From Gemmatimonadota bacterium (lineage in GTDB: Bacteria; Gemmatimonadota; Gemmatimonadetes; Gemmatimonadales; GWC2-71-9): DNA of 64,000 nucleotides. Numbering within the stretch: the stretch's first letter is position 1; every line of letters begins with the position of its first letter. The stretch is taken from the NCBI GenBank assembly GCA_009692115.1, contig SHZU01000005.1:62001-126000 (forward strand), written 5' to 3'. Both the position numbers and the translations under genes were made by a program. The notes under the pieces were generated by a model that searched no databases, was not told the DNA's origin, and saw only the letters and a program-made list of their open reading frames with translations. Shown in pieces: positions 1 through 64,000 of this stretch.

Positions 1-3
1 TCC

Positions 4-486
4 TCAGGCCCGAGCCACAGGTCTTCCCACATCCGGAGCGCCTCGCCCACGGCCTCCACCACCGGATCGGCGTTTGGCGGCCTTCCGATCAACACCCTGG
101 GCACGGTACCTTCGCCCCATCGCCGAGTCCGGGCCGACGAGCAAGGAGTCGAGATACACCGTGGGGCCGGCTAGCGCGAGGCGGCGACGGACTTCGATCC
201 TGGCGAGCTGAGCGATCAGCGGGGTCCGATGCTCCGGACGGGATTCGTTGACCGAACCACCGGCGGCCAAAGCGGTGACCGGAGGAAGCGCCGGAACCGG
301 CGCAGCGGGCTTGGGCTCGGCCACCGAAATCGTCACGGTCGGGATGGGCCGCTCGGCCCACCGGCCGTAGATCAGCAGCACCCCCAAGCCGACCGTCAAC
401 CACAAGAAGATTCTCGCCACGGTCTGGGAGGCTGCAAAATGGGAGCCCGGTTCATTTTTGGCTGCTCGGTTCCTGGCTTGGCCCAT
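4..486 (-). CDS. Single-pass membrane-anchored protein, frameshifted near its 3' end
   Basis: No family is recognised. The N-terminus is polar, followed by one membrane segment at about residues 25-42 (IFLWLTVGLGVLLIYG) and a proline/alanine-rich linker, which suggests a cytoplasmic tail and an extracytoplasmic domain. The frame closes at base 4, but after residue about 122 it becomes an improbable Arg/Gly-rich tail. Removing one base from the CCCC run at 115-118 (plus strand) gives a much more natural continuation that starts GEGTVPRVLIGRPPNADP and stays open past the window edge. The real gene is therefore probably longer and extends off the window. It is divergent from the MMPL transporter gene. 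Confidence 0.5.
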   Translation of the reverse strand: MGQARNRAAKNEPGSHFAASQTVARIFLWLTVGLGVLLIYGRWAERPIPTVTISVAEPKPAAPVPALPPVTALAAGGSVNESRPEHRTPLIAQLARIEVRRRLALAGPTVYLDSLLVGPDSAMGRRYRAQGVDRKAAKRRSGGGGRGRGAPDVGRPVARA

Positions 487-563
487 CGGAACCCTTTACA
501 TTGCCAGCGTTTGCAGCCTTTCATCCAACGAAACGATCCCCCCTCCGTGCGCTGGAGACCCCG

Positions 564-2831
564 TTGATCATCGCGAGCTTCGCCAAAGCAATGGTGCGAT
601 GGCGTTGGATCGTTATCGCCGTCTGGGCGATCGTCGGGCTCATCGCCTTCATCCAGGCCCCGAAGACGCCGAACCGCCTCGCGCTTCAAGGCGGAGCCGA
701 TGAAATGACTGAAGCCCGAACCGCCGATCGGCTGCTGTCTACCCGATTCGCTCGGCCCTTCGGTGAGTTTCTGGCGGTGGCCGTCGAGGGTCCTACGTCG
801 TTCGCCGAGGGACCGGGGCGAGCGGTCCTCGATACGCTGACCAAGACGGCCGCCCGGCTGGCCTACGTCCAAAACGTCGTCTCGTATCTGACCCGGAGCG
901 ATACGTTGTTCGTCTCCAACGACGGGAGGGCGACTTTCTTCTTGGTCTCCCTCCGCCTTCGGGCCGACAGCGTTGGAGCCAAGATCCCCGACATACGGGC
1001 CAAGCTCAACCAGGTATTGGCCCAAGTACCCAACCGGCCATCGTACAAGATGCACGTGACCGGCCGAGCCGCCCTTGACCTCGACGTCCGGACCGTGAGC
1101 GCCGAGGACGGGAAGCGATTCGAACTTCGACTCCTCCCGATCACCCTGGTCATCCTGGTTTTGGCGTTTGGAGCGTTGGTCGCCGCCTTGCTGCCGCTCG
1201 GCATCGGGGTCCTTGCCATTGCCGTGTCGCTCTCGATCGTCGGCGTCCTGGCCACCACAATGCCGATGTCGGTCTTCGTCCTGAATCTCACGACGATGAT
1301 CGGACTGGGCGTCGGGATCGACTATTCCCTGCTGATGGTAACCCGCTTTCGCGAGGAACTGGCCCGCGGATACCGGCGACGCGAGGCGGCGGAGCGAACC
1401 TTGATGACCGCGGGCATCGCTGTCGTCAACTCAGGGTTGACCGTCGTGGTCGGGTTTGGCGCCCTCCTGCTGACGCCGATGGTCGAGACCAGAAGCGTCG
1501 GGATCGGCGGCTTGATTGTCGTTGGAGTAGCCGTTTTGCTCTGCATCACCCTGCTTCCGGCGCTTCTGGCGGCCCTGGGCCGCTCGATCGACGAACCCCG
1601 CTGGTTGGCTCGACGCCTCACTTGGTATCACGCCCCGCAGATTTGGGAAAAGTGGGCCCGTTCCCTTGCCCGCCACCCCGTCAGGGCTCTGCTGGTTGGG
1701 GGATCGATTATCGGGGTACTCACTCTACCGGTCTTCTGGATTCGAATCGGCCTCCCGGCCCGCGACTGGTGGCCCAGCCAGACCGAAGCCGGCGCCGGAG
1801 TCGAGGCCCTCTCGCGGATGGGCGTGTCAGGGTACATCACCCCGCTCCGCATCGTCGTCGAAGTGCCGTCAGGACAATCGGCCACTCAGGCGGTCAAGCT
1901 CCGTGGCCTCCGAGCCCTTTCGGACTCAATGAGGGCCGATCCCCGGGTCGTCGAGGTTCGCAGTATTGTCGACCTCGAGCCCGGGACCTCGATCCTCGCT
2001 TACTCGCTCCTCTATGCCGACCTCGATTCCGCCCGCGCCCGCCACGGCGATTTTCTGGATGCCTATTTGAGCCGCGACGGCCAACTTGCGCTCGTCGATG
2101 TCATTCTCGGCGATACCACGTCCCTGACCTCGGCCATGTCCGTCGTGGCCCGGATTCGGGGGCTTGCTTCCAGTCAGAGCATCCGTCAGCTCCGGGACAG
2201 CCGAGTGTTCGTCGGGGGCTACGTTGCGGCGAGCGTCGATCTCCAGGCCGAGATGCTGCGCCGGTTTCCGGGCTTGGTTGCGCTGGTCCTTGGCGCGACG
2301 GGCTTGATGCTGGCCATCGCCTTTCGATCGGTACTCGTTCCGGTCAAAGCCGTCTTGATGAACTCACTCTCCGTCAGTGCGACCTTCGGCATCTTGGTCT
2401 TGGTGTTTCAATTCGGGATCGGCGGTCAGTTTCTGCGACTGACCGGCCCGACGGAAGCCATCTTCGTGCTGGTTCCGGTGTTCGTTTTTGCCGTGGTGTT
2501 TGGACTCAGCATGGACTACGAGGTCTTCCTGCTCAGCCGAATCAAAGAAGCATTCGACCGGACCGGGAAGAATACCGAAGCGACGATGGAGGGGTTGAGC
2601 GCGACCGCATCGGTCATCAGTTCAGCGGCCCTGATCATGATCTTCGTCTTCGGGGCGTTCGCCTTTGCCCAGGTGCTGATCATGCAGTTCCTGGGTTTTG
2701 GATTGGCGGTCGCGGTGCTGCTCGACGCCACCGTCATCCGCATGGTCCTGGTTCCGGCCTTCATGCACCTCATGGGACGCTGGAACTGGTGGCCCGGCGG
2801 CCGGCGCCAGCCACCGGAACGACTCCACTAG
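564..2831 (+). CDS. MMPL/RND-family transporter
   Basis: A 755-residue inner-membrane efflux or lipid exporter of the MMPL family. Two homologous halves are visible, each with one N-terminal membrane helix, a large extracytoplasmic loop and a block of five helices. The signature of the first half is GIDYSLLMVTRFREEL (about residue 255) and of the second half GLSMDYEVFLLSRIKE (about residue 650). I chose the TTG at 564 because GGAG lies six bases upstream and because it leaves the usual short segment before the first RWRW-type helix. A TTG at 501 would add 21 residues. It is convergent with polA, with two bases between the stops. Substrate is unknown and no periplasmic adaptor or outer-membrane partner is adjacent. 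Confidence 0.9.
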   Translation: MIIASFAKAMVRWRWIVIAVWAIVGLIAFIQAPKTPNRLALQGGADEMTEARTADRLLSTRFARPFGEFLAVAVEGPTSFAEGPGRAVLDTLTKTAARLAYVQNVVSYLTRSDTLFVSNDGRATFFLVSLRLRADSVGAKIPDIRAKLNQVLAQVPNRPSYKMHVTGRAALDLDVRTVSAEDGKRFELRLLPITLVILVLAFGALVAALLPLGIGVLAIAVSLSIVGVLATTMPMSVFVLNLTTMIGLGVGIDYSLLMVTRFREELARGYRRREAAERTLMTAGIAVVNSGLTVVVGFGALLLTPMVETRSVGIGGLIVVGVAVLLCITLLPALLAALGRSIDEPRWLARRLTWYHAPQIWEKWARSLARHPVRALLVGGSIIGVLTLPVFWIRIGLPARDWWPSQTEAGAGVEALSRMGVSGYITPLRIVVEVPSGQSATQAVKLRGLRALSDSMRADPRVVEVRSIVDLEPGTSILAYSLLYADLDSARARHGDFLDAYLSRDGQLALVDVILGDTTSLTSAMSVVARIRGLASSQSIRQLRDSRVFVGGYVAASVDLQAEMLRRFPGLVALVLGATGLMLAIAFRSVLVPVKAVLMNSLSVSATFGILVLVFQFGIGGQFLRLTGPTEAIFVLVPVFVFAVVFGLSMDYEVFLLSRIKEAFDRTGKNTEATMEGLSATASVISSAALIMIFVFGAFAFAQVLIMQFLGFGLAVAVLLDATVIRMVLVPAFMHLMGRWNWWPGGRRQPPERLH

Positions 2832-2833
2832 CC

Positions 2834-5638
2834 TTAGTGTTTGGCCTCCAGCCAGTTCGATCCAACCCCAACATCGACAACCAGCGGCACCTTGAGTTCG
2901 GCGACGCCCACCATACAATCTCGGACCATTGGCACGACCCGTTCGATCTCGGCCTCGGGGACCTCGAGCACTAACTCGTCATGAACCTGCACCAAGATCC
3001 TCGCCTCGAACGACCCTTGACGGAGCGCCTCAGACAGTCGGATCATCGCGATCTTGATCAGGTCCGCCGCCGAGCCCTGAAGGGGTGAATTCTGGCTGAG
3101 CCGTTCGCCGAAGGCGCGGGTATTGAAGTTCTTGTCCTTGATCTCCGGAATGTACCGGCGGCGATTGAACAGGGTCTCGACATACCCTTGGGCCCGGGCC
3201 ACCTCGATTTGGCGATCGAGATAGGCCCGCACCCCGGCAAATCGCTGGAAGTAGTCCGCAATGAACGTCTTGGCGCTCTCGAGGGAAATCCCAAGTTGCT
3301 TCGATAACGCAAAAGGCCCCTGGCCGTAGATCGTACCAAAATTGATCGTCTTCGCTTGACTTCGCATCTCCGGGGTGACGGCGGTCCGATCGGCCCCAAA
3401 AATGAGGGCGGCGGTCTGGCGGTGAATATCCTCGCCGGCGTTGAACGCCTCGACGAACGCCGGATCGCCTGACAAATGGGCCATCAGTCTGAGTTCGATC
3501 TGCGAGTAATCCGCCACCACGAAGCGCCACCCGGCCGTGGGAATGAACCCGAGGCGAATCGCTTCGCCCCTCGGCGACCGTATCGGGATATTCTGGAGGT
3601 TGGGTTCCGAGGAGGAAAGCCGGCCCGTGGCGGCACCGGTTTGGTTGAAGCTGGCATGGATTCGGCCAGTTCGTTGATTGACTCGGTTCGGAAGCACATC
3701 CACATACGTGGACTTGAGTTTCTGAAGCTCCCGGTACTCCAGTAACAGCCGCGGCACGACATGGCCCATGTCGGCCAACTGCTCGAGGACATCGGCATCA
3801 GTCGAGGGGCCGGTCTTGGTCTTCTTCAGGCTCGGCAACCGAAGCTTTTCAAACAAAAACACCGCCAACTGCTTCGGGCTGTTGAGATTCACCGAGCCGC
3901 CGGCCTCTTTGGCGATGGCGGCTTCGAGCCGCTTCAGATCCTCCGTCAGTTCACGCGAGAGTCGTTCGAATACCGGTGTGTCGATTCGGATACCGACCCA
4001 TTCCATGTCCGCCAGGACCCGCACCAATGGCATCTCGATGTCACGAAGCAACGGCTGAAGAGAGGTTTCCGCCAACCGCGGCGTGAAGTACGCCTCCAGC
4101 GCCAATATCGTTGTACAATCCACCGCGGCCAATCCTGCCGCGACCGCCACCGCCACCTCGCTGAACGGAACCGGCACTTTACCTTTGCGCCCAAGATCGG
4201 GAAGCGTTGGTATCACCCGGCCGAGCAGATCGCCGCTGAGGGTATCGAGTCCATGGGACCGGCGACCCGGGTCCAAAACGAAACTCGCCACCATCGAATC
4301 GAATGCCACCCCCGCCAACTCGACCCCGTGGTTTCGCAGCACCTGCCAGCCCCGTTTGATATCGTGTCCACCCTTGGCCACCTGAGGATCCTGAAGCAAC
4401 GCAACCAAATCGACACAGGCCGAGTCGCTGAGCGCCGGCAGGTTCTGGACGTCAACCGGCGCCGCCAGCTCGCCGTCAGCCGGTCGATGCCCAAACGGGA
4501 GGTACCAGGCTCGACTCAGGCTCGCCGCCAGACCGAGTCCGACCAACTTGGCGTCATGAGGTTCGCCGGCACTCGTTCTGACGTCCAGGGCCAGCAACGG
4601 GGCGGTTCGAAGGTCCGTCAGCATGTCCGCCAGGGCCAGAGGATCGTCCACGACCTTCACCTCGGCGGCCGGAGCTGCAGCCGGCACGACGTCGGCCCCG
4701 GCCTGAGCCGCCAATCCCTCCGCCGGCTCACGGTGAGCGGCCAAGCCAAGCCGGGTGACCAGTGAGTGGAACTCCAGGCGAGTCAGGACCGTGCGAAGAG
4801 CCAAGGGATCCGGCTCCTGGCGCACCGCCTCGCGGAGTTCAATTCCGACTGGTACGTCCTTCCTGATCGTCACCAACTGTCGGGATAGCCGGGCTTGGTC
4901 AGCCTCGGACAGGAGGGCTTCACGGGCCCGTTTGGCCTTCACCTCGCCGGCTTTGGTCAGGATGGTATCGAGATCCCCGAACTCAGCCAGCAACAGCACC
5001 GCCGTCTTCTCCCCGACCCCATGCACCCCCGGTACGTTGTCGGACGCATCACCCACCAGGGCCAGGTAGTCGATCACCTTGGAGGGCTCGACCCCCAACC
5101 GCTCCGAAGCGTTGGATTCGTCAACCCAATGTTCTTCGACCCCAGCCGGCCCCCCCCGGCCCGGGTTGAGGAGAGCAATCCGGGGCCCGATCAACTGGTA
5201 GAAATCCTTGTCGCCCGACACGATGACGACCTGCACGCCTCGATCAGCCTCTCGGCTGGCCAGGGTCCCGATGACATCGTCGGCTTCGTATCCGTCGATC
5301 GCTACGACCGGCACCCCAAAGGCCTTGAGGATTTCGCGGGTTTGCTCCAACGCCAGGTCGAAGTCCTGTTGAAGTTCCGCGTCCAGTTTTTGCCGCGTCG
5401 ATTTGTACTCGGGATACATCGCCGATCGGAACGAATCTCCCTTATCGAGAACCCAGATCAGGTACTCCGGGCGGTATTTCGACTGGAGACGGAGTAGAAA
5501 ATTGACGACACCCCAGGCCGCCGACGTGTTCTCTCCGCGGGAGGTTCGCAGCGGCCGGCTGATCATGGCGAAGAAGGACCGGTAGATCAGGGCGTGGCCG
5601 TCGATCAGGAACAGCCTGGGGATCTCAGAAGCTGACAT
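2834..5638 (-). CDS. polA: DNA polymerase I
   Basis: A 934-residue family A polymerase for Okazaki-fragment processing and repair synthesis. The N-terminal 300 residues form the 5' nuclease with intact acidic motifs (YEADDVIGT, VSGDKDFYQL, GDASDNVPG). The polymerase domain has motif A DYSQIELRLMAHLSGD, motif B with KTINFGTIYG and motif C VQVHDELVLEV. The central 3'-5' exonuclease-like domain is present but degenerate: the DxE of motif I is DVR (LLALDVRTSAGEP), and the NLKYD of motif II is DIKRG. Proofreading is therefore probably absent, as in Taq polymerase. Bases 5639-5716 separate it from the upstream lipoprotein gene and contain a terminator. Confidence 0.97.
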   Translation of the reverse strand: MSASEIPRLFLIDGHALIYRSFFAMISRPLRTSRGENTSAAWGVVNFLLRLQSKYRPEYLIWVLDKGDSFRSAMYPEYKSTRQKLDAELQQDFDLALEQTREILKAFGVPVVAIDGYEADDVIGTLASREADRGVQVVIVSGDKDFYQLIGPRIALLNPGRGGPAGVEEHWVDESNASERLGVEPSKVIDYLALVGDASDNVPGVHGVGEKTAVLLLAEFGDLDTILTKAGEVKAKRAREALLSEADQARLSRQLVTIRKDVPVGIELREAVRQEPDPLALRTVLTRLEFHSLVTRLGLAAHREPAEGLAAQAGADVVPAAAPAAEVKVVDDPLALADMLTDLRTAPLLALDVRTSAGEPHDAKLVGLGLAASLSRAWYLPFGHRPADGELAAPVDVQNLPALSDSACVDLVALLQDPQVAKGGHDIKRGWQVLRNHGVELAGVAFDSMVASFVLDPGRRSHGLDTLSGDLLGRVIPTLPDLGRKGKVPVPFSEVAVAVAAGLAAVDCTTILALEAYFTPRLAETSLQPLLRDIEMPLVRVLADMEWVGIRIDTPVFERLSRELTEDLKRLEAAIAKEAGGSVNLNSPKQLAVFLFEKLRLPSLKKTKTGPSTDADVLEQLADMGHVVPRLLLEYRELQKLKSTYVDVLPNRVNQRTGRIHASFNQTGAATGRLSSSEPNLQNIPIRSPRGEAIRLGFIPTAGWRFVVADYSQIELRLMAHLSGDPAFVEAFNAGEDIHRQTAALIFGADRTAVTPEMRSQAKTINFGTIYGQGPFALSKQLGISLESAKTFIADYFQRFAGVRAYLDRQIEVARAQGYVETLFNRRRYIPEIKDKNFNTRAFGERLSQNSPLQGSAADLIKIAMIRLSEALRQGSFEARILVQVHDELVLEVPEAEIERVVPMVRDCMVGVAELKVPLVVDVGVGSNWLEAKH

Positions 5639-5655
5639 AGACAGAAAGGTAAGCT

Positions 5656-5695
5656 GAAAAAACGAAGGGGCGACCGGGAATTCCCCGATCGCCCC
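5656..5695 (-). terminator. Rho-independent terminator after the GWxTD gene
   Basis: On the minus strand the arms GGGGCGA (5689-5695 read in reverse) and TCGCCCC (5667-5673) enclose a second near-perfect inverted repeat around GGAATTCC. They are followed by TTCGTTTTTTC. This is a GC-rich hairpin with a T tract and would separate the GWxTD gene from polA. Confidence 0.75.
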
Positions 5696-5716
5696 GCAAT
5701 TGTTTCGACAACACGA

Positions 5717-7081
5717 CTATCGGTTTCGGGCGTCGCGTACCACCAGCGACCGCGCCCGAGCGAACTCCGAGCGAGAGTTCGGCGTCAACCGCATCCGGGA
5801 AAAGCCAAGCGTTCCCTCGAAATCGATCACCGCCCGGTATTCGTTGTAGTACCATCGGATGATCCGTCGATCACTAGACGGCGGGTTCTCCAACACTTGG
5901 TCGGGCTCGCCCAGGGTCACGAAGACCTCGCCACGATCAGTCCGCCACCCTTCCCCGCCCTCATCCCGAAATCGTTCATTGGCAAAGGCGATCCGGGTGA
6001 AGTACCGGTCCAACGCTTCGTTGTTGCTGGTCTCGGGAATCGGGTCGGTCACCGCAAAGAACTGGCGCCACAACTTCGCCCGATCGGCCGGCTTGGCACT
6101 CCTGAGGTTACCCAGCAACCCGGGCTCGTACGGAAAGAATCGCAGCAGAGTCAATAGGTTTTCGTAGTTGGTGACGACCCAGCCCTTCGCAAAGGAGACC
6201 AAGGCCTGAACGCTCCGAGCCGAGGGCCCCTCGCCAAACTGGATCTTGAGCTCACCAAGCGGCGGCGCGTCCGAGCCGAACCGGACCAACCGGCCCTCGA
6301 CGCTCTTGCCGCCGGTAAATTGGACTTCAGAGCGATACACCACGCTGTCACGATCATCCCGAACCGTCACCGGGATCTGCGTGGGACCGGAGAACCGGTA
6401 TCCCTCCACGTAGATGAACAACGTGTCGCCGCCGCCATGCGACACCGTGCCCCGGGAATTCAGAATGGCGTGGAGCGAGTCGGTAACGGATGTCCGGGAC
6501 CGGACCTCGTAGACCATGGTCGGCGCTGAGATCGAACCAGCCTGAAAGGCCGGTACCTCCACCACCTTCTCGACCCGGCTGGCCGCCGTCGATGCCGGGT
6601 CACGAACCACGACCGCCACCGTGTAGCTACCCGGCGCCAGGAGAAAGGATTGAGTAAAGAAGATCGTTTCTTCGTTCCGCTGGGTTTCTTGAAACGAGGC
6701 CACCCGAACGACCTCCGTCTTGCTGACCGTGATCGGCGGGGCGCCGGTCCTGGTCAGGGAAATGTCCGCCCGGAACCGGGCCGCAAAGGTCCCCTGATCG
6801 CGCTGAAACGAGATGGCTCGATTCTCGAACGACAGTCCGACCGTCATCATGGTCGAGTCACCTCGACCGGCGAGCAGCGCCACATTGCCGACGAACGGAA
6901 TCGGGCCGGTCCCCGCCAGGCGGCCGAGCCGCTGAAAAACCGTCGACAAGCTGAACAACTCGGTCAACGTCTGGTCGGTGGCGGTCCCCGGTGTCCCCGG
7001 TGGAACCCCTCGACCGGACAAGCACCCGGTGCCGATCAGAAGCAGGGCTATCGCGTTCAGGAAGCGGGGGCGACGTTTCAT
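5717..7081 (-). CDS. GWxTD domain-containing lipoprotein
   Basis: A 454-residue exported protein. The N-terminus MKRRPRFLNAIALLLIGTGC looks like a lipoprotein signal peptide with Cys20 as the acylation site, although the lipobox (GTGC) is not ideal. The middle 300 residues are beta-rich and resemble the region that precedes the GWxTD domain in related proteins. The C-terminal GWxTD domain is clear: GEGWRTDRGEVFVTLGEPD near residue 385, then RWYYNE. GWxTD proteins are common in Gemmatimonadota, Acidobacteriota and Bacteroidota, with no settled function. I chose the ATG at 7081 (GAAGGA ten bases upstream) over an in-frame TTG at 7099. Confidence 0.85.
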   Translation of the reverse strand: MKRRPRFLNAIALLLIGTGCLSGRGVPPGTPGTATDQTLTELFSLSTVFQRLGRLAGTGPIPFVGNVALLAGRGDSTMMTVGLSFENRAISFQRDQGTFAARFRADISLTRTGAPPITVSKTEVVRVASFQETQRNEETIFFTQSFLLAPGSYTVAVVVRDPASTAASRVEKVVEVPAFQAGSISAPTMVYEVRSRTSVTDSLHAILNSRGTVSHGGGDTLFIYVEGYRFSGPTQIPVTVRDDRDSVVYRSEVQFTGGKSVEGRLVRFGSDAPPLGELKIQFGEGPSARSVQALVSFAKGWVVTNYENLLTLLRFFPYEPGLLGNLRSAKPADRAKLWRQFFAVTDPIPETSNNEALDRYFTRIAFANERFRDEGGEGWRTDRGEVFVTLGEPDQVLENPPSSDRRIIRWYYNEYRAVIDFEGTLGFSRMRLTPNSRSEFARARSLVVRDARNR

Positions 7082-7140
7082 GCGGCAGGAATCCTTCAAT
7101 AGCTTAGTGGAAGAACCGCGACGGAGAAGGTCCCGGCTCC

Positions 7141-7168
7141 TTGCTTAAGCCCTTGGGCGGCGTATACG
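7141..7168 (+). promoter_or_regulatory. Candidate sigma70-like promoter for the kinase-pyrE pair
   Basis: TTGCTT (7141-7146), a 16-base spacer, then TATACG (7163-7168). Initiation would fall only a few bases before the ATG at 7182, so the transcript would have almost no leader. The match is moderate and unverified. Confidence 0.3.
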
Positions 7169-7181
7169 TTGAACCGATCCA

Positions 7182-8081
7182 ATGAGCCAAGATAACCTCG
7201 TCGGCCGAACCGTGGCCGGTTACATGCTTCTCGCCTTCGTTGGCGAGGGTGGAACCGCGACAGTCTACCGCGCCCAGCACCCCACGCGCGGCCTCGCCGC
7301 CGTCAAGGTGCTCCGTTCCCGGACGAGCCAAGACCCAGTCGCGGTCAAGCGGTTTCTCCGAGAGGCTGAATTTGGCGCTCGCCTCGACCATCCGAACATC
7401 GTCAACACCTACGACTACGGCGAGGCCGAGGGAATGTTTTATCTGGCCCTCGAATGGGCCGCCGGAGAGCCGCTCGCCAACTTCCTGACAGCCACCGGCC
7501 CGCTAGCCCCTGACTTGACCGCCAAGATCATTCGGCAACTGGCCGACGCCCTCGTCGTTGCCCACCGGGCCGGCATCATCCACCGCGACTTGAAGCCGGC
7601 CAACATCATGTACGACCCGGTATCCCAGACGGCTCGGCTCTTAGATTTTGGGATCGCGCGGGATGCCGAGGACGACCCATCGCAACGGCTCACCAAGGCC
7701 GGGTTCTTTGTCGGCACCCTCCAGTACGTCGCCCCCGAGGCCTTGAGCGGTGAGCTCGTCAAGGAGCAGGCAGACGTCTATAGCTTGGCCACGATCGCGT
7801 ACCACCTCCTCAGCGGCCAGTTGCCATACCCCGGGAAAAACCCACGAGAGTTGTTTCAGCAACTACTATCAAAACAGCCGGTCCCTCTGTCCCAGGCCAA
7901 CAAAGCGATCAAGTTCTCCAGCGAACTGGAAACGGCCGTGATGCTAGGCCTGGACCGCGACCTTTCGAAACGCTGGAAGACGGTCAGTGACTTCGCTACG
8001 GCTTTCTGCGAAGTGGCTCAACAAGATGAAAAGGGGAAGGGCGGATTTTTTTCGTCCCTGTTTCGTCGTCGCAAGAAATGA
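7182..8081 (+). CDS. Soluble Ser/Thr protein kinase (Hanks type)
   Basis: A 299-residue kinase that is almost only a catalytic domain. Visible motifs are the Gly loop GEGGTATVY (residues 19-27), the lysine in AAVKVLRS, the catalytic loop IIHRDLKPANIM and DFGIAR. A GTLQYVAPEAL stretch matches the activation segment and P+1 loop. The C-terminus is short and basic (SLFRRRKK), with no membrane segment and no PASTA or TPR domain, so it should be cytoplasmic. Its last four bases (ATGA) overlap the start of pyrE, so the two are very likely translated together. The target is unknown. Confidence 0.93.
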   Translation: MSQDNLVGRTVAGYMLLAFVGEGGTATVYRAQHPTRGLAAVKVLRSRTSQDPVAVKRFLREAEFGARLDHPNIVNTYDYGEAEGMFYLALEWAAGEPLANFLTATGPLAPDLTAKIIRQLADALVVAHRAGIIHRDLKPANIMYDPVSQTARLLDFGIARDAEDDPSQRLTKAGFFVGTLQYVAPEALSGELVKEQADVYSLATIAYHLLSGQLPYPGKNPRELFQQLLSKQPVPLSQANKAIKFSSELETAVMLGLDRDLSKRWKTVSDFATAFCEVAQQDEKGKGGFFSSLFRRRKK

Positions 8082-8635
8082 GCGCTCTCAGTGAACTCGA
8101 GACGCTCCTGCGGGAGCGGTCCCTGGTCTTCGGGGATTTCATCCTCGCCTCGGGGCGGAAGTCCACCTACTACATCGACGCTCGAAAAACCACGATGGCC
8201 GCCAGGGGCCAGTTCCTCATCGGCACCCTCGGCCTTGAGTCGGTTCGAAACCGGGGCTGGAAGCCGGCCGCCGTTGGTGGCCTGACCATGGGGGCTGATC
8301 CGGTGGCCTACGCTATCGCGAGAGCGAGCCTGGACTCGCCGCCCATCATCGACGGATTCAGTGTCAGAAAAGCCACCAAAGAGCACGGCACCAAGCGGCG
8401 AGTCGAAGGCAACTTCGAGCTCGGCGTTGCCGTGGTCATCGTTGAGGACGTCATGACCTCGGGTGGCTCGGCGATCCAGGCCGTTGAGGCGGTGCGGGCG
8501 GAAGGCGGCCTCGTGTTGGGTGTCCTCGCGGTGGTTGATCGAGAGCAGGGCGGGATTGCAGCCGTCGAGCGGCTCGGCGTAGAGGTTGCTTGTATTACTA
8601 CTATATCAAGATTGGGGGTCATCGCTAAACGGTAG
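8078..8635 (+). CDS. pyrE: Orotate phosphoribosyltransferase
   Basis: A 185-residue enzyme that joins orotate to PRPP to form OMP in pyrimidine synthesis. Evidence is the N-terminal GDFILASGRKSTYYIDARK segment, the catalytic-loop region and the PRPP-binding motif VVIVEDVMTSGGSAIQAVEA (about residues 120-139). Its length is normal for the short bacterial form. It overlaps the upstream kinase gene by ATGA. At the 3' end it overlaps the convergent AraC-type regulator by 11 bases. Other pyr genes are not nearby. Confidence 0.94.
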   Translation: MSALSELETLLRERSLVFGDFILASGRKSTYYIDARKTTMAARGQFLIGTLGLESVRNRGWKPAAVGGLTMGADPVAYAIARASLDSPPIIDGFSVRKATKEHGTKRRVEGNFELGVAVVIVEDVMTSGGSAIQAVEAVRAEGGLVLGVLAVVDREQGGIAAVERLGVEVACITTISRLGVIAKR

Positions 8636-9554
8636 TCTTCGCGACTAATCCGCCGAGAACCCTGGAACGTCTCTCTTGGCCCGCCGATCCCGATACCGGG
8701 GGCCGGCCCGGCCGACCAAGCTCCATCGGATGAAATTCGCCCCACGCCAGTCGATACGGGTCAACCAGTAACGCAACGAACCGTTCAATCGCCGAGTCAA
8801 ACGTGAACCGGCGGCGGAACTCACCCGGGGTAATCCCAAGCATGGCTCGAAGATGCCGGCCGAAGCTCTGGGGCGAGGAACACTCAAGCCGGTAGGCCAC
8901 ATCCGTGATGGAGAGGCCTTCGTTCTCGAAAAACTGGGCGGCATACACCAAGCGGATGGCCGCCATGTATGTCTTCGGCGACGGTAGTCCGGCCCTGGCA
9001 AACCGCGACACCATGGTACTGGGCCGCATTCGGGCGTGGGCCGCCAGTTGGCGCGCCACCGAGGTCGAGGGAGCGAGCCGGATCATCATCTCGAGGAACA
9101 TCCTCGCGTCCGCCGGAACGTCAGGGATCGAGTCGAGCACCCGCGCGAGAATGCGGGCGGCGGGACGGGATGCCGGTTCGGCCAGTAGTTGCCGGAGTCG
9201 CCGCCAGCCATTGGGGCCGCTGACATCCACGACGTGACGCACCCCCGTCGCCCCTAGCCGCAGGAGGGTTTCCGGTGCCGCTGGATCGGCTCGGGTCACC
9301 AGCGCCACGGTTGGAATGTCGGGGAATCGACGCACGAGGTTGTCGATGTCCTCGACCGCCTGCCCGGCACACTCGTGGACCGAGAACACCACCGCATCGA
9401 TCGGATGTTCCCGAATCACCCGCGTCGCCGCCGGCAAACTGGACCGGTGTACCACGGCAAAGCACCCGAGGCCCGCCGCATCAAGCCCCGGCCGGTCGGT
9501 TTCCGCGACCACGGCGGCGACCGTCAGACATCCTCGTTCAGGCAACATCCTCAT
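8625..9554 (-). CDS. AraC-family DNA-binding protein with a receiver-like N-terminus
   Basis: A 309-residue putative transcription regulator. The C-terminal 100 residues form a two-helix-turn-helix AraC domain, with the usual second-half pattern ITDVAYRLECSSPQSFGRHL and GITPGEFRRRF (about residues 225-260). The first 120 residues alternate hydrophobic strands and helices (AVVFSVHECAG, PTVALVTRADP) like a response-regulator receiver. I see no clear phospho-acceptor aspartate, so a degenerate receiver is possible. The effector and target genes are unknown. It converges on pyrE. Confidence 0.8.
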   Translation of the reverse strand: MRMLPERGCLTVAAVVAETDRPGLDAAGLGCFAVVHRSSLPAATRVIREHPIDAVVFSVHECAGQAVEDIDNLVRRFPDIPTVALVTRADPAAPETLLRLGATGVRHVVDVSGPNGWRRLRQLLAEPASRPAARILARVLDSIPDVPADARMFLEMMIRLAPSTSVARQLAAHARMRPSTMVSRFARAGLPSPKTYMAAIRLVYAAQFFENEGLSITDVAYRLECSSPQSFGRHLRAMLGITPGEFRRRFTFDSAIERFVALLVDPYRLAWGEFHPMELGRPGRPPVSGSAGQERRSRVLGGLVAKTTV

Positions 9555-9625
9555 TCTCCGGTTCGAAGTCTGTTCGAAGCTGCACCCGGAGGCTCAACGA
9601 AGGGTAAAATGCCGGACCCACCCAA

Positions 9626-10087
9626 ATGATTCAGATCGAGTCAAAACGCGACTGTCCTTCCGAACCGCGCATCAGGGCCTTGATCGCCGCGAGGGCAGGG
9701 GATGCGGCCGCCGCCCGAGCCCTCCTCGCCTCCCTCGGTTCCGGTGCCGGCCGAACCGGCTCCTGGGAGTGGGACGGCGACGTCCGGCCAATCATCGCGG
9801 ACACCTATTTCGAACTGGGCGACTATCCGAAGGTGATCGAGGTTTTGAAAGACTTCGCTCCGCCCAGTTTCAGTTCCCGAGGATTTGATTCGCGATGGGT
9901 CCTGCTCCCCAGGGTCCGGCTCCTCCGCGGTCAGGCCCTCGAACGCACCGGTCAATTTGCCGCGGCGGCCGGTGAGTGTCGGGCCGTCATCGACCGATGG
10001 GCCGGGGCCGATGTCGAGCTCTTGACGGTCGTGCAGCAGGCCCGGCAGCGGTTGGCCGCCGTGACCGGAACTGCCGAAGGGCGGTGA
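9626..10087 (+). CDS. TPR-like hypothetical protein, possibly a C-terminal remnant
   Basis: A 153-residue protein made mostly of alanine-rich helical hairpins in a tetratricopeptide pattern (ADTYFELGDYPKVIEVL, LLRGQALERTGQFAAAAGEC). Such stretches often form the C-terminal half of larger kinases or regulators in this group. The N-terminus MIQIESKRDCPSEPRIRAL does not look like a natural beginning, so this may be a truncated gene. No signal peptide or catalytic motif is seen. RNase P RNA follows directly. Confidence 0.55.
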   Translation: MIQIESKRDCPSEPRIRALIAARAGDAAAARALLASLGSGAGRTGSWEWDGDVRPIIADTYFELGDYPKVIEVLKDFAPPSFSSRGFDSRWVLLPRVRLLRGQALERTGQFAAAAGECRAVIDRWAGADVELLTVVQQARQRLAAVTGTAEGR

Positions 10088-10103
10088 TCCGATTACCTTA
10101 TGC

Positions 10104-10492
10104 CCCGGGGGCCGACGAGGTAGTCGCGGGGCGGGTTTTCGTCCCCGAGGAAAGTCCGAGCTCCAATGGGTAGACTGCCAGGTAACGCCTGGGCGCCGAA
10201 AGGCGACGGATCGGGCCACAGAAAACGAACCGCCCCTTGGGTTTAGGCCCACGGGGTAAGGGTGAAAAGGTGGGGTAAGAGCCCACCGCGTTGCTGGTAA
10301 CAGCAACGGCACGGTAACCCCCAGTCGGAGCAAGGCCAAATAAGCGGCGAGGTGCGACCCACACCGACCACGTCCTTCGGGACGAGCCGCGGGTAGGCTG
10401 CTGGAGGCGCCTGGTAACGGTCGCCCTAGAGAGATGACTATCCGGATGCCTTCGGGCGTCCGAACAGAACTCGGCTTACGGTCGACCCCCAA
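10104..10492 (+). ncRNA. rnpB: RNase P RNA (bacterial class A)
   Basis: The catalytic RNA that removes tRNA 5' leaders. Conserved blocks occur in order: GAGGAAAGTCCGAGCTC starting at 10147; AGGGTGAAAAGGTGGGGTAA with the L15 loop that contacts the tRNA 3' end, near 10258-10277; AGAGAGATGACTATC near 10428-10442; and ACAGAACTCGGCTTACGG near 10464-10481. Helix P1 can be formed by 10107-10116 with 10481-10490 (nine of ten pairs Watson-Crick), which sets the ends. The protein subunit gene rnpA is at 15440. Confidence 0.95.
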
Positions 10493-10530
10493 CAACCCCC
10501 TTAACGCCCAGGTTTGGACGGGGGGTTGTT
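10491..10530 (+). terminator. Perfect hairpin just 3' of rnpB
   Basis: AACAACCCCC at 10491-10500 pairs exactly with GGGGGTTGTT at 10521-10530 across a 20-base loop, without a T tract. A second inverted pair, AACGCCC (10503-10509) with GGGCGTT (10542-10548), starts in this loop, so the two helices are mutually exclusive. It is likely a terminator or 3' processing structure. Confidence 0.5.
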
Positions 10531-10594
10531 CTGGCTCTGACGGGCGTTCCAACGCGGGGCGTTCCGAGGACGTTGATCTTCTTGGAGGAAAATT

Positions 10595-11383
10595 ATGTCT
10601 GGTCGATTCATTGCCGGTGCGGTTCCGTTCGTGATTTGGGGGTCGATGGCGGCCGTCGCGCCGGAGGCCCCGAGCACCACCAAGTACCGAATCGATACCA
10701 AGCTCGAACAGATTGTCGACCTCAGCGCCATGGGGCAGGGCAATCAAACCACATCCTTTGACCAGCATGCGATCATTTCCGTGACGCTCACGGATACGAT
10801 CGGCGGGCAGATCATGCACGTCGTGATCGATAGCCTTACGTCAACGGCACCGGTCCCCCCGGAAATGATCCAAAAAGCCCAAGGCGCATGGCTGCACGGC
10901 ACGGTCGACGCATGGGGCCGGGGCAAGGTCACCGCGACCTCGGCCGATTCGAACGACATGGTGTCACAGCTGAAAGGGACGATGGCTCGCTTCTTCCCGA
11001 TCGTCAAACCGGGCGCGAAGGCCGGCGATTCTTGGCTCGATACGGCCACCGTCGACACCAAGACGCCGGCTCAGACCATGAAGTCCATGACCATCACCAA
11101 CTACACCCACGGGGGTTCGGTGACGCGTGACGGGCAGCCAGCAGCTCGGATCGATGCGGCCTCCTCGACCACCGGGGCCGGCACCATGGAAAATCCAATG
11201 GCGGGCACCATGGACGTCGAACTGAAAGACACCGCAACCAGTTCGTATTTTGTCGGATCGAACGGCCGGTTCCTCGGTGGTGAATCGTCCTCCGACGGGA
11301 AGAGTCTCGTGCGGACCCCGATGGCACCTGATCCGATCCCGGTTGTCATCAAGCGGACCACCACCATCTCCGTTGCCAAGTAA
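10595..11383 (+). CDS. Secreted hypothetical protein
   Basis: A 262-residue protein with a signal peptide (MSGRFIAGAVPFVIWGSMAA, cleavage near AVA-PEAP). The mature part is rich in Thr, Ser and short beta strands and has no cysteine. It resembles lipid-binding or beta-sandwich exported proteins (YRIDTKLEQIVDL, SVTLTDTIGG), but I cannot name a family. The start is firm: GGAGGAA lies five bases before the ATG. It is a single-gene unit between the rnpB hairpin and its own terminator at 11406. Confidence 0.75.
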   Translation: MSGRFIAGAVPFVIWGSMAAVAPEAPSTTKYRIDTKLEQIVDLSAMGQGNQTTSFDQHAIISVTLTDTIGGQIMHVVIDSLTSTAPVPPEMIQKAQGAWLHGTVDAWGRGKVTATSADSNDMVSQLKGTMARFFPIVKPGAKAGDSWLDTATVDTKTPAQTMKSMTITNYTHGGSVTRDGQPAARIDAASSTTGAGTMENPMAGTMDVELKDTATSSYFVGSNGRFLGGESSSDGKSLVRTPMAPDPIPVVIKRTTTISVAK

Positions 11384-11405
11384 GCGATTGGGTTGACGAT
11401 GTCAC

Positions 11406-11438
11406 GGCGCCCGGTTTCGTCGGCACCGGGCGCCTTCC
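11406..11438 (+). terminator. Hairpin terminator between the secreted protein and mtgA
   Basis: GGCGCCCGGT (11406-11415) pairs perfectly with ACCGGGCGCC (11425-11434) over a nine-base loop, followed by TTCC. It lies upstream of the ATG at 11441 and argues against the earlier mtgA starts at 11393 and 11399. Confidence 0.6.
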
Positions 11439-11440
11439 TA

Positions 11441-12349
11441 ATGAACCCGCCTTCGGGAGTTCCCGGACCCGGGCAACCCTCGGCCCCCAAGCGATCGCGA
11501 TTCCGTCGAATTCTGATGGCGTCACTCGTCCTCGGATCACTTTTCTGGTTTTGGATGTTCGCCGTTTGGCCTCCGCCGATTTGGTACCGCTGGAACTGGC
11601 CCCGACAAACGGCCTTCATGGCGATGCGGGGTGATCAGGCCGATAGTCTCGCCCGTCACGGGCAGCGTCGGCGCCAAGCCATCGACGGCACCCTCCCAAG
11701 GCTCTACGATCCGGTCGAGTTTGATCGAATCGCAACGGCTGTCCCCCAAGCCGTTCTGATCGCCGAGGACCACCGCTTCTTCGAGCATGGCGGGGTTGAT
11801 TTCCAGGCAATTCGACAAGCCCTTGGCTACCGCCGAGAGGATTTTGAACTGAAAGATCCCCGGGATCGGACTGAGCTTCGCCGAGTGGTTGGGGCGGCCT
11901 GGTCGCGGCGGGACCGAATCAGAGGAGCGAGCACGATTACTCAACAGCTGGCGAAAAACCTCTACCTTTCCCCGTCTCGCAACCCGCTTCGGAAGTTTAA
12001 AGAAGCCCTGACGGCCTATCGCCTCGAGATGGCGATGTCCAAGACCAGGATTCTCGAACTCTATCTGAATGTCGTGGAGTTCGGACCGGAAGTCTGGGGC
12101 GTCGAAGCCGCCGCCCAGGCCTACTTCGGCAGATCCGCTGATCGATTGACAGTGGAACAGGCGGCCGCCCTAGCCGGGTCACTTCCGTTTCCGCTCCGGT
12201 CGAATCCAGCCTTTAGATCCGGACGGATGCGGTGGCGGCAGCAATTCATCCTGCGCCGGCTGCGGGGTGAACCGATTCAGGTTCCGGACGACGGCGAACC
12301 GCCCGAAGGGAAAGAGCCGATGGAGCCCGACTCCACCAGCTCCCGATAG
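11441..12349 (+). CDS. mtgA: Monofunctional peptidoglycan glycosyltransferase
   Basis: A 302-residue GT51 enzyme that polymerises glycan strands from lipid II at the outer face of the inner membrane. It has one N-terminal membrane anchor (residues 25-45). GT51 motifs occur in order: AVLIAEDHRFFEHGGVDF with the catalytic Glu, GASTITQQLAKNLYL, RKFKEALTAYRLE, and ILELYLNVVEFGPEVWGVEA. No transpeptidase domain follows. The start at 11441 lies after the terminator hairpin, although no strong ribosome site is visible. Its stop codon abuts the dnaN stop codon on the other strand. Confidence 0.92.
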   Translation: MNPPSGVPGPGQPSAPKRSRFRRILMASLVLGSLFWFWMFAVWPPPIWYRWNWPRQTAFMAMRGDQADSLARHGQRRRQAIDGTLPRLYDPVEFDRIATAVPQAVLIAEDHRFFEHGGVDFQAIRQALGYRREDFELKDPRDRTELRRVVGAAWSRRDRIRGASTITQQLAKNLYLSPSRNPLRKFKEALTAYRLEMAMSKTRILELYLNVVEFGPEVWGVEAAAQAYFGRSADRLTVEQAAALAGSLPFPLRSNPAFRSGRMRWRQQFILRRLRGEPIQVPDDGEPPEGKEPMEPDSTSSR

Positions 12350-13456
12350 TTAATCCAACAGCCGTAAAGGCATCACCAGCGAGAGATAGCTGGCCGGGTC
12401 ATCCCAACCGACCGGTTCACAGGTCGCGGCCCGCTCTGGGGCTTTAAAGCTCATCCGGACCTCGTCGGTCGGCATGTACTTGAGCACCTCAAGCACATAG
12501 GCCGCGTTGAATCCGATTTCCAGCGGGTCGCCCTCATACGCGACCGTCATTTCCTCTTGGGCCTCGCCCAGATCTGGAGTCGTCACCGACAGCTTACAAG
12601 TCCCGTTGGCGAAGGCCATCCGAATCCGGTGGGTTTGATCGCTGGCGACGATACTCATCCGACGGAGGGCGGCCGCGAGGGCCGCTTTGTCCGCCGTCAT
12701 GATCTTGTCGTTTTCCTTGGGAATAACCTGTTCATAGTTCGGGTACGGGCCTTCGATAAGCCGGGTGTACACCTGGGTACCCGCTGATCGGAATCCGAGG
12801 TGATTGTCGCTCCGGGCGATCTCGATTTCCTCCTCGGGTTTGTAGAGCCGCCGAATTTGGTCTAGGGCTTTCGGCGGCACGATCAGGTCCGCCTGACCTG
12901 AGCCCTTCAACGGGACATCCATCCGGGCCAGTCGGTGCCCGTTCGTGGCTACCATCCGCATCCGATCGCTTCGAAGCTCCCAGAGCACGCCGTTGAGAAT
13001 CGGCCGGCTTTCCTCAGTGCTGGCGGCGAACGCCACGTGTCCGATCAGTTTCTGGAGGTCGTTGGCCGCCACTTTCCAAGCCCCTTCGAACTTAACCGCC
13101 GGGAAGGCTGGAAATTCATCACGCGAAAGCCCGAGAAGCTTGAACCGCGACCGGCCGCATTCGATTTGGACCCGCTGTTCCCCCGAGGCGGTGAACCGAA
13201 TGGCGGCGCTCGGCAGTTCGCGGACGATCTCCACCAGCTTTCGGGCTGGGAGGGTTGTAGCACCCTCCTGGTCCACCTGGGCTGGTATGATCGTACTGAC
13301 CGCAATATCGAGATCGGTTCCCGAGAGCCGAAGACCGTCTTTCGTGGCCTCGACCAAGATATTGGAGAGCACCGGCAGCGTGGTTTTGGATGGAATGCTG
13401 GCGGCAACCGCTCCAAGGCCTTCGTGTAATTTTTCCCGCGTAATCGTGAACTTCAT
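12350..13456 (-). CDS. dnaN: DNA polymerase III sliding clamp (beta subunit)
   Basis: A 368-residue processivity clamp that forms a dimeric ring around DNA. Three beta-clamp domains are visible, beginning MKFTITREKLHEGLGAVAAS, with the typical SEESRPILNGVLWEL-like stretch in the middle (ASTEESRPILNGV) and ending in the hydrophobic partner-binding surface YLSLVMPLRL. GGAGAG precedes the ATG. It follows dnaA on the same strand with a 232-base gap. recF and gyrB, often next, are replaced here by convergent mtgA. Confidence 0.97.
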   Translation of the reverse strand: MKFTITREKLHEGLGAVAASIPSKTTLPVLSNILVEATKDGLRLSGTDLDIAVSTIIPAQVDQEGATTLPARKLVEIVRELPSAAIRFTASGEQRVQIECGRSRFKLLGLSRDEFPAFPAVKFEGAWKVAANDLQKLIGHVAFAASTEESRPILNGVLWELRSDRMRMVATNGHRLARMDVPLKGSGQADLIVPPKALDQIRRLYKPEEEIEIARSDNHLGFRSAGTQVYTRLIEGPYPNYEQVIPKENDKIMTADKAALAAALRRMSIVASDQTHRIRMAFANGTCKLSVTTPDLGEAQEEMTVAYEGDPLEIGFNAAYVLEVLKYMPTDEVRMSFKAPERAATCEPVGWDDPASYLSLVMPLRLLD

Positions 13457-13688
13457 TTCGGTTTACTCTCCAGCCGGCCTCAGTTATCACCACGGGCTAT
13501 TAGAAAAGCAGTACCTATATAATAAAACAGTAGTAGTCGTAGAGAGGGTCCATTGTTGATGACCAAACCAACCCCTTATGGCTAAGCGAGTTGCTCTCCA
13601 GGCGACGTCCTCATCCTGTGTGTACAGCGGGGAAAGGTCTGAAAAACGCACCTGAATATCCCCATGATCCACACTTCACACACCCAAC
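13457..13688. other. dnaA-dnaN intergenic region with an AT-rich patch (possible origin element)
   Basis: This 232-base gap holds no gene. Bases 13511-13530 (CCTATATAATAAAACAG region) are strikingly AT-rich for this genome and are followed by TAG-TAG-TCG-TAG triplets (13531-13542), which recall DnaA-trio repeats. A DnaA-box-like TGATCCACA (one mismatch to TTATCCACA) lies at 13665-13673, and a weaker TTATCACCA near 13484. This fits an unwinding element or simply the dnaN promoter region. Perfect DnaA boxes are lacking, so the origin assignment is tentative. Confidence 0.35.
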
Positions 13689-15083
13689 TCACACGACCGA
13701 TGAGGTTAACTCCACTCGAGCGGAATCAACGCGATCCCGGAATCCCCGATCACGGGCCAACTCTCGCTGGACCTTGCCTACGCTATGAATCACGGTCGAG
13801 TGATCCCGTCCCCCAAACGCCTGCCCGATCTCGACGAGTTGCATATTGAGGACCTCCCGGGCCAAGTACATGGCGATCTGCCGAGGCACCGTGAGACTCT
13901 TGATCCGAGCCTTGGAACGGAGACCTTCCGGGGTGACCCCCCATCGTCGGGCCACTACGTCCTGCACCTTATCGATCGAGGGCAAGGCCTTGGGTCGGTC
14001 GTCACTGGTGGTTTGGCTCGGCCGGATTCGGTCGGCCAGGGCTTCGCGGGCCAGGTCGACGGAGATTTCCCGGTGCCGAAGCGAGGCATAGAGCAACAAT
14101 TTGATGATCGAGCCCTCGAGCTCGCGGACGTTCGAGTAGACATGCTCGGCAATGAACGTGAGGACGTCGTCAGGTATCGTCGTTTCGAGGTGATCTTGTT
14201 CCTGCTTCTTGCGGAGAATGGCAATCCGATGTTCGAGATCCGGCATCCCAACGTCGGCCACCATGCCCCATCCGAACCGGCTGACTAGCCGATCTTCGAG
14301 GCCGGGCATTTCTTTCGGAGCCCGATCGGAGGTCAGCACGATTTGTTTTTGGGACTCGTACAACGTGTTAAACGTATGAAAGAACTCTTCTTGCGTCGCT
14401 TCCTTACCCTCGAGGAAGTGGACGTCATCGACCAAGAACAGGTCAATTTCACTGCGATATCGTCGCCGGAGATCGGGCATGGTACGCCCGTGGATCCCTT
14501 CAATGACCTCATTGATGAAATGCTCGGCTCCAATGTAGGTCACCCGGGTCGCAGGATTCTTCCGAATGACGGCGTGGGCAATGGCCTGCATCAAATGGGT
14601 CTTGCCGAGCCCAGTGCCCCCGTAGATGAACAGCGGATTGTAGGTCCGGCCCGGGGCTTCGGCCACCGCGTAGGCGGCCGCAGCCGCGAGCTCGTTCGAC
14701 TTCCCGATGACAAAGGAGTCAAACGTGTACCGTTCGTTGAGGGGCAGGGGTGACTGGGTGGTCCGGATCGGTGCGGTGATCGGCTCGGGCGGTGGCGCCA
14801 CGAAGAAATCAATCTGGGGGCGTTGGCGCCGGTCATCCGGCACTCGAAAGCTTACCCCAACCGCATGTCCTAAAACGACTTCAGCAATCTTGGCGAGGAT
14901 AGCCGAGTGTTTGGCTTCATTCCACTTGACCGCAAATTCGTCCGGGAGCCCGAGGACGAGATTTGCCCCGTCGAAGCTGAGGGGCTCAGCCGGCGACAGC
15001 CAGGTCTCGACCGCTTGCTCGGTGAGCTCGCGCCGGGCCTCATCGAGGATCCGTTTCCAGACGTCTTTCGGGGACAACGGCAT
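13689..15083 (-). CDS. dnaA: Chromosomal replication initiator DnaA
   Basis: A 464-residue AAA+ initiator. Domain I (residues 1-80) starts MPLSPKDVWKRILDEARREL. Domain III has Walker A GGTGLGKTHL, Walker B IDLFLVDDVHFLEGK and the arginine-finger region near RDLVSR (LEDRLVSRFGWG). Domain IV carries the DNA-binding signature GQAFGGRDHSTVIHSVGKV near the C-terminus. Length and order are normal. Its promoter overlaps a DnaA-box-like site, suggesting autoregulation, and is back-to-back with the rpmH promoter. Confidence 0.98.
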   Translation of the reverse strand: MPLSPKDVWKRILDEARRELTEQAVETWLSPAEPLSFDGANLVLGLPDEFAVKWNEAKHSAILAKIAEVVLGHAVGVSFRVPDDRRQRPQIDFFVAPPPEPITAPIRTTQSPLPLNERYTFDSFVIGKSNELAAAAAYAVAEAPGRTYNPLFIYGGTGLGKTHLMQAIAHAVIRKNPATRVTYIGAEHFINEVIEGIHGRTMPDLRRRYRSEIDLFLVDDVHFLEGKEATQEEFFHTFNTLYESQKQIVLTSDRAPKEMPGLEDRLVSRFGWGMVADVGMPDLEHRIAILRKKQEQDHLETTIPDDVLTFIAEHVYSNVRELEGSIIKLLLYASLRHREISVDLAREALADRIRPSQTTSDDRPKALPSIDKVQDVVARRWGVTPEGLRSKARIKSLTVPRQIAMYLAREVLNMQLVEIGQAFGGRDHSTVIHSVGKVQRELARDRGFRDRVDSARVELTSSVV

Positions 15084-15124
15084 TTCGCCTCGAATACAGA
15101 TCAGGGGTCTAGCGAAGGGGGACG

Positions 15125-15153
15125 ATCTTACGGCTGGCGTGTGGAAAAGTCAA
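15125..15153 (-). promoter_or_regulatory. dnaA promoter containing a DnaA-box-like site
   Basis: On the minus strand, -35 TTGACT (15148-15153), a 17-base spacer and -10 TAAGAT (15125-15130). TTTTCCACA (15140-15148), one mismatch from the consensus DnaA box, spans the end of the -35 element and the spacer. Bound DnaA would block this promoter. Confidence 0.55.
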
Positions 15154-15155
15154 CC

Positions 15156-15185
15156 TTGACCGAAGCCGGATAGAGCCGCTATCTT
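15156..15185 (+). promoter_or_regulatory. rpmH operon promoter
   Basis: -35 TTGACC (15156-15161), an 18-base spacer and -10 TATCTT (15180-15185), about 30 bases before the rpmH start. The -35 hexamer forms a short palindrome (GTCAA-CC-TTGAC) with the divergent dnaA -35 element. Confidence 0.5.
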
Positions 15186-15215
15186 CCCGGGCTCACTTGA
15201 AGTGTTGGGGATTCT

Positions 15216-15377
15216 ATGCAGCCGTCATATCGCCCGCGGAATCGTAAGCGGGTCAACAGGCATGGTTTCCGGGCCCGGATGGCAACTCGCTGGGGTCGGG
15301 CTACGCTTGCGCGCCGACGTAAGAAGGGCCGCAGGAGCTTGACCATTTCGATTCCGTCCAAGCACGGCGGGAGCTGA
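15216..15377 (+). CDS. rpmH: Ribosomal protein L34 (bL34)
   Basis: A 53-residue basic protein of the large ribosomal subunit: [20 protein letters not shown], then [19 protein letters not shown] and a short C-terminal extension ([10 protein letters not shown]). The RKRVxxHGFRxRMxT pattern is typical of L34. A G-rich stretch (TTGGGG) precedes the ATG. It heads the rpmH-rnpA-yidD-yidC-mnmE cluster, the standard neighbourhood of dnaA. Its 3' end probably overlaps the true beginning of rnpA. Confidence 0.95.
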
Positions 15378-15439
15378 CGACCTCCGAGGGTTTTGCCCGA
15401 CGGCTTCGCCTGGCGTCGCCCAATGACGTCCGGCGAGTA

Positions 15440-15727
15440 ATGAGTCGGGGCCGGCGCCACCGAACGACGCACCTCGAAATCGCTTGGCTAGTGAATGATG
15501 CGGGCCATCCAAGACTGGGATTGATCGTCCCGAAGTTCCAGTCGAATGCGGTGGCCCGTAATCGTTTGCGGAGGCAGTTGAAGGAAATTTGGCGGCGGGG
15601 GGGACTACCGCACTTAGGGCCGATCGACATTGTGGTACGGACCCGGCCGGCGACGTACACGGCACGGCCGAGTGACCTCAAAGCCGAGGTGCTCGGATGG
15701 GTGCAATCAAAGACGCCGGGGTCTTGA
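15440..15727 (+). CDS. rnpA: RNase P protein component
   Basis: The small basic protein that assists RNase P RNA in tRNA 5' maturation. The RNP signature is visible as [16 protein letters not shown] after [18 protein letters not shown] 15440 is the first canonical start but would cut off the usual N-terminal strand: the same frame is open from 15323 and encodes [16 protein letters not shown], which matches the expected segment. No ATG, GTG or TTG exists there; CTG codons occur at 15374 and 15410. The true start is therefore probably upstream, at a non-standard codon overlapping rpmH. Its 3' end overlaps yidD by 31 bases. Confidence 0.88.
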
Positions 15728-15954
15728 CCGCGGTCTTTCAGTGGCCGCGTCGGGGTGGCGCGGCACTGATTCGCGGGTACCAGCGGTTCGTATCGCCCGC
15801 CTTTCCGCCCCGCTGTCGCTTCAGTCCCAGTTGCTCGCAGTACACACTCGAGGCGGTGGAACGTTATGGATTGGTTCTCGGGATTTGGTACGGGCTCAAG
15901 CGGCTCGCCAAGTGCCATCCGTTCCATCCGGGTGGGTATGATCCACTCCCTTAA
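15697..15954 (+). CDS. yidD: Membrane protein insertion efficiency factor YidD
   Basis: An 85-residue YidD-family protein, usually found between rnpA and yidC and thought to help membrane protein insertion. The core [20 protein letters not shown] then [15 protein letters not shown] carries the conserved cysteines, and the tail has [14 protein letters not shown]. It starts inside the 3' end of rnpA. Yid-family gene order supports the call. Confidence 0.94.
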
Positions 15955-15978
15955 TCCCTAGAACCCTCGGCGCCGACC

Positions 15979-17688
15979 ATGGATCGTCGATTCGTCTTGG
16001 CCATCGTCTTGATGATGGTCGTCTTGATCGTGCCGCCGCTGTTTCTCAAGAAACCCGTGCGCCCGGTGGCCAAACCGTCGGTGACCACAGTCACCCCGGT
16101 TGCCGAATCACCCGTGGCCTCGACGCAGCCGGTGCTGACTCGTCCAAGTCTTGCCCCTTCCGATCCGGGTACGACCGGTTACGCGGAGGACACGGTTGTC
16201 GTCCAATCCGCTTTGTATCAGTACCGGTTTTCGACGCGAGGCGGGCGGCTCGTGGGAGCGGCTCTGAACGACTATCGGTCGATGCGGAAAGACGAAAAGG
16301 GCCAGCGACTCGAGATGTTCGGGCCAGCCAGCCAGTTTCTGTCCCTGTCCTTGCTGGTCGGCCGGGATACGGTGTCGCTGTCGAACCTGCTTTTCCGCCC
16401 CTCCGCCCCGCAACTGGACGTCACGGCTGGGGCCGAGCCGAGCCGACTCACGTTTTCGGCGACGATCGACAGCACGCTGGCGCTCGACTTGACCTACGGG
16501 TTCACTCCCAAGGACTATCGGATCGATGTCCGTGGTTCGGTACGGGGCCTTGGGCCGACCGGCGGCACGTTGCTCATCGGGATGGGCCCCGGGCTTCGCA
16601 ACACCGAATCGGACAGCGTCGAGCACTCACGTGAAGTCGGGGTCGTGACCCGTAATGCCAGTTCCGAGCTGACCCACTTCGCGAAACTGAAGCCCGGCGA
16701 GCCCACCCTGTTAAATGGACCGTTCCATTGGGTCGCGCTCAAGTCCAAATACTTCGTGACGGGCGTCCTCGCGTCTGACACCGGCCGGGCGCCGCCGGGA
16801 CGGCTGGGCGGCGTGTCGGCGTTGACGAACGATCGGACCCATGGGACGCCGGAATGGGCCGATGTCTCGACCAGTGTCGGCATCGGGCCGAACGGCGATA
16901 TCGGTTTTTCGCTGTATGTCGGACCGATGGAATACCCCAGGCTCCAAGCCCTCGGTCATGGCTTTGACGACGTCAACCCCTATGGCTGGGCCTGGCTTCG
17001 GCCGGTGATCCGACCGGTGGCTGTTGGAGCTCGGTGGCTTTTGGTCTGGCTCCACGAGAAAATTGGCTTGGCGTACGGATTGGCCCTGGTGGTGTTCGGG
17101 GTCGGCATCCGATTGGTACTCTGGCCGCTCAACCAGCGCGCCATGCGGGCCAGTATGGCGATGCAGGCCATTCAGCCGGTCCTGAAAGAGATTCAAGACA
17201 AGCACCAGAAGGATCCGCAACGCCTTCAGCAGGAAATGTTCAAGGTCTACAAGGAAAACAACGTCAACCCGTTCAGCGGTTGTTGGCCGGTGTTACTTCC
17301 GTGGCCGATCCTGATCGCGCTGTTCTTCGTGTTCCAGAACTCGATCGAGCTTCGGGGCCAAGCGTTCCTGTGGGTCCCGGATCTATCGCGGCCGGACCCC
17401 CTTTACATCATCCCGGTTCTGATGGCGGTGTCGATGTTCGGCGTCACCAAGATCGGCCAAATGGGAATGCCGGTAAATCCCCAGATGAAGATGATGCTGT
17501 ACTTCATGCCGATCATGATGTTGGTGTTGTTTTTGAATTTCGCATCAGGGCTCAACCTGTACTATGCGGTTCAGAACCTGGCCAGCATTCCCCAGCAATG
17601 GCTGGTGGCGCAAGAACGGGTGCGACGGTTGCCGCCGACTCCGCCGGCAACGCCGTCCGTTCAGGCCAAGGGTATGTCCAAGCGCTGA
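15979..17688 (+). CDS. yidC: Membrane protein insertase YidC
   Basis: A 569-residue inner-membrane insertase that works alone or with SecYEG. The N-terminal membrane anchor (FVLAIVLMMVVLIVPPLFL) is followed by a Pro/Val/Thr linker and the large periplasmic beta domain (about residues 70-330). The five-helix insertase core begins near WLLVWLHEKIGLAYGLALV and contains NQRAMRASMAMQAIQPVLKE, the conserved cytoplasmic helical hairpin, and later FMPIMMLVLFLNFASGLNLY. Length is normal for the Gram-negative form. It lies 24 bases after yidD. Confidence 0.97.
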   Translation: MDRRFVLAIVLMMVVLIVPPLFLKKPVRPVAKPSVTTVTPVAESPVASTQPVLTRPSLAPSDPGTTGYAEDTVVVQSALYQYRFSTRGGRLVGAALNDYRSMRKDEKGQRLEMFGPASQFLSLSLLVGRDTVSLSNLLFRPSAPQLDVTAGAEPSRLTFSATIDSTLALDLTYGFTPKDYRIDVRGSVRGLGPTGGTLLIGMGPGLRNTESDSVEHSREVGVVTRNASSELTHFAKLKPGEPTLLNGPFHWVALKSKYFVTGVLASDTGRAPPGRLGGVSALTNDRTHGTPEWADVSTSVGIGPNGDIGFSLYVGPMEYPRLQALGHGFDDVNPYGWAWLRPVIRPVAVGARWLLVWLHEKIGLAYGLALVVFGVGIRLVLWPLNQRAMRASMAMQAIQPVLKEIQDKHQKDPQRLQQEMFKVYKENNVNPFSGCWPVLLPWPILIALFFVFQNSIELRGQAFLWVPDLSRPDPLYIIPVLMAVSMFGVTKIGQMGMPVNPQMKMMLYFMPIMMLVLFLNFASGLNLYYAVQNLASIPQQWLVAQERVRRLPPTPPATPSVQAKGMSKR

Positions 17689-17715
17689 TCCGGCGCAACG
17701 ATCGGTGGTGGTGAT

Positions 17716-19041
17716 GTGCTTTCCGATCTGATTGCGGCGCTGGCCACTCCGCCGGGCCGCTCGGCACTCGCCGTGGTTCGGCTGTCGGGACTCGGGGCCT
17801 TCGACGTGGGGCGTCGGGTTCTTTGTTGGCCAGATGACCGCCTGATTCGGGCCCGGCAGGTCGAACTGGCCACGGCTTATAGCCCGTCGGGCCATCCCGT
17901 CGATCAACTCATGGTCACGTTCTTCCAGGCTCCTGCCAGCTACACCGGTGAAGATCTGGTGGAGTTCAGTTGTCACGGGGGTTTACTGGTCCCGGCCCAA
18001 CTACTCGGCGTCCTGTGCGAAGCCGGGGCCCGCCTTGCCGGTCCCGGGGAATTCACCCGCCGAGCGGTCCTGAACGGCAAAATCGATTTGCTCCAGGCAG
18101 AGGCTGTGGGCGACCTCATCGACGCCACGACCGTCGCGCAGGGTCGCGGCGCCCTGCGGCAGCTTGACGGAGGATTATCCCGCCGCCTCGAGGTCCTTCG
18201 GTACAACCTGACCGACCTCCTGGCCCTCCTCAGCTATGACTTGGACTTTCCAGAGGAAGACGACGGGCCGGTGGAACGAGCCACTGTTCTGGGTGGCTTG
18301 GACGCCGTTGTTGACGCGATTCGGCGCTTGTTGGAGACCGCCCTGATCGGCGAGCGGGTCCGGCGGGGCGCGTTGGTCGTCCTGGCCGGACGTCCGAACG
18401 CCGGCAAATCGTCGCTATTCAATGCGATGCTTGGATCGGAGCGAGCCCTGGTCAACGAAGCCCCCGGCACCACCCGCGACACCATCGAGGCGGACCTCGA
18501 CTTGACCGGCTGGCCGATTCGGCTTGCCGACACGGCCGGCCTCCGACCGTCCGCGGATCGGATTGAGCAGATGGGCATCGAGGTAAGCCGGCGCTACTTG
18601 GCGGCAGCGGACCTGGTGTTGCTCTGCGTCGAGGCGGGTCGTGCCCTCAATGCGGAGGAAGCGGCTCTAGCTGCCGATCCGCGCACGTTGTTGGTTCGAA
18701 CCAAGGCCGACCTTGCCTCGAGCCCGGGGTTGGCAATCTCAGCGAAGAGTCGGGTCGGGTTGGAGAGCCTCAAAACCGCGTTGGTCAGCCGATTGTTCGA
18801 GGGCAGCCAACCGCTTGGTGATTTCGAACCAATGTTGACCCGGGAACGCCACCGAGTGTCGCTGGAAGCTGCGCTCGCCGCGCTCGGGGACGCGAAGCCT
18901 CATCTTGCCCCCACGGGCGACGCGGTTCTAGTCGCCCATCACGTTCGCCGGGCGGTTGCTTCGTTGGATGAACTCATTGGGGCTATTGATGTTGAAGAGG
19001 TACTTGGCCTGATCTTCTCTCGCTTTTGCGTCGGGAAGTAA
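17716..19041 (+). CDS. mnmE: tRNA uridine-5-carboxymethylaminomethyl GTPase MnmE
   Basis: A 441-residue tRNA-modifying GTPase that works with MnmG on U34 of several tRNAs. The N-terminal folate-binding domain runs to about residue 115, then a helical domain. The embedded G domain shows GRPNAGKSSLFNAM (G1), GTTRDTIEADL (G2), DTAGL (G3) and TKAD (G4). The C-terminus ends FCVGK, matching the conserved C-(I/V)-GK tail with the catalytic cysteine. The start codon is GTG. mnmG is not adjacent here. Confidence 0.96.
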   Translation: MLSDLIAALATPPGRSALAVVRLSGLGAFDVGRRVLCWPDDRLIRARQVELATAYSPSGHPVDQLMVTFFQAPASYTGEDLVEFSCHGGLLVPAQLLGVLCEAGARLAGPGEFTRRAVLNGKIDLLQAEAVGDLIDATTVAQGRGALRQLDGGLSRRLEVLRYNLTDLLALLSYDLDFPEEDDGPVERATVLGGLDAVVDAIRRLLETALIGERVRRGALVVLAGRPNAGKSSLFNAMLGSERALVNEAPGTTRDTIEADLDLTGWPIRLADTAGLRPSADRIEQMGIEVSRRYLAAADLVLLCVEAGRALNAEEAALAADPRTLLVRTKADLASSPGLAISAKSRVGLESLKTALVSRLFEGSQPLGDFEPMLTRERHRVSLEAALAALGDAKPHLAPTGDAVLVAHHVRRAVASLDELIGAIDVEEVLGLIFSRFCVGK

Positions 19042-19063
19042 ACCCAAGAGTCGGCAGCGCCAC

Positions 19064-19258
19064 TCAGGGCCGGTTGTGCGATCCGTCGCAGAAGGGCTTC
19101 GACAGACTCCGCCCGCAGGCGCAGAGCTTGACCGTTCCGGGGGCCTTGTTGTTGACCGGAGGCGTCAGGAGGTTGCCCTCAGAATCCCGAATCTCGATCT
19201 GGCCCTGAATTAGGTACGGGCCGTTTGGCCGGACCGCGATGGTGGTGGGGTCGGTCAT
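19064..19258 (-). CDS. CDGSH iron-sulfur domain protein
   Basis: A 64-residue protein with a single CDGSH domain, CACGRSLSKPFCDGSH near the C-terminus, giving the three Cys and one His ligands of a 2Fe-2S cluster. The preceding part (RPNGPYLIQGQIEIRD) matches the companion strand region of bacterial CDGSH proteins. I placed the start at 19258, where GAGG lies five bases upstream and overlaps the stop of the protease gene. Role is unknown: redox or iron-sulfur handling. It is the last gene of the operon. Confidence 0.88.
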   Translation of the reverse strand: MTDPTTIAVRPNGPYLIQGQIEIRDSEGNLLTPPVNNKAPGTVKLCACGRSLSKPFCDGSHNRP

Positions 19259-19265
19259 CTCATCC

Positions 19266-20210
19266 TCAAGCGGTTCGGACGTCACGGGCCGCGTCATCGG
19301 CGGCCTCGAAGGCGGCGGCGGGCATCCGGATAGCAGTCCGCAGGCCGTGCTCGGCTACCATGGCCTCGACCATTCGGTAGCCCAGGTAGTAGCCCGACCG
19401 CTCCGGGAGGACCCGACCCAGGGCCAAGCGGGCGCCCGGTGTCATTCCGCCGGACAGAAAACGCAGCCGGAGACCGATCCCGGAGCGGTCGAGATCATGG
19501 TGAGCGGCCCGTCGGATGAACGACTCGAACTCCCGCATCCGCTGAAACTGCCGTTTCGGATATCCGAAGTAGTCGGAGAGGTCGTGTCCGGGTGCGAGGA
19601 CTCTTGAGGCGTGAACAGCCAAGCCCTCGTTGACGAGGTGCTCCCGGAGCGGTGCCCGGCCCGCGGCCACCCAGTAGTCGTAATACCCGCCGTTGTCGGC
19701 CACTAGTTGCCGGAGACTGCTTTCGCTCGTTGGCGAGGTGTAACGCACCGTGTGGGCCAACTCATGGGCCACCCACAGTGGAATCAATTCCGGCGAGAGG
19801 CCGAGCCCAAAGGTGGTGGGATTGACCTTGCCGGTAAAATGCTCAACGCAGATGAATGCGGCGCCACGACCGTTGACCACGAGCTCACCCGCGTTCGCGG
19901 CGCCGACCCCGACCATGAGATAGACGTCTGTCGGGCGGTCGATGCCGAGGGCATCGGTGGCACGCTCAATCGTTTCCTCGACTTGCTGAGAGATCTTGAC
20001 GGTTTGCAGCAAGGCCTTCAGGTCGGTTCGATCGGCGCGAAGCGTGGTTGCGATGACCTCCGCTGCGTGCGGGCTTTCGAGGTCGAGGACGTAGTTGCCC
20101 CAATAGGCCGACAGGATGGCGCGATGCGACTCCAGATACCGATAGTAGGCGGCTTCCCGATTGGACGAAGCGAGGATGTCGAGAAAATCTGGGAGGAGGT
20201 TGATGAGCAC
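19266..20210 (-). CDS. Putative zinc metalloprotease (DUF2268-like)
   Basis: A 314-residue protein with the zinc-binding motif HELAH (in VAHELAHTVRY, about residue 170) and, downstream, NEGLAVHASRV, which supplies the likely third ligand Glu. This arrangement matches predicted Zn-dependent proteases of the DUF2268 type. No signal peptide or membrane segment is seen, so it is probably cytoplasmic. Its substrate is unknown. It lies between the rhomboid-like gene and the CDGSH gene, in the same operon. Confidence 0.72.
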   Translation of the reverse strand: MLINLLPDFLDILASSNREAAYYRYLESHRAILSAYWGNYVLDLESPHAAEVIATTLRADRTDLKALLQTVKISQQVEETIERATDALGIDRPTDVYLMVGVGAANAGELVVNGRGAAFICVEHFTGKVNPTTFGLGLSPELIPLWVAHELAHTVRYTSPTSESSLRQLVADNGGYYDYWVAAGRAPLREHLVNEGLAVHASRVLAPGHDLSDYFGYPKRQFQRMREFESFIRRAAHHDLDRSGIGLRLRFLSGGMTPGARLALGRVLPERSGYYLGYRMVEAMVAEHGLRTAIRMPAAAFEAADDAARDVRTA

Positions 20211-20260
20211 GGCACAGAATACGGCAGTCGTGTAGTAAAAATCAAGATGGCAAGGCGAAT

Positions 20261-21085
20261 TCAGTGCTGTTCGCGCCGCTTTCGCTCCGATGCGTCGCCC
20301 AAAACCTTCCGCTCCTGGAACGTGAGGCTGTCAATGCCGAGCTGGGCAATCTTGTCGAGGACTTGATTTACCTCCTCTTCCTTCGCCTCATGGCGGCGAT
20401 GATCTGCCGGAGCCGTAGGCTCCCGCTCCGAGGCCGCTTCCCGCATTCGCATGGGTGTGACGACGGGGCGGCGGGCCATCGGGATCGGTCGAGCGGTCGG
20501 CTGGCGGCTCGCCCGGGTCTGAAGGCGAAAGAAGACGTACCCGGCGAGGGCGCCGCCGAGGTGGGCGAGGTGGGCGACGCCACCGGTCCCCGCCAAACCC
20601 ACGGCAATGTCCAGGGCGATCAGGCCACAGAAGAGAGATCCGGCCTTGATCGGGACCGCCCGAATCTCAGCGGCGGGCCACAGGAGCACACAACCAAGAC
20701 CGACGCCGAAGGTGGCCCCGGCCGAGCCGGAAAACGGATCGACACGAACTAAGGCCGCGAGTCCCAGGGCGAGAAGAGCGGCGCCGACCCCACAATAGAG
20801 GTAACTGGCAAGGAACCGGGCCCCGCCGAGCCGACGCTCGACCGGCGACCCGAAAAGGGAAAGGACCAGACTGCTCAGCGCGAGGTGAAAGATGTTGTCG
20901 TGAACGAAGATATAAGTGAGCGCCGTCCACGGCCGGGCGGAGAATCCTTCGGGGTCGAACTGCAGCGCCGCGAAGAACCGGGGAGCGGTGAATACGGTCG
21001 CCAACAACACCCAGACCACCCCGTTGAAAACGATCAATCGGGTGACCCAAGGGGTCAGTCTGGCGGTCCGGCCGTCTTCCTTCAC
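20261..21085 (-). CDS. Rhomboid-family membrane protein, probably catalytically inactive
   Basis: A 274-residue protein with the six-helix rhomboid core (residues 15-190) and a charged cytoplasmic tail (residues 190-274). The second-helix motif is FVHDNIFHLALSS, where active enzymes have H-x-x-x-N; here the Asn is Ser71. The helix-4 motif is GSAGATFG (120-127): the catalytic Ser of GxSG is Ala122. The helix-6 motif AHLGG with His175 is retained. Loss of the nucleophile and oxyanion Asn suggests a pseudoprotease of the iRhom kind. Start is GTG, overlapping ddl by four bases. Confidence 0.85.
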   Translation of the reverse strand: MKEDGRTARLTPWVTRLIVFNGVVWVLLATVFTAPRFFAALQFDPEGFSARPWTALTYIFVHDNIFHLALSSLVLSLFGSPVERRLGGARFLASYLYCGVGAALLALGLAALVRVDPFSGSAGATFGVGLGCVLLWPAAEIRAVPIKAGSLFCGLIALDIAVGLAGTGGVAHLAHLGGALAGYVFFRLQTRASRQPTARPIPMARRPVVTPMRMREAASEREPTAPADHRRHEAKEEEVNQVLDKIAQLGIDSLTFQERKVLGDASERKRREQH

Positions 21086-22098
21086 GATCTAACCTTACCA
21101 CGACCTATCGCGGCGAGGCAAATCCGCTCGCAAAGATCAGGGAAGTCGATTCCGGCGGCCCGGGCCGACTGGGGCATTAGACTGGTTGCCGTCATTCCGG
21201 GCAGGGTGTTCACCTCAAGGCAACTGAGCTCCCCGGCAGGGGTAAGCCGGAAATCGACCCGGCTATAGCCTCCCAATTTCAGGGCCTCGTGAGCGGCCAG
21301 CCCGAACGCCTGGCATTGGGCGACGATCCCTGGGGGCAAGTCGGCCGGAAAAATCTCTTCGGCCATTCCCGGGGTGTATTTGCACTCATAATCGAAGATC
21401 TCGTGCCGAGGGATGATCTCACCAACTGCCAGGGCCTTGCCGTCCAGAATCCCGATGGTCAGCTCTCGGCCTGGCACGAAGGTCTCGAGCATCACCTCGT
21501 CGTCGTACTGAAAGGCGAGGCGGATCGCCTCCCCAAGGTCCGCCGGATTTTTGACGACACTGAGCCCGACCGTAGAGCCCTGTTTACTTGGCTTGACCAC
21601 CAGGGGCCATCCGAGCCGGTCACCAAGGCGCTCCCGGGTCATGGGGGCCATCACCCAATCGGCGGTTGGAATCTGGGCCGATCGGAACAGTTTCTTGGCG
21701 AGGTCCTTGTCCATGGCCAAGCCGCTGCCAAGAGCGCCACTCCCCGTGTATGGAACTCCCATGACATCAAGCACGGCCTGAATGGTCCCGTCCTCGCCCC
21801 GGCCGCCGTGGAGGGCAAGGAACAGCACCTCCGCGTCGCGGACGACCGGAAGCCCGGCCAAGCCTGAGAGGAGGAGGCCCCGCTCGAGATCGGTCAGCTG
21901 CTGGTTGGATGGAGGTGCGACGCCGACCGCGGTGACGAGGAGCTTCGACTCGGCGGCCTCCGGAACGAAGCCGCGAGCGGTATCGACGACCGCCACGACG
22001 TGACCGCGGCTCCGGAGTGCCGCAACGACCTGTGCCGCCGAGGCGACCGCCACGTCGCGTTCGGCGGAAGTGCCACCCGTCAGGACGGTGACTTTCAT
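21082..22098 (-). CDS. ddl: D-alanine--D-alanine ligase
   Basis: A 338-residue ATP-grasp enzyme that makes the D-Ala-D-Ala end of peptidoglycan precursors. The N-terminus MKVTVLTGGTSAERDVAVAS has the conserved GGxSAERxVS motif. Then LALHGGRGEDGTIQAVLD, the ATP-grasp loop VVKPSKQGSTVG, and the metal/substrate region SRVDFRL and LEVNTLPGMTATSL. I prefer ATG 22098 over a GTG at 22110. It overlaps the rhomboid gene by GTGA. Confidence 0.95.
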   Translation of the reverse strand: MKVTVLTGGTSAERDVAVASAAQVVAALRSRGHVVAVVDTARGFVPEAAESKLLVTAVGVAPPSNQQLTDLERGLLLSGLAGLPVVRDAEVLFLALHGGRGEDGTIQAVLDVMGVPYTGSGALGSGLAMDKDLAKKLFRSAQIPTADWVMAPMTRERLGDRLGWPLVVKPSKQGSTVGLSVVKNPADLGEAIRLAFQYDDEVMLETFVPGRELTIGILDGKALAVGEIIPRHEIFDYECKYTPGMAEEIFPADLPPGIVAQCQAFGLAAHEALKLGGYSRVDFRLTPAGELSCLEVNTLPGMTATSLMPQSARAAGIDFPDLCERICLAAIGRGKVRS

Positions 22099-22114
22099 GA
22101 TGCGACGCACTGGT

Positions 22115-22522
22115 TCATCGAGGATTTCCTTGGCGTCCTGGGGCTCGAAAACTGAACGGCTGAAGGAAGAACGTGGCGACCGGCTTGCCGTCCCGAAGGG
22201 CCGGGGCGTACCGAAGTCTCGGGCCGGCCGCCAGGGCGGCCGAATCCAAGGCAGGATACCCGCTCGATTCCTGGACGGTCACTGACTCCGGTTTGACGAG
22301 CCCGGCTGAATCGACCCCAACCCGGAGGATAACCGTGCCCCCGATCCGTTGGGTCAACAGCGCTTCCGGGTAGCCGACGGGCGCGTCGGCGTTGAGCGGG
22401 ATCGGCGGCTCATCGCGACGGCCTGGAACTGGTCGGTTGGCGGGCAGGGTCACGGTCGCCTCGGGCTTGGCATTGCATCCTGTGCCGATCAGGACCGCCA
22501 GCCACATCCAGGACGGAATCAC
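22115..22522 (-). CDS. Small lipoprotein with a TonB C-terminal domain
   Basis: A 135-residue exported protein. The N-terminus MIPSWMWLAVLIGTGC resembles a lipoprotein signal with Cys16. The C-terminal 75 residues form a TonB_C-like fold: YPEALLTQRIGGTVILRVGV, then ESSGYPALDSAALAAG and FFLQPFSF. A full TonB would need an inner-membrane anchor that contacts ExbB-ExbD; a lipid anchor makes energy transduction doubtful, so it may be a periplasmic scaffold. Start overlaps the mutS stop (ATGA). Confidence 0.75.
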   Translation of the reverse strand: MIPSWMWLAVLIGTGCNAKPEATVTLPANRPVPGRRDEPPIPLNADAPVGYPEALLTQRIGGTVILRVGVDSAGLVKPESVTVQESSGYPALDSAALAAGPRLRYAPALRDGKPVATFFLQPFSFRAPGRQGNPR

Positions 22523-25128
22523 CGGCTCGGTCCCGCCCGAAGCTTGAGATCCGCCAGCCGGTTCAAGGCTTCCAGGGGCGTGAGGGCATCGACGTCGATC
22601 TTGGAGATTTCATCGCGGATGGTGTCGACCGGCTGCATTGCCCGTTCCCCGCCGAAGAGCGCCAACTGTCCCACGTCGATGCGGGCAGGTTTCCCGGGAA
22701 CCACGCGGTGTTCGTCTTCGAGGGTCAGGAGGACCTCTTTGGCCCGTCCAACCACCTCGCGAGGCAATCCGGCCAACTGGGCCACGTGAATCCCGTACGA
22801 TCGATCGGTGCCGCCGGGTTCGAGCCGATGCAGAAAGACGACCGTATCGCCGGTTTCCCGCACAGCGACGTTCATGTTCTTGGCGTGAGCCAACCGTTCG
22901 GGCAGTTGCATCAGCTCGTGGTAGTGGGTGGCGAACATGGTCTTGCACCCGATCCGATCATGTAAGTACTCGCTCACGGCCCAGGCGATAGCCACCCCGT
23001 CATAGGTCGAGGTGCCCCGGCCGATTTCGTCGAGGAGCACCAGACTCCTGGCGGTCGCGTTGTGGAGGATCGCACTGGTTTCGCTCATCTCGACCATGAA
23101 CGTCGACTGGCCACGGGATAGATTGTCACTGGCCCCCACGCGGGTAAAGAGCCGGTCAACCAGGCCAATCGATGCGGCGCGAGCGGGGACGAATGACCCG
23201 ATTTGGGCCAGAATGACCACCAGCCCGATCTGGCGGAGGATTGTCGACTTGCCTGCCATGTTGGGTCCGGTGACCAACTGGACCCGACTGGCGGGTTCGA
23301 AACGCACGTCGTTGGGAATGAACGATTCGCGCGGCATCATCCGCTCGATCACGGGGTGCCGGCTCTCGTCAAGTACGATCTCAAAGCCGTCGTGCACCCG
23401 GGGGCGTACGTATCGGTTGAGGACTGCGATCTCCGCCAGGCTGGCCCAGACGTCAAGATGGGCTAAGGTCCTGGCCGTCTTTTGGATTCGGGCAATCGCG
23501 CCGCCCACCTGACCCCGGAGCGTGGCGAACAACTCGGCTTCCCGAGTCGTCATCCGCTCCTCCGCACCGAGAACCTTGGCCTCATACTGCTTGAGCTCAG
23601 GCGTCACGTACCGTTCCGCGGTGGCCAGGGTCTGACGGCGCTCATAATCCGCCGGGACCCGGCTGGCATGGGCGTGGGTCACTTCGATGAAGTACCCGAA
23701 GACTTTGTTGTACCCGATCTTGAGCGACGGAATCCCGGTTCGGTCGCGCTCCCGCTGCTGAATCGAGGCGATGTACTGTTTTCCGCCATCGCGGAGCCCG
23801 CGGGCTTCGTCGAGCTCGGCATCGTAGCCGGCTCGAATTACCCCGCCGTCGGCGAGGTTCATCGGGGGCCGATCCTCCAACGCCGTCGTGAGTACGGCGG
23901 CCACGTCGTCGAGCCGATCCAACTCTTGGGCCAGGCGAGCGAACGGGTGGGTCGGGGAGTCGGCCGGTGTCAGCGACTGAAGCACGGCCGCCACCTTCGG
24001 CAGGCGATGGCAAGAATCCCGGAGGGCGGCCAATTCCCGCGGGTTGGCCCGGCCGGCGGCGGCCCGCCCCGCTAGGCGCTCGAGGTCACGAACCCCGTCG
24101 AGCGCTGCGCGCGCGTCGAAGCGCTCGGTCGACCGCCGGACCGCGGTTTCGACCGCATCAAGCCGATCGTCGATCATTGCCACATCCCGGAGGGGCGAGA
24201 GCACCCACTGGCGTAGCAGCCGGGCCCCCATGGGCGTGACCGTTGCATCGAGCGACTCAAGCAGTGTCGTGCCGCGGGCCCCGATCCGAAGCGGCTCCAC
24301 GAGCTCGAGGTTCCGGCGGGTCATTTCGTCGATCCAGAGAAAGCGCTCCGAGCGCCGAATCGTGGGCCGGAGGAGATGAGAGAGGCCGCTGGGCTGCAAC
24401 TCGGCGAGGTAGCGGAGCAGCGCGCCGGCTGCTCCGACCGCCGCGCCGTCCTCAGGTTCGATACCTAAGCCGTCCAGAGAGGCCAGGGCGAATCGACGGG
24501 TCAATTCTTCGCTCGCCAATTCGGCGTCGAATTCCCACCATTCACGGTTGGTCCGCATGGTCGTGGCTTCGAGGTCAAGCCCGGCTTCCACGACCGACAC
24601 TACCTCGGAGGGGGCCAACCGGCCAATGGCTTCCGCCAGCTGGTGGCGCGGAACGGATTCGAGCACGAACTCGCCGGTCGAGAGATCGGCGGCGGCGAGC
24701 CCGGCCAACGCGCTGGGATTCCGCTTGTCGCCTGGGTGGACGGCAACCAGGAAGTTGTTGCGGCCGCCCGCCAGCCAATCTTCTTCCAAAAGGGCGCCCG
24801 GGGTGACGGTCTCTACGACCTCGCGGCGAACGATGCCTTTGGCTTTTCTCGGGTCTTCGACCTGCTCGCAAATCGCGACCCGGTGACCACTGGTGACCAA
24901 TTGCTTCAGGTACTCAGCCGCTGCCTTGACGGGGACCCCAGCGAGCGGAACGCCGTCGCCCCGGGCGGTCAACGTGATGTTGAGCACCCGCGAGGCCAAC
25001 TCGGCGTCATCAAAGAACATCTCGTAAAAATCGCCCATCCGGAAAAACAAGATCTTATCGCGATGGTGCGATTTGATCTCCTTGTATTGCTTGAGGAGCG
25101 GCGTGTCTTCCGAGTGGGACAGGGTCAC
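22519..25128 (-). CDS. mutS: DNA mismatch repair protein MutS
   Basis: An 869-residue mismatch-recognition ATPase. The N-terminal mismatch-binding motif is ILFFRMGDFYEMFFDDAELA (Phe-x-Glu intact). Connector, lever and clamp domains follow. The ATPase has Walker A GPNMAGKSTILRQIG, the ABC-like signature region SRGQSTFMVEMSE and Walker B LVLLDEIGRGTSTYDG. Length is typical of MutS1. It overlaps the SPOR gene and the TonB-C gene by four bases each. mutL is not in the window. Confidence 0.97.
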   Translation of the reverse strand: MTLSHSEDTPLLKQYKEIKSHHRDKILFFRMGDFYEMFFDDAELASRVLNITLTARGDGVPLAGVPVKAAAEYLKQLVTSGHRVAICEQVEDPRKAKGIVRREVVETVTPGALLEEDWLAGGRNNFLVAVHPGDKRNPSALAGLAAADLSTGEFVLESVPRHQLAEAIGRLAPSEVVSVVEAGLDLEATTMRTNREWWEFDAELASEELTRRFALASLDGLGIEPEDGAAVGAAGALLRYLAELQPSGLSHLLRPTIRRSERFLWIDEMTRRNLELVEPLRIGARGTTLLESLDATVTPMGARLLRQWVLSPLRDVAMIDDRLDAVETAVRRSTERFDARAALDGVRDLERLAGRAAAGRANPRELAALRDSCHRLPKVAAVLQSLTPADSPTHPFARLAQELDRLDDVAAVLTTALEDRPPMNLADGGVIRAGYDAELDEARGLRDGGKQYIASIQQRERDRTGIPSLKIGYNKVFGYFIEVTHAHASRVPADYERRQTLATAERYVTPELKQYEAKVLGAEERMTTREAELFATLRGQVGGAIARIQKTARTLAHLDVWASLAEIAVLNRYVRPRVHDGFEIVLDESRHPVIERMMPRESFIPNDVRFEPASRVQLVTGPNMAGKSTILRQIGLVVILAQIGSFVPARAASIGLVDRLFTRVGASDNLSRGQSTFMVEMSETSAILHNATARSLVLLDEIGRGTSTYDGVAIAWAVSEYLHDRIGCKTMFATHYHELMQLPERLAHAKNMNVAVRETGDTVVFLHRLEPGGTDRSYGIHVAQLAGLPREVVGRAKEVLLTLEDEHRVVPGKPARIDVGQLALFGGERAMQPVDTIRDEISKIDVDALTPLEALNRLADLKLRAGPSR

Positions 25129-25985
25129 TTGTCCGCGACGACGAACGACTGACCGCCGAGGCGGGCCCGGATTTTGGTGACGGCGGCCTGGGCCTCGTTT
25201 CGGGTGGCGAAGGGACCCGCTCTCACCTTGAAGAACCCGCCTTCACGAACGACCGTGGCGGCATAGCCGATGGCTTTGAGTCGCCGGATCGTTTCGCTGG
25301 CCTTGGCCTGGGTGGGCGCGGCAATGACCTGGACTCGAAATCCCTTGGCGATCGGGGCCGGAGTGGGCCGGGATGGTTCGGTCACGGCCGGCGGTGGGAC
25401 GCTGTCCGCCACCGGCGCCGGTGTCTTCTGAATCAACGCCGCGCATCGCTGTTTCTGATACTGAAGCTGGTTCTTGACTTCGACATCGTCGGTGGCGGAA
25501 CCGAAACCCAGGTCCGCGATCCGGCAGGCCTCGGGGCCGTTATCAAGATCGCCCGCCGCCCGGGCGCCCCAGAACGCCGCTACGGCGATCAGCGAACTAT
25601 TCGGGTAATCGGCGAGGAGCCGGGAGAACTGGGAGAGCGCGGCACCCGGGTTGCTGTTGGCATACTCAACCTGGCCCATGAGCAGCAGGGCGTCGTCGGC
25701 CCATTCGGACGTCGAGTATTCGACGATCACCCGCCGGAGCGAGATCCGCCGGTCGAACTCGGTGGCCGCGACCAGCCCTGCCGTGAACAGGAGTTCGGAA
25801 TAGAGCGAGTCGCTCGGTTCGGTCCCCGCCAACGCTCGGCGAACGATGCCCCGGGCCGAATCTGCTAAGCCCCCCTGGGCCAACCGGACCACCGCAACCA
25901 GTCGGGGGTTGGTCTGGGCCGCCAGGCGACTCGGCATCAAGCCGGGGAGCGTCAGGACTCCGAGGGCGAGCGCGAGAATCTTCAT
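25125..25985 (-). CDS. Exported SPOR-domain protein
   Basis: A 286-residue secreted protein. The signal peptide (MKILALALGVLTLPGLMPSR) likely ends at LAAQ. Residues 30-190 look like TPR helices (ADDALLLMGQVEYANSNPGA). A proline-rich linker leads to a C-terminal SPOR domain (about 212-286: FRVQVIAAPTQAKASETIRR, FKVRAGPFATRNEAQ), which binds denuded peptidoglycan. The ATG at 25985 overlaps the holA stop. Position beside ddl suggests a role in envelope or septal wall work, but this is inference. Confidence 0.85.
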   Translation of the reverse strand: MKILALALGVLTLPGLMPSRLAAQTNPRLVAVVRLAQGGLADSARGIVRRALAGTEPSDSLYSELLFTAGLVAATEFDRRISLRRVIVEYSTSEWADDALLLMGQVEYANSNPGAALSQFSRLLADYPNSSLIAVAAFWGARAAGDLDNGPEACRIADLGFGSATDDVEVKNQLQYQKQRCAALIQKTPAPVADSVPPPAVTEPSRPTPAPIAKGFRVQVIAAPTQAKASETIRRLKAIGYAATVVREGGFFKVRAGPFATRNEAQAAVTKIRARLGGQSFVVADK

Positions 25986-27037
25986 GCGGCGGCTTGCCAT
26001 GGCAGGGTCAGCTCCATCACCAGATCAAAGAGAATGGCCTGCTCGTCGGAGACGGTGGTGCTCTTGCAGCGTTCGTCGGCGCGCCGGAGGGAGGCCAAGG
26101 CAAGCTCAATCCGTCGGGGGGACCACGACGGCGCCAGACGACTCCACTCCGCGGCGGCCTCGTCATACGACATTCGCGTCGACGGTCGGGCTCGAAACAG
26201 GGTTTGTTTGATCGCGCCGGCCAGCGCCCCACCCCGAGTGCCGCGGTCGTAGAGCGATCGAGCCAGGCCGAGCCCCACGACGCTGGTGCCGAGCAGGGTG
26301 ACCAGGGAAACCCCAGACACGCCGGGCTGAGCCAGAAGATGGGGCAAGATGCCCACCGCTCGTCCGCCATCGCCACCGAGCACCACGTCCCGCCAGTCGG
26401 CTGCGGTTTCGCCATGCCGGACGCCGAGGAACTCCGAGACTCGCTCCAGCGTCAAGGGGCCTTCGCCCGCCAGGCCCGCCAGCTTCTCGAGCTCGCTGCG
26501 GAGGGCGGATAAGCCCCCGCCAGTGGCCCGCACCATATGCTGGGCGGCCCGGTCCTCGATGACCACGCCGCTTCGCTCAGCGTGGAGCAACAACCATCGC
26601 TTGGCGCGGTCCTCGGGAAGGAGCTCGGCGGCCACGGCCACGGTCCGGCCGGCCAGGTCGTCATCGATCTCCGCTTCGCCGGAGCCTTGGACCAAGATCA
26701 AGATCGTTTCGGGAGCGGGCCGCTCGAGATACCTGAGCACCGTGGTCTTGGCTTTGGCCCGCTTGTTCCAGGCCTCAACATCGCGAATGATGGCCACCCG
26801 CCGCTCGGCCATCATGGGGAGCGACTGGCAGAGAGTCTCGGCGGCTTCGGGGTCGAGGTTGGCGGCGGAGCGTTGATCGAAATTGAAGTCCTTGAGGGAC
26901 GGCTCCAGCGTCCGGGCGATGATCTCGGATACAGCCTCCTCCTTAAGAACATCTTCGGCGCCGTGGAGGTAGATGGCGCTCGGAATGTCCCCTTTGAGGA
27001 GCGCTTTGAAGAAGGCGTCGTACGTCATTTTCGGCAT
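25982..27037 (-). CDS. holA: DNA polymerase III delta subunit
   Basis: A 351-residue clamp-loader subunit that opens the beta clamp. The HolA N-terminal fold starts with YDAFFKALLKGDIPSAIYLH and continues with LPMMAERRVAIIRDVEAWNK, the usual equivalent of the clamp-contact region. The C-terminal collar domain includes RPSTRMSYDEAAAEWSRLAP. Length fits. It is the first gene of the operon running to 19064. Confidence 0.92.
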   Translation of the reverse strand: MPKMTYDAFFKALLKGDIPSAIYLHGAEDVLKEEAVSEIIARTLEPSLKDFNFDQRSAANLDPEAAETLCQSLPMMAERRVAIIRDVEAWNKRAKAKTTVLRYLERPAPETILILVQGSGEAEIDDDLAGRTVAVAAELLPEDRAKRWLLLHAERSGVVIEDRAAQHMVRATGGGLSALRSELEKLAGLAGEGPLTLERVSEFLGVRHGETAADWRDVVLGGDGGRAVGILPHLLAQPGVSGVSLVTLLGTSVVGLGLARSLYDRGTRGGALAGAIKQTLFRARPSTRMSYDEAAAEWSRLAPSWSPRRIELALASLRRADERCKSTTVSDEQAILFDLVMELTLPWQAAA

Positions 27038-27111
27038 GGACGGGGTCCGACCCTTTGAGTCGATTTCCTAGACAGAATCTAAGCTCGGGATCGACTGCCG
27101 GCGAGGCAGCG

Positions 27112-27657
27112 CTACCGGTTCAGTCCCCTCAGGAAACTTTGGACGAAGAGCAGGGCCGTGAGGGATTTTCCATCACGAATCTCCCTCCGGCGGATCATCT
27201 GGCCGATCGCCGACCAGCGAAATTCGTGGATCGAAATGAACTCATCCTGCTCCGGGGCCGCCGCACCCGGGGTGAGGTCGGTGGCGAGGTACAGGTGGAT
27301 CCTCTCGTCGGTGAACCCCGGGGCTGTAAAGATGTCGGTCAAGAACGCCAGCGAACCGGCATGATATCCAGCTTCCTCCACCAACTCGCGATGGGCACAG
27401 GATTCAGGCGCCTCACCGGGGCCGAGGGTCCCGGCGGGAATTTCCCAGATGAGACCGTCGGCGGCGTGCCGAAATTGTCGGATCAGGACGATCCGGGGGT
27501 CGGGGTCGGTGACTCGGTCGAGCATCGGAATAACGGCCGCCGCCCCCGGGTGCCGAATCATGTCCAGGGATCCCTCGGAACCATCTGGAAACCGAACCGC
27601 GTCCTGGTCCAGTTTGATGACCCGTCCGCTAAAGACTCGTTGGGATGAAATCAGCAT
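27112..27657 (-). CDS. NUDIX hydrolase, ADP-ribose pyrophosphatase type
   Basis: A 181-residue enzyme with an intact Nudix box, GTLGPGEAPESCAHRELVEE then AGY (about residues 76-98), which binds the catalytic metals. The N-terminal strand pattern SQRVFSGRVIKLDQDAVRFP and the EIPAGTL entry are typical of ADP-sugar pyrophosphatases, so ADP-ribose is the likeliest substrate. No operon partner is clear: 75 bases separate it from holA upstream and a YdcF gene lies downstream. Confidence 0.9.
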   Translation of the reverse strand: MLISSQRVFSGRVIKLDQDAVRFPDGSEGSLDMIRHPGAAAVIPMLDRVTDPDPRIVLIRQFRHAADGLIWEIPAGTLGPGEAPESCAHRELVEEAGYHAGSLAFLTDIFTAPGFTDERIHLYLATDLTPGAAAPEQDEFISIHEFRWSAIGQMIRRREIRDGKSLTALLFVQSFLRGLNR

Positions 27658-27664
27658 AGCAGTC

Positions 27665-28246
27665 CTATCTAGTACTTATCATGGCCCGGATCCAGACCGC
27701 GGGGATTTTTGCGGCTTCGCGGGCGAGATAGCCGAGCTCCGCCTGGCTTCCTGGGGCTATTGGACTGGCGGGGGCCGGACTGGTGTAGGCTTGGATTGGC
27801 CACCTGGTGGCCTCGATCCGAAGCCTACCGAGGTGAAAGGCGTCACTGACCAGTAAGACCCGCTCGGCATTGGCTCCGATCGCCCAACGCCCGACCGCCC
27901 CCATCGAGGCCTCGGTGGATTCTCCTTCTGGAAGGGAGACCAAAGAATCCGGCGGAACCCCGGACCCCGCCAAGTATGCCGCTTCGACTTGGGCTTCGCT
28001 CTGGGTGTCGCCGGGGTGGGTTCCACCGGTCAGAACGATTCTCGGAGCCAGGCCCTGCCGGTAGAGGGCTAAGGCGTGGTCGACCCGGGCCTTGAGTACC
28101 GGAGACGGTCGACCGTTGTACTGGGCTGCGCCCAGGACGACGATGGCATCGACCGGCCGTTGCTGGTCGTCGCGGCTGACCGTGTAGACCCAGGCAAAGG
28201 CCGCCGCGTAGGCCACCCCGATCGCCGTGCCGAGCCGGGCTACCAC
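27665..28246 (-). CDS. YdcF/DUF218 family membrane-anchored protein
   Basis: A 193-residue protein with one N-terminal membrane segment (residues 5-22) and a DUF218 domain: VDAIVVLGAAQYNGRPSPVL, RIVLTGG, then STEASMGAVGR and VLLVSDAFHLGR. Members of this family, such as SanA and YdcF, act in envelope integrity or bind nucleotides, but no reaction is certain. Start is GTG. It sits downstream of the truncated metallo-hydrolase gene. Confidence 0.83.
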   Translation of the reverse strand: MVARLGTAIGVAYAAAFAWVYTVSRDDQQRPVDAIVVLGAAQYNGRPSPVLKARVDHALALYRQGLAPRIVLTGGTHPGDTQSEAQVEAAYLAGSGVPPDSLVSLPEGESTEASMGAVGRWAIGANAERVLLVSDAFHLGRLRIEATRWPIQAYTSPAPASPIAPGSQAELGYLAREAAKIPAVWIRAMISTR

Positions 28247-28263
28247 CCGCCTGAGCGGACGGA

Positions 28264-28473
28264 TTACAGCAGAAATGATTCACCGAGGCGGGGGATGGTG
28301 ACCTCGCCGACGCCGCACTCTTTGAGAATGATGGCCATGGCAGCTGCGGCCTCGGTCCGTTTACCCTGAAACAGGCCGGCGTCGAGCAAGACCTTGGCGC
28401 CGGCCGCCTCAACCAAGTGCATCGAGCCCGTCACTTCTCCAGCGGCTCCCCAGAATGTTACGCGGATACTCAC
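28264..28473 (-). pseudogene. Truncated MBL-fold RNA-processing-type metallo-hydrolase
   Basis: A 69-codon frame. Its first 40 residues ([31 protein letters not shown]) are the N-terminus of metallo-beta-lactamase-fold exonucleases of the CPSF/YhaR type, normally about 450 residues. The zinc motif HxHxDH and the beta-CASP domain are missing. The following 25 residues ([20 protein letters not shown] at the end) do not match that family and appear to come from another gene. This is a deletion remnant fused to a foreign 3' end. Confidence 0.75.
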
Positions 28474-28485
28474 GACGATCCCTTT

Positions 28486-29127
28486 CTAGCGGGTGCCAAA
28501 CAGCCGATCGCCGGCGTCGCCCAAACCCGGGAGGATGTATCCCGATTGGTTGAGTTCTCGGTCGAGCCCCGCAGTATACACAGGCACTTCGGGATGGGCG
28601 GCCTCGAGGGCTCGAACCCCTTCCGGAGCGGCGACCAGACACAGAAACCGGATCCGGCCCGCTCCGGCTTCTTTGAGTTTGGCCACCGCCGCGATCGCCG
28701 ACCCCCCGGTCGCCAACATCGGGTCGAGGAGGAAAAAATCGCGATCTCGGCCCTCGGGGATCTTGAAGTAGTAGCTGATCGGTTCCAAGGTTTCATGATC
28801 CCGGTAGAGCCCGATATGTCCGACCCGGGCCGACGGGATGAGGTGCAAGATCCCGTCCACCATCCCGAGTCCAGCGCGTAAAATGGGGACCAGGACGAGT
28901 TTCTTGCCGGCGACCCGGTTGGCCTCCATCCGTTCGAGGGGGGTCTCCACCTTGAAGCGCTCGGTCGGAAGATCGCGGGTGACCTCATAGGTCATCAGCA
29001 TGGCGATTTCACCCAAGAGCTGACGAAAGTTCTTGGTGGCGGTGGCCTGGTCCCGCATGATCGCCAGCTTATGTTGAATCAGCGGGTGATCGAGGACAGT
29101 CAGGTTGGGATGGCTCGGGTGGACCAT
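28486..29127 (-). CDS. upp: Uracil phosphoribosyltransferase
   Basis: A 213-residue pyrimidine-salvage enzyme that makes UMP from uracil and PRPP. The family start is [20 protein letters not shown], with the EMxA loop [20 protein letters not shown], the PRPP-binding motif [16 protein letters not shown] and a C-terminal [13 protein letters not shown] set the start at ATG 29127 because upstream codons would add a 51-residue non-family tail. It lies 12 bases upstream of the truncated MBL gene. Confidence 0.95.
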
Positions 29128-29207
29128 GGCAGGAATATGGGGCCACCCCGGACACGCGGCGAGGGGGCCCCTGGGCCCCGCCCGCCTCAACACATTGGGA
29201 GCGAACC

Positions 29208-29361
29208 ATGAAAAGCGAGGTCGTGACCTTGGTACTGATGGCCGCTCTGACCAACCACACCTAGGCCCAGCCGAATCCATTCAAACTTCCCAAGTCGAAC
29301 CTCAAAGCCCCGGTGACGTACCAGTTGACCGGCGATCAGAAAGGCACCTCGGAGACGGCCT
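29208..29361 (+). pseudogene. Disrupted 5' part of the secreted protein gene
   Basis: From ATG 29208 the frame encodes a signal-peptide-like [18 protein letters not shown], then TAG (29262-29264), then [20 protein letters not shown] and LTGDQKGTSETAFDGG in the same frame. Near 29350 the coding frame shifts by one base into the downstream frame; deleting a G in GGCGGC yields a smooth DGASIKMMGKE join. One stop and one frameshift thus split this gene from 29362-30180. Confidence 0.6.
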
Positions 29362-30180
29362 TTGACGGCGGCCTCGATCAAGATGATGGGGAAGGAAACC
29401 AAGGCGTCAGACTGGACGATGATCACCGAAGACTCGATGTACACTGCCGATCTGAACAAGAAGGAGGGGTATGCCGGACCAAATCTGCTGCCCCACTACG
29501 CCAAGGCGTATGACGGACTCGACGGCAGCGGCAAGTCACGCTTCCATGCCAACATGAAGGAAATCGGGGCGCTAGTGTCGAAGGCCTTCAACATCAACTC
29601 GATCGGGTCGCTCGGGGACAAACTTGGGGAGCAGACGATTGCCGGTGAGGTTTGTGAGAACCACAGGTTCCTGAGTTTTGAGGTCTGCTCAATGAAGCGG
29701 GGCCCGCAAGTGTCCCTCAAGACCACCGGCGATCTGGTCTGCTTCCGGTTCGAACAGACCGCCACCTCAGTACCCCTCTCGGCACCGTCGAGTTCCGTCT
29801 GGGAAAAACCGGCCGGCATCGAGTTCAAGTCAATGCCGGGGCAAGACGCCGACTCGGCGGCTCGTGGCATGGTCGGGTACCTCGCCAGCCAACAGCTTTC
29901 GGATTCACTCGCGGCCGCCAAGGCCGAATTGGAGAAAGCCAAGGCTGAGGCGGCCGTGAGCGGTGAGCCGAAGGCGGGGGAGGCCCGTCCGATGACCGAT
30001 GAGGAAAAGGCTCAAAGGAAGCAGGCCTGCGAAATGTTGAAGAACTTCGACATGAACAAAGCCCTGGCCGGTGCGTGGAAGGAAACGAAGAAGGCGCTCG
30101 GGAACGCGGCGGTCGACGCGGCCAAACAAGGTGCCACCAGCCGGCTGAAGGGCCTGATCAAGAAGCCGAAGATCCCCTGA
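29362..30180 (+). CDS. Main part of a secreted protein of unknown function (broken 5' end)
   Basis: A 272-codon open frame that most likely is the body of the protein begun at 29208. The core (MITEDSMYTADLNKKEGYAG, FLSFEVCSMKRG) is followed by a lysine/alanine-rich helical stretch near residues 195-215 and a basic C-terminus (GLIKKPKIP). No family is recognised. In this frame alone it lacks a signal peptide, so if expressed it would stay inside the cell. Confidence 0.6.
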   Translation: MTAASIKMMGKETKASDWTMITEDSMYTADLNKKEGYAGPNLLPHYAKAYDGLDGSGKSRFHANMKEIGALVSKAFNINSIGSLGDKLGEQTIAGEVCENHRFLSFEVCSMKRGPQVSLKTTGDLVCFRFEQTATSVPLSAPSSSVWEKPAGIEFKSMPGQDADSAARGMVGYLASQQLSDSLAAAKAELEKAKAEAAVSGEPKAGEARPMTDEEKAQRKQACEMLKNFDMNKALAGAWKETKKALGNAAVDAAKQGATSRLKGLIKKPKIP

Positions 30181-30190
30181 GAGGGCCTGA

Positions 30191-31420
30191 CTACCGCAGC
30201 ACCGCCCGCACCGAATCGAGGGCTCCGTCATTGGCCGCCGGCCGGAGCCCCATCAGATGGGCTATCAACCCATAGACGTGAATGCTCTGGAACGGGGGGA
30301 CGACCGTGCCGGTTCGGAACGCCGGGCCACTCGCGATGAACGTCGCCGCCATCGAGGCCAGGGCGTTGTCGTATCCGTGGTTGCCGAGGTCGGTCATGGG
30401 GCTGACCCGCCAGCGTTGCCGGGTGGAGATCGTCCACCCATCGTCGGCGAGGGCCAGGATTGGCGCGATGCGCCGATTGCTTTGAAATTGGAACCGAGCC
30501 GGAATTTCCTGGCGTCGATACACGCTGAGCTTGGGATGGGCATTGACCAAGCCCCGGAAGATCATCTCGGTGCGCCCTGGGCCGGGATCGATCGCGGTCG
30601 CGGGAGCGAGGTCGGCGATCTCTCCGGGTTCAATCGGAACGTAGTCATCGAGGTAGATCACTCGGTCCGGTGAGATGGCCGTCATGCCGTGGTCGGACAC
30701 GACGATCAAGTTGGTTCTCTGGAGCTGCCCACGACTCTTGAGACTGTCGATCAAGCGGCCAATCGCGGCGTCCGTCTCACCAATGGCCGAATCAACGGCC
30801 GCCGACTCGGGCCCCCGCCGATGGCCGACCAAATCGACGCGATTGAAGTACAGTGTGACCAAATCGGGGGCCTGGCCTGGAGGGAGCGCAAGCCACTCCA
30901 GTACTTGATCAACCCGCGCGGCACTTGGGAGCCGGGGGTCGAAGACTCGCCAGTAGTTCGGCCGAATCCCTTGGATCGCCCCTTCCGACCCGACCCAGAA
31001 CATGGTGGCCGCGCGGCGGCCTTGTTTGACGGCCGTCAGCCAGATCGGCTCGCCGCCCCACCAGCGAGGATCACGATTGCTGACCGTATCGGTGGTGGTG
31101 AAGCGCCCGATGTCCGGATCGGTCATCGAGTTGGCCACGATGCCGTGGTGCTCGGGGTAGAGGCCCGTGGCGATGGTGTAGTGATTTGGAAAGGTCTTGG
31201 TGGGAAAGGCCGGGATCAGTTGCTCCGCTCGAACGCCGGAGGCGGCCAACTCCCGGAGCCGAACTGCGGCCGGCCGATTGAGGTAATCAGGGCGAAAGCC
31301 ATCGATCGAAATCAGGATCAACACCCGGCCTTCCGCCGGACTCGGCGGGGTCCGGGGAGGGGTGAAAGCAGAGCAGCCACCCATCACCAGGGCGAAGCCG
31401 AGTCCGGCGAGAGCTTTCAT
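30191..31420 (-). CDS. Lipoprotein phosphodiesterase of the alkaline phosphatase/ENPP superfamily
   Basis: A 409-residue enzyme anchored by a lipoprotein signal (MKALAGLGFALVMGGCS, Cys16). It has the metal- and nucleophile-motifs of ectonucleotide pyrophosphatase/phosphodiesterases: LISIDGFRPDYL, the threonine nucleophile in FPTKTFPNHYTIATG, NRVDLVGHRRGP, VVSDHGM and LGNHGYDN. These predict two zinc ions and hydrolysis of nucleotide or lysophospholipid phosphodiesters. It converges on the broken secreted protein gene. Confidence 0.9.
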   Translation of the reverse strand: MKALAGLGFALVMGGCSAFTPPRTPPSPAEGRVLILISIDGFRPDYLNRPAAVRLRELAASGVRAEQLIPAFPTKTFPNHYTIATGLYPEHHGIVANSMTDPDIGRFTTTDTVSNRDPRWWGGEPIWLTAVKQGRRAATMFWVGSEGAIQGIRPNYWRVFDPRLPSAARVDQVLEWLALPPGQAPDLVTLYFNRVDLVGHRRGPESAAVDSAIGETDAAIGRLIDSLKSRGQLQRTNLIVVSDHGMTAISPDRVIYLDDYVPIEPGEIADLAPATAIDPGPGRTEMIFRGLVNAHPKLSVYRRQEIPARFQFQSNRRIAPILALADDGWTISTRQRWRVSPMTDLGNHGYDNALASMAATFIASGPAFRTGTVVPPFQSIHVYGLIAHLMGLRPAANDGALDSVRAVLR

Positions 31421-31494
31421 TCGGTCGGTATGGCGTTGTCGGTGAAGGAGTTACGTAAGATGGACGGGGGCTAGATCGGGCGCAACTTCGAGTC

Positions 31495-31500
31495 TATATT
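31495..31500 (+). promoter_or_regulatory. Weak -10 element upstream of tRNA-Phe
   Basis: TATATT lies 13 bases before the tRNA 5' end. No good -35 hexamer is seen 16-18 bases upstream. Confidence 0.25.
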
Positions 31501-31512
31501 CCTCGCCCTCAA

Positions 31513-31585
<73 letters not shown>

Positions 31586-31650
31586 CTTGTTTCACAACGA
31601 CTTACGATGTCTATCGGGTCGATAAAAACTGACTACACAACGACTACACA

Positions 31651-31680
31651 AAAGGGGGAACGGATATCCGTTCCCCCTTT
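31651..31680 (+). terminator. Perfect 30-base palindrome, bidirectional terminator
   Basis: The 15-base arm AAAGGGGGAACGGAT is repeated exactly in inverted orientation with no loop bases between. The A-tract before and T-tract after give a rho-independent signal on both strands. Just upstream is a tandem repeat, GACTACACAAC/GACTACACAAA (31631-31652). Confidence 0.75.
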
Positions 31681-31740
31681 GCCTTACCCTCGAGAGTCGA
31701 TGTAGTCAGTATTTCACTACACCAACACTGAGAACTCCCG

Positions 31741-31968
31741 ATGTCGACTGACCCCAAAGAATATCAACTAATCGTGACGAAAGTCCTCGACGAACTGAGT
31801 GAGAGATTTTTCATCCACAAAAGATCCACCATCAACAAGTCTGACAATCTGGAAACGGGTTGGGGTGGAAGACGAAGAACCACCATCAACTCCACCTTCA
31901 TCACGGAGAAACCAACTCGAGTAGAGATGGAACGTGAAGTGAATGGAATACTCGAAGACATTCTCTAG
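31741..31968 (+). CDS. Small hypothetical protein in AT-richer DNA
   Basis: A 75-residue protein starting MSTDPKEYQLIVTKVLDELS. It is hydrophilic, with acidic helices at both ends and a basic centre (GWGGRRRTTINSTF). No family is recognised. Codon use is visibly less GC-biased than in neighbouring genes, consistent with transfer beside the tRNA. No strong ribosome site is visible; a weak GAGAA precedes the ATG. Confidence 0.5.
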   Translation: MSTDPKEYQLIVTKVLDELSERFFIHKRSTINKSDNLETGWGGRRRTTINSTFITEKPTRVEMEREVNGILEDIL

Positions 31969-32002
31969 GATATTCGATGACTTACTGGTGGAATCTCTTT
32001 AA

Positions 32003-32071
32003 ATGACCAAAGAACAAATCGCTGAAGCGCAAACGCTCTCGACTGCGTTCAAGCCGACGAAGAAGCCGTAG
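32003..32071 (+). pseudogene. Remnant of a Sel1-repeat protein C-terminus
   Basis: A 22-codon frame, MTKEQIAEAQTLSTAFKPTK plus KP, which resembles the last residues of many Sel1-repeat proteins (EQIAEAQRLAREWKP type). A stop codon directly precedes the ATG, so the rest of the gene is gone. Confidence 0.4.
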
Positions 32072-32097
32072 AATCACAATATCATCGCACCAAAGAG

Positions 32098-32130
32098 AAA
32101 CGCCCCGACTCATCATCGGGGCGTTTCGTT
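32098..32130 (+). terminator. Rho-independent terminator
   Basis: AAACGCCCCGA (32098-32108) pairs perfectly with TCGGGGCGTTT (32116-32126) over a seven-base loop, followed by CGTTT. It would end transcription of the decayed region on the plus strand, and the A-rich 5' side could serve the minus strand. Confidence 0.7.
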
Positions 32131-32153
32131 TAAGAGTGCTTGTGGCTGCGTAG

Positions 32154-32255
32154 CTACTTCTTATCGTAGACCGTTATCGACTTTGTGGGTTTCCCCGCAG
32201 CATCGGTGCCCGTGCACGAGGATGTCATCGTCGTGCCACCAGCCGAAACCACTAA
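32154..32255 (-). pseudogene. 3' remnant of a conserved hypothetical gene
   Basis: On the minus strand the frame ends VSAGGTTMTSSCTGTDAAGK then PTKSITVYDKK and stop. This is typical of the last strands of small secreted proteins ending in VYDKQ/K. Upstream codons in this frame (before about 32255) are not protein-like, so only the 3' end remains. Confidence 0.4.
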
Positions 32256-32338
32256 AACCCCGACTCGAATCGGCAGACGCCGCGGGCGAAGCAGCGAAGG
32301 GCACCCTAAGGCCAAGGGTCGGGTAAAAGACTCGGCCG

Positions 32339-32569
32339 AAACGACTGACCCGAACCGTTCTCGCGGGCATGGCGACCTCGCCGGCCTCAGTGGCCCTGTC
32401 AAAGGACCTGAAGAAGCGGGGATGGACCTTCGTGGGTCCGACGACGATGTACGCCTTCATGGAGGCGATGGGGCTCGTCAATGACCATCTGCACGGTTGT
32501 CATTGTCGCCCGGATGCCGCCGAGGCGCGGAATAGTCTGACCACCCCGGGCCGGCAACGTCTTGTGTAA
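32339..32569 (+). pseudogene. tag: C-terminal fragment of 3-methyladenine DNA glycosylase I
   Basis: The frame reads LAGMATSPASVALSKDLKKR then GWTFVGPTTMYAFMEAMGLV and NDHLHGCHC. This matches the last third of Tag (SKDLKKRGFxFVGPTxxYAFMQAxGMVNDH). The N-terminal two thirds, with the zinc Cys/His and base pocket, are absent. The tail after CHC (RPDAAEARNSLTT) is unrelated. It is a truncated repair gene in the tRNA-proximal decayed zone. Confidence 0.75.
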
Positions 32570-32656
32570 AGCCATATTTGGCATCACGTTATGCAGCAGA
32601 GCCTCCGCCGAGGCTCTCGATCGATTAGATTGCAGGTGTCTTTTTCTCCTGGATCC

Positions 32657-33667
32657 ATGACTACTTCAGACGTTACGGGCAGATGGCGGGAGTTGGTTGT
32701 CAAGTACCAACAGCCGATCAACCGGGCCGCGATCACCCAAATCTGCACCACAATGATTCCGCTGGTGATCGGGCTGGTCTTGATGACGCTCGCCATGAAG
32801 GTCCACTACGGGCTGGTGCTCTTACTGGCGATCCCGACGGGTGGTTTGCTGATCCGGACGTTCATCGTGATGCATGACTGCGGTCACGGATCGTACTTCA
32901 GCTCACGGCGGTGGAATGATATCGTCGGTTTCATCACCGGGGTCATGACGTTTACGCCCTACATCCAATGGCGGCGCGACCACGCGATCCATCACGCCAC
33001 GTCGGGCAACCTCGACAAGCGGGGCTGGGGCGATGTCGCCACTCTCACCATCACTGAGTACATGGCCCTGTCTCCCATGGGGCGGTTTAAGTACCGGATC
33101 TACCGAAATTCGTTTTTCCTGCTGGTATTCGGACCGGTGTTCTTGGTTATCAAACATCGGTTTCCGACCCCCGGCCCGATGACGACGGCGAAGGAACGGT
33201 TTAATGTTCACGCGACCAACATCACCCTGGTCGCGGTCGCCGTCCTGCTCGGTTCCCTGGGGGCGCTCTACGAGGCCGCCGCCATCTACCTGCCGGCCTT
33301 CATGGTGGCCGGGTCGGCCGGCGTGTGGCTTTTCTACGTTCAGCATCAGTTTGAGGACGCCTATTGGAAGCCGGCTCAGGATTGGGATTATGCCACCTCG
33401 GCGCTCAAGGGTAGCTCGTATCTCAAACTGCCGAAAGTCATTCAGTGGTTTACTGGGAACATCGGGCTGCACCACGTGCATCACTTGAGCCCGCGAATCC
33501 CGAACTATCGTCTGCAGCAGTGTCACGACGAGCATCCCGAACTCCAAAACGTGCCGACCATCGGCTTCTGGCAGGGCATCCGGGCGCTTGGCCTCAAGCT
33601 CTACGATGAAGACGCCCGCCGGCTGATCGGATTTGGCGAACTTCGAAAGCGGCTTGCGAACCGCTAA
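32657..33667 (+). CDS. Membrane fatty acid desaturase
   Basis: A 336-residue di-iron desaturase that inserts double bonds into acyl chains of membrane lipids. The three histidine boxes are intact: HDCGH (in VMHDCGHGSYF), HAIHH (in RRDHAIHHATSGN) and HHVHH (in GLHHVHHLSPRIPNY). At least four membrane helices are seen. The spacing resembles omega-3/omega-6 acyl-lipid desaturases. I used ATG 32657; an earlier in-frame ATG at 32591 would add 22 residues without a family match. A strong terminator follows. Confidence 0.92.
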   Translation: MTTSDVTGRWRELVVKYQQPINRAAITQICTTMIPLVIGLVLMTLAMKVHYGLVLLLAIPTGGLLIRTFIVMHDCGHGSYFSSRRWNDIVGFITGVMTFTPYIQWRRDHAIHHATSGNLDKRGWGDVATLTITEYMALSPMGRFKYRIYRNSFFLLVFGPVFLVIKHRFPTPGPMTTAKERFNVHATNITLVAVAVLLGSLGALYEAAAIYLPAFMVAGSAGVWLFYVQHQFEDAYWKPAQDWDYATSALKGSSYLKLPKVIQWFTGNIGLHHVHHLSPRIPNYRLQQCHDEHPELQNVPTIGFWQGIRALGLKLYDEDARRLIGFGELRKRLANR

Positions 33668-33682
33668 AGTTCGGGAGTTGAA

Positions 33683-33716
33683 GCAGGGGCGGCCACCAGC
33701 CGCCCCTGCTTTTTTT
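33683..33716 (+). terminator. Strong rho-independent terminator after the desaturase gene
   Basis: GCAGGGGCGGC (33683-33693) pairs perfectly with GCCGCCCCTGC (33699-33709) over a five-base loop, followed by seven T. Confidence 0.92.
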
Positions 33717-33736
33717 CCGCCATCGCGGGGCTTTAG

Positions 33737-34903
33737 TTGACCGAGACTCTTTTTGCCGGCTTCGCGGTGACCCACCCGGGGCTTGAGCCGGTGTTGGCTT
33801 CCGAACTGATTCGTTTGGGTCTGGCGCCCGGGGAACCAGTGGCCGGTGGCTGCCCTTTCAACTCGTCGTTTGAACAGATCGTCTTGGCGAACCTCTGCCT
33901 CAGGACCGCCACCCGGGTGCTGGTGCGGGTCGCCAGTTTCCGAGCCCGCTCGTTCATTGAGTTGGAACGGCATGCCAAACGGGTCGATTGGCCCCGGTTC
34001 TTGGGACAGGGGGTGGCCGTCCATTTTCGGGTGACCAGCAAGAAATCAAAGTTGTTCCACGAGAAAGGCATCGCCGAACGACTGGCGAAGGCGGTGCTCG
34101 CCACGGGCGGAGGCGTCGACATTGCGGCCAGCCGGGCCGGGGCCGATCTCGAAGAACGCGACGTCGCGATTCCGACGACGATCCAGCGGTTCGTGGTCCG
34201 GTTTCACTATGACGAATGCACGATCAGCGCGGATACCTCAGGCCCGTTGTTGCACCGCCGGGGCTACCGCCACGCCTCCGCCAAGGCGCCGCTCCGCGAG
34301 ACGCTCGCCGCCGGGCTACTACTCAGCAGCGGGTGGGATGGTTCGACGCCGCTGATCGATCCCATGTGCGGATCGGGAACGATCCCGATCGAAGCCGCGC
34401 TGATCGCCCGCCGCCTCGCACCAGGGCTCGCTAGGCGGTTTGCCTTCGAGCAATGGCCGGGCGTTGATCCGACGCTCATCGCCAAGATCCGATCTAAGGT
34501 CGCGTCGGTCGCGCTCGCGAAGAGTCCGGTTCCGCTGATCGGGAGCGATCGTGATGGCGGCGCGGTGGCGGCTTCACGGGCAAACGCGTTGGCTGCGGGA
34601 GTGGGTCCGGACGTGGAATGGCGACAGGGGGCGGTGTCGACACTGTCACCGCCGGACCCGCCAGGTTGGATCGTGATCAATCCTCCCTATGGCGCCCGGG
34701 TCGGCGACCGCACCAAACTCCGGGATCTTTACGCCCAGTTTGGGAATGTGCTGCGGCGCGTGTGCCCGGGTTGGCGGGTTGCCATGATCTCGGCCGACCG
34801 CATTCTCGAGGGCCATGTCGGGCTCCGATGGCGGAACATCGGGACGACCGACAACGGCGGCATTCCGGTTCACTTCCTTGCGGGCGAGGTCCCGGACGAA
34901 TGA
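33737..34903 (+). CDS. THUMP-domain RNA methyltransferase (RlmL-N/YpsC-like)
   Basis: A 388-residue SAM-dependent methyltransferase that probably makes m2G in 23S rRNA. The N-terminal ferredoxin/THUMP region (residues 1-165) precedes the Rossmann domain. SAM motifs are DPMCGSGTIPIEAALIARR (motif I) and the catalytic NPPY in IVINPPYGARVGD (motif IV). It has a TTG start. The last four bases overlap the start of hrpB (ATGA), so an RNA-modification enzyme and an RNA helicase are translated together. Confidence 0.9.
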   Translation: MTETLFAGFAVTHPGLEPVLASELIRLGLAPGEPVAGGCPFNSSFEQIVLANLCLRTATRVLVRVASFRARSFIELERHAKRVDWPRFLGQGVAVHFRVTSKKSKLFHEKGIAERLAKAVLATGGGVDIAASRAGADLEERDVAIPTTIQRFVVRFHYDECTISADTSGPLLHRRGYRHASAKAPLRETLAAGLLLSSGWDGSTPLIDPMCGSGTIPIEAALIARRLAPGLARRFAFEQWPGVDPTLIAKIRSKVASVALAKSPVPLIGSDRDGGAVAASRANALAAGVGPDVEWRQGAVSTLSPPDPPGWIVINPPYGARVGDRTKLRDLYAQFGNVLRRVCPGWRVAMISADRILEGHVGLRWRNIGTTDNGGIPVHFLAGEVPDE

Positions 34904-37386
34904 CCGAGGCGTTGCCAATCGAGGGGGTCTTGCCGGCGCTGTTCCGAGCGCTCGACGGGTTCGGGGCTGCGGTGCTCGTGGCCGAGCCGGGTGCGGGCAA
35001 GACCACGGTCGTGCCGTGGCGACTCCTCGATGCCCCTTGGTTGGCCGGCAATCGAATCATCATGCTCGAACCGAGACGAGTCGCGGCTCGAGCCGCGGCC
35101 GCCCGCATTGCGTGGCACCTGAACGAACGAGTGGGGCAGACGGTCGGCTATCGGGTCCGATTCGACACCGTCGTCACCGCCCACACCAGAATCGAAGTCG
35201 TCACCGAGGGGGTTCTGACCCGGCTGTTGCAGAACGATCCTTCGCTCGAGGGGTACGGGATCGTAATCTTGGACGAATTTCACGAGCGGAGCCTTCCGGC
35301 CGATCTCGGCCTGGCGCTGGCGCTGCAATCAAGGGAAATCCTCCGGCCGGACCTCCGCCTCCTGGTGATGTCGGCGACCATCGACGCGCCGGCCGTGGCG
35401 GCGGTCCTCGGTGGCGCGCCGGTCATTGACGCACCAGGCCGGATCTACCCAATTGAGACCCGGTTTCGGCCGGCCAAGTCCGAGCAACGGCTCGAGGCCC
35501 ACGTCGCGTCGGTGGTCCGGGAGGCCGTGGCGGAAGAAGACGGCGATGTCCTGGTGTTTCTTCCCGGGGTTGGCGAGATCAACCGGGTTCAGGCCTTTCT
35601 CATGGAAACGGGGCCGGCGGTGCCTGCGTCGGTCCTGCCGCTCCACGGGATGCTCAGTTCCGAACAGCAGGACGCCGTACTCGCCGAGCGGACTGGGCGC
35701 CGCATCATTCTGGCTACCTCGATTGCCGAAAGCAGTCTGACCGTGCCGGGGGTCAGGATCGTTGTCGATGGGGGCCAGATCCGCGCCCCGCGATTTTCTC
35801 CGAGAACCGGAATGTCCCGGTTAGAGACCAATCGGGTCACCCGGGCGTCGGCCGATCAGCGTCGGGGCCGGGCGGGGCGCACCGGGCCGGGCATCTGCTA
35901 CCGGCTCTGGTCTGCCGGCGAAGATCTCGGTCTGTTGGCTCACCGGGTCCCCGAGATCCTCGGGTCGGACCTTGCCTCACTCGCGTTGGATCTGGCGGGG
36001 GCGGGTGTCGCGGATGCTCGGGACCTTCGGTGGCTGGATCCGCCGCCGGCGGCGGCGTTGGGCCAGGCCCGCGAGCTTCTGAGACTTCTCGACGCGATTG
36101 ATGCGGAGGGTCGCCTGACCCCGATGGGACGAGCCATGACTCGACTGGCGTTACACCCGCGTCTGGCCCACATGGCGGTGCGAGCGAGCCAGGTTGGGCT
36201 CGGTGGCTTGGCGGCGGTGATGGCGGTCGTCCTGTCGGACCGGGACATTGCCCGCCGGACCCATCCCCATGAGATCCCCGATGTCGATCTCCGGCTCCGA
36301 ATCGACGCGATCGCCTCGGAACGTCTCCCGCTTGGGTTCGATGTCGACTGGGGGGCTGTTGCCCGCGGCCGTCGCGAGGTCAAGGTATGGCGTGAACGGC
36401 TTGGTGTTCGGGAATCGGGTCGCCCGTCGGCCGAATCGGCGGGTCGCCTATTGGCCTGGGCCTACCCCGATCGGGTCGGGCAGGGACGGGCGGGCCAGTC
36501 CGGCAGGTTCCTGCTCCGCAACGGTCGAGGGGCGTCGATGCCGGCGACCCAACCATTGGCACGATCCGACTACGTTGTCGCGGCTGAACTGGATGATGCG
36601 GGGGTGGAAAGCCGGATTTCAATTGCCGCGCCGCTCGATGCCGAAACGTTCAAGGCACTCGTGGTGGCCGACGGCCGATTGGAGCAGGCGGTCGAATGGA
36701 ACGGGAGCAGGCGCTCGGTGCGGGCGGTCGAGCGCCTGATGCTGGGCGCGCTGGTGATCGAGGAAAGGCCGGTGCGAGCCATTGACCCTGTGCTGGCCAG
36801 CTCCGCCGTGTTCGAAGGCGTGCGCCGGGATGGGATTGCCGTGTTACCATGGTCGGCGTCGGCGATCAAAGTGCGGCAGCGATTGGCCTGCCTGCATCAG
36901 GTGGATCCGGCCTGGCCCGATCAAAGTGACGAGTGTCTCCTGGCCGAGCTCGAGCATTGGTTGGGTCCCTCAGCGCACACCGGCGATGTGAGCCGAATCG
37001 ACTGCGGCCAATTGCTCTTGGGGCGACTGGCGGCCGACCAGCGGAATCGTCTGGATCGGATGGCACCTGACCGGTATGAGGTGCCGACGGGATCGAAAAT
37101 CGAGATCGACTACCGGGATCCGGCGGCGCCGGTGCTGGCGGTCAAACTCCAAGAGATGTTCGGTGAGACGACGACTCCGACGATCGCGGATGGACGATTG
37201 GCGGTCACCGTCCATCTCCTCTCGCCGGCCGGCCGCCCGCTTCAGGTCACGCGCGACCTCGCCGGATTCTGGCGAACCAGCTACTTCGACGTTCGCCGCG
37301 AGATGAAGGGCCGCTATCCGAAACACCCGTGGCCCGACAACCCACTCGAGGCCACTCCGACCCGCCGCACCAAGCGCAGGGCCTAG
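34900..37386 (+). CDS. hrpB: ATP-dependent RNA helicase HrpB
   Basis: An 828-residue DEAH-type helicase. Motif I is AEPGAGKTTVVPW, II DEFHERSLPADLG, III MSATIDAPA, V TSIAESSLTVPGVRIVVDGG and VI QRRGRAGRTGPG. A helicase-associated domain (HA2) and the HrpB-specific C-terminal domain ending RYPKHPWPDNP follow. Length equals that of proteobacterial HrpB. Its RNA target is not established in general. The start overlaps the methyltransferase gene. Confidence 0.95.
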   Translation: MTEALPIEGVLPALFRALDGFGAAVLVAEPGAGKTTVVPWRLLDAPWLAGNRIIMLEPRRVAARAAAARIAWHLNERVGQTVGYRVRFDTVVTAHTRIEVVTEGVLTRLLQNDPSLEGYGIVILDEFHERSLPADLGLALALQSREILRPDLRLLVMSATIDAPAVAAVLGGAPVIDAPGRIYPIETRFRPAKSEQRLEAHVASVVREAVAEEDGDVLVFLPGVGEINRVQAFLMETGPAVPASVLPLHGMLSSEQQDAVLAERTGRRIILATSIAESSLTVPGVRIVVDGGQIRAPRFSPRTGMSRLETNRVTRASADQRRGRAGRTGPGICYRLWSAGEDLGLLAHRVPEILGSDLASLALDLAGAGVADARDLRWLDPPPAAALGQARELLRLLDAIDAEGRLTPMGRAMTRLALHPRLAHMAVRASQVGLGGLAAVMAVVLSDRDIARRTHPHEIPDVDLRLRIDAIASERLPLGFDVDWGAVARGRREVKVWRERLGVRESGRPSAESAGRLLAWAYPDRVGQGRAGQSGRFLLRNGRGASMPATQPLARSDYVVAAELDDAGVESRISIAAPLDAETFKALVVADGRLEQAVEWNGSRRSVRAVERLMLGALVIEERPVRAIDPVLASSAVFEGVRRDGIAVLPWSASAIKVRQRLACLHQVDPAWPDQSDECLLAELEHWLGPSAHTGDVSRIDCGQLLLGRLAADQRNRLDRMAPDRYEVPTGSKIEIDYRDPAAPVLAVKLQEMFGETTTPTIADGRLAVTVHLLSPAGRPLQVTRDLAGFWRTSYFDVRREMKGRYPKHPWPDNPLEATPTRRTKRRA

Positions 37387-37904
37387 GCGGTCAGGACCCG
37401 GTAGTCGAGCGCGACGATGCCGGATTTCTCATAGACATGGGTCTTGGTGAGGGCAAGCTGTCCCCGGACGGCCCCTGAGGGGAGGAGCGGGATGCCGGCT
37501 CCCAGCAGAATTGGGACGACCGCCACTTCAACCGAATCGACGACTCCAACCCCCAGCAGACCCTGGAACAGCGATCCCCAGCCAAAGAGCCCAATGTCTT
37601 TACCGGGCTGCTGTTTCAAGGCATCGAACGCCGGTTTCGAGACGTCGTTCATGATCGTGACGTCAGGATGGTCGGCTTGGACCAGCGTCTTGGAAACCAC
37701 AATCGATCGGATACCCGGCATGCCGACATTGCCGATTTGTCGGGCAACCTCGTAACTCTTCCGACCCATCAGCGCGGTGTCAAACGCGCTGAACATCACC
37801 CCGAAATCGATATCAGGGTCCATTGGAATCCAGTCGTACTCCCCCAGAGGTCCGGCGATGTAGCCGTCGAGGCTCATGGCCACAGAATAGCGAATGCATC
37901 GCAT
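37383..37904 (-). CDS. Dihydrofolate reductase-family protein (RibD C-terminal type)
   Basis: A 173-residue protein of the RibD_C/YyaP group: MRCIRYSVAMSLDGYIAGPL at the N-terminus, MGRKSYEVAR, IGLFGWGSLFQGLL and VVPILLGAGIPLLP. These form a dihydrofolate-reductase-like fold that binds NADPH, but the natural substrate is unknown. GAGGAG lies five bases before the ATG at 37904. It converges on hrpB with four bases of overlap. Confidence 0.9.
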   Translation of the reverse strand: MRCIRYSVAMSLDGYIAGPLGEYDWIPMDPDIDFGVMFSAFDTALMGRKSYEVARQIGNVGMPGIRSIVVSKTLVQADHPDVTIMNDVSKPAFDALKQQPGKDIGLFGWGSLFQGLLGVGVVDSVEVAVVPILLGAGIPLLPSGAVRGQLALTKTHVYEKSGIVALDYRVLTA

Positions 37905-37936
37905 GGGGGCTCCTCGTCGATGGCTTCTGGCCGCCG

Positions 37937-38155
37937 TCAGGGTTTGGCGATGAACCGTCGAATCAGTCCGGACACCTGTTCGGGGTACTCGTGGACCACC
38001 CAATGGGTTCCTTCGGGGATTCGGTGAATCGTGAGGTCCGGAACGAACGCGTCGAGCCCGACCAAATTCTCGGTGAGGAGGGCCTCGTCCTGTTCGCCCC
38101 AGATGACCAGCGTCGGTACCCGCACGGAATAGTCGCCGAACGAGGCGCCCGTCAC
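37937..38155 (-). pseudogene. C-terminal fragment of an alpha/beta hydrolase
   Basis: The minus-strand frame contains VRVPTLVIWGEQDEALLTEN, then IHRIPEGTHWVVHEYPEQVS and GLIRRFIAK. These are the Asp (GEQDEALL) and His (GTHWVVHE) ends of an alpha/beta-hydrolase such as an epoxide hydrolase. The nucleophile elbow and N-terminal 200 residues are missing. The adjacent 38156-38425 contains no gene I can recognise. Confidence 0.75.
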
Positions 38156-38425
38156 CAAGGTGTCTTGGGATCCGGGTGAAGGTGGCCCGATCCGCCTCGT
38201 CTTTAATGGCGTCGACACAGCCGATGGCGACATCCTCGACCGCGGTGGTCTTCAAGTTGTTTCGAGTCCGGAGGGCCCGAAGCGGGGTGGCTGCCAGTTC
38301 GACCGGTGCCACTTCATGAAGGGAACCATCGGGCTTCCCGCGGCCTCGCGGGGTCCGGAGCGAGATAGAAATCCACCGGGTGTTGGGTTTGGCTGATCGG
38401 CAGGGATTCGGGTAGTTTGATCGCC

Positions 38426-39121
38426 ATGACCTCACCGCCTTTTCCCATCATCGGGATGGTGCTATTCCCGAACTTCACCCAATTGGATCTGACCGGGCCG
38501 TTTGAGATTTTCGGCCGGATTCCCAACGCCCGGGTCGTCGCGGTCGCGGCCGGGCTCGGGGCGGTGACCAGCGACACCGGCCTTCGCGTCCTGCCTGACG
38601 TTTCCTTCGCTGACGCGCCGGCATGTGACGTGATCTGTGTTCCGGGCGGCCCGGGAGTGAACCAGATGCTCGAGGATGATGCTTTGCTTGGATTTCTCCG
38701 GGCCCAGGGCGAGCACGCGCGGTACGTTACTTCGGTGTGCACCGGCTCGCTGCTCCTGGGGGCGGCTGGACTCCTGGGTGGCTATCGGGCCTCGACCCAC
38801 TGGTTGTCGATGGACCTCCTGGCCCTGTTTGGTGCCGTCCCGGTTCGGGAGCGGGTGGTCATCGATCGGAACCGGATCACGGGTGGCGGTGTGACGGCCG
38901 GGATTGATTTCGGGTTGGTGGTCGCGGCGGCCATCGCCGGCGACGAGGTGGCTCAGCAGATCCAACTGATGCTGGAATACGATCCGGCTCCCCCATTCGA
39001 CGCCGGGTCTCCGCTCCGGGCGCCGGCTGAAGTCGTTGCCGCGGTACGGCGCCAGGGAGCCCAGTATCTGGATGCCAGGACCGTTCTTGCCACCCGGGCG
39101 GCACTGCGACTGCCTCGCTAG
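38426..39121 (+). CDS. DJ-1/PfpI family protein (isonitrile hydratase-like)
   Basis: A 231-residue class I glutamine amidotransferase-like protein. The family start is IGMVLFPNFTQLDLTGPFEI. The nucleophile elbow is VTSVCTGSLLLGAAGLL with the reactive Cys, and STHWLSMDLL then ITGGGVTAGIDFGL match isonitrile hydratases and the sensor domain of GlxA-type regulators. No AraC domain follows. I used ATG 38426 over TTG 38417. Confidence 0.9.
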   Translation: MTSPPFPIIGMVLFPNFTQLDLTGPFEIFGRIPNARVVAVAAGLGAVTSDTGLRVLPDVSFADAPACDVICVPGGPGVNQMLEDDALLGFLRAQGEHARYVTSVCTGSLLLGAAGLLGGYRASTHWLSMDLLALFGAVPVRERVVIDRNRITGGGVTAGIDFGLVVAAAIAGDEVAQQIQLMLEYDPAPPFDAGSPLRAPAEVVAAVRRQGAQYLDARTVLATRAALRLPR

Positions 39122-39606
39122 GGAAGAAACCGGGTCCGGGTGGCCGGCGGCGGGACGGGGCAGGCGGGGTACCGGCCGAACACCCGGTAGCGCCAATACG
39201 CCACGACATCATAAAGGGAATCCCGAATTTCCCTGGGTATCAGGTATCCGATCAAGCCCACCCGCCAGAACCCGCCCAAGTAGCGGACGACCCGTAACAC
39301 GGCCGTGGACCGAGCGGTGGCCGCCGGTCCTTCAATCAGGACCACCGAATCGATCCCGGCGAGCTCCGGGTGGCCGATGAGGCGAGCTTGGGCCGTTGGC
39401 CCCGCGAGCGGAGCGAATCGAAGAGACCCCTTGGGGTCGACCCTCAGCAAGAAGGAAACCCAGCCGTTGCAGAGCGCACAGTGGCCGTCGTAGAGGAGAA
39501 TAGGTGCTTCGCTAGACGATGAGGCCAGCTTCGCGGAGCTCCTCTTCGAAATCCGGGGCCGGGTTCTTGGGCCGCCTGAAAAACCACCACTGCTCGGTCG
39601 GATCAT
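39118..39606 (-). CDS. DCC-family thiol-disulfide oxidoreductase (DUF393)
   Basis: A 162-residue frame whose conserved part starts near residue 34: PILLYDGHCALCNGWVSFLL carries the Asp and the CxxC (DGHCALC) of the DCC family, followed by LRFAPLAGPTAQARL and SVVLIEG. The first 33 residues, shared with the overlapping 39512-39931 gene, look non-family. A start near 39525 is expected, but only a CTG is available there, so the true start is unclear. It overlaps the DJ-1 stop by four bases. Confidence 0.82.
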   Translation of the reverse strand: MIRPSSGGFSGGPRTRPRISKRSSAKLASSSSEAPILLYDGHCALCNGWVSFLLRVDPKGSLRFAPLAGPTAQARLIGHPELAGIDSVVLIEGPAATARSTAVLRVVRYLGGFWRVGLIGYLIPREIRDSLYDVVAYWRYRVFGRYPACPVPPPATRTRFLP

Positions 39607-39931
39607 GGCCGTTTTCGCGGGCGTTTTTTTCGCCCCGGACCGGGGCACATTCCACCGTCATGTCGATGAATTGCTCGTCGAGTGTCGCCAGTCGTTTGTC
39701 GGCCGCCGCCCGGTCCTCGGCGTCGGTCACCTCGAGGGCCCCGGCCAGGGTGTCGCGGAGGTCCATGTCGTTGAGATAATCGTCAAAGGCGAGGTTGTAC
39801 CCTTCCTCGACGGCGGCCACCAGGCTTTCCCAGTGATCCAGGAGGCCCTTCAGGCCGCCTTTGACGACGCTTGGCGCACTGCCGCGCCGCCGCAGATACT
39901 GCCCCACTCGATCAGGCTGTTGAATCATCAT
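39512..39931 (-). CDS. Conserved-looking hypothetical protein
   Basis: A 139-residue acidic, helix-rich protein with no signal or membrane segment: SVVKGGLKGLLDHWESLVAA, YLNDMDLRDTLAGALE and DPTEQWWFFRRPKNPAPDFE. I cannot assign it to a family. Its 3' end overlaps the coding sequence of the DCC protein, so the pair is likely cotranscribed. It is divergent from the broken dinB gene. Confidence 0.6.
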   Translation of the reverse strand: MMIQQPDRVGQYLRRRGSAPSVVKGGLKGLLDHWESLVAAVEEGYNLAFDDYLNDMDLRDTLAGALEVTDAEDRAAADKRLATLDEQFIDMTVECAPVRGEKNARENGHDPTEQWWFFRRPKNPAPDFEEELREAGLIV

Positions 39932-40086
39932 TCTGGTCTCCGTCGCGCTGCTCGTCGAAAGTACGCCGCATCATCAACCGCGACACTATGCACGATCGGC
40001 GACAAATGGTCAACCGGTCTCCGGGTTTGGCGCTGGCCAGATTATCCTCGGAATTCGAACCGTACGCAAGTCAGCGGGGAGGTCCG

Positions 40087-40588
40087 ATGGTTACTCGCGA
40101 TGCCGCGGAGTTCGTGGAATACTGGCGGGGCGTTCGTCACCGGACCCGCCGGTTGGTGTTGCTGATTCCCGCCGACCGCCTCGAATGGGCTCCGGCCGCC
40201 GATCGATGGACCCTGGGCGATCTGGTTCGCCATCTTGCCGCCATCGAGCGGTGGATGTACGGCGAGAACGTCCAGGGTCGTCCGAGTCGGTATCCCGGCC
40301 CTGGTGAGGAACTGGCCACGGGCCTCGACGAAGTTCTTGGGTATCTCGATCGGATGCATGCGGAGTCTTGCGCCATCTTCGCGGGCCTCCCGCCCAAGCA
40401 ACTCGCCGGCAAGTCGGTCACGCCGGCCGGCACCCCCATAACCACCTACAAATGGCTCCGGGCGATGGTGGAGCACGAAGCCCATCCTCGGGGTCAAGAC
40501 CCCTCAGATATTCGGGCTGACGGAGGAAGAGGTCCGAGCCCGGTCCTCGAGCTTAGGAGCGTCGGCCCTCGTACCACCCTCGGAGTGA
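40087..40588 (+). pseudogene. DinB-family gene broken by an internal deletion
   Basis: The 5' part (residues 1-133) is a DinB_2 four-helix protein: VEYWRGVRHRTRRLVLLIPA, WTLGDLVRHLAAIERWMYG and TTYKWLRAMVEHEAH. The expected third-helix stretch HHRGQxYLxLxxLG is missing. Codons resume in another frame at 40484 with ILGVKTPQIFGLTEEEVRAR and a stop at 40586-40588. The deletion (about 30 bases) removed a metal-ligand His and changed frame. The long frame to 40686 is artefactual. Confidence 0.75.
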
Positions 40589-41545
40589 CCTCGGGGTGTA
40601 GGGCGATTCCAGGGTTGCGCACTCGTCGGGGGTCAGCCGCAGCTCGACGGCCCGGGCCGCACTCTCGAGCTGTTCTAGCGTGGTGACGCCGACGATTGGG
40701 GCCGAGACGCCCGGGCGGGACAGGACCCAACTCAACGCCGTCTCCGCCGGCGAAACACCCCGGGCGGCGGCCACGGCGGCATTGGCGGCAATGATCGCCT
40801 GGTCGCCGGCATGGTCGTACAGCTGACCCGTGAGCTGGTCCGAACCGCCCCGCGCCGTCGTCGGTCCGGGGCTTGGTCCCCGAGCCAGGAGACCCCGGGC
40901 CAATGGGGACCACGGGATCATCCCGATCCCCTGGTCGAGGCAGAGTTGCACCATTTCCCGCTCTTCTTCCCGATAAAGCAGGTTGTAGTGATTCTGCATC
41001 GAGACGAATCGGGCCCACCCGCGCTGATCGGCGAGGGCGAGCGCCTTCATCAACTTCCAGGCGTAGGTCGTACTGGCGCCGAGATAGCGAACCTTTCCCT
41101 GGGAAACCAACCAGTCGAGGGCCGCCAGGGTTTCCTCGAGTGGGACGGCTGGGTCGAACCGATGAAGCTGATAGAGATCAATGGTGTCGACGCCGAGCCG
41201 CTTGAGACTGGCCTCGCAGCCTTGGACGATGTGCTTCCGCGACAAGCCGCCGGTATTGGGCGCCCCCGCCCGCATTTCGAAGAAGACTTTGGTGGCGACC
41301 ACCACCTCGTCCATTCGGGCATATTCACGAAGCAAACGGCCGGTCACCTCCTCGCTCACGCCGAGCGAGTACATATCGGCGGTATCGAAGAAATTGATGC
41401 CGAGTTCGACGGCTCGCCGAAAGAACGGGCGGGCCGCCGCTTCGTCGAGGACCCAGGGCCGCCACGCCGGTGTCCCATAGCTCATGCAGCCGAGACAGAG
41501 CCGAGAAACCGTCAGGCCGGACGATCCGAGAGTGGTGTATTGCAT
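40553..41545 (-). CDS. Aldo/keto reductase
   Basis: A 330-residue NADPH-dependent oxidoreductase with a TIM barrel. The N-terminus MQYTTLGSSGLTVSRLCLGC is typical. The catalytic tetrad region is INFFDTADMYSLGVSEEV (Asp, Tyr), ATKVFF (Lys) and YQLHRFDP (His). The NADP-binding C-terminus includes APIVGVTTLEQLESAA. It resembles the YajO/Tas subgroup. It overlaps the 3' end of the broken dinB gene and lies 32 bases downstream of the methyltransferase gene, so cotranscription is possible. Confidence 0.94.
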   Translation of the reverse strand: MQYTTLGSSGLTVSRLCLGCMSYGTPAWRPWVLDEAAARPFFRRAVELGINFFDTADMYSLGVSEEVTGRLLREYARMDEVVVATKVFFEMRAGAPNTGGLSRKHIVQGCEASLKRLGVDTIDLYQLHRFDPAVPLEETLAALDWLVSQGKVRYLGASTTYAWKLMKALALADQRGWARFVSMQNHYNLLYREEEREMVQLCLDQGIGMIPWSPLARGLLARGPSPGPTTARGGSDQLTGQLYDHAGDQAIIAANAAVAAARGVSPAETALSWVLSRPGVSAPIVGVTTLEQLESAARAVELRLTPDECATLESPYTPRSLRGWYEGRRS

Positions 41546-41577
41546 GGTCGAGAGATACCGTCCTCGGTCGGTCGGAG

Positions 41578-42246
41578 TCAATCGTCGAGGTGCGGTTTCT
41601 CGCTGGCCAAAATCTGTCGTTTGGTCGGCACGCCCCACCGGTAGCCTCCGACGGAGCCATCGTCGCGGATGATCCGGTGGCAGGGAACGACCACCGCAAT
41701 TCGATTGCGAGCGATCGCGCCCGCCACGGCTCGCACGGCCTTGGGCTGCCCAATGGCGACCGCGATGTCCCGGTACGACTGGGTCCGGCCCCGCGGCACC
41801 TCGGTGAGCGCTCGCCACACCCGCTGCTGGAAGGCAGTTCCGATGAGGTCCACCGGGAGCGGCCCTGCCGGGAGTTCCCCGCGGAGTTGAGCCGCCACTT
41901 TGGTTACGAGGTCGGTGAGCCATCCGTCGGCGCCGTCGTCAACTCGATTCCGAGCGGCATTGGGGAACTCGGCGGCCAGGTTCGAAACCAGGGTTGGGTC
42001 GTCCGGCCCAAGGAGCACGGCACAGACACCCCAATCGGTTACTGCCGTCAGCAAGCGGCCGTACGGCGAATCGGTGATCGTGAACCGGATCTCGATCCCC
42101 GACCCACCCCTCGCCAGGCGACCCGGTGTCATGCCGAACCGGGCCCCGGCCTGCTCATACACCCGGCTGCTCGACCCGAACCCGGCGTCGTACGTCGCCC
42201 GGGAAACCGTCGCCGACCGCGGAGGCGAGAAACTCGCGGCAGGCAT
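41578..42246 (-). CDS. O6-methylguanine-DNA methyltransferase with truncated Ada N-terminus
   Basis: A 222-residue DNA repair protein. Residues 60-222 form the Ogt/Ada methyltransferase domain with the acceptor-Cys motif VVVPCHRIIRDDGSVGGYRW and the arginine-finger region GQPKAVRAVAGAI. Residues 10-50 (SRATYDAGFGSSSRVYEQAG, FGMTPGRLARGG) are the second AraC helix-turn-helix of Ada. The zinc domain with the phosphotriester-accepting Cys and the first helix-turn-helix are missing. It probably repairs O6-alkylguanine but cannot act as a complete Ada regulator. Confidence 0.88.
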   Translation of the reverse strand: MPAASFSPPRSATVSRATYDAGFGSSSRVYEQAGARFGMTPGRLARGGSGIEIRFTITDSPYGRLLTAVTDWGVCAVLLGPDDPTLVSNLAAEFPNAARNRVDDGADGWLTDLVTKVAAQLRGELPAGPLPVDLIGTAFQQRVWRALTEVPRGRTQSYRDIAVAIGQPKAVRAVAGAIARNRIAVVVPCHRIIRDDGSVGGYRWGVPTKRQILASEKPHLDD

Positions 42247-42252
42247 GGTCGC

Positions 42253-43134
42253 TCATTGGGTCGCCAACTCCGCCTGATGGCGCTTCAGTAGGCGAAGTGT
42301 TGCGCCGATCCCCTCCCGCTCCGGGAGCCGCTCGCCTTCGTATTCGATCCCGATCCACGAATGGAAATTGGCTTTGAGGACGATGCCAAGCAGGCGGCGG
42401 TAGTCCTTGGTCGTTTCGTTGCCGAGGCTGTCGAAGTCATGGGACTTGGCGCTGACCGCCTTTGCGAACGGCATCATGTCCTCGGTGCCCTGGTACCGGT
42501 CATACTCGTAAAAGTTGCCGAAGTCCGGCAAGGTGCCGCAGCGCGGGTGGTTGACCATTCGCATCACGCCGACCAACCAGTCTCCGTGGGACGACAGGCC
42601 CCCGTGGTTCTCCACGATCACATTGAGCTCCATCGGCGCCGCGAGTTCGGTCAGCGTCCGAAGCCCGTCGGCGGCCAACCGTTGCTGCTCGTCCGGACTG
42701 CCGGCGCTTTGGGCGTTGACTCGGATCGTGGCGCAGCCGAGGGTCTTAGCGGCTTCGAGCCACTTGCGGTGATTCTCGACCGCCGCGAGCCGTTTGGTGG
42801 CGTCCGGGTCGCCCAGGTTACCCTCGCCGTCACACATGATCAAATGTTGATAGACACCCTCGTCCGCCGCCCGCCGATTCATTTCCGCGAGGTAGCCGGC
42901 GTCCCGGACCCGGTCTTTGAAGAACACATTGACGTATTCAATGGCCTCGATCCCGAAGTCCCGCCGGGCCACCCGCGCGACATCCAGGTGATCGAGTTCC
43001 TTCGCGAACAGCGCTTTGTGGAGCGACCATTGCGCCAGCGAAATCTTGAAGGGCGCCGCAGCAGTTGAAAACAGCGGCAGGGAGGGCAACGCCAAGGCGG
43101 CGGTTGCCCCGACCACGAATTCCCGTCGATCCAT
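42253..43134 (-). CDS. Tat-exported sugar isomerase/epimerase-like TIM-barrel protein
   Basis: A 293-residue protein. The signal [20 protein letters not shown] is a twin-arginine (Tat) signal. The body is an AP-endonuclease-2/xylose-isomerase-like TIM barrel: [50 protein letters not shown] and [15 protein letters not shown], with acidic and His residues for a divalent metal. Export suggests a periplasmic sugar-modifying role. GGAGAG precedes the ATG at 43134. It is near the dehydrogenase/MFS/TonB locus. Confidence 0.85.
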
Positions 43135-43205
43135 GGGAGTCTCTCCGTTCGGGTTGGTCGAATTGTAGCGTTCTGGTGGCCGCCGCACGACCAAACGATC
43201 ACTTC

Positions 43206-44702
43206 CTACGGCTTGGACCTGCCGAGCCGCCGCCCGGCGAATCGGAGGCCATCGACGACGCCGGCGCCGTTCATCGTGAAGGTGACCAGGTCAGTCCCCT
43301 GCCACGAATTGTCCCAGCGGGCCTCGAAGGTATCGAAATGCCAGTGGCTCATTTTGGCGTGCTGCTCTGACCCGAATTGGAGGGCGAGACCGCCATCCTC
43401 AATCCGAACCTCGAGGGGTCCGACCAATGAGTCAGTGTAGGTGCCCGCATAGCCCTTCACGTCGAGGGACGGCTTGGTGGCTGCGATCCGGTTCCGCTGG
43501 GTCTTTACGAGCGCACTGTCCCCGGCCGCGGCCAGGCCGCCGTACAAAGTCCGAAGATCGGTGCTCCAATCCCGGGCCGGCAAGCCGAGCCAGGTGTCGA
43601 GACCGCGATAGAGGAGGGCGTGGCGCACCTCGACGTGATCCAAGTTTCCGAGAACGTAAATGCCCAGTCGCTCTTCGGGGATCACCCCGATGATCGCCAC
43701 CATTCCATCGATACTCCCGGTATGGAACTGAAGCATCCGGCCCTGGTAATCGTGCTGAAACCAACCGAGCCCATAGGTCATCCAGTGCGGCCTGGTGAGC
43801 TGTTGGGTGGGATAGAACTCGGACGGCGGGACCATGGTTTGGGCCTTCAGGAGTTCAGCCCAGGTGGCGGGTTTCAGCAGGCGACGACCGTTCGCCCTCC
43901 CGCTGTCGATGATAAACGCGGCCCACCGAGCCATATCCGAAACACTCGACCAAACCGACCCGGCCGCCGCCACCGAGTCCACCGCGGCGTTGCTGATGAC
44001 CCGGATCTCGCCGCCGACTCTCTGGTGCGGTGCGGCGACGTTAGGCTTGCCGGCTGTTCCCGCCAGGGTGGCCACGGTGCGGCTCATGCCGAGGGGTGCG
44101 AAAATCCTGGTTTCGATGAAGCGCTCCCAGGTCATTCCGCTGGCGGCGGCCACCACGGCGCCGGCGGTGGCGTACATGACGTTCTGATAGATGAATCCGG
44201 CTCGAAAGGAGTAGGCCATCGGAATGAACCGGGCGCGGCGGATGACCTCGGCGGGTGATGCCGTAGTCCGATACCACAACACATCACCGTTGGCGAGGCC
44301 GGCTCGGTGGACCAAGAGGTCGCGGATCGTAATCTCTCTCGTCACGTACGGGTCGCTGACCTGGAACCAGGGCAAGTGCTTGGTGACGGGATCGTCCCAC
44401 CGGAGCTTCCCCTCGTCGACCAACATCCCGATCGCGGCAGCCGTCATGGCTTTGGTGGTCGAGCCAATCGAAAAGAGGGTATGCTCGTTGACGGCGTCCG
44501 GCTTTCCGAATTCCCGAACCCCAAAACCCTTCGCGAAGATCGTCTTCCCGTCTTTAATGACCGCCACCGCCAGTCCGACCGCGCCCCAATCCTTGGCGGC
44601 CTGGGCGGCGTAGGCCTCAAATCCGGCAATCCTGGGATCCGCCTGGGCCATGAGGGCCGGGGCGACGAGCAAGGACGAGCAGAGCAGCAACGCGACGCGC
44701 AT
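43206..44702 (-). CDS. Secreted serine hydrolase (beta-lactamase/class C-like) with DUF3471 tail
   Basis: A 498-residue secreted protein. The signal [20 protein letters not shown] starts at 44702. The penicillin-binding-protein-type fold has the SxxK nucleophile in [15 protein letters not shown] (about residue 80), YQN in [13 protein letters not shown] and the HxG-like [11 protein letters not shown]-terminal beta domain (from about residue 400; [20 protein letters not shown]) matches DUF3471. It is probably an esterase or D-aminopeptidase; the substrate is unknown. It is divergent from the dehydrogenase gene. Confidence 0.9.
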
Positions 44703-44795
44703 GGGACACTCGGTTGGGTGGGTGCGATCCAATCTAAGGGAACTCGGCGGCGACTGACGTTGCGACCCCGGGCCGCCGTGCTAGCTTGTGTCCCT

Positions 44796-46064
44796 ATGGC
44801 AAACAAACGACTCGGCGTTGGCTTCATCGGCAGCGGGTTCAACGCCCGCTTTCATATGCTCTCGTGGACCGGGATTCGCGACGCCGACGTGCTCGGCGTC
44901 TACAGCCCGAATCATCAGCACGCGGAGAGTGCCGCCCGGTACGCCCGCGCGCTCGACGTCGGATCCTGCCAGCCATATCGGTCGATTGCCGAGATGGTGG
45001 CTGATCCGGCCATCGATGCCATTTGGCTCTGCGGCCCGAACCACGCCCGAATCGAGAACGTGGAGGAGTTGGTCGATCCGATTCTCCGGGGCCGGGCCGA
45101 ATTGACCGGAATCGCCTGCGAAAAGCCGCTGGCCCGAAACGTCGCGGAGGCCAAGCAGGTCACCGCCCTGGTCAAGCGGGCCGGATTAAAGCACGGGTAC
45201 CTTGAAAACCAGTGCTTTTCTCCGCAGGTCGAACGGGGACGGGAACTCCTGTGGGCCCGTGGCGCGGCGATTACTGGACGACCCTACCTGGCCCGGGCCG
45301 CCGAAGAGCACAGCGGACCCCATATGCCGTGGTTCTGGCGGGGCAAGCTTCAGGGTGGCGGGGTCTTGAACGACATGATGTGTCATTCGGCGCTGGTGGT
45401 CCGCCACCTCCTGACCAAACCCGGCGACGACATCAGCACGGTCAAGCCAGTCCGGATTACCGGCCACATCGCCAGTCTCAAATGGACGCGGCCCGAATAT
45501 GCCAAGCGGCTCAAGAAGGTCATGGGACCCGCCGTCGACTACGCTCGCGAACCAGCCGAAGATTTTGCGAGTGTCATGATCGAGTTTGAAACCGCGGATG
45601 GCTACCGGGTCTTCGGCGAGGCCAGCACCTCCTGGAGCTTCGTGGGTGCCGGGCTCCGGCTCTCGGCCGAGTTGCTGGGGCCCGAGTATTCAATGGCGTG
45701 GAATACGCTTGACACCGGGCTCAAGCTCTTCTTCAGCCGCGAAGTCCAAGGCAAGACCGGGGAAGACTTGGTCGAGAAGCAGAACGCCGAGATGGGGCTG
45801 ATGCCGGTCGTCGCCCAGGAAGCCGTGGCCTACGGTTATGAAGGCGAGAACCGGCACTTTGTTCGGGCCTTCCTGGGGAAGGAGGAGCCGGTCCTGACCT
45901 TCGATCACGGGGTTGAGGTGGTGCGGATGCTGATGGCGGCGTATCAGAGCGCGGAGCAGGGAAAGACCCTGGCCTTCCCGCCGTCCGGGTTGGACCGCTT
46001 TGTCCCTGACGTGGCGAAACGAGGGGTAAAACTCCCTCGGGCTACGACGGGTCGGCGGCGGTAG
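44796..46064 (+). CDS. Gfo/Idh/MocA-family oxidoreductase
   Basis: A 422-residue NAD(P)-dependent sugar or polyol dehydrogenase. The Rossmann N-terminus MANKRLGVGFIGSGFNARFH binds cofactor, IACEKPLARNVAEAK carries the conserved EKP, and the C-terminal substrate domain includes GGGVLNDMMCHSALVVRHLL with the usual Asp/His pair. I chose ATG 44796 because the family begins here; upstream codons add unrelated residues. It is 69 bases before the MFS gene. Confidence 0.92.
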   Translation: MANKRLGVGFIGSGFNARFHMLSWTGIRDADVLGVYSPNHQHAESAARYARALDVGSCQPYRSIAEMVADPAIDAIWLCGPNHARIENVEELVDPILRGRAELTGIACEKPLARNVAEAKQVTALVKRAGLKHGYLENQCFSPQVERGRELLWARGAAITGRPYLARAAEEHSGPHMPWFWRGKLQGGGVLNDMMCHSALVVRHLLTKPGDDISTVKPVRITGHIASLKWTRPEYAKRLKKVMGPAVDYAREPAEDFASVMIEFETADGYRVFGEASTSWSFVGAGLRLSAELLGPEYSMAWNTLDTGLKLFFSREVQGKTGEDLVEKQNAEMGLMPVVAQEAVAYGYEGENRHFVRAFLGKEEPVLTFDHGVEVVRMLMAAYQSAEQGKTLAFPPSGLDRFVPDVAKRGVKLPRATTGRRR

Positions 46065-46133
46065 TGAATTTGCCAACATCTTGCGGCGAATAACGATAGA
46101 CATAACGAAATAGTCCTTTACATACGGAACCCA

Positions 46134-47417
46134 ATGCCGCAACGCTCCGTTGGGAAACTCGGTCGCCTGTCGATCATGATGTTCCTCCAGTACGCCGTGT
46201 GGGGTGCGTGGCTTCCCTTAGCTGGTCGCTACCTCTCCGCGCCGACCGCCGACGGGGGGCTTGGGTTCACCGGTGGCCAAATTGGCCTGATTCTCGGACT
46301 CGCCGGTTCGATCGGCGCTATCGCCTCCCCGTTTATCGCCGGCCAACTCGCCGACCGGTACTTCCGGACTGAACGCTTCCTGACGGCTCTTCTACTGATC
46401 GGTGGCGGCCTCAAGTGGTATACCGCTTCCCAAATCACCTTCTCCTCCTGGCTCTGGCTTTCGATCCTCTACAGCGTCGTCTATATGCCGACCCTCGCGC
46501 TCTCGAACTCGATGGCCTTCGCCCATCTCGACGATCGAGATCGGCAGTTTCCAAAGGTCCGGGTTTGGGGCACGATCGGCTGGATTGCGGTGAGCTGGAT
46601 TTTTCCGATGCTCTATCTCCAGCACAACCTCCACTGGCAGTGGATGCCGCCCTTCCTGGTCGGCCCCGAGAACGATGGCGTCACTGCGCGTCTCGCCGAT
46701 TCCCTTCGATTCTCCGCCTTGATCTCATGGGCGTACGCCGCGTTCTGCTGGTTCTTGCCGGCCACCCCGCCCAAACGTGATTCCGTCGAGCCGCTGGCCT
46801 TCGCCAAGGCCTTTCGCCTCCTCAAGGATCCCTCGTTTGCGGTGCTCGTCGCGGCCAGTCTTCCGATCAGTATCATCCACCAGATTTATTTCATTCAGAC
46901 CCCTCCGTTTCTCTCCCACCTTGGTCTCCTCGACAGCCAGATTGGTCCGGCTATGACCATCGGCCAGTTCAGTGAAATTCTGGTCATGGGTCTCCTCGGC
47001 TGGGCTCTGACGAAGTTCGGGTTCAAAACCGTCATTGCGATTGGCGCCTTCGCCTACTTCGCTCGCTACATGGTGTGGAGCGTACCGTCCCTTCCAGTTG
47101 CCGTGCAGGTGGCGAGCCAGGCGCTGCACGGTGTCTGCTATGCTTGTTTCTTTGCCGGGGCCTACATCTATGCCGACCGGATCGCGCCGGCCGACATCCG
47201 CAATTCGGTTCAGACGGTGTTCGGCATCATCATCCTGGGCGGTGGCCCGGTCCTCGGCGGCATCCTCTCGGGGTGGCTCGCCAATCATTACGCGACCCCG
47301 ACCGGCGTCGACTTCGCGGCGATCTGGCGAGTGGTCGCCTTCATCGGTCTGGGTACCGGCCTGTTGTTCCTGGCGGCCTTTCGAGAGCGGCCGCCGCTGG
47401 CCAGGGGTGAACGTTAG
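46134..47417 (+). CDS. Nucleoside/sugar permease, NupG-like MFS
   Basis: A 427-residue inner-membrane transporter with about 12 helices. It matches the nucleoside:proton symporter group: LSIMMFLQYAVWGAWLPLAG at the N-terminus, ALSNSMAFAHLDDRDRQFPK then VRVWGTIGWIAVSW, and YIYADRIAPADIRNSVQTVF. Members move nucleosides or, in environmental bacteria, sugars. It probably imports the substrate of the dehydrogenase encoded just upstream. The TonB receptor gene starts 32 bases downstream. Confidence 0.9.
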   Translation: MPQRSVGKLGRLSIMMFLQYAVWGAWLPLAGRYLSAPTADGGLGFTGGQIGLILGLAGSIGAIASPFIAGQLADRYFRTERFLTALLLIGGGLKWYTASQITFSSWLWLSILYSVVYMPTLALSNSMAFAHLDDRDRQFPKVRVWGTIGWIAVSWIFPMLYLQHNLHWQWMPPFLVGPENDGVTARLADSLRFSALISWAYAAFCWFLPATPPKRDSVEPLAFAKAFRLLKDPSFAVLVAASLPISIIHQIYFIQTPPFLSHLGLLDSQIGPAMTIGQFSEILVMGLLGWALTKFGFKTVIAIGAFAYFARYMVWSVPSLPVAVQVASQALHGVCYACFFAGAYIYADRIAPADIRNSVQTVFGIIILGGGPVLGGILSGWLANHYATPTGVDFAAIWRVVAFIGLGTGLLFLAAFRERPPLARGER

Positions 47418-47449
47418 GCCACCACGGCCGCCTCGTTTACATTTCCACG

Positions 47450-49651
47450 ATGCCAGCCCGCGCTGATTCGACCGTCCTGATTCACCGCCACCGGTGGTGG
47501 CGGTTTTTGGTCATCCTCGTGGTCGTCCTTACCACGACGGCGTCCGCCCAGCAAGCCATCGGCACTCTGGTCGTCACGGTCCGCGGGCCGGACTCCCTCC
47601 CGCTCCGCGGTGCCTTCATTCGATCCGACCGGCTCGGCGGCGTGACGAATGACTCGGGCCAGGCCCGGATTACGCTGCCCGCCCGCCTGGTGTCGGTGCT
47701 CGTCTCCCATCCCGGATACCGTCCCAACACCTTCGAAATCACCATCGTTCCGGACGTTACCCAGCGCTACGATCTTGCCCTCGATCCGATGAACGGCCAC
47801 CGCTCAGACGCCACGGTCCACTCGACCAGGGCTGATCGAACCGTGGCGTCCGAACCCGTCGCCGTGCGGATTCTTGGACGGGAGGAACTGAACCTTCGAG
47901 CGATCAGCTATCCGACCGATCTGACTCGGCTGTTTCCGGGACGACCACAACTGATCGTGCAGAGTCAAGGTGGGTTGGTGGATGCGAGCGCTTTCCAGCT
48001 CAACGGGGTCCGCGGGCCATCCGCCGGTGTCCTGGTCGACGGCCTACCTCTCCTCGGAGCCCAGCCGGGCGCCTTTGGGCTGCTGCAATTGTCGCCGCTG
48101 GAGTTCGACCAAGTCGAGGTGATTGGTGGCCCGGCCACCGTGTTCGCCACGGGCGGCTCGGGCGGCGGACTGGTCAACTTGGTGGCCCGTCGGCCCGAGC
48201 GTGATCAAGTCCGTTTGGGCATCAACCAATCGTCCGAAAAGGGCGGTGACGTCCTCTTTTGGGGCTCGCGGCGCCAATCGTCCACGCTCTCGGCCAGCCT
48301 GTTCGCCGACTTCCACCAGCAGCGGCTCGTTGACTCGGACGGCGACGGCTGGGGCGAATTTCCCCGGGCAATTCGATTGTCGGTTCGCCCCCGGGTCTAT
48401 CTCGAGCGCCCGAACGGCGACGGTCTGATGGCAACCGTCGGCGCGATGTCCGAAGACCGGACCGGCGGCTTCTTGTTTACCAATACGGGCGCCAACCTCT
48501 ATCGAGAAGAACGCCGGGCCCGTCGATTCGATGCCGGTTTGGTGGCCCGCCGGAGCCTGGGAAACTTCGGGACCCTCAACTTCAAATTCTCGGCCGTGAG
48601 CCAATCCATTCGCCACGCGTTTGACGAGGTCCTGGAGCGAGACCGCCGATCGACGATCTTTGCCGAACTCTCATACCACGACGCCATCGGACCTGTCGAC
48701 GTCGTGTCCGGGATCGGCTATCTCCGCGAAACGCTCCGGCAACGGGACTTCGCCGGGTTCGATTTTACCCACCAGATTCCCTCGGTGTTTGGTACGGTCA
48801 CCAAGGCATTGGGCGAAGACCTCACCGCCACGGTGGCGGGGCGGTGCGATGATCACAATCTCCATGGTGCCCAGTGCATGCCCCGGGCTGATGTGTTGTT
48901 CCGGCCCTCGGGCCAGCTCGAACTGCGGGCGTTCGCGGCCGGCGGGTACAACCCGGCAACGCCCCTGGCCGATGCGGCCGAGACGCTCGGCTTCCATGCC
49001 ATGCTTCCAGTCACAACGAAAGCGTCGAGGTCTCGGTCGACCGGGATCGATCTTCAGTGGCGGCGCCGCCGCATTCAGGTGGCCGGATCGGTTGCCCTTA
49101 CCCGCGTGAGTCTCCCGATCCGGGCGGTGCCGTTTGCGGGGGACACGGCGTTTCGCCTCCGGCTGATCAATGTGGCCGAGCCCACCCGAGCGGCGTCGGC
49201 CGAGCTTCGGGTCGAATACAACAAGAATCCGGTGGTTATCGAGGGATTTGTCGGCCTGATCGCCGCCACCGAGGGCGTACCCGGAGCGGCTACTCGTCGC
49301 GATGCCGAGTTGACGCCCCGACACACGTTCGGCCTCTCGTTTCAGTGGCATGCCCCTGGCGGCGCCGGTACCACGGTAAGCCTCGACGTACGGTACGTCG
49401 GGTCCCAGCCGGTTACCGACAACCCGTTCCTCACGACGGCCCCGGGTTATGGACTCATGAACGGTGTGGTGTCCCAACGATCGGGGCGAGCCCGTCTCTA
49501 TCTCAGCGCGGAGAACTTGCTGGACGTAAGGTTGGCCGACTATCACGCCGTGTTCTTTACCGCCCCGGTCGCCGGAGGCCGTCGCACCCCGACTCCGTGG
49601 GCCCCGCTTCGGGGTCGGGTGATCAGCCTCGGCGGGCTGGTTGATTGGTAG
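47450..49651 (+). CDS. TonB-dependent outer-membrane receptor
   Basis: A 733-residue receptor. The signal peptide (residues 15-33, ending SAQQ) is followed by a carboxypeptidase-regulatory-like domain (residues 35-110). The plug is visible as FQLNGVRGPSAGVLVDGLPL and FDQVEVIGGPATVFATGGSG. The remaining 500 residues are a 22-strand barrel, ending VISLGGLVDW with a terminal aromatic. A short TonB box is not obvious. Its position after the permease gene suggests uptake of the same nutrient. Confidence 0.9.
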   Translation: MPARADSTVLIHRHRWWRFLVILVVVLTTTASAQQAIGTLVVTVRGPDSLPLRGAFIRSDRLGGVTNDSGQARITLPARLVSVLVSHPGYRPNTFEITIVPDVTQRYDLALDPMNGHRSDATVHSTRADRTVASEPVAVRILGREELNLRAISYPTDLTRLFPGRPQLIVQSQGGLVDASAFQLNGVRGPSAGVLVDGLPLLGAQPGAFGLLQLSPLEFDQVEVIGGPATVFATGGSGGGLVNLVARRPERDQVRLGINQSSEKGGDVLFWGSRRQSSTLSASLFADFHQQRLVDSDGDGWGEFPRAIRLSVRPRVYLERPNGDGLMATVGAMSEDRTGGFLFTNTGANLYREERRARRFDAGLVARRSLGNFGTLNFKFSAVSQSIRHAFDEVLERDRRSTIFAELSYHDAIGPVDVVSGIGYLRETLRQRDFAGFDFTHQIPSVFGTVTKALGEDLTATVAGRCDDHNLHGAQCMPRADVLFRPSGQLELRAFAAGGYNPATPLADAAETLGFHAMLPVTTKASRSRSTGIDLQWRRRRIQVAGSVALTRVSLPIRAVPFAGDTAFRLRLINVAEPTRAASAELRVEYNKNPVVIEGFVGLIAATEGVPGAATRRDAELTPRHTFGLSFQWHAPGGAGTTVSLDVRYVGSQPVTDNPFLTTAPGYGLMNGVVSQRSGRARLYLSAENLLDVRLADYHAVFFTAPVAGGRRTPTPWAPLRGRVISLGGLVDW

Positions 49652-49654
49652 GTC

Positions 49655-51625
49655 CTAGTCGGTTCGCTTGTCGAGTTCTTTTCTCGCCTCGGCATGCCCC
49701 CCATCCGCCGCGCGCCTGAGCAAGCGAAGTCCGTCCTCCTCTGATTTTCGGACCCCCCGACCTTGGAGGTAGATCAACGCGAGCCGATACTCGGCTTCGT
49801 GGCTCGGGTTGTCGCCGGTCGCGGCCTGCCCATACCAGAATCGCGAGAGCGAGTCGCTTCGAACGGTCCGATCGGCGCTCTCCGAGTAGATCTTCGCCAA
49901 TCGGAGTTGGCTGGCCCGGTCTCCGTTGCCTGCCGCGAGCAGATACCACCGGCGCGCTTTAGCCTCACTCTTCGCAGTTCCGAGCCCTTGGTCGAGGCGG
50001 CTTGCGATGAACGGATAGGCCGCCCGAAAATTGTTGTTTGCGGCTTCGAGATAATACTGGGTTGCGCCCGACGGGTCCGAGGCCTCCAGGCGCCTCGCCA
50101 TCCAAAACTGGGCCTCGGCGTCGTTTCCACGGGCCGCTTTCTCAAACAGCGGCACAGCCCGTTCATCGTCGGATCGAGCGCTCAGGATCTTTCCGGCCAG
50201 CCGGCTCGATCGGACGTTATCGGCCCGGCTCTCCGCTTCGCAGACCGGAAGGGCCTTTTCGAAGTCTCCCCGTTCGTAGAGCGCGACACAGGTCGGCGCT
50301 TCGGGCTCTCGTTTCGTCGCGGAGCCTTCGGCGCCGAGCACTCCGATCGTGGCGGGAATCTTGGTGCCGGAGTCAGGCCGCGGTCCCGGCGGGGGTGCGG
50401 GCTTTGGCGCGGCGGTTTCGGTGGTTGCCGGTGGAACGCCCGGCACTTGGGGGCTCGGGATTCGAACCGTGTCTCGAACGATCGTCGGGCTCGGCATCGG
50501 ACCTGGAGTTGGCCACTGTGATACCGCCACGGCAACGACGGCAACGATCGCGAGCATGGGAATCCAGGTTGCCCGACGCGTGGGCTTCCGGACCGGACCC
50601 GGAACGGGGGCTCTTTCCTCCTCGATGGGTCCAACGAACCCGCGGTCCTTGAGGGCGGTCGCGAAGTCTTTGATGGAATCAAATCGATGCTTGGCGTTCT
50701 TCTGCATTGCCCGGTAGAGGGCGGCGGCAATATGAAGGGGCAGGTCCTCGACTAGCGTAGCGAGTGGGGGTGGTTGGTCGAGCAGTTGCTTGGCGATGAT
50801 GGCCCGAGCGGTTTCGCCTTCGAACGGAGCCCGGCCCGCCAGCATTTGGTAGGCAACGACGGCCAGGGAGTACTGGTCGCTGCGGTGATCGATGGTGGGT
50901 TCGCCGCTGGCCTGTTCGGGACTCATGTACTGCGGTGTCCCCACCACGACGCCGGTGCCGGTGAGTTCCTTTTCGCTCGAATCGACCGCCTTGGCGATCC
51001 CGAAATCCATGAGTCGAACGTGCCGCTCGACACCCTCGAGCATGATGTTTTCGGGCTTGATATCGCGGTGGATCACGTTGAACCCGTGGGCCACCGCCAG
51101 CGCGTTGGCCGCCTCGAGCACGATCCGCTGCACCTCTTCGATCGGAAGCCGGCGTTGGCGCTGCAACACGGCCTTGAGGCTCTCCCCTTTGATCAGCGGC
51201 ATCAGGATGTAGCAAATCCCGCCGGCCTCACCGACATCATAGACCGGCACGATCGCCGGATGCTGGAGCGCGGCTACGGCCAGAGCTTCCCGGCGAAATC
51301 GCTCGAGCAATGCCGGAGTCACGATCAGGTCGGGGCGGAGCACTTTGACCGCGAGTTCGCGCTTCAACTTGAGGTCGCGGACCGCGAAGACCTCGGCGTA
51401 GCCTCCTCGTCCGATCAGCCGGCCCAATTCAAAGTTTGGACCGAGGGCCCGGCCAAGGCGCTCCGGCGCGTTCTCGTAACTCGCCGACAGAGAGGGATCC
51501 CGAACGCCCTCCGGTTCCCCGATGACCTGGGTAGCGGTCGGGGACCCGCACTGCGCACAGTAGGCTGCGCCGTGGGCGAGGGGAAGATTGCAGGTTGGGC
51601 AGGTTCTAGCGGACACGGCTCTCAC
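49655..51625 (-). CDS. Zinc-ribbon Ser/Thr protein kinase with Sel1 repeats
   Basis: A 656-residue membrane kinase. Residues 9-26 (CPTCNLPLAHGAAYCAQC) are a two-CxxC zinc ribbon. The kinase domain (about 63-330) has GRGGYAEVF, the HRDIKPENI loop and DFGIAK. A basic segment, one membrane helix (WIPMLAIVAVVAVAVSQW) and a Pro/Ala linker lead to extracytoplasmic Sel1 repeats (455-656: AEAQFWMARRLEASDPSGAT). Start is GTG, overlapping the upstream stop by four bases; a second GTG at 51616 is possible. Substrate is unknown. Confidence 0.92.
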   Translation of the reverse strand: MRAVSARTCPTCNLPLAHGAAYCAQCGSPTATQVIGEPEGVRDPSLSASYENAPERLGRALGPNFELGRLIGRGGYAEVFAVRDLKLKRELAVKVLRPDLIVTPALLERFRREALAVAALQHPAIVPVYDVGEAGGICYILMPLIKGESLKAVLQRQRRLPIEEVQRIVLEAANALAVAHGFNVIHRDIKPENIMLEGVERHVRLMDFGIAKAVDSSEKELTGTGVVVGTPQYMSPEQASGEPTIDHRSDQYSLAVVAYQMLAGRAPFEGETARAIIAKQLLDQPPPLATLVEDLPLHIAAALYRAMQKNAKHRFDSIKDFATALKDRGFVGPIEEERAPVPGPVRKPTRRATWIPMLAIVAVVAVAVSQWPTPGPMPSPTIVRDTVRIPSPQVPGVPPATTETAAPKPAPPPGPRPDSGTKIPATIGVLGAEGSATKREPEAPTCVALYERGDFEKALPVCEAESRADNVRSSRLAGKILSARSDDERAVPLFEKAARGNDAEAQFWMARRLEASDPSGATQYYLEAANNNFRAAYPFIASRLDQGLGTAKSEAKARRWYLLAAGNGDRASQLRLAKIYSESADRTVRSDSLSRFWYGQAATGDNPSHEAEYRLALIYLQGRGVRKSEEDGLRLLRRAADGGHAEARKELDKRTD

Positions 51626-52109
51626 TCAAGGTCGGCGGCGCTTGGCCACCTCCTTCTTGGTTTCTTCGGGTCCTTGGGCTGCGGCCTTTTCAAGCCATTG
51701 GAGGCCGACACCGTCATCCTTGGGGATACCGCCCCGTCCCCGGGGTGGTCGAGCTGCGCGGCCTTGCTGAACCACTGCGCGGCTTCGTCTTCGCTCTTCT
51801 CGACCCCGCGGCCCTGCTCGTAGCGCTCGGCCAAGAGAGGCCACGCGTCGTCCACATTTCCTTCCGCGGCTTTCCGCATCAGGTTGGTGGCTTCGACCTC
51901 GTTCTGGATTACGCCGGTCCCAGCCCCGTACCTCAGGGCGAGCCGGAAGGCGGACTGCGGGTCGCCGCCGCCGCTGGCCTTGCGATACCAGTACGCGGTG
52001 GCGGAATCGGAAGCAGTCACGCCGGTGCCGCTCCGCAGATCATGCAGAACGCCGCTTCGGCAGGGAGGGGGTGGGCGCAGGAAGGGCACGCCTTGGTGAC
52101 GGTACTCAC
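51622..52109 (-). pseudogene. Frameshifted zinc-ribbon/Sel1 protein gene
   Basis: From GTG 52109 one frame gives a zinc ribbon, VTKACPSCAHPLPAEAAFCM then ICGAAPA, and stops at 52017-52019. The next frame gives Sel1 repeats (SATAYWYRKASGGGDPQSAF, EQGRGVEKSEDEAAQWFSKA). After the CCCC run at 51732-51735 coding moves to a third frame with IPKDDGVGLQWLEKAAAQGP, ending at 51626. Two frameshifts thus split a protein that resembles the kinase gene minus its kinase. It lies directly upstream of that kinase gene. Confidence 0.75.
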
Positions 52110-52294
52110 GCCACAAGTTTCCCAGGACAAAGAGAGTTCGGCAAGGGCCGAGGTTTCTGGACGTTGGCGGGGCCAACCGGTGAAATCCGGCGAGCTCGGC
52201 CGAAATCCTCACAATTCGCCCCAACCCGTTGTTGGGGTTATATTTACAGGCTATCAGTCACCAGCCACCTGTCACCCGTAACGGTAACACCAGT

Positions 52295-52861
52295 ATGGCA
52301 ATCATTGCGAGCAACATGCGGCGCGGTATGACCCTCATGTTCAACGGCGAACCGTGCCGGGTCCTCGATTTCCACCATCATACGCCGGGGAACCTCCGGG
52401 CGTTGGTCCAGGCAAAGCTTCGGAAGCTCAGGACCGGAATCCAGTTCGAGCACCGGTTTCGGGCAACGGATAGCCTTGAAATCGCGAGCATGGAGACGCA
52501 CGACCTGGATTTCATGTACAAGGCCGGCACGACCTACCATTTCATGAACTCGGAAAACTTCGACCAGCTCGAGGTCGAAGAGGAAGATTTGGGCGACACC
52601 GCCAAATGGATGACCGAGGGGATGAAGATCGTGGCGGAGTTTTTCGAAGGGCGTCCCATCGGGATTCAGATGCCGTCCGCTCTGACCCTCGAGGTAGTGG
52701 ACACGGCGCCGGTTATGAAAACCGCGACCAAAACCGCCTCGTCGAAGCCCGCGGTCCTCAATAACGGCATCACGGTCAACGTCCCGGAGTTCATCCAGAC
52801 CGGTGAGCGGATCCGGGTCAATCCCGAAACCGGCGAGTACTTGGACCGCGCCAAAGACTAA
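52295..52861 (+). CDS. efp: Elongation factor P, PGNLRA-loop subtype
   Basis: A 188-residue translation factor that frees ribosomes stalled on polyproline. Three OB-type domains are seen: N-terminal MAIIASNMRRGMTLMFNGEP, central METHDLDFMYKAGTTYHFMN and C-terminal ITVNVPEFIQTGERIRVNPE ending ETGEYLDRAKD. The tip loop reads TPGNLRALVQ: Asn33 replaces the Lys34 lysylated in E. coli, and Arg32-type rhamnosylation sites are absent. A strong terminator follows. Confidence 0.95.
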   Translation: MAIIASNMRRGMTLMFNGEPCRVLDFHHHTPGNLRALVQAKLRKLRTGIQFEHRFRATDSLEIASMETHDLDFMYKAGTTYHFMNSENFDQLEVEEEDLGDTAKWMTEGMKIVAEFFEGRPIGIQMPSALTLEVVDTAPVMKTATKTASSKPAVLNNGITVNVPEFIQTGERIRVNPETGEYLDRAKD

Positions 52862-52895
52862 GCCGGTCGATTAGAGCGGCCAACCATGCCGAACG

Positions 52896-52924
52896 AGGCG
52901 CCCCCCAACCGGGGCGCCTTTTTT
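52896..52924 (+). terminator. Rho-independent terminator after efp
   Basis: AGGCGCCCC (52896-52904) pairs with GGGGCGCCT (52911-52919) over six bases and is followed by a run of T. Confidence 0.92.
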
Positions 52925-52936
52925 ATTACCTTGAAA

Positions 52937-52973
52937 ATCTAGGCAATGAAACGTTTCTTATTGTTACCTAGAT
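52937..52973 (+). promoter_or_regulatory. Palindrome-rich candidate operator for the PadR locus
   Basis: ATCTAGG (52937-52943) and CCTAGAT (52967-52973) form inverted arms around GAAACGTTTC (52948-52957), itself a perfect palindrome. A TTGAAA hexamer at 52931 may be the -35 box. PadR genes are usually self-repressed, so this could be the binding site. Confidence 0.35.
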
Positions 52974-52987
52974 CAACGAGGTATATC

Positions 52988-53273
52988 GTGGCCCGATCGC
53001 AATCGGGCGAATTCCTCCAGGGCACCCTGGATGTCCTGATTCTGAAGACGGTGTCCTGGGGCCCGCGACACGGGTAGGCCATTGCTCGCTGGCTCGAGGA
53101 AACGACCGACGAAACCCTGGCAATCGAGGAGGGCTCGATGTATCCGGCGCTCTACCGCATGGAGCGGCGGGGGTGGATCGAAGCAGAGTGGGGTACTTCG
53201 GAGCTCGGGCGGTCGCCGATGAACTCGATTTCCATGTGGAGATGCGGACCTGTGAGCTCGTTGCCAGAGGCTT
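52988..53273 (+). pseudogene. PadR-family repressor, stopped and truncated
   Basis: From GTG 52988 the frame gives a PadR winged helix: [20 protein letters not shown], then [18 protein letters not shown], and [23 protein letters not shown] stands where family members have Tyr (HGYAIA). After GTSELGR (about 53210) family similarity stops, and the same DNA in another frame becomes the permease N-terminus. A deletion has joined the two genes. Confidence 0.8.
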
Positions 53274-54429
53274 AGGCCCGGACTCGGCCCGCGCCGAAGC
53301 AACCCGTCGTCTTGGGGTCGCCGCCGCGATGCGGCAAGAACTGACCAAGTTGGGGAAGGAGCGCGATCGAACCATGGGACGTACTGAGTGGTGGGGTGAG
53401 TTGGGGACCGATCTCCGGTTTGGGGTTCGGACTCTGCTCCGGCAACCTGGCTTCGCGGCCATGGCGGTCCTGGCGTTGGGACTGGGCATCGGCGCGACGA
53501 CTGCGATCTTCAGCGTGCTGAATACGGTGGTGCTCCAGCCGCTTCCGCTTCCCAACCCCGACCGGTTGGTCATGCTGTCCGAGGGGTGGCAGGGCCGTGC
53601 CGGGGGCGATGTTTCGATTGGGAATTACACCGATATCTCCCGCGACCAACACACCTTCAGCGCGCTCGGAGCCAGCTTCGGCGAGAGCTTCATCTTGACG
53701 GGATCCGATCGCCCGGAACGGATCCTCGGGGCTCGGGTCACCGCCTCGTACTTCCACGTCATGGGCGCGACGCCCCTCCATGGCCGGGTCTTTGGCGCCG
53801 AGGAAGACCAGCCAGGCCAGGCCCGAACAATCGTTCTTTCCCACCGGCTATGGACCCGCCGGTGTGGCGCTGAACCACGAGTGATCGGCCAAGCCCTGAC
53901 CCTCAACGCTGTTCCGCATACCGTCATCGGCGTGATGCCGCAGGACTTCGACCAGCTGGACAACGGCGAAGATCTCTGGACGCCGGCCGCGTTCACCCCC
54001 GCGCAGCAAGCGGAACATGACGGCCACTTTCTCAGGGTGTCCGGCCGGCTCAAGTACGGGATTACCCCAGAACAGGCCGCCGCCGATCTCACTCCGATCG
54101 CGGCCCGGTTGCGGGAGGCGTATCCCAACGACAATCACAGCTTGCGCCCGTTCGTGGTCCCGATGCTCGAATCGATTGTGGGTGATGCGCGGGGCCGGAT
54201 CGTGGTGTTGTTCGGCGCGGTCTCTCTGGTGCTGCTGATCGGTTGCGTCAACGTAGCCAACTTGCTGCTGGCTCGCGGAGCGGGCCGAACCCGGGAACTG
54301 GCTGTCCGAGCGGCGCTTGGCGCCGGGAGGGGTCGGGGATCGTCCGGCAGTTGTTCGCCGAGAACCTGGCCCTGGCTCTGGGGGCCTCGGTGGCGGGGAT
54401 TGCCGTCGCCCTCCTCGGCGTCCGGCTGA
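53173..54429 (+). CDS. ABC permease of the duplicated-orphan type, N-terminal half (frameshifted)
   Basis: The first half of an FtsX/MacB-like permease. After the shortened N-terminal helix region ([20 protein letters not shown]) comes membrane helix 1 ([20 protein letters not shown]), a periplasmic MacB-type domain (residues about 140-330) and helices around [20 protein letters not shown]. The natural coding ends at the GGGG run 54335-54338; beyond it the frame encodes [13 protein letters not shown] and is artefactual. The usual first 20-30 residues are lost in the fusion with PadR. Start is GTG. Confidence 0.75.
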
Positions 54430-55829
54430 TTGCCGCGGCCGCCCCCGACAACGTGCCCCGGTTGGACCAGCTGCGGCTTGATGTGGCCGGCGTCGGCTTC
54501 GCCTTGGCGGTCGCGGTCCTTTCGGCGTTGGTCTTTGGCCTGCTGCCGGCGGTTCGGACCGCGCGGCCGGATCTGTTCGCCGCCTTGCGGGAGGGCTCGC
54601 GCGGCGCGAGCGGCCGGAGTGGCGACTGGCTGAAACAGGGTCTGGTGGCGACCGAGGTGGGGCTCGCGATGTTGCTGCTGGTCGGCGCCGGTCTGTTGAT
54701 CCGCACCGCCATCAACTTGGGACGGCTGGACCCGGGGTTCGATCCGGTCGGGGTCCTCTCCGCCCAAGTGATGCTTCCCCGTGTCGGGTACGAGGACTGG
54801 GCCCGGGTCACCGCGACTTTCACCCAAATCGATGACGAACTCCGTCTCCGGCCCGGGGTTGTCTCTGCCGCGTTGGCCTCCCAGGTACCCATGGGCCCCG
54901 GCGGCGGTTCAAACGGATTGATTCCCGAGGGAAAGGCGATCGAGGGTCGAAACGCCATCCCGTCGCGGCTTCGGGTGGTGACGCCAGGCTATTTCGAGAC
55001 GATGCGGATTCGGCTGACGCGGGGTCGGGCGTTTACCGCGGAGGACCGGCGGGGCCGGCCCTTAGTCGTGATCGTGAGCGAAACGCTGGCCCAACGGGCC
55101 TTCCCGGGTCTCGATCCGATTGGGCGCCGGCTGGCGTGCTGCGAGGCCGACTCCACTGGAGGACCGGCCTGGAAGGAAATCATCGGCGTGGCCGGCGACG
55201 TGCGTTCAGCTGGGTTGGCCAGCGATGTCGATACCGAATTCTACTTGCCGATCGGCCAGGCGCCGCCGGATGCTTGGAGTTGGTTGCAACGGACGATGAC
55301 GATCGCGGTCCGGACCGCCGGCGAACCCGCGGGCGCCACGAGTCTCGTGGCGGACGCCGTTCGGGCAGTCGATCCATCGGTTCCGATCTTCCAGGTCGCA
55401 ACCATGGACCAACGAATCGGTCGGTCGGTGGCCGAGTCGCGGTTCAATACCCAGTTACTGACGGTTCTCGGAGTGCTCGGGCTCGGGCTTGCGGTGGTTG
55501 GGATCTACGGCGTCATCGCGTTTGTTGTGGCCCGCCGGACCCGGGAAATCGGGATTCGGGCCGCGCTCGGGGCCTCGCGGTCGTCGATTCGCGGCATGGT
55601 AGTTCGCCAGGGTCTGGCGCCGGTCTTGGTTGGTATCGCGCTCGGGACCATCGCGTCGCTGGCGGCCACCCGATTGTTGGCCGGTCAACTGCGGGGCGTC
55701 TCGGCCAACGACCCCCTGACTATCCTGGTTGTGGCGGCGGGCCTGGTGACGGTCGCGACCGGCGCGATGCTGATTCCGGCGGCCGCCGCGACCCGAATCG
55801 ACGCCACGGTGGCCATGCGGGCGGAATAG
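54336..55829 (+). CDS. ABC permease of the duplicated-orphan type, C-terminal half (frameshifted)
   Basis: Continuation of the same permease in the next frame: [40 protein letters not shown], then a second FtsX unit with [20 protein letters not shown] and a second periplasmic domain. It ends with [20 protein letters not shown] and [11 protein letters not shown]. One added G at 54335-54338 would fuse it to the N-terminal half as a single protein of about 885 residues. No ATPase gene is adjacent, as is usual for this family. Confidence 0.75.
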
Positions 55830-55854
55830 TCGGACCCGCCGTTAGCATCCAGGC

Positions 55855-56165
55855 ATGTTCTCAATCCCGCTCTTGGTCCAGGTGACCGCGGGCCCGGCCA
55901 ACGGATCCCGCGACAGCATCCCGTTCGGGCGGCTGGTCGGGCAGCTGTCCGAGTCGGGCGGCTACTTCGATACCGACAACCTGATCTCCAACGAGTCCTC
56001 GTATCTCCATGTCATCGGCTCGATCAAGGCGCTCGGCGAGCGGGGCGGGGCCTATCTTGGCGTGGCGCCCGACAAACCATGGAGAGCGAAAATCAACACC
56101 CGCATCCTTGCGGCCGTGGCATCACTGGCGATGGGGCTTGGATGTGGAGGGACTGAGCCGAGCCC

Positions 56166-56169
<4 letters not shown>
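55855..56169 (+). pseudogene. N-terminal fragment of a conserved hypothetical, fused to a lipoprotein start
   Basis: A 104-codon frame. Residues 25-72 (LVGQLSESGGYFDTDNLISN, ESSYLHVIGSIKALGERGGA) match the beginning of a widespread hypothetical family in which YxGVGPDQNFSYI would follow. Here the match breaks at YLGVAPDKPW. The last 25 residues (INTRILAAVASLAMGLGCGG, TEPSP) look like a lipoprotein signal peptide from another gene, then a stop. It is a deletion fusion, probably non-functional. Confidence 0.65.
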
Positions 56170-57656
<1,487 letters not shown>

Positions 57657-57672
57657 GTCTGGATCCTGTGGG

Positions 57673-58620
57673 TTAGTGAAGTTTTTCGGCCGAAGCAACG
57701 AACAGCAGCGGCCCTTTGATGTTTGATCGTGGGGGCAGGGGCCGGTAGGTGAGCCCGGTGAGTCCGGCGTTCTGACACCAGCCGGCGACGGCGTGGCGGT
57801 CGAAGCCCAGCCATTGATGCCCCATGGACTCCCGATACTCGGCCCGCTCGTGCGGCATCATGTCGGCGATGATGATCCGGCCGCCCGGTTTGACCACTCG
57901 GCCGACCTCCGCAATGGCCCGGGCCGGCTCGCCCAGATGATGGAGCACCAACACGATCATCGCGAGGTCGAGGTGGTTGCTTTCGATCGGGAGCGACTCG
58001 AGGGCGCCCTGGCGGACCTCGACGTTGGGGAGGGCCCGGACTCTGGCCGTCAAGCTTTTCAGCATCGCGGAAGACTCGTCGACGGCGATGACCCGTCCAA
58101 CCATCGGCGCCAGGTTGGCGGTGAGCTGGCCGGTGCCCGCGCCGAGGTCGCCCACGACCCAATCACTGCCCAACAGGCCGGCCAGGGCGAGCCATTCGAT
58201 ACCGGTGCCGAAGAGTTCAGCCCGGAGTTTGTCCCATTGACCGGCGCTGGTTGCGAAGAAGGCCTGGCTCCGATCGTGGCGCTCGGAGAGCACGCCCTTG
58301 ATGCGCTCGGCGTCGCGGACAGCGGCGGGGGTCCCGCCAAATTGCTCCTTGACCACCAACCACAGCCGCCTGGCGCCAGGGTCGAGATCGCGGCCGGCCA
58401 TCCGGTACCAGTTGCTGGTGCCGTTGGCCCGGCTGGTGATCCATCCCTCGTTGGCCAGGACCTTGAGATGACGGCTGACGGTTGATTGCGGAAGTTGGAG
58501 AGCGGCCCTGAGGTCGTTGACCGCAAGCTCCTGCTGCTCGAGCGCCAACAAAAGCCGGCACCGAATGGGGTCGGAGAGGGCGACCAAGCGGTCGAAGAGG
58601 GCCGCGGTTTCAGTGATCAT
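57673..58620 (-). CDS. ArsR-type regulator fused to a SAM-dependent methyltransferase
   Basis: A 315-residue two-domain protein. Residues 1-95 are an ArsR winged helix ([40 protein letters not shown]). Residues 130-300 are a class I methyltransferase: [20 protein letters not shown] (motif I), [11 protein letters not shown] and [20 protein letters not shown]. Such fusions often precede ahcY and sense the SAM/SAH balance, so a role in methionine-cycle control is likely. It overlaps a palindromic element at its start codon. Confidence 0.9.
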
Positions 58621-58634
58621 CCGTATATCCGGAT
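58619..58634 (-). promoter_or_regulatory. Near-palindrome at the ArsR-methyltransferase start codon
   Basis: On the minus strand ATCCGGATATACGGAT reads ATCCG-N6-CGGAT and covers the bases just before and into the ATG at 58620. Position and symmetry fit autorepression by the ArsR domain. Confidence 0.35.
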
Positions 58635-58754
58635 CAAATGTTTATACTCGGGAGCCGGATGTCAAGTGCCAGGTCGGCTATTCTCCAGGTAGCGCTATAT
58701 AAGTCATTGTTAAATATAGAGTTGCAACAGTTTCTCGAGGCCGACAGGTCGGCT

Positions 58755-60143
58755 TTAAGGACCCTTTGGCCTCCGGGTGTGCCAATCCGTTTCGCGTTGA
58801 TAGGCTGCGCCGATCCCCAGGATCGTTTCCTCGTGGCCGGACCCCGCCACCAATTGCATTGCGATCGGAAGCCCGGTCCTGCTGAAGCCACACGGCAGCG
58901 CGAGGGCGGGAACACCGGTCATGTTCTGGGGCGCGTTGTACCGGCAGAACGCCTCGGACAGCGGCGTCTCGACCCCGGCCACCGGCACCGATTGAGTTCC
59001 GATCTTGGGCGGTGCCACCGGCAGCACCGCCCCGACCAAACAGTCGACTTCCTGGAACAGGTTGGCGTAGGCGGTCAGCAGCTCGAGCCGACGTTCTTCG
59101 GCCTGGACATACTGGAGCGCCGACAACTGGTATCCGCCCTCCAGGCGGGACTTGAGGATCGGCCCATAGCCGTCCGGATTCCGGCGGAGTAACTCATCGT
59201 GATAGGCGATGGCCTCCGCGAGCACGATGACCCGGGATGCCTCAAGGGCCGGCTCGAGTTCCGGGATCTCCACGCTCACCAGCGAGGCCCCCCGTCGAGC
59301 CAAGAGCTTGAGGGCGGTTTCAATCGCGGTACCGATGTCGTGATCGGCGTCGCGAATCAAATACTCGCAGACCGCGACCTTCTTCCGGCCCGGTTTTCGG
59401 TCGACCGCGGCCAGCACCGCCTTGGCTCGGCGGGTGCTCCCCGTCATGACGCCGAACAGGAGGGCAACGTCTTCGACCGATCGTGCCATGGGCCCGATGT
59501 GATCGAGGGTCGCCGCTAGCGGAAAGACGCCATCGGTCGGGATGGTTCCGTACGTGGGTTTGAGCCCGACGATGCCACAGCAGGCCGAGGGGATCCGAAT
59601 CGACCCCCGGGTGTCGGTCCCGACCGAGCCGAGCCCCATGCCGGTGGCGACCGCGACGGCCGACCCGCCGCTCGACCCGCCGGCAACCCGGGTCGGGTCC
59701 CAGGGGTTCCGGACCGGACCGAAGTGTTCGTTGACCGACGTGACGCCGAGCGCCACCTCGTGGAGATTGGCCTTGCCGATGACGATGGCTCCGGCCCGAC
59801 GGAGACGGCCGATAGCGGGCGCATCCGGTCCAGCGGGGAGCCCGCTCGGAATGACCCGCGAACCGAGGCTGGTTGGGGCATCGATCGTGACGATCAGGTC
59901 CTTCACCGAGATGGGGATGCCGGCCAAGACCCCGCCCCGGCCTGTACGGACCCTCCGACCGGCCTTGATGGCGGCAGCCCGGGCCGAATCGGCGGTGACG
60001 GTGATAAAGGCCCCCAACCGGGCATTGCCGGCTTCGATGCGGGCCAGCGAGTCGTTCACGAGGTCCACCGGCGACAACTTGCCTCGGGCGATGAGGCGGA
60101 CCGACTCGCGGATCGTGGGCTGGCTCTGGGAGTTGTCTGCCAT
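58755..60143 (-). CDS. Amidase-signature-family hydrolase
   Basis: A 462-residue amidase. The Ser-cisSer-Lys triad is visible: Lys in GIPISVKDLIVT, cis-Ser in VAGGSSGGSAVAVATGMGLG and the nucleophile in VGTDTRGSIRIPSACCGIVG. The residue before the nucleophile Gly-Ser is Arg where most members have Gly. GatA-like partners (GatB, GatC) are not adjacent, so it is more likely a general amidase than a tRNA amidotransferase. I used ATG 60143; a longer frame to 60500 is unlikely. Confidence 0.9.
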   Translation of the reverse strand: MADNSQSQPTIRESVRLIARGKLSPVDLVNDSLARIEAGNARLGAFITVTADSARAAAIKAGRRVRTGRGGVLAGIPISVKDLIVTIDAPTSLGSRVIPSGLPAGPDAPAIGRLRRAGAIVIGKANLHEVALGVTSVNEHFGPVRNPWDPTRVAGGSSGGSAVAVATGMGLGSVGTDTRGSIRIPSACCGIVGLKPTYGTIPTDGVFPLAATLDHIGPMARSVEDVALLFGVMTGSTRRAKAVLAAVDRKPGRKKVAVCEYLIRDADHDIGTAIETALKLLARRGASLVSVEIPELEPALEASRVIVLAEAIAYHDELLRRNPDGYGPILKSRLEGGYQLSALQYVQAEERRLELLTAYANLFQEVDCLVGAVLPVAPPKIGTQSVPVAGVETPLSEAFCRYNAPQNMTGVPALALPCGFSRTGLPIAMQLVAGSGHEETILGIGAAYQRETDWHTRRPKGP

Positions 60144-60279
60144 TGGTGGGACCGGTGCTTGAGGGAACCGAATCTTAACCAGTCCGTAGGGGTTTCCAGG
60201 GCCGAACCATGTCATATTGGAGCCGGCCCGGGGCCTGTGGACCGAGGCCATCTCATTGAACTTCGGGAGAGCGACCGAG

Positions 60280-60816
60280 ATGACGATCCGTCGATGGTTA
60301 GGAGTGGCAGTGCTCGTGGGAATCTGGGCTCCGGCCGGCGGGCTTGCGGCCCAAGAACGACGCCCCGACGATCCGCCGGCGGAAAAAAAGGAAAAGAAAA
60401 AAGACCTCATGCTCAAGCTCGACGACAAACTCAAATTCATGGCCGGCTGTTGGCAGGGGCCGATCGATCGGGAAACGATGGTCGAGGAGATCTGGACCAC
60501 CCCGACTGAGAATCTGATGACGTCGACGACTCGCTATATCCGGAAGGACCGGGCCACTTCGTTCGAGTTCAGCCGTATCATGTCCACCGATTCTTCGGTG
60601 ACATTTTCCGCGTCGACCGAAGGCAAGCCCTTCGACGAGTACCAGATGATTCAGGTGGTGGATGAGTACGTGGTGTTCGAGAACACCAAGAAAACCTTTC
60701 CGCAGCGGATCAGTTACCGTCTCGCATCCGACGGCAACTTGATTCCGCGCAACGAAGGGGAGGGGCAGCCGGCGATCGAGGTCCGGTTCAAGAAAGTGAA
60801 GTGTCCGGGAGTCTGA
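60280..60816 (+). CDS. Exported DUF6265-type protein
   Basis: A 178-residue secreted protein. A signal peptide (MTIRRWLGVAVLVGIWAPAG, ending LAAQ) is followed by a lysine-rich linker and a beta-barrel-like domain beginning LKFMAGCWQGPIDRETMVEE and IWTTPTENLMTSTTRYIRKD, as in DUF6265 (a calycin-like fold). Function is unknown. I used ATG 60280, since the signal peptide begins there. It is divergent from the amidase and converges on the serine hydrolase gene. Confidence 0.8.
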   Translation: MTIRRWLGVAVLVGIWAPAGGLAAQERRPDDPPAEKKEKKKDLMLKLDDKLKFMAGCWQGPIDRETMVEEIWTTPTENLMTSTTRYIRKDRATSFEFSRIMSTDSSVTFSASTEGKPFDEYQMIQVVDEYVVFENTKKTFPQRISYRLASDGNLIPRNEGEGQPAIEVRFKKVKCPGV

Positions 60817-60828
60817 ACGGCGAATCCC

Positions 60829-62424
60829 TTATCGGCAGACGGGCAACGGAGCTAGCGTGTCGCCCGGTTTCATCGCGGCCACCTCGAGGAACTGGACGGT
60901 GGCCGGCTCGGTTGGGGCCAGGGTGATCGAGATTCGGAGGTCACTCTTGGTGCACCGCATTCGCCACCGACCCCGCAGTGCGTTTTCCACCACGAACTCT
61001 CCCTCGGGCCGACACCCTTCGCCGGCTTCGGCGCGGACTCGCTCAAACATGGTCCGTCGCCGGTCTTTGGACTCGTCGAGATAGAGATTCATGGCGGCCA
61101 GGCTGTCGGCCAGGACCGGGCTCCAGTTGGTGACCAAACGGGAGACCTGGGCTCGGCGCTCGATCAGGACCGGGGCCGGCTCCGGTCCTCGCGGCACCAG
61201 CCCGCCGGTCTGGGACAGCAACGTCAGCGCCTCTTCCGCTACACCTCCCCAGCCCGTGTACGTCAGGTTGCCGAGGGCCACGATGCCTACGCCATACTCG
61301 GGCAGCCAGCGCATCAGCGAGCCAAACCCCGGGAGACCGCCGCCGTGAGCAATCGAGATTCGAAATAGGCAGGTCTGGCGAACGCCAAGCCCGTACCCGT
61401 AGCCGCCGGCGTCCAAGGCTGCGAGGCCAGTCTCAAGCGGCTCGGCGTCGACATATCGGGTCACCTGTTGCATTTCCCTGAGGGACGACCGGCGTAATGG
61501 CCCGGTCTCCGTCCCATCCCGAGCCGGCCAGGCATCGAGCATGAAGCCGACCCAGCGGCCCAGGTCGCTGATCGATGTCAGCATCCCGCCCATCGGACCA
61601 AAGGCTCCGTCAGGCAACTGAGGTTCCTCGAGCCATCCGTTGTCCTGGCGACGATAGCCGCGGGCCAGGCGCGCCGCGGGCACCGTGGCGGCTTCGAGTG
61701 TGGTGACTTGCATCCCGAGCGGTCGGAGGACCTTCTCCTGCAGGTACCGCGGGTAGGGCATTCCGGAGACGTTGGCGACGATCCGGCCCAGAATGGCAAA
61801 CCCGAAATTCGAGTATTCGTACGAGGTACCGGGTGCGGTCGAGAACGGAATCCCGCTCTTCATCATTCTGGCCATGTCGTCGTTCGTCGCCGAGAGTTGC
61901 TGGTCGCCCCAGGGGTTATCCTCGGGAAAACCGGCCGAGTGCGACAACAACTGGCGAATCGTGAGCTTTGGGGAGTCCGTGGTCGGATACCGGAGCTTGG
62001 CCAACTCAGGCACATACCGTTCCGCGGGGTCCTCCAGCGACAGTTTGCCGGCGTCCCGAAGCTGAAGAATCGACACGGCGGCAAAACTCTTGCTCATCGA
62101 AGCGATCCGAAACACCGTCGACGTGTCCACCAGTGAGCGGGAGGCCAACTCCCGATATCCGGCGACGTTCATGTGAACCACTTTCCCGTCGACGACGATC
62201 CCATAGCCGATGCCCGGAACGTGGGTCCGCTCGGCAAACCCGAGCATGATGCGATCGATCGCGGGAAACGCGGTCCGAAGCTTGGCCAGCCGGTCCGGAT
62301 CGGCAAACCGTGCCGGTGGCGCCATGCTGCTGGTCGGCGATTGGGCGGCGGCGGGGTTCGATGCGATGACAACGGCTCCGCACCAGACGGCGAACAGTAC
62401 GCGATTGGACATGAGGTTTACCAT
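60829..62424 (-). CDS. Secreted serine hydrolase, beta-lactamase family
   Basis: A 531-residue secreted protein with a signal peptide ending NPAAAQ. The class C/PBP-type motifs are SxxK in FRIASMSKSFAAVSILQL, YSN in YEYSNFGFAILGR and HGGGLPGFGSL as the KTG-box equivalent. The 110-residue C-terminal domain is beta-rich and not recognised. The start overlaps the stop of the upstream gene by seven bases; ATG 62412 is an alternative. Likely an esterase or peptidase of cell-wall or peptide substrates. Confidence 0.9.
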   Translation of the reverse strand: MVNLMSNRVLFAVWCGAVVIASNPAAAQSPTSSMAPPARFADPDRLAKLRTAFPAIDRIMLGFAERTHVPGIGYGIVVDGKVVHMNVAGYRELASRSLVDTSTVFRIASMSKSFAAVSILQLRDAGKLSLEDPAERYVPELAKLRYPTTDSPKLTIRQLLSHSAGFPEDNPWGDQQLSATNDDMARMMKSGIPFSTAPGTSYEYSNFGFAILGRIVANVSGMPYPRYLQEKVLRPLGMQVTTLEAATVPAARLARGYRRQDNGWLEEPQLPDGAFGPMGGMLTSISDLGRWVGFMLDAWPARDGTETGPLRRSSLREMQQVTRYVDAEPLETGLAALDAGGYGYGLGVRQTCLFRISIAHGGGLPGFGSLMRWLPEYGVGIVALGNLTYTGWGGVAEEALTLLSQTGGLVPRGPEPAPVLIERRAQVSRLVTNWSPVLADSLAAMNLYLDESKDRRRTMFERVRAEAGEGCRPEGEFVVENALRGRWRMRCTKSDLRISITLAPTEPATVQFLEVAAMKPGDTLAPLPVCR

Positions 62425-63401
62425 TCGATCAGTTGACCAACGCCTTGCTGCTCTGCTTCGCGGAGGATGAAATCAGCGGCCACCAGGTCCTCGGCCACCA
62501 TGCCAAGGGACTTGAAAAGTGTGATGTCCTGGTCCGATGTCCGGCCCGCGACCCGGCCGGTGAGCACGTCGCCGATGGAGCCGAGAATGTGACGCTCATC
62601 GACGATGCCGGCTTCTTTGGCCCGGCGGAAGTCGCCCGCGAGTGCCAAGGCGCTGTCCTTGAAGTCGACGAACAGGCGGGTCCGGGCCACTGTGTCGATG
62701 TCGATTTCCGACGTGGTTGGAATACTCGATCCGACCACGTTGAGATGCTGGCCGGGTCGAAGCCACCGGGCCTCGAAGAACGGTTCCTTGGCTGCCGTGG
62801 TGGTGCAGAGAACGTCGGCCGGGAGGGCCGCCTCTTCCGGGGTCCTGACCGCCGTGATTTCGAGATCATGATGAACCGCCTCGGCGGCGGCGAATGCCGT
62901 CGCCCGGGCGAAGTCTCGTCCCCACACCAGCGCCCGTTCGAACTTTCGGACCTGGGTGATGGCCTCGAGATGGGTGTGGGCTTGCTCTCCGTAGCCGAAG
63001 ATGGCCAGGGTCTTGGTGCCGGGCTTTGCCAGCGCGTCGGTCGCGACCGCTGTCGCGGCTGCGGTCCGAATCGCGGTGATCTCGCGACCGTCTAAGATGG
63101 CCCGCGGGGCCCCGTTTGTAGTCTCGAATAGGTGCACAAATCCTTGGTGCGACCCGAACGCCGTCCCGAAGTTACCTGGGAACACCGTCATGATCTTGAT
63201 ACCTAGCCATTCGGGGTCGGCGGTGTAGCCGGGCATCATGCTGAGGAGCCCTCGCCGGTCGGGATGGTACAGCGCTTGGCGGATGGGCTGCACGGCCTGC
63301 TCGGTTGCCACGAGGGTCATGGCCTGCCGCATCAGGTCGGTGCAGCGGCGAATCGGAAGCAGGGCTCGGACGGCGGCGGCATTGAGAACGCGGATTTGCA
63401 T
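62418..63401 (-). CDS. Ornithine cyclodeaminase/mu-crystallin-family enzyme
   Basis: A 327-residue NAD(P)-dependent enzyme. The family N-terminus is MQIRVLNAAAVRALLPIRRC, substrate-binding Arg and Lys appear in IKIMTVFPGN and DGREITAIRTAAATAVATDA, and the Rossmann fold is LAIFGYGEQAHTHLEAIT. Relatives include ornithine cyclodeaminase, alanine dehydrogenase and ectoine-utilisation EutC, so the reaction cannot be fixed. Its stop overlaps the serine hydrolase start, suggesting shared amino-acid or dipeptide metabolism. Confidence 0.9.
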   Translation of the reverse strand: MQIRVLNAAAVRALLPIRRCTDLMRQAMTLVATEQAVQPIRQALYHPDRRGLLSMMPGYTADPEWLGIKIMTVFPGNFGTAFGSHQGFVHLFETTNGAPRAILDGREITAIRTAAATAVATDALAKPGTKTLAIFGYGEQAHTHLEAITQVRKFERALVWGRDFARATAFAAAEAVHHDLEITAVRTPEEAALPADVLCTTTAAKEPFFEARWLRPGQHLNVVGSSIPTTSEIDIDTVARTRLFVDFKDSALALAGDFRRAKEAGIVDERHILGSIGDVLTGRVAGRTSDQDITLFKSLGMVAEDLVAADFILREAEQQGVGQLIEW

Positions 63402-63429
63402 GCTGGAAAGAGCGGGCTCCGGCCAACGG

Positions 63430-63827
63430 TGTCAAGACGGCCCGCCGTTTGCCCGACAGCTCAAGGTAGGACACGACGGTACCTTCGAGTTTGTTGCCCT
63501 TGATGACGCCGTCGAAGGTGGTCGAGGTCTTCTCGCCGGTGTCGGGATCCGGATAGGGATCGAGCCAGCCGGTCACCGCCGTGCCCTCACAGCGGACGAA
63601 GCTGATCTTGAGGATGCGGGGGTCCGCAGCATCGGATCATCGCTTCGAGGGGTGGTGCCGGCCGGCTCGATGTTGGCCGGCACCATCATGACATCACCGA
63701 CGGCGGTATCGCGTCCGGCAACCAGTGTGAAGACGATCGAGCCGACCCGCCCCGGAACCGGGGTTTCGGGGGCACCGCAGGCCGCCGCCAGCAAGAACAC
63801 CTCGCTCCACCCGATCGTTCGCGTCAT
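63430..63827 (-). pseudogene. Frameshifted secreted or lipoprotein gene of unknown function
   Basis: From ATG 63827 the frame gives MTRTIGWSEVFLLAAACGAP, a possible lipoprotein signal (Cys at AAAC), then GSIVFTLVAGRDTAVGDVMM. At the GGGGG run 63618-63622 the protein-like frame changes to RILKISFVRCEGTAVTGWLD, PDTGEKTSTTFDGVIKGNKL and EGTVVSYLELSG. Adding one base to the run fuses them. The 3' end is also unclear: the second frame runs into the downstream gene. Confidence 0.6.
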
Positions 63828-63905
63828 ATGGATACCCACCCTCTTTCTCTCAGGACCATAGCTATGGCCAGATGAAGATTAGATGAGACCGGTGAGAAGG
63901 TGGTG

Positions 63906-64000
63906 CTATCTCCAGCGGAAAATTCGGAGGGCCACGGTGAAACAGATAACGAGCCAGGCCATCAAAATGGATAACTGGAGACCGAGATCGGCGAACCCGG
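63906..64000 (-). CDS. C-terminal end of an ABC-2-type permease (partial)
   Basis: The last 31 codons of a gene entering from beyond the window, ending LQLSILMAWLVICFTVALRI then FRWR and stop (63906-63908). A hydrophobic helix followed by a short FRWxx tail is typical of ABC-2 transporter permeases. The rest is outside the window, so the call rests on this segment. Confidence 0.5.
   Translation of the reverse strand, partial: GFADLGLQLSILMAWLVICFTVALRIFRWR

Follow-up and report, generated by a model that had tools for sequence, protein, structure and literature searches.

A conserved, compact pair of back-to-back dnaA and rpmH promoters in Gemmatimonadota, with a DnaA box likely to serve dnaA autorepression

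The window analysed in this work is a 64,000 bp stretch of the genome of a Gemmatimonadota bacterium (contig SHZU01000005.1; 3.1 Mb in 23 contigs), in which dnaN and dnaA are located on the minus strand and rpmH, rnpA and yidD on the plus strand. Pfam matches confirm the products DnaN, DnaA, L34, RnpA and YidD. dnaA (13689-15083, minus strand; Bac_DnaA 3.8e-69, Bac_DnaA_C 2.7e-26) codes for a protein that carries its DNA-binding domain (Bac_DnaA_C). rpmH, coding for ribosomal protein L34 (15216-15377, plus strand; Pfam 1.2e-16), is transcribed in the opposite direction and is followed by rnpA, coding for the RNase P protein (15440-15727, plus strand; Pfam 1.3e-15). An Rfam search of positions 9000-22000 at gathering scores found RNase P RNA (RNaseP_bact_a, 284.9 bits) at 10107-10494 on the plus strand and no other structured RNA. 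As this gene lies about 5 kb from rnpA, both parts of RNase P are encoded near the probable replication origin.

The dnaA-rpmH intergenic region is 132 bp long. It includes two divergent promoters of the sigma-70 type, and the spacer of the dnaA promoter contains a single consensus DnaA box. On the minus strand, the dnaA -35 hexamer TTGACT (15153-15148) is separated by 17 bp from the -10 hexamer TAAGAT (15125-15130), which is followed by a GC-rich discriminator (15119-15124) and a predicted start at about 15118. On the plus strand, the rpmH -35 hexamer TTGACC (15156-15161) is separated by 18 bp from the -10 hexamer TATCTT (15180-15185), followed by another GC-rich discriminator (15186-15191) and a predicted start at about 15192. 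The two starts, predicted from the -10 hexamers, are thus 74 bp apart. The initial annotation described the -35 hexamers as forming GTCAA-CC-TTGAC, two bases apart, and this arrangement is indeed present at 15149-15160, with the CC gap at 15154-15155. The DnaA box that it placed within the dnaA promoter is there as well: TTTTCCACA at 15140-15148 on the minus strand is a perfect match to TTWTNCACA, the only strict one in 64 kb, and overlaps the dnaA -35 hexamer by one base (15148). A near-invariant GG is located downstream of the dnaA -10 at 15116-15117 (55 of 56 relatives at each base), corresponding to CC at about +2/+3 of the predicted transcript.

Scanning of positions 13400-16000 for promoter-like sites has found just the dnaA and rpmH pair, while shuffled sequences gave a mean of 1.0 (sd 1.0), so the scan by itself proves nothing. 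One strict DnaA box is close to what is expected for the window (1.01), the expectation for a 132 bp intergenic region being about 0.002. It is conservation that shows the pair and the box not to be accidental. The composite element TGTGNAWAAGTCAANNTTGAC was found in 53 of 395 Gemmatimonadota genomes, one copy in each, whereas the reversed pattern had no match in the same 395 genomes, and a chance origin was rejected on these grounds. The carriers belong to 26 of the 138 genera sampled: 50 of the 81 genomes of the family of the window (f1), three of the seven of the sister family f3 and none of the other 307. The comparison with sister genomes proposed in the initial annotation therefore shows a conserved element, confined to families f1 and f3.

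For a closer comparison, 154 distinct dnaA-rpmH intergenic regions were used (69 from f1, 6 from f3, 32 from family f2 and 47 more distant). Of 277 genomes with rpmH matches, part was included. Five of 61 genomes (G012, G028, G031, G038, G049) had no usable dnaA start and were left out; of 60 genomes representing the class and phylum, 58 had a DnaA match and 50 of these were included. Duplicate intergenic regions were dropped, as were seven loci whose stretch includes no divergent rpmH (L054, L055, L115, L242, L254, L255, L256), of which L054 and L055 begin at a contig end and stand outside the counts for the 154 regions. The 2 bp gap between the -35 hexamers is present in 56 of the 75 f1 and f3 regions when either TTGAC or TTGCC is accepted (50 in f1, 6 in f3, with three more f1 regions at 3 bp), or in 49 f1 and five f3 regions with TTGAC only.

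In these 56 regions both -35 hexamers are conserved by column, the two gap positions are C in 55 and 56 of them, and a -10 is found on each side in 54 (TANNWT for dnaA, TANNTT for rpmH). The strict box is present in 51 of the 56 (missing in five) and in 69 of all 75 f1 and f3 regions. The eight box columns that fall in the dnaA spacer carry 1.74-2.0 bits, compared to at most 0.95 bits in the other nine columns of this spacer and at most 0.69 bits in the 18 columns of the rpmH spacer. Since the box columns are conserved while the remaining spacers drift, the box appears to be maintained for its own sequence, independently of the promoter, and the persistence of the -10s on both sides suggests that the hexamers are kept as promoter elements. 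Each of the two divergent promoters proposed initially is thus separately conserved. The box is not indispensable, as 6 of 72 regions placed on a DnaA tree lack a strict box and retain the dnaA -35.

Both discriminators are GC-rich, with a mean GC of 0.90 for dnaA and 0.81 for rpmH in the 56 regions, compared to 0.54 for control 6-mers from the same intergenic regions. This would be in line with parallel growth rate control of the two promoters, as described for E. coli dnaA p2 (PMC5835720). In this reading, (p)ppGpp lowers both via their discriminators and the adjacency only saves space. However, the rpmH spacer is itself 0.74 GC, which makes the rpmH signal weak, and the DnaA box is left unexplained. 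We regard parallel stringent control as a tentative but serious possibility, and it is compatible with autorepression of dnaA by DnaA.

GTCAA-N2-TTGAC can also be read as an operator of a dimeric repressor instead of two -35 hexamers, being a perfect 5 bp inverted repeat that is nearly invariant in the 56 regions. This reading was rejected, and we consider it scarcely credible, as the two halves also occur separately, with promoter spacing between each half and a -10, both in split f1 regions and in many regions of other families. The back-to-back core is found in none of the 32 f2 and none of the 47 more distant regions. Spacing patterns recovered both halves with a gap of 30-51 bp in 9 of the 32 f2 regions and of 13-1246 bp in 34 of the 47 distant ones; for the others, where the patterns did not find two halves, "separated" means that the back-to-back core is absent and nothing more. 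A fused unit of strict box and dnaA -35 is present in 22 of the 32 f2 regions and 17 of the 47 distant ones, and absent from the other 10 and 30, respectively.

The history of the arrangement was examined using a DnaA tree of 92 sequences. This is a single-gene tree obtained quickly, in which long branches are flagged and the support of some forks is below 90. It holds 72 of the 75 f1 and f3 regions; three with inserts (L053, L056, L058) had too little DnaA. All six f3 members and two f1 groups of 12 and 24 members are back to back, f2 and the outgroup are not, and all 13 "separated" f1 members on the tree fall within one f1 group of 30. The simplest story for this distribution is a single joining of the two promoters in the common ancestor of f1 and f3 followed by splitting in some lineages, apparently by inserts of 14-569 bp. 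Of 16 "separated" regions, L216 and L218 are not real splits, as their gaps are just 3 and 5 bp, with a changed rpmH -35. Long inserts lie between the promoters in the remaining 14 regions and measure 14-569 bp in 13 of them, the exception being L056, where no rpmH TTGAC could be recognised. All 14 retain an intact dnaA half, while the strict box and the rpmH half are each retained in 13. Survival of the halves and of the box on either side of the inserts speaks for two independent promoters, with the box as a component of the dnaA one. When four of the inserts were folded, two (L062 and L056, between the -35s) gave long hairpins, with no shuffle control for this observation; they are possibly small mobile or repeat elements. 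In one further relative (G043, single contig of 4,636,964 bp; L055/L268), TGTGGATAAGTCAA is located at dnaA and the rpmH promoter is distant.

The likely function of this arrangement is autorepression of dnaA: two ordinary housekeeping promoters abut at their -35s, and DnaA at the box probably blocks dnaA transcription, closing a negative feedback loop. DnaA on the perfect box would cover about -30 to -22 of the dnaA promoter and should exclude RNA polymerase from it, and repression of dnaA by its own product would then close the loop on the DnaA level. The same DnaA molecule would lie at about -52 to -44 of the rpmH promoter, outside its hexamers, where it could hinder, help or do nothing. 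The rpmH-rnpA promoter most likely runs separately, perhaps under growth rate control, and may be tuned by competition or by DnaA bound nearby. A polymerase at one promoter may well hinder a polymerase at the other, and the initial proposal that only one can bind at a time is plausible given the 74 bp between the predicted starts. What speaks for autorepression is sequence-level evidence: the box and the promoter elements are present and conserved, and the box and -35 unit is found also where the promoters are apart. The initial claim that DnaA represses dnaA thus stands as far as the position of the conserved box and the precedents are concerned, the repression itself being a prediction.

DnaA is reported to repress its own gene in several bacteria, and autoregulation by binding at the dnaA promoter is reported in E. 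coli, B. subtilis, Vibrio harveyi, Streptomyces lividans and slow-growing mycobacteria, while boxes at dnaA of Pseudomonas putida are reported to have given no autorepression (PMC8203912). In E. coli, dnaA and rpmH are divergent, as here, and a DnaA box is found at dnaA, where it is described as lying between two dnaA promoters, with a discriminator in p2 (PMC5835720). In contrast to the window, several sites are described at E. coli dnaA in the same review, compared to a single box here; there are two dnaA promoters, and dnaA is separated from rpmH by 606 bp that include the annotated ysdD. The strict box of E. coli at L197:3940-3948, presumably the one described, is 258 bp away from the sole promoter-like -35 on the rpmH side (4206). 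Another parallel concerns the arrA promoter in the dnaA-rpmH intergenic region of B. subtilis, which, as here, has DnaA sites in the -35 region and the spacer and is described as repressed by DnaA in vitro, with a longer transcript continuing through rpmH (PMC12112137). Unlike the promoter studied here, it is described as the separate promoter of a regulatory RNA, antisense to the dnaA leader and downstream of PdnaA (PMC12112137).

The initial annotation went further and suggested that DnaA bound at the box would free rpmH. In this form, the two polymerases exclude each other, and DnaA at the box silences dnaA and hands the site to rpmH-rnpA-yidD. Such a two-way switch is possible, but the comparative evidence does not support it, and we find it unlikely. 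It would fit the 2 bp gap in 56 of the 75 f1 and f3 regions, the spread of the composite over 26 of 138 genera, the 74 bp between the predicted starts and the constancy of the gap on the tree outside one f1 subclade. Against it, the fused box and -35 unit exists without the adjacency in other families, long inserts are tolerated in that one f1 subclade, and the box stays with dnaA in 13 of the 14 regions with such inserts. Nor is the gap clearly better protected than the leaders. On the tree it departed from 2 bp at least 4 times, with only three possible insertion sites. For comparison, at least 33 changes in length were counted for the dnaA leader (66 regions, 38-55 sites) and at least 36 for the rpmH leader (70 regions, about 22-32 sites). 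Gap changes per site are therefore not rarer than leader changes, which leans against a strong constraint on the adjacency. Gap deletions are not expected among the regions compared, as they would mostly damage a hexamer.

A further observation against the reciprocal switch was made in the genus g8, where two of three genomes (G297 and G251; loci L264 and L267) have CTTTCCACA or CTGTCCACA directly after TTGAC of the rpmH promoter. This TCCACA-type site is one and two mismatches away from the strict box and lies in the register of the dnaA box. In the third g8 genome no match to this site was found, and neither were its dnaA start and rpmH. A box-like site in the rpmH promoter would mean co-repression, which is the opposite of a reciprocal switch.

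Back-to-back promoters are also known from lambda PR/PRM, which are about 82 bp apart. Exclusion between polymerases has been proposed for the divergent Pc and Pr promoters of the plasmid pLS20, whose core promoters overlap with a regulator site at the overlap and where polymerase was modelled as unable to occupy both (PMC4207663). The promoters of the window resemble this case in that their cores abut, with 2 bp between the -35s. Unlike here, the pLS20 promoters are described as serving conjugation genes, with a dedicated regulator that activates one side and with DNA looping (PMC4207663). Opposed polymerases can also compete for one site at the bidirectional promoters described by Warman et al. 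(PMC12825309). In contrast to the window, these share a -10, and their starts are mostly 18 bp apart (commonly 10, 18 or 23 bp), whereas the pair studied here has separate -10s, abutting -35s and starts predicted to be 74 bp apart. According to the same paper, five E. coli bidirectional promoters that were tested had a basal activity too low for competition to matter, and such clashes are said not to affect separate divergent promoters (PMC12825309). The strongest form of the switch, namely that a deletion in the ancestor of f1 and f3 locked both promoters into a mutually exclusive unit in which one box sets the two outputs oppositely, seems to us quite unlikely.

The probable unwinding core of the replication origin lies on the other side of dnaA, in the dnaN-dnaA intergenic region (13498-13542, plus strand, or up to 13560 when drawn more widely), where an AT-rich stretch is followed by TAG-TAG-TCG-TAG, resembling DnaA-trios. 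The TAG repeats are conserved in an alignment of 38 f1 and f3 loci, a GC-skew minimum is nearby, and many relatives have CTAGTAGTAGTAGTAG followed by a TGTGGA-type site there. In none of 30 loci do the 420 bp beside dnaA contain a strict DnaA box, and instead of a cluster of boxes, as in an oriC, the 64 kb window has one strict box. This box, which lies some 1.6 kb away from the core, might be part of a split origin instead of a repression site, since bipartite origins are described (PMC4285127). This is very unlikely, as there is only one box, it is locked to the -35 register and it is lost in 6 of 72 regions.

Strict boxes were also counted over whole genomes. The genome of the window has 16, compared to 29 matches of the reversed pattern, and the 61 f1 genomes together have 1096, compared to 1601; strict boxes are fewer than reversed matches in 52 of these genomes, more numerous in eight and equal in one. 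As the reversed pattern is a rough control, this is a hint that strict boxes are avoided in f1 genomes. For E. coli K-12, 307 consensus boxes are given in a figure legend of a review (PMC5835720). With few strict boxes in the genome and none in the 420 bp beside dnaA, the dnaA promoter may carry the strongest DnaA site in the vicinity of the origin. Another strict box TTTTCCACA, followed by TTCTCCACA, was noticed at L262:980-1010, upstream of a gene resembling recA by eye, and might be a LexA site instead of a DnaA box.

Outside the group, 76 named stretches upstream of dnaA, from records not labelled Gemmatimonadetes, were inspected. They are the best 80 from a list of at least 592 candidates, minus four Gemmatimonadetes loci. 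In this set, a strict box occurs somewhere in 65 stretches and a divergent rpmH within the flank in 50, and neither a fused box and -35 nor a back-to-back core was found in any of the 76. In the open-access literature searched, as far as its text was accessible, no description of abutting dnaA and rpmH promoters was found.

Overall, the arrangement is real, conserved and compact. As regards self-control of dnaA, it resembles a well-known type of feedback loop, made unusually compact. A consensus DnaA box is located at the dnaA promoter, and strict boxes are missing from the flank in which the origin probably lies. How replication initiation is tied to growth is an old question, and if the reciprocal switch were true, this single site would link DnaA occupancy directly to the output of the replication initiator versus that of ribosomes and RNase P, and so initiation to growth. 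The promoter pair is very small, and its natural variants range from joined to 3 or 5 bp apart and to split by long inserts, with or without a strict box. As these variants are ready-made, the influence of competing polymerases on the control of dnaA is directly testable.
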